Virus record (IMG/VR): IMGVR_UViG_3300025141_008514
Coordinates: 1 to 20,955 of that record
Length of the DNA: 20,955 nucleotides
Reading direction: 5' to 3' (one strand)
Origin: a virus
This document shows positions 1-20,955 of the stretch, in pieces. The notes beneath the pieces were generated by a model. The model worked only from the letters and a program-made list of their open reading frames with translations, was not told the DNA's origin and did not search any database. The position numbers and the translations under genes are program-made. Positions within the stretch are counted from its first letter, which is position 1, and each line of letters begins with the position of its first letter.

Positions 1-3000
1 TTTCGCAGGACGCCCAGCCAAGCTGGACTCTAGCGCCTTTATAGGATCGAAGCCCTCGCCTCTCCGGACAAACGGGATCCCCTTTTCCTGGAGCTTCTCA
101 TAAATGCGCCTGGACATCGAATTGAGTCTTGTGTCTGACGCGAACCCAAGGCCTCTCTTCTGTGCCTCCTGGAGGGCCTTGAGGTAGGCGGTGAAGCCAG
201 TCTCCATGCCGACAGCGACGCCGCTTGGGAGGTTGCTGCTAGTGACTGTAAGGTGCTTAGAATCAACACGGAGCGTAATCGCGGGGAGGGCTTCTTTATG
301 CTCCTTAGCCTTCAGCCCCGTCTTCAGCTCTGCCTTCAGCTCTGCCTGCTGAGCTATAAACTCCTTCCTGGGAAGATTATCCAGGTTGGCACCACCGAGA
401 ATCAGGTGCTTCCTGTGCATATCAATTGCAGCAGTGGGCGATGTACCCCTGACATTCAGGTGGATGCTAATTCTTCCTTCAGATCCATGCTTGCCACCGC
501 TGAGCGAGACTTCCATAGTATCGGAGAGGTCCTTGTACGTCCCGCCTCCAACAGTGACCTTCTTTCCAGTTACAGCCTGGAGATGTTCTGGGACCTTAGA
601 GTCGAGGGCGCTCCTCGAAAGCTTGAACCAATCGCTAGCTTCGTCGTAAGCCTTTGCCTCCGCTTTCATGAGTCCGTCTGTGGACTCAAAGATGGCAACG
701 AGAGCATTTCGATCCGTTGGCTTGAGCCCTAGCAGGGCTCCGAGCTTCTTGAGGAACGCAGTCCAGCCAGTATCGCTTGGCGCTACCTGGATAGTCTTCA
801 GCCACCGCTGGAACTTCTTGTTAGTAAACGCCTCGGCAACCATCTCATCGACGTTCTTTTTCCCATACCACCCCATCGTATCATTGGCTTCCCTGCCAAG
901 CTTATCAATCTCGTCCCAGATGTCCCTCAGCAACAGCTTTTCAAGGTCGTCGAAGTGCCTAGCCATATCCTTCTCAGATTTGCTCAGCTTCTTCCTGGAT
1001 CCCTTTGGCCCAAAGTTCTTAAGATGCCTCGCCTTTTCGATAACGTGGACTGTTCCGGCGTGAACAAGCTCATGGACTAGGGTTTGAGAATTTGCCCCAC
1101 TCACATTCCATCCATGTGGCCTGATCCAGATTTGTCCTTTGTTGAACGATCCACTAGATCCAAAGTGCGGTGACTGGTGAACTCCATACGCGTTGCCCGA
1201 GAGAATGTTTCCAGGCGGGCGATTCTCCTGGAGAAGCTCAAACTCTCTATAGATGCGCCTGATGCTTTCTTTCGACAGAGCGCCCTGGTATCGATTCGTC
1301 ATCTTCTCGACATATGTTTCCAGGGTCTCTATCGAGTTGAACCTTGGATAGTAATCAGGGCCATCCTCCATTCTGAGCTTGCTGCCGTTGATGGGTTTAT
1401 TAGTCCTATGGTCAATCTTTCCCTTAGTGACATCATTGATGGTACTGATAATAGTCTTCTTCTGATCATTGAATGCCTTCGTCCACTTCTCCTCGCTAGT
1501 CCAAACCCTATAGTCCTTGCCGTCGAAGTTCTTGGTCATCCTCTCTACAACAGCCTTCAAGGACTCGTCCTCGAGGTGCTTAAGGAGGTAAGCCGCTAGG
1601 TCTTCCCCGGTCTCAACCTTATCCAACTCCGCTACAGCATACCTCTGCTTACCGTAGCTAGAGCCCCTCCCGACTGGCCCCTCGCCAACCTTTCCGCCAG
1701 CGACCCACGCGTCCCGCTCCGTCTTCCACGCGCCGACATCAAATGGAGCGCCGGAAAGGCCGAAAGCATGCCCGTCCTGGTCCCACGACATCTGCTGCTG
1801 CTGGGTTTCCCGGTACTTTGGGGGCTTACCAGTCTGCAAGTCGATAGTTGTATTAACACCCTTTGCTTCAAAGAAACCAACCTGACGAGCGATCTTACCT
1901 TCCTCGATCTTGATAACGCTCATCCCGTCTGGATGGAACCACCCATGAGGCGTCCACTTGCCTGTACCCGCATCAAAGAGGGTGATAGGCTTAACATGAG
2001 CCTTGAGGAAATCTGTAAGGAACTGCGCCTCTCCAGCAGTCATCCGCCCGTAGTTCACACCCATCGCCTCCTTGACGATGTAACTGAGAAGCTCTCTGTT
2101 ATGCGTGGTCGACTTGTGCAGCCTCTTCCTCCTGATCTCCTTAAGCTCATCCTTGTCGGGGTGCTTCTGGAACCAACGCTTAGTCTTCTCCGCTCCCTGC
2201 CTTGTCGGGATTCTCCCCCATCTTTCCAACGGCAGGACCGTCTCGCCCTGCATAAGCTTGCCGCCCTCAGCTTCCCAGATGTGGGTGATGCGACTTCCCT
2301 CCTGCCTAATAGGAATCTTTCGAGTGCTCGCCCTAGAGGGTGCGAGTTCAAGTCTCTGGTTCTTGCCCCTGCCCTTAAGCTGCTCCGATCCGCGTCGGGA
2401 CAGGACCTTCAGATCATGCTCTGCGATGTCTGCGGCAAGCCTGTCGATCTGGTCGTACTGTTGCTTTGATGCCTTCGTTGGAGCACCGAGGTCCAGGTAG
2501 GGCTGATAGTAACGAGCCTTGTTGAGGAGCTTTCTCCAGCCACCAAGCTCCATAATGAGGGAGTCCTTCATGCCACCAATGGCATACTTGTCCCACATCT
2601 GATAAGTCAGGGCCTTCTTTGTCCGCATACGAGCAGATACGTTCCAACGAGAACTAAGGATCCTGGCAATATCAAGTTCAACGTGGTTAGGACCGAGGAA
2701 AATGAGAGCGTCGTCAAGTGTTGCAATCCTTCTGTGCAGGGAGAAGGGATTCGTCTTTCCAGCATTAGTAACATCAGGCGACACCTTAACTGCCCCAGGC
2801 CGCTCGATCTTAAGGAAATCGAGGATGTTGTTAAACGTGGAGGAGGAGTATAGGTGGGTGACGTAATCCTTGAGGTAGTTACCGTGAATGAACATTTCCT
2901 TTTCTAGTTCATAAATCTCGTCAAACTGCTCCCTGATGAACTTTGCCGCTGGCGCAAGCCTTGGGTGGATCGGGTGCTTGGCGGGGTCTTCGATGTGATG

Positions 3001-4668
3001 GGAGAGCTTGATCCGCTCTTCGCCCGTAATCCTGGACGTGCGGACCCTGCCGTCAAGAGACTTGCGCTCAATCTTCTTATTGAAGAACGACCTGATATCG
3101 AACGTCCGCTTGGCCATCTCCTCGTGGGCGTTGTCAAGCATGCCCTGAATGACAAGCCTGTCCTCAGCCGGAGCACGCTCTAGTGCAGAGGTAAAGTAAT
3201 TCCGAAATCTCGCAATTCCGCCGTGAGCAACCCCTGCGGCTCCGACAGTCATTCTTGTGGCTAGGCCAAGTCCAGGCGGGACCGTCCCCCTGCTGAGCCT
3301 CTCGGCCTGCCGCGAGTTGTATTTGCTAATGCTGCTGAGCACACCCTCCGTGAGGGCCTGATTCTTAAGAAGCGGAGATCGTGTCGTAGCGAAGCCTGCT
3401 CCGAGCACACCACCGACAACCTGGCTCATCCCGCCTGCCCCGAGCAGCATTGGAACAGCAGCGCCACCGACGCCTCCGATCATTGGGCCACCAACGATCC
3501 CCATCCCAAGACCGATTGAGCTTTCCTTTGACCAGATGCTTGCAGTCTCCTGGAACATTCCAGCTGGGCCTGACGCCATCTTGGCCTTGTACATCTGACT
3601 TCTTGGCGTCCACCCTCCGAGCTTCTTCGTTCTCTGTGACCAAGAGAGTGGGTTTATAACACTCTTTCCTGCCCTCTGGAACTCAAGTGCCTTAAGCGCG
3701 TACTTCTCATACCTAGCTGTGGATCCGATTGCGAAGTCTAGGAAGCCAGCTCGCATTGCACCGTCATCGAGGAGCCTTCCAACGTGCTCAGGAAGAATAT
3801 CATCCGCGCTCTTAACACCGAAACGCTTATACATAAGCTCCGGCGTCTCCTTGAGGAAGTCCCTCGCGGCCTCTTTGAGTACAAGCTCTCCCCATCTAGT
3901 GAGCGTGAGGTCACCACCTCGGCTCGCGACCGCCGCAGCTTTCTTTCCGGCAGTCTTTCCGAGGTTCTTGGACAGCGTGGTTGCGGCCTTTGACCCTGAC
4001 TGAAGAGTAATCTTGGCACCAGCGCCGATACCAAACGTCAGCCAAGTCGCAGGATCCAGCAAGATGTCCAGGCCGATACCAGCCGCCATCGTCCAACCGC
4101 TATCCGGGTCGGCACCGCCCTTCATTATAACATCTCGGTACATCGCTCTGCCGTGCCACGCCTTGCTGAACTCCTCCGTAGACCACGCAAGTCCAAACCC
4201 GCCAAGCATCGAGTTGGTCTCCTGATCCTTAAGTCCCTCTGTGATTGCAGCAGAAGCAGATACGAGGAACCGGAACCCGGAGAACGTCTCCAGCACGCCG
4301 ATTGTGTTCATCAGCTTACCACGATGATCATGGAACCCGAGGACACGCTCTAGCCGTGTCCTGTATCTATCCTTGCGAGGATCGTCCGGGTCCTTCCCGC
4401 CGTGCTCACGGTAAATGGCCGAAATGTAATCATGCTCAGTCTCAGTGATCATCCCAACGTCTTTAGCAGCCGCAGCAACACCAGAGCTAAGAGGGACACG
4501 ACTCTGCTGGTTATCCATGACAGTGTCGGAGGCCCACGTGGGCGTTTCCCACGGAGGCGCGCTATCGTCGAACGGTTCGCCGCCGGGTCCAGAGACCTCG
4601 ACGGCCTTCCCCGTCTTTGCGCCCCAATTAGGGTCTGGCGTGAAGTCTTTCCAGAAGTCCTTAGACAT
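1..4668 (-). CDS. Giant internal virion / polyvalent ejection protein with HExxH metallopeptidase (partial, C-terminus beyond window)
   Basis: The frame is open from an ATG at 4668 to base 1, 1556 codons with no stop and no cysteine codon. The start lies 2 bases after the stop of the 830-aa gene, with a weak GGTGAG ribosome site. Visible parts: a hydrophobic stretch GIGLDILLDPATWLTFG near residues 197-213; a Gly-rich membrane-like stretch near 385-430; a long helical part with YVTHLY (602-607) and an LHRRIATLDDAL stretch from about 644, a style seen in large phage virion proteins; a zincin motif HELVH at 1199-1203 with MVAEAF at 1276-1281; an ASDTRLNSMSRRIYEKL stretch from about 1510. It occupies the place of T7 gp16, after two other internal-protein-like genes. 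I infer a protein packaged in the capsid and injected with DNA, carrying effector or processing domains. I see no clear lytic transglycosylase. Open-ended length makes it at least as large as T7 gp16 (about 1,300 aa). Confidence 0.8.
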   Translation of the reverse strand, partial: MSKDFWKDFTPDPNWGAKTGKAVEVSGPGGEPFDDSAPPWETPTWASDTVMDNQQSRVPLSSGVAAAAKDVGMITETEHDYISAIYREHGGKDPDDPRKDRYRTRLERVLGFHDHRGKLMNTIGVLETFSGFRFLVSASAAITEGLKDQETNSMLGGFGLAWSTEEFSKAWHGRAMYRDVIMKGGADPDSGWTMAAGIGLDILLDPATWLTFGIGAGAKITLQSGSKAATTLSKNLGKTAGKKAAAVASRGGDLTLTRWGELVLKEAARDFLKETPELMYKRFGVKSADDILPEHVGRLLDDGAMRAGFLDFAIGSTARYEKYALKALEFQRAGKSVINPLSWSQRTKKLGGWTPRSQMYKAKMASGPAGMFQETASIWSKESSIGLGMGIVGGPMIGGVGGAAVPMLLGAGGMSQVVGGVLGAGFATTRSPLLKNQALTEGVLSSISKYNSRQAERLSRGTVPPGLGLATRMTVGAAGVAHGGIARFRNYFTSALERAPAEDRLVIQGMLDNAHEEMAKRTFDIRSFFNKKIERKSLDGRVRTSRITGEERIKLSHHIEDPAKHPIHPRLAPAAKFIREQFDEIYELEKEMFIHGNYLKDYVTHLYSSSTFNNILDFLKIERPGAVKVSPDVTNAGKTNPFSLHRRIATLDDALIFLGPNHVELDIARILSSRWNVSARMRTKKALTYQMWDKYAIGGMKDSLIMELGGWRKLLNKARYYQPYLDLGAPTKASKQQYDQIDRLAADIAEHDLKVLSRRGSEQLKGRGKNQRLELAPSRASTRKIPIRQEGSRITHIWEAEGGKLMQGETVLPLERWGRIPTRQGAEKTKRWFQKHPDKDELKEIRRKRLHKSTTHNRELLSYIVKEAMGVNYGRMTAGEAQFLTDFLKAHVKPITLFDAGTGKWTPHGWFHPDGMSVIKIEEGKIARQVGFFEAKGVNTTIDLQTGKPPKYRETQQQQMSWDQDGHAFGLSGAPFDVGAWKTERDAWVAGGKVGEGPVGRGSSYGKQRYAVAELDKVETGEDLAAYLLKHLEDESLKAVVERMTKNFDGKDYRVWTSEEKWTKAFNDQKKTIISTINDVTKGKIDHRTNKPINGSKLRMEDGPDYYPRFNSIETLETYVEKMTNRYQGALSKESIRRIYREFELLQENRPPGNILSGNAYGVHQSPHFGSSGSFNKGQIWIRPHGWNVSGANSQTLVHELVHAGTVHVIEKARHLKNFGPKGSRKKLSKSEKDMARHFDDLEKLLLRDIWDEIDKLGREANDTMGWYGKKNVDEMVAEAFTNKKFQRWLKTIQVAPSDTGWTAFLKKLGALLGLKPTDRNALVAIFESTDGLMKAEAKAYDEASDWFKLSRSALDSKVPEHLQAVTGKKVTVGGGTYKDLSDTMEVSLSGGKHGSEGRISIHLNVRGTSPTAAIDMHRKHLILGGANLDNLPRKEFIAQQAELKAELKTGLKAKEHKEALPAITLRVDSKHLTVTSSNLPSGVAVGMETGFTAYLKALQEAQKRGLGFASDTRLNSMSRRIYEKLQEKGIPFVRRGEGFDPIKALESSLAGRPAK
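310..345 (-). repeat. Three-copy 12-base tandem repeat coding for a charged helix
   Basis: Two identical 12-base units (322-333 and 334-345, + strand cttcagctctgc) are followed by a diverged copy at 310-321. In the giant protein they encode AELK AELK TGLK, part of a short Lys/Glu-rich helix linking the segment after the protease to the final visible region. The units keep the frame, so this is a small in-frame duplication rather than a regulatory repeat. Confidence 0.7.
758..1174 (-). other. Zincin-like metallopeptidase domain inside the giant protein (approximate limits)
   Basis: Residues about 1165-1304 of the giant protein. HELVH at 1199-1203 (bases 1060-1074) gives two zinc-binding histidines and a catalytic glutamate, preceded by a predicted strand (GQIWIRPHGW). 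About 75 residues later comes VDEMVAEAFTNKKFQRWL, where E1275 or E1279 could supply the third zinc ligand in gluzincin fashion. HExxHA followed by an E..AEAF.N..F helix is a pattern I associate with metallopeptidase domains in phage polyvalent proteins. The substrate is unknown: virion maturation, cell-wall peptide or a host protein are all possible. The motif is seen directly; activity is inferred. Confidence 0.7.
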
Positions 4669-4670
4669 TG

Positions 4671-7163
4671 CTATTTCTCACCCTCAGACTGTTCCTCAGC
4701 CAGTTTCTCGTCCTCTGCGTCAACCGCTGCGGCGGTTGACTGCTCTCGGTCACTCTTGAGCTTTGCATACGCGCGGCGGAAAGCATCCTCGTCCTGCCCC
4801 TCCCTCGGGAGGAGTGCGAGCCTGTGGAACGCCTGCTCAACCATCCTAGTCTCGAAGCCAAGGTCTTCTAGAATTCCCTGTGCGGTCCAGTGCTCAGACT
4901 CCTCACCGGGGCCAACGGTCGAAACAAGCTCAACGTGCTCGTTCAGTATAACCTCACTAATGATGTCCTGAGCAGCTTGGATACCCGAAACTCCTTCAGT
5001 CTGCTTATCCCAGATCATGCTGTGGCGGGTTGCAGCCTTGTTCCTGGTCAGGCCTGTCTCCTCTCCGGAGACAACCGGAGACGTGCTCGCCGTCGGATCA
5101 TCCTCCCTGTCCATCCTTCCGTAATCGATAACACTCTTTCCTTCAGCGTTGCGTTTGCGCGGGAGTGGCGGCCTCTCGTCAAACGGCACGCCTCCATACT
5201 GCTTGGTGATAGCGGCCTCGGTTTCCTGGTATGTCGGTCCCTTTTGGAGAAGCTTTGATTTTCCTCCGGCCTGCTCGTACATGTCGCCCTTCTCGGAATC
5301 CCACGCCTTTTCCGCCTCAGCAAGCGCGGCGCTGATGTCCTCAGTGCTGTACCGTCTCTTGCCACCATCAGTAACCTTAGAGAATACTCGACGAACAGAA
5401 GCCTCGTCCAATCCTGCGCCAGTGATCATCGGGACCACGCCAGAAAGGCGATCTGCGGGGATGAAGCTTCCAGATAACGTGCTAGCCCAATACCCCTCTA
5501 CAGCCTCTTCAGTCTGCCCGTGCGCTCTCCCACTGCGAATCGTTCCCTTAGTCACATTACCACGGGAGCGTTCCTCGCCCATCCCCGGTGCGGGCTCCTC
5601 TCCACGGTTCACCGTCCCGCCGGGGGTCATCAGCCAGCCGCCGGTTCCAGTATCTCCTCCAGCAGCCTCAATGCTCTCCTTGACCTTAGGATCGATATCC
5701 ATCCCGCTGACATCAGCAAGCATATCATTGTAAAGACGGGCAATCTCCCGCCTCCTGTGCGCCCAGGCTTCCGGGTTAACTCCACGTGCCTCCTGGTTCT
5801 TTGGATCGTCCATATCCGCCAGGATGCGCTTAACGTGAAGAACCTGCTCTAGAGCGCCGCGAGGATCGTCGTTCTTCTCCGCAGTCATGAACCTTCCATG
5901 CGCGAACCCAGCGTCAGCAACAGCCTGCGAAATAATACCGGAGTGCTTAATAACAGCTCTCGGGCTTGATCCGTTCGCGCTAGTGGACGTCAGCGACCCC
6001 GTTGTATCCCGCGATCCGTAATCATGATACCCCTGAACCCTTTCATTGAGGATGCGAGCCTGTGGTTCGCTAAGACCACTGACTCCGAGCATGATAGACC
6101 TTCCTTTGCCGTGCTTCGCGGAGTGCTCCCTGAACATCAAATCCATGGCACGCAGCTCAGTGCGGTCGAGGTCGTTCATATCTCGGCCAGTTATGTCTTT
6201 GTATGCCGCAAGTGTCGTCCTGTACCAGTTATTTCGCTCATCCCCACTCATATCCTCTGGGGCGTTATGAATAGCCTGCCTCATCCACTCATTTAGCTCT
6301 TGGCCTTTCACGCCCGAATCAAACTCCACCGAGCCATCAGCGTCCCTCATGATTGGCAGATCGTCAGTCCCCATCTTGTGAACAAGGGCGATGTCTTCCG
6401 CAGATTGGGAAATACCCTTCATCCGATACGCCTTATCAAGCTCCCTGTCCACACCCTCCTGCCACTTATAATGCTCCCTAGCATCCCCAGTCTGGTTAAG
6501 GTTCCAAAGAGACATGAATGAATTGAAATCCGGAACGACAGCATCTTTGCCGTATCTGGCCGTGACACCCTTAGACCACTGGTTATACAGGTGCTGTTGG
6601 GCTGCGGCAGTCCCAGCAAAGCCCTCATCCTTAGCGAACTGAGCAAACTGCTGCTGGTCCATGATATTGCCATCTTGAGTTTGAAGCTTACTAAGGATAT
6701 ACATGCTAGCATCCTTAGTTAGTCCCTCTGTCTGCCCGGCGCGCCACTGTTGCTCAGCGAGCCTAGTCGCCTTGTTTCGTGCGCCAGCGGCAGCATAAGC
6801 AGACCTCTCGGTCGCCTTGGCAGACCTCTCAGTCCGCTCAAACGCAGCCTCGTTCTGCTGAGAACCGAACTCCATGTTGAAATCATGCTTAATACTCTCG
6901 AGCTTCTCCCTGGCCTTGATATCGCGCATCTGGGTCAGCTCATTAGCATGGAGTCCCTGATAGAATCTCTTGTGCACAAGGTCGCTCTGCCTCGTGCGCT
7001 CCTTAAGCTCTGCAAGCTGGATCGTCGCCTGCTGCATACCTAAGTAGAACAGCTGATCCTGATGGCGCAGCTTAATCGTTGCGTCAAGGGCGGTTGCGCC
7101 AGCCCCGCCTAAACCCTGACCGACTCCGGCCATCGCTCCAAGTGATACTAGATCCTGCGGCAT
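4671..7163 (-). CDS. Internal virion protein, gp15-like position (830 aa)
   Basis: An 830-residue, mostly helical, highly charged, cysteine-free protein. The start ATG at 7163 has GGAGG 8 bases upstream and lies 3 bases after the preceding stop. The N-terminus is Gly/Ala-rich (about residues 9-25), then comes a long coiled-coil-like part rich in Gln, Glu, Lys and Arg up to about residue 150. The middle is helical; the stretch around 495-560 is Gly/Pro/Thr-rich and probably a flexible linker; the C-terminal tail is acidic (AEDEKLAEEQSEGEK). No enzyme motif is visible. Its place between a small membrane-segment protein and a giant protein matches the gp14-gp15-gp16 order of T7-like ejection proteins, so I infer a component of the ejected trans-envelope conduit. 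Assignment rests on position, size and composition, not on recognised sequence similarity. Confidence 0.65.
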   Translation of the reverse strand: MPQDLVSLGAMAGVGQGLGGAGATALDATIKLRHQDQLFYLGMQQATIQLAELKERTRQSDLVHKRFYQGLHANELTQMRDIKAREKLESIKHDFNMEFGSQQNEAAFERTERSAKATERSAYAAAGARNKATRLAEQQWRAGQTEGLTKDASMYILSKLQTQDGNIMDQQQFAQFAKDEGFAGTAAAQQHLYNQWSKGVTARYGKDAVVPDFNSFMSLWNLNQTGDAREHYKWQEGVDRELDKAYRMKGISQSAEDIALVHKMGTDDLPIMRDADGSVEFDSGVKGQELNEWMRQAIHNAPEDMSGDERNNWYRTTLAAYKDITGRDMNDLDRTELRAMDLMFREHSAKHGKGRSIMLGVSGLSEPQARILNERVQGYHDYGSRDTTGSLTSTSANGSSPRAVIKHSGIISQAVADAGFAHGRFMTAEKNDDPRGALEQVLHVKRILADMDDPKNQEARGVNPEAWAHRRREIARLYNDMLADVSGMDIDPKVKESIEAAGGDTGTGGWLMTPGGTVNRGEEPAPGMGEERSRGNVTKGTIRSGRAHGQTEEAVEGYWASTLSGSFIPADRLSGVVPMITGAGLDEASVRRVFSKVTDGGKRRYSTEDISAALAEAEKAWDSEKGDMYEQAGGKSKLLQKGPTYQETEAAITKQYGGVPFDERPPLPRKRNAEGKSVIDYGRMDREDDPTASTSPVVSGEETGLTRNKAATRHSMIWDKQTEGVSGIQAAQDIISEVILNEHVELVSTVGPGEESEHWTAQGILEDLGFETRMVEQAFHRLALLPREGQDEDAFRRAYAKLKSDREQSTAAAVDAEDEKLAEEQSEGEK
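4719..4740 (-). other. Perfect 9-bp hairpin at the end of the 830-aa gene, upstream of the giant gene
   Basis: The arms gtcaaccgc (4719-4727) and gcggttgac (4732-4740) are perfectly complementary around a 4-base loop. It lies inside the last codons of the 830-aa gene (the TAAAVDAE stretch), about 50 bases before the ATG of the giant gene. No U-tract follows, so it is not a classical terminator. It may tune read-through, RNA processing or translation of the giant gene; the function is inference. Confidence 0.5.
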
Positions 7164-7166
7164 TGT

Positions 7167-8156
7167 CTAATCCTCCCAGGGCATCTTTGTTGCAGCACCC
7201 TCTCCAGGGTGCACTGGCATCGGTGATGACGTTGAATATGCCTGACCCTGGGCTGCGTTGTACTTAAACACGCCCTCACCGCCCTGGTTAATAAAATGCT
7301 GATACTGTGCAATATACGCCTCCGGGTCAGGAACCACACCAGACTGCTTCATCGCACCTGTATTTACAACGCTGTAGGGAGATTCTCCAGCGCCAGAGGA
7401 TGTGATCCCCTGCTGACTCGTTCCAGCAATATTACCGATGTCCTGATTCTCAAGCAAGTCCTCAACGCCAACTGCTGCCGCCATCGCCATCGATGAGATC
7501 CCCTGAGTGATCCCAGACATCGCTGCCTGCTTTGCAGCCCCAGCGGCCATGTCTGCCTGAAGGTCCATCTGCTGCTGCGCAAGGTCAATCTTGTGCTCGC
7601 TCTCAATCGACTGAAGCCTGAGCATTGCTCGTCGCTGACCCTCTTGCTCTGCCGCCGCCATGACAGCCGGGAGCGATGGGCCAACCCTCTCTCTGTAAAA
7701 GTTCTCAGCATTGAGCTGCGCTGAAATCGCCTGCGCACCAGTGAGTCCCTGAGAGGCAATCTGAGCGCCAAACGCGCGTGCCCTGGTTCTAAAACTCTGC
7801 TCAACGGGATGAAGCATCGCCTCAGCGTGCCTCATAATGTTTGTCCTGTAGTCCATCGCCTCAGAAAGTCTATCTTGAAGATCCTGACGCTGATCTTCGC
7901 GCTCTGCAAGCTCAGCCTCCATCGCCTTCCTTGAAACATCAGCATCAACAACGCCAACGATTGTACCGACGATTGCGCCAATGAGGGCTCCCCACGGGCC
8001 TGCCGCAGAGCCCATGGATGCGAAGGCTCCAATATCGCCAAGCATAGTCCCTGCGATAGCCTCGTTCTTAGATTGTTCAATCTCCTCCTCTGACATATCC
8101 GCGAAGTCATCGTAGTTTAGATTAAAATCTCCTGGGCTTCCACTTGCGAGAGCCAT
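7167..8156 (-). CDS. Small internal virion protein with membrane-like segment, gp14-like position (329 aa)
   Basis: The protein starts MALASGSPGD from the ATG at 8156. A GTG one codon earlier is possible, but the ATG forms a TGATG junction with the stop of the 62-aa gene and has GGAGG 4 bases upstream. Residues 38-70 are a Gly/Ala/Ile/Val stretch (GPWGALIGAIVGTIVGVV) that could insert into a membrane. From 75 to about 200 it is a charged coiled-coil-like region (EREDQRQDLQDRL and onward), followed by an Ala/Met-rich helix and a Gly/Ser/Pro-rich C-terminal tail. It has no cysteine. This layout and its place at the head of the ejection module resemble T7 gp14, the small internal protein that enters the outer membrane. 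The role is inferred from layout and context. Confidence 0.6.
   Translation of the reverse strand: MALASGSPGDFNLNYDDFADMSEEEIEQSKNEAIAGTMLGDIGAFASMGSAAGPWGALIGAIVGTIVGVVDADVSRKAMEAELAEREDQRQDLQDRLSEAMDYRTNIMRHAEAMLHPVEQSFRTRARAFGAQIASQGLTGAQAISAQLNAENFYRERVGPSLPAVMAAAEQEGQRRAMLRLQSIESEHKIDLAQQQMDLQADMAAGAAKQAAMSGITQGISSMAMAAAVGVEDLLENQDIGNIAGTSQQGITSSGAGESPYSVVNTGAMKQSGVVPDPEAYIAQYQHFINQGGEGVFKYNAAQGQAYSTSSPMPVHPGEGAATKMPWED
7195..7212 (-). other. Short hairpin upstream of the 830-aa gene
   Basis: A perfect 7-bp inverted repeat (gcaccct / agggtgc) around a 4-base loop lies in the final codons of the 329-aa gene, about 31 bases before the next start. A stem this short is expected by chance about once in a window of this size, so it is noted mainly because of its position. 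Confidence 0.25.
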
Positions 8157-8344
8157 CACACACCTCCAAACAATACAGAGTTGATTCTCTTTAGCTTAAC
8201 ACGCTCAGTGCCGCCCATCTTTGGGGGCTGCATGACGTACTCATTTCCAAGCGATCTTTGGACTTCGCGCATGCCAACAGCCCTCGGAAGGCCAGCAGCC
8301 TCGAGGTGGGCATTAAGCTCTTTATAGTTAAGGTTCTTAATCAT
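8156..8344 (-). CDS. Small protein of unknown function between tail and ejection modules (62 aa)
   Basis: A 62-residue basic protein (MIKNLNYKELNAHLEAAGLPR at its start) with no cysteine or membrane segment and no family I recognise. Its ATG at 8344 overlaps the stop of the 430-aa gene by 4 bases (ATGA), and its own TGA shares one base with the ATG of the next gene, so it is locked into the operon by translational coupling on both sides. It has no strong ribosome site of its own. The predicted structure is a helix (about 5-18), a second helix (about 24-32) and a Lys/Arg-rich C-terminus. The tight overlaps and lack of stops support it being real; the function is unknown. Confidence 0.65.
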   Translation of the reverse strand: MIKNLNYKELNAHLEAAGLPRAVGMREVQRSLGNEYVMQPPKMGGTERVKLKRINSVLFGGV

Positions 8345-9633
8345 GCCTGAGTCCCGTCATCGACGTCATCCGTAAATGCGTTGGCAGCTGCAACGCCAGG
8401 GACGAAGTGTGCGACTGCTCCGATGCTCGTCTTCTCCCACCGAGCAATGTTGATTGGCCCAGGTCGCTCTGCAACGTCATTATCGTCAATCGAAATTTCA
8501 TTCTCTGTGCGAGCAAAGGAACTGTTAACCCAAGTGCCGATGCCGCCTCCAATATCCGGATCAACAAACCCGTGGAAATACCTAGAGTTATACCTAAGTG
8601 AGATATTGTAGTAGCCGGCCTCTGGTACATAGATCCTGGATGCTACGCGAGCGGTCGCTCGGTGCCAACAGGTGAAGCTCCACTCAAGTCCAAGCATCTT
8701 GCCCTGGTCCGCGCCCGCGTCATTGTTCCCTCCGTAGCCAATCCTCGGCTGATCTACAAGATCCTGAATAGGCGACCAGTTTGCGTAGAAGTCTGCTCCA
8801 TTGGACTTCCACTTGAACGGTCGATTATCGTTATCGTTGTCCTTATCAATGAACAGCCGGAACACGGCAGACCTGTCGTACTTGGACTCGTGAAGGTAGA
8901 CAATATCTGGACCCGCAGACTTCCTTGGATCTGCATCAGCCTGCCATTGATGCTCCAGAGCCAGCATGTTCATGTTGTGGTTCCACGTCCCCTGCGTCAT
9001 GGCGACAACGTAGAGGCAGCAGGGCTCCGGAACCCAGATCCGCTTACATCCGTAAGGAACAGTGAGCCACCTGTCGTAATACCTCTCCTTAGCAAACCGC
9101 CCGGTGAACTCCGTACCATCTGCCCACGCAGCCGCCGCTGTCGGCGCAGGAGCGTTAAAGAGCCAGTTTGCGTAGGAGTGCGGGTTTGTCGTCAATGCCG
9201 TCCCTGTACCATCAGCGGCTGCCGTCGGGTTATTCCCGAGGCTCTCCCATACCCAGCCAGAGATAAAGTCCGCTGGCTTAACCGCATAGACTGTGCCGGT
9301 GTTGTACTGGTCCTGCGGACCATAAATTGTAAAGTCAAGCTCACAGTCCTTGTCAAGCGCAATCGGTGTCCCGTATGGAGCCGCGCCAGCGCCACTCGTA
9401 ATGCCGGCCGTAACGTCGTACCTAATCGGGGCGCTCGAATCTAGTCCGTCTGTCTGAACATAAACCCTGTGGTTCTGTCCAGCCACACCATACACCCGCC
9501 CGATCAGATCCTGAAAATCAGCAGCATCAACCTCGCCACGTAGGTAGTTCTCGATCAACTGGTTGTTGCCCGTGAGGGTGGCAAGGTTCATGACCGCCCC
9601 GGCAACGTGGTCTGTAAGTGCAGAAATCGGCAT
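8341..9633 (-). CDS. Probable tail fibre / appendage protein (430 aa)
   Basis: The ATG at 9633 overlaps the stop of the previous gene (TAATG). Residues 1-55 look helical (DHVAGAVMNLATLTGNNQLIENYL), the usual place for a virion-attachment domain. The rest is beta-rich with many Trp, Tyr, Gly and Asn residues, as in receptor-binding or fibre proteins. An acidic DKDNDNDN stretch (bases about 8822-8848) could bind a metal ion such as calcium. Cysteines are present (CELD, GCKR, PCCLY, TCWH), unlike the downstream ejection proteins. The C-terminal part (YVPEAGYYNISLRYNSRYFHG) has the alternating pattern of a beta-sandwich. I recognise no named family; being the largest of three adjacent appendage-like genes makes it a candidate for host recognition. 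Confidence 0.5.
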   Translation of the reverse strand: MPISALTDHVAGAVMNLATLTGNNQLIENYLRGEVDAADFQDLIGRVYGVAGQNHRVYVQTDGLDSSAPIRYDVTAGITSGAGAAPYGTPIALDKDCELDFTIYGPQDQYNTGTVYAVKPADFISGWVWESLGNNPTAAADGTGTALTTNPHSYANWLFNAPAPTAAAAWADGTEFTGRFAKERYYDRWLTVPYGCKRIWVPEPCCLYVVAMTQGTWNHNMNMLALEHQWQADADPRKSAGPDIVYLHESKYDRSAVFRLFIDKDNDNDNRPFKWKSNGADFYANWSPIQDLVDQPRIGYGGNNDAGADQGKMLGLEWSFTCWHRATARVASRIYVPEAGYYNISLRYNSRYFHGFVDPDIGGGIGTWVNSSFARTENEISIDDNDVAERPGPINIARWEKTSIGAVAHFVPGVAAANAFTDDVDDGTQA

Positions 9634-10316
9634 TAGGTAATTCCCTTATCCTCTACGAAGACCCAAAGCTCTGCTTTTCCATCAAAGGCAGCGTGACCAG
9701 CTGTACCGAAAAGGCCAATCTTAGTCATGTCTTTAATGAGACTGTCGTGCTCTTCAAGGTTAACAATAAGACTCGTAACTGTGCATGGGCCGCCGCCCGT
9801 CTGCACCAATGGGGGCGGGTAAGTCGGAATAGGGCCGACGTTCGGCCCTGTCTTTACGAGGAAGAGGGTATCAAGCGAGCCAAAGCCCCAGTATGGAGGA
9901 AGGTACGGGACTGGCCTATACCCCCCATGCCACGCTCCAGCGCCATTGTCATACCAGTCAATGAAGACGCCCTCGTTTGCCGCAACAGTATCTGGCGTGG
10001 TGACATCACCGTCTCCACGCCTCGGCCAAACAAACCCAAGAGCGAGTGCCTGGAACTGCGCGTGCTGCTGGGTGTAGGTGACCTCGCACACAGGAGATCC
10101 TACAGCGATGGCCCCCGTGTGCCTGTTAGTCTTTGACCCAACTATCGTGATGGGCTCTTTATAGTGCCTTCGCTCGATGGCCCTCGGTCGCAACGAATCA
10201 ACGCTTAGACTACTGACAGTCCAGTCCCTGATGGAATTGTAGAGCCCATTGACAGTAGCGGCGACTGCCTTTGCGTGCCTAAAAACAAGAGACCCGCTGA
10301 GTGATAGCCTAGCCAT
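9633..10316 (-). CDS. Probable tail appendage / fibre-associated protein (227 aa)
   Basis: The ATG at 10316 forms a TAATG junction with the preceding stop; GAGG lies 11 bases upstream. The N-terminal 45 residues are amphipathic (AVAATVNGLYNSIRDWTVSSL, then DSLRPRAIERRHYK), a style common at the attachment ends of phage fibres. The remainder is beta-rich with Gly/Pro/Tyr-rich loops (YRPVPYLPPYWGFG; PIPTYPPPLVQTGGG) and ends in a strand-like KAELWVFVEDKG. It lies between two other beta-rich proteins of similar make-up. I do not recognise a family; a structural tail role is inferred from context and composition. Confidence 0.45.
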   Translation of the reverse strand: MARLSLSGSLVFRHAKAVAATVNGLYNSIRDWTVSSLSVDSLRPRAIERRHYKEPITIVGSKTNRHTGAIAVGSPVCEVTYTQQHAQFQALALGFVWPRRGDGDVTTPDTVAANEGVFIDWYDNGAGAWHGGYRPVPYLPPYWGFGSLDTLFLVKTGPNVGPIPTYPPPLVQTGGGPCTVTSLIVNLEEHDSLIKDMTKIGLFGTAGHAAFDGKAELWVFVEDKGIT

Positions 10317-10945
10317 TACCAGTTAAACCTCGTTATTGAAACGTCAGCGTATTCAAAGTACAAATCAGAGTTATTTCCGTTAAAGAAATCAACATCGATT
10401 GTATGCTTGCCAGGAAGAAGCTCGCAAAACGAAAAACCAGACAACGAAACACCAAGCATGCCCTCGCTCACGGTCGCGTGGCCGTGAGATGTCGGCATGG
10501 AGCACGCAAGGTAGTCATCGCCCCCGAACGGACCGCGCTGTCTTATGCCATCAACAGAAAGAAACGCGGCGTAGTGGACCACACCAAAGTCCGGAAGCTG
10601 GGCATTAGAAAACTGAATGCGGTATTGGATGGCGTACGTCCCAGTCTCGTGATCTTCGAGGTCTACGATACCCCTCCAAATCTTATACCTGGAAAGCTCG
10701 TCATCGTCCCAAGCTCCCCCGGTCCAATGAGATGTGGCTTGTATATTAAACTTACGATCAGTCTGGTAAAGCCCTTCCATACTAAGGGCAACCTTAGTAT
10801 CCAACTTACTGCGCGTCAGGCTTTCTTTCTTTACCGCATGCCTGTCAATCGTGTTGACCCCACGGACGAACCTAATAAGGTTGTCCATGACATCGCGCCA
10901 GTTAAGAACTGAAACGAGGGAAATATCTCTTCCGCGATTAAACAT
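10316..10945 (-). CDS. Probable tail appendage / fibre-associated protein (209 aa)
   Basis: The ATG at 10945 overlaps the stop of the 682-aa gene as TAATG. The first 55 residues are helical and charged (VMDNLIRFVRGVNTIDRHAVKKESLTRSKLD), resembling the N-terminal linker of the next gene product. Residues about 70-209 look like one beta-sandwich domain, ending in GKHTIDVDFFNGNNSDLYFEYADVSI, a carbohydrate-binding-module-like pattern. I recognise no exact family. Shared architecture (short helical N-terminus plus beta domain) and coupling suggest the 209-, 227- and 430-aa proteins assemble together at the tail. Confidence 0.45.
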   Translation of the reverse strand: MFNRGRDISLVSVLNWRDVMDNLIRFVRGVNTIDRHAVKKESLTRSKLDTKVALSMEGLYQTDRKFNIQATSHWTGGAWDDDELSRYKIWRGIVDLEDHETGTYAIQYRIQFSNAQLPDFGVVHYAAFLSVDGIRQRGPFGGDDYLACSMPTSHGHATVSEGMLGVSLSGFSFCELLPGKHTIDVDFFNGNNSDLYFEYADVSITRFNW

Positions 10946-12993
10946 TACGGAACACCCGGCTGTACTGGAACGACCTCAATATCGTACCCGATGCCAGCAA
11001 TCTCTGCGACTGAGGACGGTGGGAACGTGAAGGACGTTCTTATCGAGTGGAATACAAGGGACTCATCAAAGTCAACAATCTTCTGCCAAACCATTCGGGG
11101 GCCGACCCACGCCGATGTATCTTCATCCCAAAGGGCGTCGTTCCACGCAGGATCCATAATCGAATCCTGGAACGACACCTCCGACGAACCCCTGAGGGAA
11201 AACTTTGCTGTCGCCCGTGGCGAGATCAGATTCTCATCCGCGTAGAAACTAGCATCGCACTCTATGTTCTGGGTTGATCCGGAAAGGAGGTAGATCGAGC
11301 TAATTGTCTTCTGAACCAACGCGGCCCTCCCGTCGCCCTCCGAGAACGATGTGTTTGTTATCTCTAGCTTGGCACCAGGGGACGGCGGTCCAGTGCCCGC
11401 GTCAAGGGTGTAGATGTCTTCGTACCCGCCAACGACGACGTTTTCATCGTCAAGCCACATCGATGAAATGTTTGTATCTAGAATCCTGAACCACGCATTA
11501 TTGTTAAAGTCGTAGTACAGCAGCATCGTACTCCCGGATGCCGACTTTGCGTTGAAGTTAACAACACACCAGTAACCAGATGCCGGATTAATGAACGCCC
11601 GTATCCGGTCTGAGTTGTGTCGATCTATGTATGAAAACAACTCATCCTGATCTGCGCTAACGCCCTTGTACTGAAACCCATCAAAGATTCCGTACCCGTC
11701 TGTAAAGAATCCAAATATGTTATCCTTGAATATAACTAGCGAGTTTCCAAGGATAGAGCCACGGCGCTCGTCCTTTCTAAATAGGGCGAACGTCTGGGTG
11801 TTACCATCGAAAGAAAGGACCTCAATGGTACTCTCGGTAACAACGACAACCCTGTCAGACAGCGGAAGGACCGCAGTTACTACGTCTGTTGCCTTATAGT
11901 AATTCAGTGGAGGGAAGGTTTCCCAATACCCAGACTTTGAATACCAGACACCATAGGGGTCCGCTCTATTCCCAGAAAGGAAAACGAAATCACGCCAAAT
12001 GCAACCAAGCCCAGCTTTCTCTGGCGGGAAGTTATCCTCATCAACCGCCAAACTTAGCCCAGCCTTGTTGTCTGTGATTCTATTCTGAGTATACGGGTAT
12101 ATGCCCTGTAGAAAGAATGCGGCGGCGTCAGGGTCTGCAATCGCGTTGCTAGTCCTCGCCACCCAAACGTGGGTAATGTCAGTCCCGGTCTCTGTTGGAC
12201 CTTTATCCTTTGGCCTATCCCACTCAATTATCGGGAAAAGCCTTGTAGCTGCCTTAGTGTTATTATCCGCGCCAACAGTCGGGCCAACCTTCCACCTGAC
12301 GGGCGATGACCACCTACCAAGAGCGCCATTTGAGTTCTGGTAAGCGACCTTCCAGAAGTAGAGGCTATCTATGTCGGCACCGTCGACCTCCATGTCACTC
12401 TGCAAAAACGGAACAGGGTAGTAGTGATCGCCTCCCGTCGCCCCCAAGTCCTGCGCACCCCAGATCGCAACCGTCTTCGCAGTGCCGCCGCCCCAGACCT
12501 GACCCTGATCAAACACGGGGAACGTGTGAACCTCTGGTGATGCTGGAACCTCGCGGACGCCGACCCAATTAACAGGTTCGTCGCCATTCCACTTAAGGGG
12601 CGGATGCCCTGGGTGGAGAAAGATTACATGGTTCCTATGCTCGAGGATCTTAACGTGGGCAGTCCCAGCATCCAAGCCGATGTCCGTAGGATACGTAAAC
12701 AGGAGTGTGAAGTCTTTACCGTCAACCGCGTAGATGGAGCGCCCAGCAACAACGACGTTGCGGTCCCTGCCGTGCACATCAACAAACTTAGCACCAGCAG
12801 TAACCCACTTACTTGCCAACTCCCCTGGCAGAGACGGGGCAAAGATTGATTTCTTTCCACGGTAGGTTCTGAGGAACCCGCGCTTGTCCGGGAGGAAGTT
12901 GTAACTCCTCGGACTAATCTTACCGGCGTTGTTGAACTGATGCTCAGACTCGCCACCGATGAACTGGTATCTTACTTGGAGTGTTCGTGCCAT
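10945..12993 (-). CDS. Probable tail hub / packaged-DNA stabilisation-like protein (682 aa)
   Basis: The ATG at 12993 shares a base with the stop of the preceding gene (TAATG). The protein is almost entirely beta, with repeated blade-like segments: VVVAGRSIYAVDGKDF (about 77-92), DPYGVWYSKSGYWETFPP (about 345-362), DRVVVVTESTIEVLSFDG and DNIFGFFTDGYGIFDG (about 380-435), and SMWLDDENVVVGGYEDIYTLD further on. Repeats of this type, with a Ser/Thr-rich propeller and short loops, are typical of podovirus tail proteins of the P22 gp10 / T7 gp12 kind that close the portal channel and form the nozzle. The order capsid, adaptor, this protein fits that role. Family-level assignment is by pattern recognition only. 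Confidence 0.6.
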   Translation of the reverse strand: MARTLQVRYQFIGGESEHQFNNAGKISPRSYNFLPDKRGFLRTYRGKKSIFAPSLPGELASKWVTAGAKFVDVHGRDRNVVVAGRSIYAVDGKDFTLLFTYPTDIGLDAGTAHVKILEHRNHVIFLHPGHPPLKWNGDEPVNWVGVREVPASPEVHTFPVFDQGQVWGGGTAKTVAIWGAQDLGATGGDHYYPVPFLQSDMEVDGADIDSLYFWKVAYQNSNGALGRWSSPVRWKVGPTVGADNNTKAATRLFPIIEWDRPKDKGPTETGTDITHVWVARTSNAIADPDAAAFFLQGIYPYTQNRITDNKAGLSLAVDEDNFPPEKAGLGCIWRDFVFLSGNRADPYGVWYSKSGYWETFPPLNYYKATDVVTAVLPLSDRVVVVTESTIEVLSFDGNTQTFALFRKDERRGSILGNSLVIFKDNIFGFFTDGYGIFDGFQYKGVSADQDELFSYIDRHNSDRIRAFINPASGYWCVVNFNAKSASGSTMLLYYDFNNNAWFRILDTNISSMWLDDENVVVGGYEDIYTLDAGTGPPSPGAKLEITNTSFSEGDGRAALVQKTISSIYLLSGSTQNIECDASFYADENLISPRATAKFSLRGSSEVSFQDSIMDPAWNDALWDEDTSAWVGPRMVWQKIVDFDESLVFHSIRTSFTFPPSSVAEIAGIGYDIEVVPVQPGVP

Positions 12994-14405
12994 TAGTCAA
13001 GGAGCCCGTACCTGTCAATTCTTGGAACAACATCACCACGATACCTTGGATCAACCTCCCCAGTCCTACTCCGCTTAAGATCCCTGCCGCGTAGCTTCCT
13101 GAGGTTAAACTCATACTGCCCCTTAATCTGAACATTGGGAGCGCCAGAGGAGTCTGCGATACTAACCATCGTAGCTACATTGACAATCTCTTGGAAGTTA
13201 TCGGGAACCGGGGGCGAGTCGTACAGGTCGCAGAACCACGGCAGTTTAATCTTACCATCAACACAGAACGGCACTGCGGAGTCGGGCAGCTCTCTAAGGA
13301 ATACCATCTGAGAGTCTGCTTGCGGGTAGTACCTCGGCTGGGTCGGAATGTCCTCGTTAACGGGAAACGCTGCAAACTGGCCGCCACCCTTGGTCCCAGC
13401 GCCATGTGTGGTGTGGTTGTATGGGTGCGAGGACGCGTGGTAGAACGGAATCATCCGCTCGTTAATTCGAGATGCCTTCGTGATCTCCTGCCCGTCAAGC
13501 CCAACGGGGTTTGCTGTAGAGATAAACAACATAAGCTCAAACGAGCACTCCGGCACACCATTAGTAGTGCCGTACTCTACATTAATCGCCCGCCCGGCGG
13601 CAGCGCTCGCGTTCTCGTAAGTCGTGATCGGCCCAAGTGGGGACATAATCCCAGAGGCCCTATCGTAGTTAGCGAACGCGAGGTGGTAAGTCCCTATGAC
13701 ACCGGGCTTCGATCCGACCACGGCTGTCCCTGTTACGTCAGGGGCAAACTTGGGCGATGGCACCCGCCTGGACGCCATCATCTGGTAGTAATTGGGAACC
13801 TGTGCACCAGACTCTACCGCAGACCCGTAATTAACTTGGTAGTCATTTCGAGTCAGGTACTGAAGAGTTGGTCTTGTTGTGGATCTGTAGGCGTTGGGCA
13901 TATCGCGGAACCGGATGCGGCCAATGAGCCTATCCGCAGTCCACTCCTGAGGCAGGCTGCTCAGCGGGAGATACTCTCGTCGGAAGAGGGTGATCTTCGC
14001 AGTACCAAAACTCTCTGGCAAAGCCTTATCTAGGTAGATGGCATTCTTGTTGTACGACCCGCCAGCGAAGTAGCCGATCTTAGTGATTTTCATATGAATA
14101 GGGATCGACGGCCCGTTGCCAGCAACCTGCTCCTCAATGAGAATCTCTGCGCCAGTCCACGAAAGCGGGACAGTGCCAGCCCCTGTGGTAATGAGGGAGC
14201 TGCCTGCCGTCCCACTGTAAAGCTCTGTAGTCACAACAGGAAGAGTCGGGACAGTCGTGAAGTAGAATTGGTCTGTGAGCCAGGACCACAGATGGTCCCG
14301 AGCAATAGCTTGAAAGGCGCTATTGAGCCTAAATGCGGCAGTGTGCCTGTGCTGATCCTTTGAAGACTGGATCGTTATGGCCTCTACCCAATCCTTGATC
14401 AGCAT
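12993..14405 (-). CDS. Probable head-tail connector / adaptor protein (470 aa)
   Basis: The ATG at 14405 follows an AGGGGG ribosome-site-like run 4 bases upstream and sits 12 bases after the base of a strong hairpin. The N-terminal 50 residues are helical and contain IARDHLWSWL, a pattern seen at the start of adaptor proteins that dock under the portal. The rest is beta-rich. The C-terminus is basic (NLRKLRGRDLKRSRTGEVDPRYRGD), suitable for contact with DNA or an acidic partner. It is much longer than a T7 gp11-type adaptor (about 200 aa), so it may combine adaptor and another tail domain. The role follows mainly from being the first tail-module gene, directly before the propeller-like tail protein. 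Confidence 0.45.
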   Translation of the reverse strand: MLIKDWVEAITIQSSKDQHRHTAAFRLNSAFQAIARDHLWSWLTDQFYFTTVPTLPVVTTELYSGTAGSSLITTGAGTVPLSWTGAEILIEEQVAGNGPSIPIHMKITKIGYFAGGSYNKNAIYLDKALPESFGTAKITLFRREYLPLSSLPQEWTADRLIGRIRFRDMPNAYRSTTRPTLQYLTRNDYQVNYGSAVESGAQVPNYYQMMASRRVPSPKFAPDVTGTAVVGSKPGVIGTYHLAFANYDRASGIMSPLGPITTYENASAAAGRAINVEYGTTNGVPECSFELMLFISTANPVGLDGQEITKASRINERMIPFYHASSHPYNHTTHGAGTKGGGQFAAFPVNEDIPTQPRYYPQADSQMVFLRELPDSAVPFCVDGKIKLPWFCDLYDSPPVPDNFQEIVNVATMVSIADSSGAPNVQIKGQYEFNLRKLRGRDLKRSRTGEVDPRYRGDVVPRIDRYGLLD

Positions 14406-14417
14406 CGCGCCCCCTAT

Positions 14418-14443
14418 GTGCCCCCCTCCGAGGAGGGGGGCAC
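14418..14443 (-). terminator. Very strong GC-rich hairpin between head and tail modules
   Basis: Bases 14418-14428 (gtgcccccctc) and 14433-14443 form a perfect 11-bp stem with a 4-base loop; an extra C-G pair is possible if the loop shrinks. It fills most of the only gap between the decoration gene (ends 14455) and the adaptor gene (starts 14405). No U-tract follows in the minus-strand RNA, so it is not a standard intrinsic terminator for bacterial polymerase. It may be a partial terminator, a pause or an RNA-processing and stability element that lowers tail relative to head expression. Confidence 0.6.
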
Positions 14444-14454
14444 TAGGTTAGAGT

Positions 14455-15141
14455 TTAAAGGACGAACTTAAAGCCCTTTGTCCTGAGATCAACCAAGCAA
14501 TACGCAAACGCGTCGTGCGCGGCATCCTCGAGACAAATCCCGATAACGCTCACCATCGTATGCTGCTGGTCCGTGGCAGCGTTGCCGTTGTAGGCAACAG
14601 GCGCTTCCGCCATACCGCCCTCAGCATCGTTAGCGGCGATAACAACCTCGTTAACGTCGAGTGTGTCAGTGCCAGCAAGAAGCTGAACCGCACCCTCAAC
14701 GATAACCCAGTATCGGTCACCGTCCTGCTGATTGCCAACCTTACGCGCATCCTGAATGCGATTCTGCAACAGATCGTAATAATCTGAAAACAGAACGCCC
14801 TTGAGCGTGCTAGTCGGCGCACCATGCGTCGTGTTCATCCGGCCATTCGCCCCAAGGAGTCGACCCTCGGTGTCGCCGGAATCATCAGACATCGCAGCGC
14901 CACGGTCCCACGCCCCACCCGAGTGCTGAACCATTCGGAGAACAAGTCGAGTCTCGTTCTGGTCAGCACCACCGCGAGGATCGTTGTAATAAACAACTCT
15001 CTCCGCTCCAGGCCTATCATTAGAGTCCGTGAACGGGTTTCCGGCATGCGCGAGCGTTGTGGCTCGAATTACCTGAAGGGGATGAGAGCGGAAAACTCCG
15101 GGGTTCTCATCACGAAAATATTCAAGAAGGTGTTCAGCCAT
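14455..15141 (-). CDS. Probable head decoration / capsid accessory protein (228 aa)
   Basis: I choose the ATG at 15141 (MAEHLLEYF): GGAG lies 6 bases upstream and it starts 2 bases after the capsid stop. An in-frame TTG at 15153 would overlap the capsid gene and is less likely. The protein is mixed alpha/beta. The C-terminal 35 residues (VSVIGICLEDAAHDAFAYCLVDL) have the look of the beta-tulip repeats of head-decoration or capsid-stabilising proteins, which often contain a 'G.al.da..G..v.v' strand pair. Position directly after the major capsid gene supports this. Alternative: a minor capsid protein of unknown fold. Confidence 0.5.
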   Translation of the reverse strand: MAEHLLEYFRDENPGVFRSHPLQVIRATTLAHAGNPFTDSNDRPGAERVVYYNDPRGGADQNETRLVLRMVQHSGGAWDRGAAMSDDSGDTEGRLLGANGRMNTTHGAPTSTLKGVLFSDYYDLLQNRIQDARKVGNQQDGDRYWVIVEGAVQLLAGTDTLDVNEVVIAANDAEGGMAEAPVAYNGNAATDQQHTMVSVIGICLEDAAHDAFAYCLVDLRTKGFKFVL

Positions 15142-15143
15142 GA

Positions 15144-16259
15144 TTAGCTCCAAGTGTCAAGTTCGGTAGCAGTTTGCGCACTAAGGCGACCCTGCTGCGC
15201 GAGGTTCTCATAAATGACCATCTTGGAGTGCAGGAAGAACGTCCACTCTGCGTGCTGCCCGCCAGCAATACGAGGCCCATCAAGGGTCATATTGACTGAC
15301 GGATGGTAAGCGCAATAAACGCCACCAAGCTCACGAGCAGAAACCTGTCCTGTCTCCGAAACGCCATCGCGATTCTGGAAGCCACCAAGTCCGTCGCCTT
15401 CACGATTCGCCGTCAACCAAAGTCCGGTGTCAGCCGGAAGCTCTGGAGTCGGGACAATCGGTCGGCCAAAGATCGCAACACTGTGAGGCGTGGGATCGAC
15501 GGTAGGATCGAGGCGGCCAGTAGAACGGAACCCGTTGCTGAGCATCATTGCGCGGATGAAGTTTTCACCCATCGCCTTGGTGCAGAAGAACCAACGAGGA
15601 ACCGACGTGCCAACGGTGCAGTCAAGGAAGAGCTGCATAGTGAGCAGAACGCCGCGAGCGAGGAACCCGCCTGCGCCACCAACATCATCACCAAAGTTAT
15701 TACCATTGGGGAGCTGACGGTGCTGGTTGTTCCACCACTGGTGGGTCGCCTTGTTAATGCCACCAACAACCTCTGACTGGGCACCGATATTGGCTGCCTC
15801 AATGGCAGTCGTAAGACCAACAGGCTGTCGCCCGCCAGTACCACTAACAGTCTTCTGAGCAATGTCGTTGAGCAGCGTCTTGCGAGCCTGTCGGAACCGA
15901 AGCTCCTCAGTACTCATGACACGCGACTCACCCTGGTTCTTCCAACGAGTCGTATACTCCATACGAACGGGGTGGGAAACCCAGGACCAACTGTACTCAG
16001 CCTCGGTCACGCCGGGGGTGAAGTCCTTGCTAACAGGATCGAGCCCATCGAACCAAGTCGGGATACCCGACTCAGCAATCAAGAGCGGCTGTGTGATCGT
16101 ATGACCACCGTTAATTCCGGCGATAAGCCCTGAACGCGCGAACGCGCCCAGAATGACGTTCTCACCAGAGATAAGATCAATGATGTTACCCATGCGCGAC
16201 AGTGCAGTCGCAACAAACGCTTCATCAGCGACCGGGTCTACCGAAAAGTAGTTACCCAT
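15144..16259 (-). CDS. Major capsid protein, HK97-fold type (371 aa)
   Basis: The ATG at 16259 has GGAGG 9 bases upstream, a good site fitting high expression, and follows the scaffold-like gene by a few bases. The sequence has an N-terminal helical part, a strand-rich middle with TTRWKNQGESRVMSTEELRF and GTGGRQPVGLTTAIEAANIG, then WWNNQ and a central domain with FFCTKAMGENFIRAMM. This resembles HK97-type capsid proteins annotated in podoviruses and metagenomic phages, including the conserved 'VGLttAi' turn before the central domain. Length is normal for this fold. There is no obvious long N-terminal delta domain, consistent with a separate scaffold gene. Assignment rests on these patterns plus the portal-scaffold-capsid order. 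Confidence 0.75.
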   Translation of the reverse strand: MGNYFSVDPVADEAFVATALSRMGNIIDLISGENVILGAFARSGLIAGINGGHTITQPLLIAESGIPTWFDGLDPVSKDFTPGVTEAEYSWSWVSHPVRMEYTTRWKNQGESRVMSTEELRFRQARKTLLNDIAQKTVSGTGGRQPVGLTTAIEAANIGAQSEVVGGINKATHQWWNNQHRQLPNGNNFGDDVGGAGGFLARGVLLTMQLFLDCTVGTSVPRWFFCTKAMGENFIRAMMLSNGFRSTGRLDPTVDPTPHSVAIFGRPIVPTPELPADTGLWLTANREGDGLGGFQNRDGVSETGQVSARELGGVYCAYHPSVNMTLDGPRIAGGQHAEWTFFLHSKMVIYENLAQQGRLSAQTATELDTWS

Positions 16260-16265
16260 TACTAA

Positions 16266-16937
16266 TTACCTCCGAGAAACCGAAACGAGATCTCCATGAT
16301 GCTTCTCAGCATCGACGAATTCGGGGTTTGACTTTCGCCAGCCCACCGCTTCGCGGAAATCCATCCGGTTCAACTTTTGTTTTTGGGAATCGTAAGTCTC
16401 CTTGTCGTCAACCCATTGGTTGCCGGTACCAGGAGCCTCACTGCTTGCGTTCGTGGAGGAAATTCCACTCCCGCGAATAGGCTGTTCTGCGTCACGCAGG
16501 GCCACCTTTGCCCCTTCCTGGGCTCTTGATTCGGCGCTGATCTCTGCGGCAGCGACAAGGTCGCTATGCCGAGCAATCAGGAATGCCTTCCTCGGAGAAA
16601 GCCCTCTCTCAATGTCGCCCTGAGCAACTGGCAGATACCTCGCGAATTCAGATCCAAGCTCATTTCTAAGCTCAGTCATCTCACGGTCAAACTGCTTCTG
16701 TTGCTCAAGGTCGTTAAAAATCTGACGAACACGGCCCTCATCGAGGTCGTCCTCATCGGTTGTCTTTGAAAACATCCGCTCCCTCATTGCGGCAATAGGG
16801 TCGCCATTACTCCTCTTGGCCGCATCAAACTTCATTGAAAGCTCAGACTGCACACCGGGAGGTAGCCCCTCAATCGGCGCTCCGCTCTTAGCCCACTGAC
16901 CCCAATCAAAACCTTCGTAAGCATCTCTACTAGGCAT
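16266..16937 (-). CDS. Probable scaffolding protein (223 aa)
   Basis: The ATG at 16937 has AGGAG 8 bases upstream and lies inside the last 8 bases of the zinc-ribbon gene. The protein is hydrophilic, mostly helical, rich in Glu, Asp, Arg and Gln, and has no cysteine. A central coiled-coil-like stretch (DLEQQKQFDREMTELRNELG, about residues 75-95) is followed by further helices and a disordered Gly/Ser linker (GSGISSTNASSEAPGTG). The C-terminus is mixed basic and acidic. A charged helical protein immediately before the major capsid gene is the classic position and make-up of a phage scaffold, which shapes the procapsid and leaves or is cleaved on maturation. No protease gene is seen next to it. 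Confidence 0.65.
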   Translation of the reverse strand: MPSRDAYEGFDWGQWAKSGAPIEGLPPGVQSELSMKFDAAKRSNGDPIAAMRERMFSKTTDEDDLDEGRVRQIFNDLEQQKQFDREMTELRNELGSEFARYLPVAQGDIERGLSPRKAFLIARHSDLVAAAEISAESRAQEGAKVALRDAEQPIRGSGISSTNASSEAPGTGNQWVDDKETYDSQKQKLNRMDFREAVGWRKSNPEFVDAEKHHGDLVSVSRR

Positions 16938-17448
16938 TTAACAAACTCCTACTTTTGGAAATAGAATCACGGATAACCTTCTTTCTGGCCTCCGGATTTC
17001 TTAACATCTTATTGTACATCCTCAAATCGCCATCGATTTCTTTATCGGTGCGACGCTTCTTGGCGGAATCATCAGACTTCTCATACATGGTGAGTTTGTC
17101 TGACGGCGACTCTGGCTCAACCATCCCGTGCTTCTTAAGAAGAGCCTTGTACTCGTTCCTGTTGTTAACTGTAACAATATTCGGAACAGTCTTTCCGTCA
17201 ACAACCTTTGGTGGAAGGAGCCACGGGGCAGTGTCGAATGGGTAGTCGCCAGAGGCAGAGTGCAGGTTCGGAAGAGACATCTTAAACCGGAACGAGCCGC
17301 ACGAATCGGTTGTGCCATCCTCGTACTCAACGGTGTGGGTGTACTCCCCAGAAGAAAGCTCGTCGATAAAGATATCAAGGTGCTTATGTGGCATCAGCTC
17401 CTGATGCACATGACCGCACTCTTCACACTTACACTCATACAGCGGCAT
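16930..17448 (-). CDS. FmdB-like zinc-ribbon protein in the head module (172 aa)
   Basis: The N-terminus MPLYECKCEECGHVHQE matches the FmdB-type start (MP.YEY.C..CGH). C8 and C11 form one CxxC knuckle; C6, H13, H15, H21, H23 or C50 must supply the other ligands because the usual second CxxC is missing. Residues about 38-55 are strand-like. The C-terminal 60 residues are charged and helical (DKEIDGDLRMYNKMLRNPEARKKVIRD). Its ATG is 1 base after the stop of the lysine-rich peptide and it lacks a strong ribosome site, suggesting coupling to that peptide. Small FmdB-like proteins are found near portal genes in other phages; their role is unclear, possibly binding nucleic acid or helping assembly. 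Confidence 0.65.
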   Translation of the reverse strand: MPLYECKCEECGHVHQELMPHKHLDIFIDELSSGEYTHTVEYEDGTTDSCGSFRFKMSLPNLHSASGDYPFDTAPWLLPPKVVDGKTVPNIVTVNNRNEYKALLKKHGMVEPESPSDKLTMYEKSDDSAKKRRTDKEIDGDLRMYNKMLRNPEARKKVIRDSISKSRSLLNA

Positions 17449-17449
17449 C

Positions 17450-17512
17450 TTATCTCTTCTTCTTAGACTTCTTCTTCTTCTTAGGCTTAGGCTTAGGCTT
17501 GTATACCGGCAT
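17450..17512 (-). CDS. 20-residue lysine-rich peptide
   Basis: ATG at 17512 to TAA at 17450, encoding MPVYKPKPKPKKKKKSKKKR: 11 Lys and 1 Arg in 20 residues, with a Lys-Pro repeat and then a Lys run. A perfect AGGAGG sits 5 bases upstream, the best ribosome site in the window, and the zinc-ribbon gene starts 1 base after its stop. It has no counterpart I recognise. Such a polycation could bind DNA or the acidic scaffold or capsid, or act as a leader that delivers ribosomes to the next gene. The strong site and exact fit to the gap argue that it is translated. Confidence 0.6.
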   Translation of the reverse strand: MPVYKPKPKPKKKKKSKKKR

Positions 17513-17517
17513 CAAAA

Positions 17518-17523
17518 CCTCCT
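17518..17523 (-). promoter_or_regulatory. Perfect AGGAGG ribosome binding site of the lysine-rich peptide
   Basis: The + strand reads cctcct, so the mRNA carries AGGAGG with a 5-base spacer (TTTTG) to the ATG at 17512. It decides that the 20-codon frame is the translated start in this gap, and it is probably also the entry site for ribosomes that reach the zinc-ribbon gene. Confidence 0.75.
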
Positions 17524-17560
17524 GTTTGCTGTGACCGGCGTCCTGCGCTGCCGTCGGTGT

Positions 17561-17590
17561 CGGTCGAGCAGTTTTTAGGCTACTCGACCG
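17561..17590 (-). other. 11-bp hairpin with the portal stop codon in its loop
   Basis: The arms 17561-17571 and 17580-17590 pair over 11 bp in the minus-strand RNA, with one G-U wobble, around an 8-base loop that contains the portal TAA (17575-17577). No U-tract follows, so it is not a standard terminator. It precedes the peptide ribosome site by about 40 bases. A role in RNA processing, protection of the 3' end or separation of portal from head expression is possible but inferred. Confidence 0.5.
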
Positions 17591-19497
17591 CCACCTCCGG
17601 GGGTACGCATGCCGGCCACAGCACTGCCAGTATCACCGAATTCCTGGGGGCTGTCAACCCTAGATCCCAAACTTCTCGCTTGAGCGCCTGGTTGCTGGCT
17701 TTCAGGCCCGCCCATTCCCTGCTCGGGCGAGAGCTGCCCGCCCATTCCCTGCTGCTGCTCGGGCACCGGGGCCGCGAGCACGCGGCTCCCCCAGCGGTTG
17801 ACCCTCGCAACGATCCTAGCAAGCTCCCTCGGATTAAACTCCTGCATCAGCACAGGGTTAGACATCACTCGTTCAATGGATTGAATCTCAATCAACCGAT
17901 CCTGTAGGGGATCGCCCTTCTCGAGATCAATAATCTCAACCTTATAGTTAATGATTCCCTTTACAATGTCACGACCGAACTGAAACGCAAGGCTTCCGCG
18001 CCGAATCTCAACAGGCTGAAGGTTGTATCTCTGAATGAGGTAGGTACAGATAAGCATAGTGCTTCGATAAGCCTCGTAAATCTTAAAACGAAGCTCATCT
18101 CGACGCTCCTCAGCGTACCGCTCCTCCTGCCTGAACGCGGTTGCAACCTTATTAGAAGAACCAGAGCCCGACATCGTACCTGTCACGCCTGTGTTGCGCT
18201 TAAACTGTGCATCAATCGTAGACCAGAACTGAACAAGTGCGGCTGGCATTGATGGTGACTGCCTGTGCTCGGGAGGCCTGTTTCCAGAGTACCTAATTGG
18301 CCCATTGTAGTCAGGATCAACGTACTTATCCCACTCTTCCTGGTCAAACTGAATATCTTCCGGGATAAAGTCCTTGTGGGACGAGTAAATCTCGAAGTGC
18401 TGCTTAAGTTTCTTCCTAGCCCACGCGGCCTCAACGATGTCGTCGTGAGCCTGCTCGATGTAGGATGGTCCAGACCATAGTCCGGGGGCCTCGTCGGATG
18501 CCCGCAGCGCAACCCACGGGAAAATGTTAAGCGGGTTTGGTCGAGGGCCGTGAACCCACGTCTGCGAGATAAGATCGATGATTCCAACACGGTGGGTAAT
18601 GCCAGGGTCGTCAGGATCTTCCCGAATCCAAACCTCGCACAAAACAACAACCTCTTTAGACGAGGGAACATCGAAAGACGAAAGAAGGCCCCCTCCAAGA
18701 TAGTCCTTTGCATCGATAAGTTGATCATCCTGCTCAGTTGTACGGTAATACGACTCGACCTTTTCCTTATTCTTAAAAACACCTGATACTTTAAACTTCT
18801 TAAGTGGCATAACAAACAGGTGAGCAATATAACGACCAAGTTCAATCTCGGTAATCCCTCGCTCAGTGATAACGTGACGAGGATCTACCCAATCAACCCA
18901 CGGAATATCGAGTGATGTCGTTGGCATCGGAAGGATCGGCTTAGATTCTTGCTCAATCGCGCCATCCTCGAGCCCCGGAATGTCCATAGCCTCAAGCTGG
19001 AGGGCCTGAGCAATCTCATCGTCCACCGCCTCATAGACAGGGTTCTCGAAATCGATAGTCTCAACAAGCTCCGGGGTAGCCTCACTCAGAGTATTGGACT
19101 GCTGGATCCCAACAGCGGGCATCCCGCACTTAAGCCAGCCGATAGGACTCCACGCACAGGTGTGCTGTGCCTTCCTCAGCCTCTTCCTGACCTCTGTCTT
19201 GTCGGACAGTAGGGTGACAGCATCCTCAATCTCGTTAGACCGGTCATAATCCTCGCCACCCTCGCCAAGGAACTCAGCGTCAAGGTGCGGCAACCTATGC
19301 AAGAAGTCCATCGAGCCAATGGCCCTGATGATTCTACGCGCCCACGGAGCCTGTGTACGCTCATTGCCATCCCTGATCTTCTGCTGTGGCCCCAGGAGCC
19401 GCAGATTTCTGTTGATCCGTGGGTGAACATTCGACTTGAGCCACTCAAGGTCAATGCGAATCCGCTCTGCCCATTCCTTTGCGTCTGGCTGTGACAT
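17575..19497 (-). CDS. Portal protein (640 aa)
   Basis: The ATG at 19497 shares a base with the terminase stop (TAATG) and has AAGGAG 6 bases upstream. A basic helical N-terminus is followed by the mixed core, including VDWVDPRHVITERG (about 205-218), a pattern seen in podovirus portals, IFPWVALRASDEAPGLWSGPSYIEQ and a long helix ending in NTGVTGTMSGSGSSNKVATAFRQEERY, the typical 'n..tGv.g...G..s....TA.e' portal segment. The C-terminus is a low-complexity Gln/Gly/Pro tail with GMGG repeats. It forms the dodecameric DNA channel at one capsid vertex. The length suits a podovirus portal. Confidence 0.8.
   Translation of the reverse strand: MSQPDAKEWAERIRIDLEWLKSNVHPRINRNLRLLGPQQKIRDGNERTQAPWARRIIRAIGSMDFLHRLPHLDAEFLGEGGEDYDRSNEIEDAVTLLSDKTEVRKRLRKAQHTCAWSPIGWLKCGMPAVGIQQSNTLSEATPELVETIDFENPVYEAVDDEIAQALQLEAMDIPGLEDGAIEQESKPILPMPTTSLDIPWVDWVDPRHVITERGITEIELGRYIAHLFVMPLKKFKVSGVFKNKEKVESYYRTTEQDDQLIDAKDYLGGGLLSSFDVPSSKEVVVLCEVWIREDPDDPGITHRVGIIDLISQTWVHGPRPNPLNIFPWVALRASDEAPGLWSGPSYIEQAHDDIVEAAWARKKLKQHFEIYSSHKDFIPEDIQFDQEEWDKYVDPDYNGPIRYSGNRPPEHRQSPSMPAALVQFWSTIDAQFKRNTGVTGTMSGSGSSNKVATAFRQEERYAEERRDELRFKIYEAYRSTMLICTYLIQRYNLQPVEIRRGSLAFQFGRDIVKGIINYKVEIIDLEKGDPLQDRLIEIQSIERVMSNPVLMQEFNPRELARIVARVNRWGSRVLAAPVPEQQQGMGGQLSPEQGMGGPESQQPGAQARSLGSRVDSPQEFGDTGSAVAGMRTPGGGGRVA
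17706..17753 (-). repeat. 18-base direct repeat in the portal C-terminal tail
   Basis: The 18-mer gcccgcccattccctgct occurs at 17706-17723 and again at 17736-17753. It encodes the repeated QGMGG units in the portal's disordered C-terminus. In-frame slippage or duplication explains it; no other role is visible. Confidence 0.75.
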
Positions 19498-20955
19498 TAC
19501 CTACTCCTTGCAGCGAATCTTTTTCCAAAAAGATCCGAGTATGTTGAATCGTCTTCTAGTGTTGTCTTGTTTCTCGAGTAAGCGAACTTGCCTCTCTGCG
19601 GCACAGCGGGCTTCTCCCTTAGTATTCTTGCCCTCAGTGGGTGGGTTCGTAGCATCTCCCACGCCAGAGCCCCCATTATGACCATGTCATCCCTTGCCTT
19701 CTCTCCGGTGACAGCCGAAACTATCTCTGCGGCAGCGTACTTTCCATTATCGTGCTTAATGAAGTCCTGAGCGTCCCATGAGAAACGCTCATCGTTCATC
19801 GTAATCTTACCTTCGCTGACAGCCGTCCTAAACCTGAGGACAAGGGGGCCTCTTGACGCCGCAGTTTGTAAGAACCACATGGAATCAGTGTGTTGATCGT
19901 AAGACTTTCGCTCAAGAATCCTGTGATAATTCTTTCCGTAGCCAAAATCAATCCATCTTGACCTGACTGCCTTGCCGACGTTGTTGAGTTCCCCGATAAC
20001 ATACGCCCTTGACCCGTACCACTTAGTAATGTAAGCCATCTGTGACGCGATAACGACGTCATTTCTAGGCCCTCCTCTAAATCTAGCAGATGCACACTGC
20101 TGACCGTTAGACAATTTAAACAATCCCAGCGCGGTATAGTCGCCACCTGGGATCCCATCAGAAAAATCACCGGCAAGGATATACTCCTCGCCCTCTTCTG
20201 GCTCATGCCAGATCCACCACTGACCAGATTGCTTAATATCAACGCTGTATTTTATTCTCGACATCAAGACTGGCTCGTCTGGGCCTATAATGTCACACCT
20301 AAACTTAGGCTCGGGGAACTCCCGCTGGACTACGCCTGGACCAAAGAACGTCGAGTACGATGCCGTACATGACTCCTCGTATGTCATCGGGTATTCGCGG
20401 TGGAACAGGTCCAGATCACCAAGCCCGTCTATTTTGAGTCGTCTGAATCCGACCTGTCCAGGAGATAGATTATGTCTCTCACAATACTCTCTCTCAGAGA
20501 CTGGTACGCGATTGCCATCAATAAGATTAAAGTCACTATAGCGACCAGAAGCACCTCGGCTGGGATCATTAATCGCCGGCCCAACGTAGTCGCTAAGGAT
20601 TGTCCAGGGATAAAATTCAAAATTATATGGTGTACTAGGATCCCTAGCCAAAACAGCAATTCTTTGAAGCTCTCTAGCCAACTCATCGTTAGTTCCTTCC
20701 CAGACAATTACATTGTGTGGGCCAGCGTGGACCGCAGGAACAACAACTTGATTTATAGTTGACCAGATGTTTGCTCCGAGCTTTTCGTACTTGCCAGCCT
20801 CGGAGAGAATAACCATGTTAAAGTTGCCGCCGAGCTTCGTGAGCCCAGAGCCGCCTGCGTACCGAATAACAATCTCAGACCCATTAGCGAGGATGAGGTG
20901 GCCGTCCGCGACGGAGCGCTTAATCATTCCGTAAAACAAGTCAGGCCACAGCTTC
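19497..20955 (-). CDS. terL: Terminase large subunit (partial, N-terminus beyond window)
   Basis: The frame is open to the right edge (upstream residues KLWPD precede an internal TTG at 20939), so the true start and the Walker A motif lie outside. Numbered from that TTG, a Walker B-like FNMVILSEAGKY occurs at about 40-51; the usual Asp before Glu is Ser. The RNase H-like nuclease follows: GDFSDGIPGGDYTALGLF with D258, VIGELNN with E317 and ARDDMVI with D417/D418, the three acidic positions expected for the metal-dependent nuclease. It translocates DNA into the procapsid through the portal and cuts it. Coupling to the portal gene (TAATG) is consistent. The small subunit is not in the window. 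Confidence 0.85.
   Translation of the reverse strand, partial: KLWPDLFYGMIKRSVADGHLILANGSEIVIRYAGGSGLTKLGGNFNMVILSEAGKYEKLGANIWSTINQVVVPAVHAGPHNVIVWEGTNDELARELQRIAVLARDPSTPYNFEFYPWTILSDYVGPAINDPSRGASGRYSDFNLIDGNRVPVSEREYCERHNLSPGQVGFRRLKIDGLGDLDLFHREYPMTYEESCTASYSTFFGPGVVQREFPEPKFRCDIIGPDEPVLMSRIKYSVDIKQSGQWWIWHEPEEGEEYILAGDFSDGIPGGDYTALGLFKLSNGQQCASARFRGGPRNDVVIASQMAYITKWYGSRAYVIGELNNVGKAVRSRWIDFGYGKNYHRILERKSYDQHTDSMWFLQTAASRGPLVLRFRTAVSEGKITMNDERFSWDAQDFIKHDNGKYAAAEIVSAVTGEKARDDMVIMGALAWEMLRTHPLRARILREKPAVPQRGKFAYSRNKTTLEDDSTYSDLFGKRFAARSR

Follow-up and report, generated by a model that had tools for sequence, protein, structure and literature searches.

Among the closest known counterparts of the locus considered here is gp73 (QGZ18308.1) of pelagiphage HTVC115P, which in the complete genome lies directly after the portal gene and is annotated only as a hypothetical protein. 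It and a set of related microproteins in marine contigs, which share the pattern MP-x-GKGTYGS-x-x-GRPPKKK, are 33-45 aa long and represent small Lys-rich open reading frames (ORFs), preceded by a Shine-Dalgarno (SD) sequence, downstream of a portal gene; zinc-ribbon, scaffold and capsid genes come next in the marine contigs. The genome of phage DSL-LC06 (OR003941.1) contains an unannotated frame, MKYKKKKPGRGGKKY (L338, positions 3142-3189, plus strand), between its portal and scaffold genes, the stop of which overlaps the next annotated start (TAATG). No description of a class of Lys-rich minigenes was found in the open-access literature; the catalogue of small phage genes of Fremin et al. (2022), which lies outside that scope, may contain members. 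Very short or closely abutting frames are also known to act on the translation of a neighbor, as in the axe-txe operon, where the two-codon minigene mg2 raises Txe translation in cis (PMC8708949), and in RNA phage GA, where the coat/lysis junction shows translational coupling without an SD sequence of the downstream ORF (PMC9955659).

The DNA analyzed here (the window) is a stretch of 20,955 nucleotides from a viral record (IMGVR_UViG_3300025141_008514). Between its portal and zinc-ribbon genes is a frame for a 20-aa peptide, MPVYKPKPKPKKKKKSKKKR (Table 1), in which 11 Lys and one Arg make up 60% of the residues and which is preceded at 5 nt by AGGAGG; translation and sequence thus bear out a sequence-only reading of the window that had singled out this frame. 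The same reading had called its ribosome site the best of the window, which is true but narrowly so, as the predicted duplex with the anti-SD sequence (-11.0 kcal/mol) is the strongest among 14 starts scored and the capsid (-10.8 kcal/mol), a 330-aa gene (-10.6 kcal/mol) and an 830-aa gene (-10.2 kcal/mol) come close. The frame had also been said to fill the portal/zinc-ribbon gap; it sits in that gap but occupies only half of its 126 nt, and much of the remainder is taken up by a strong hairpin. All 11 of its Lys codons are AAG, and the other genes of the window are alike in this respect (166 AAG, 26 AAA). The loop of the hairpin contains the portal stop codon, and no shuffle gave an equally good structure. 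A standard terminator was ruled out since a U-tract is absent; from its place upstream of the minigene, the hairpin could contribute to the processing or stability of the RNA. Elsewhere in the window, a 232-aa gene that follows the capsid gene (15153, minus strand) has a TTG start without an SD sequence and an in-frame ATG 12 nt inside, and a large open frame of 686 aa running off the left end (1-2058, minus strand) starts at a GTG that AGGAGG precedes by 8 nt.

Table 1. Features of the window around the minigene, in descending order of position.
Feature	Position	Strand	Basis or remark
Terminase large subunit, truncated by window end	19497-20955	minus	tblastn to Roseobacter phage CRP-7 terminase, E 7e-14
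Portal gene, 640 aa	17575-19497	minus	Pfam SU10_portal, E 9.7e-6, below curated cut-off; position after terminase
RNA hairpin	17552-17599	minus	11-bp core stem, -29.9 kcal/mol, z -6.6
SD sequence AGGAGG	17518-17523	minus	5-nt spacer TTTTG to minigene ATG
Polylysine minigene, 20 aa, MPVYKPKPKPKKKKKSKKKR + TAA	17450-17512	minus	ATG at 17512, TAA at 17452-17450; translation, shuffles, class members
Zinc-ribbon gene, 172 aa, MPLYECKCEECG...	16930-17448	minus	Zn_ribbon_8 match; weak SD, -2.9 kcal/mol
Putative scaffold gene, 223 aa	16266-16937	minus	precedes capsid gene as in relatives
Major capsid gene	15144-16259	minus	phrog_9953 major head protein, E 1.5e-25; tblastn to Mx9, Mx8 and others

By capsid protein, the nearest relatives of the window are the Mx8-like podoviruses, at approximately 23-31% identity in tblastn (Mx9, E 7e-14, 26% identity); an alignment of the capsid proteins was too divergent for scanning. 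The window has a homologous capsid and shares with these phages the order portal, zinc ribbon, scaffold, capsid, and this order is kept in a panel of 80 Mx8-like contigs wherever the region is readable. For the other neighbors the matches are weaker: the portal has a weak SU10_portal match alone, its profile match to Mx8-like portal proteins not being significant, and a profile of Mx8-like zinc-ribbon proteins gives a weak two-part match to the zinc-ribbon protein. The latter matches Pfam Zn_ribbon_8 (PF09723) over its first 20 residues only (E 7e-4, 20.0 bits versus a curated cut-off of 34.4), which falls short of FmdB-type Zn_ribbon_8 membership at that cut-off, and the putative scaffold gave no significant family match in PHROG and Pfam searches. 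The minigene lies on the same strand between portal and scaffold/capsid genes, with the portal and zinc-ribbon matches below Pfam curated cut-offs and the scaffold assigned by position only.

Close relatives of the window were found neither in viral contigs scanned with the zinc-ribbon, portal and capsid proteins, nor in phage records by tblastn of the portal and zinc ribbon, nor in genome contigs scanned with the terminase. A homologue of this very peptide came to light neither in such searches nor in pattern scans, and the peptide matched no PHROG or Pfam family. Three matches to AGGAGG followed by MP.YKP were unrelated frames that arose by chance, and among the matches listed for MP.YK.K.K, those that were read were random frames or longer proteins without relation to the peptide.

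In the Mx8-like phages, what separates portal and zinc ribbon varies: there is often nothing, and sometimes a small ORF, which may run into the zinc-ribbon start. Where this slot is readable in the panel of 80, none of the contigs has a polylysine frame in it. Relatives with the same gene order and a broken frame had been named beforehand as grounds for rejecting the minigene, and such relatives without the frame do exist, but they are distant. The scaffolds of the panel, which are adjacent to this interval, are acidic, with listed net charges mostly between -6 and -42. One example of a small ORF in this place comes from Stenotrophomonas phage BUCT555 (L005, 4101-4259, plus strand), where a basic protein, MPSKSPAQHRLM..., occupies the same slot, its start overlapping the portal end and its stop the zinc-ribbon start. 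It has a net charge of +11 and no Pfam match; unlike the window peptide, it is 52 aa long, is 27% Lys/Arg and has no polylysine. Elsewhere among the Mx8-like phages, the slot is empty or contains ORFs that are neutral or acidic.

On its own, the ribosome site is not strong evidence, since AGGAGG-N4-9-ATG is expected 1.6 times per dinucleotide-shuffled window and 0.84 times with a frame of 12-60 aa behind it. This frequency, and the distant relatives without the frame, would suit an improbable reading in which CCTAAG and AAG repeats expanded by chance in an AGGAGG-bearing spacer and the frame is non-functional; a tandem-repeat finder indeed reports a period 6 array (3.5 copies, 100%) and period 3 arrays at the minigene. 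A frame of at least 50% Lys/Arg behind such a site did not, however, arise in any of 200 shuffles, the minigene is coupled exactly to the next gene, and comparable genes recur strongly at the same position in other phages (see below). Similar criteria applied to ∼2.0 Mb from 215 phage loci returned one further intergenic case only, VGCKKGRRGGGKRK in an Mx8-like phage (L167, 4826-4870, plus strand). This is a GTG minigene situated between zinc ribbon and scaffold and followed by a hairpin; its AGGAGG, at 6 nt, overlaps the zinc-ribbon stop.

Two scans, both of which are samples, were made for AGGAGG with an ATG and, a short way behind it, five Lys codons; they yielded 46 Lys-rich minigenes (10-30 aa, AGGAGG) among 120 matches listed from viral contigs and eight among 121 matches listed from contigs of bacterial and archaeal genomes. 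Of the minigenes from viruses, at least nine (L248, L313, L331, L267, L262, L318, L250, L253, and L264) are located downstream of a portal gene, belonging to phrog_145, phrog_156 or phrog_1216, and upstream of a scaffold or capsid gene; some of these neighbors were scanned and some assigned by similarity to a scanned neighbor. Three of them (L250, L253, and L264) have the order of the window, with a zinc-ribbon gene separating minigene and scaffold. The minigenes of three IMG/VR contigs, MPGYMTGKKKKKRKSYK (L253), MPGHYGRKKKKKKSR (L313) and MPMKKKKKKTKRRGGK (L331), share with that of the window a perfect AGGAGG, an MP start and the position from portal to scaffold/capsid; they are 15-17 aa long and 47-62% Lys/Arg. 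They differ in belonging to other phage lineages, with alignable homology limited to lysine runs, and in their surroundings, a further gene preceding the zinc ribbon in L253 and no zinc ribbon being seen in L313 and L331. A second recurrent location was noted in L258, L266, L293, and L312, where highly Lys-rich minigenes of 23-25 aa with AGGAGG stand just upstream of a common gene, DRYNYVRVPRSDDEG..., which is probably an exonuclease.

The window peptide begins MPVYKPKPK, resembling the MPLYECKCE of the zinc ribbon, and 17 of 27 bases are identical from the two ATGs, a likeness equalled by one other among the 605 ATGs of the window. That the minigene is a decayed copy of the zinc-ribbon gene start is nevertheless very improbable, as the likeness fades beyond 27 bases, only five of 20 bases agree upstream, and MP..Y/H starts (MPGY, MPYH, MPGHY) are common within the minigene class, from which the shared start may instead derive.

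An independent view of the class is provided by 80 marine podovirus loci that were retrieved by capsid protein alone, three of which (L349, L353, and L356) are contigs that the minigene scan had also picked up. A zinc-ribbon match lies upstream of the scaffold in 70 of the 80. Among the 46 loci in which both portal end and zinc ribbon could be placed, 23 contain a Lys-rich ORF in the interval (12-45 aa, at least 36% Lys/Arg, with an SD sequence; portal ends assigned by ORF length), and all 23 are found among the 28 loci with an interval longer than 700 nt. In total, 26 such ORFs were detected in sense orientation and none in antisense, compared with a mean of 1.9 and a maximum of 6 in 40 dinucleotide shuffles. 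Many have an MP start, lysine runs and a common GTYGS..GRPPKKK motif. By alignment, this motif is missing from the window peptide, and most marine members are longer (17-41 aa) and less than 60% lysine-rich. Two pairs could be aligned well enough to compare substitutions: between L366 and L427, 13 changes are synonymous (18.5 sites) and 9 nonsynonymous (83.5 sites), and between L367 and L388 the corresponding counts are 4 (20.3 sites) and 3 (87.7 sites). In both pairs, judged from these counts, the peptide is under selection; in two more distant pairs, compared without gaps, the synonymous excess is less clear. One marine member matched the 'DNA condensation' family phrog_2354, which was dismissed as not significant (E 0.94). 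Profile comparison did not show the window portal or capsid to be homologous to the marine podovirus proteins, so that a common origin of the position is not demonstrated.

The window frame falls within the bounds used for the class (10-45 aa, at least 36% Lys/Arg, a spaced SD sequence), to which it is assigned by length, composition, ribosome site and position rather than by sequence homology, class members being alignable only over MP..Y and lysine runs. The most likely conclusion from the excess in the scans, the marine interval ORFs and the synonymous excess in the two alignable pairs is that the frame is genuine and translated and that it represents a recurrent class, as yet without a name, of Lys-rich head-operon microproteins. 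The earlier judgement that the minigene is real rather than noise thereby gains support, and it is probably an overlooked part of the virus-head gene set.

Whether the peptide or the act of its translation matters is a separate question. The minigene stop lies 1 nt ahead of the zinc-ribbon ATG, whose own SD sequence is weak, a geometry that fits the proposal, made from the sequence beforehand, of a leader for a weakly initiated next gene. Ribosomes would then load at AGGAGG, translate the lysine tract and re-initiate at the zinc-ribbon ATG, the peptide itself being of no consequence. The Txe minigene and the coat/lysis coupling of phage GA offer precedents, and in 17 of the 46 listed class members the next start lies -4 to +5 nt from the minigene's own stop. 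Like the window minigene, mg2 is a very short ORF before the start of another operon gene, but it comprises two codons and acts in cis, whereas the window frame has 20 codons and a strong residue bias. A cis-acting leader has no need of lysine richness, yet this is kept across unrelated lineages, with CGN arginine codons used in addition to AAA and AAG; many class members are uncoupled to the next gene, and the two marine pairs point to selection on amino acids. Such a leader is a serious, if on balance unlikely, alternative.

The preferred reading, to which a probability of roughly one half (0.52) is attached, is that the minigene is a genuine, strongly translated head-operon gene of the widespread Lys-rich class of environmental tailed phages, the product of which acts in trans on a polyanion, and that it is coupled to the zinc-ribbon gene. 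According to this proposal, the minigene would be co-translated with the downstream gene, and its product would be a free polycationic peptide, made in quantity just ahead of the scaffold and capsid proteins, that would act during head assembly by binding the scaffold protein, itself acidic, or DNA in the vicinity of the portal. The suggestion of a DNA-condensing or scaffold-binding peptide had been raised before and agrees with the repeated presence of such minigenes after the portal and before the scaffold gene of several phage lineages; for this, as for every functional step, including binding in trans, the argument is from position and composition. A bolder form of the proposal, which is put forward tentatively and appears doubtful, is that unrelated tailed-phage lineages convergently keep an ultra-short polylysine gene beside the portal, missed for its length, and that its product serves as a protamine-like assembly cofactor neutralizing the scaffold or packaged DNA.

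Frames as short as these are often missed by gene callers, so that most annotations may lack a recurring part of the phage head operon. The class is easily tested, as genome records with members exist (HTVC115P and DSL-LC06). Should these peptides prove to be assembly cofactors, they would rank among the smallest gene products dedicated to a structural module and provide a natural example of a polycation that is genetically encoded.
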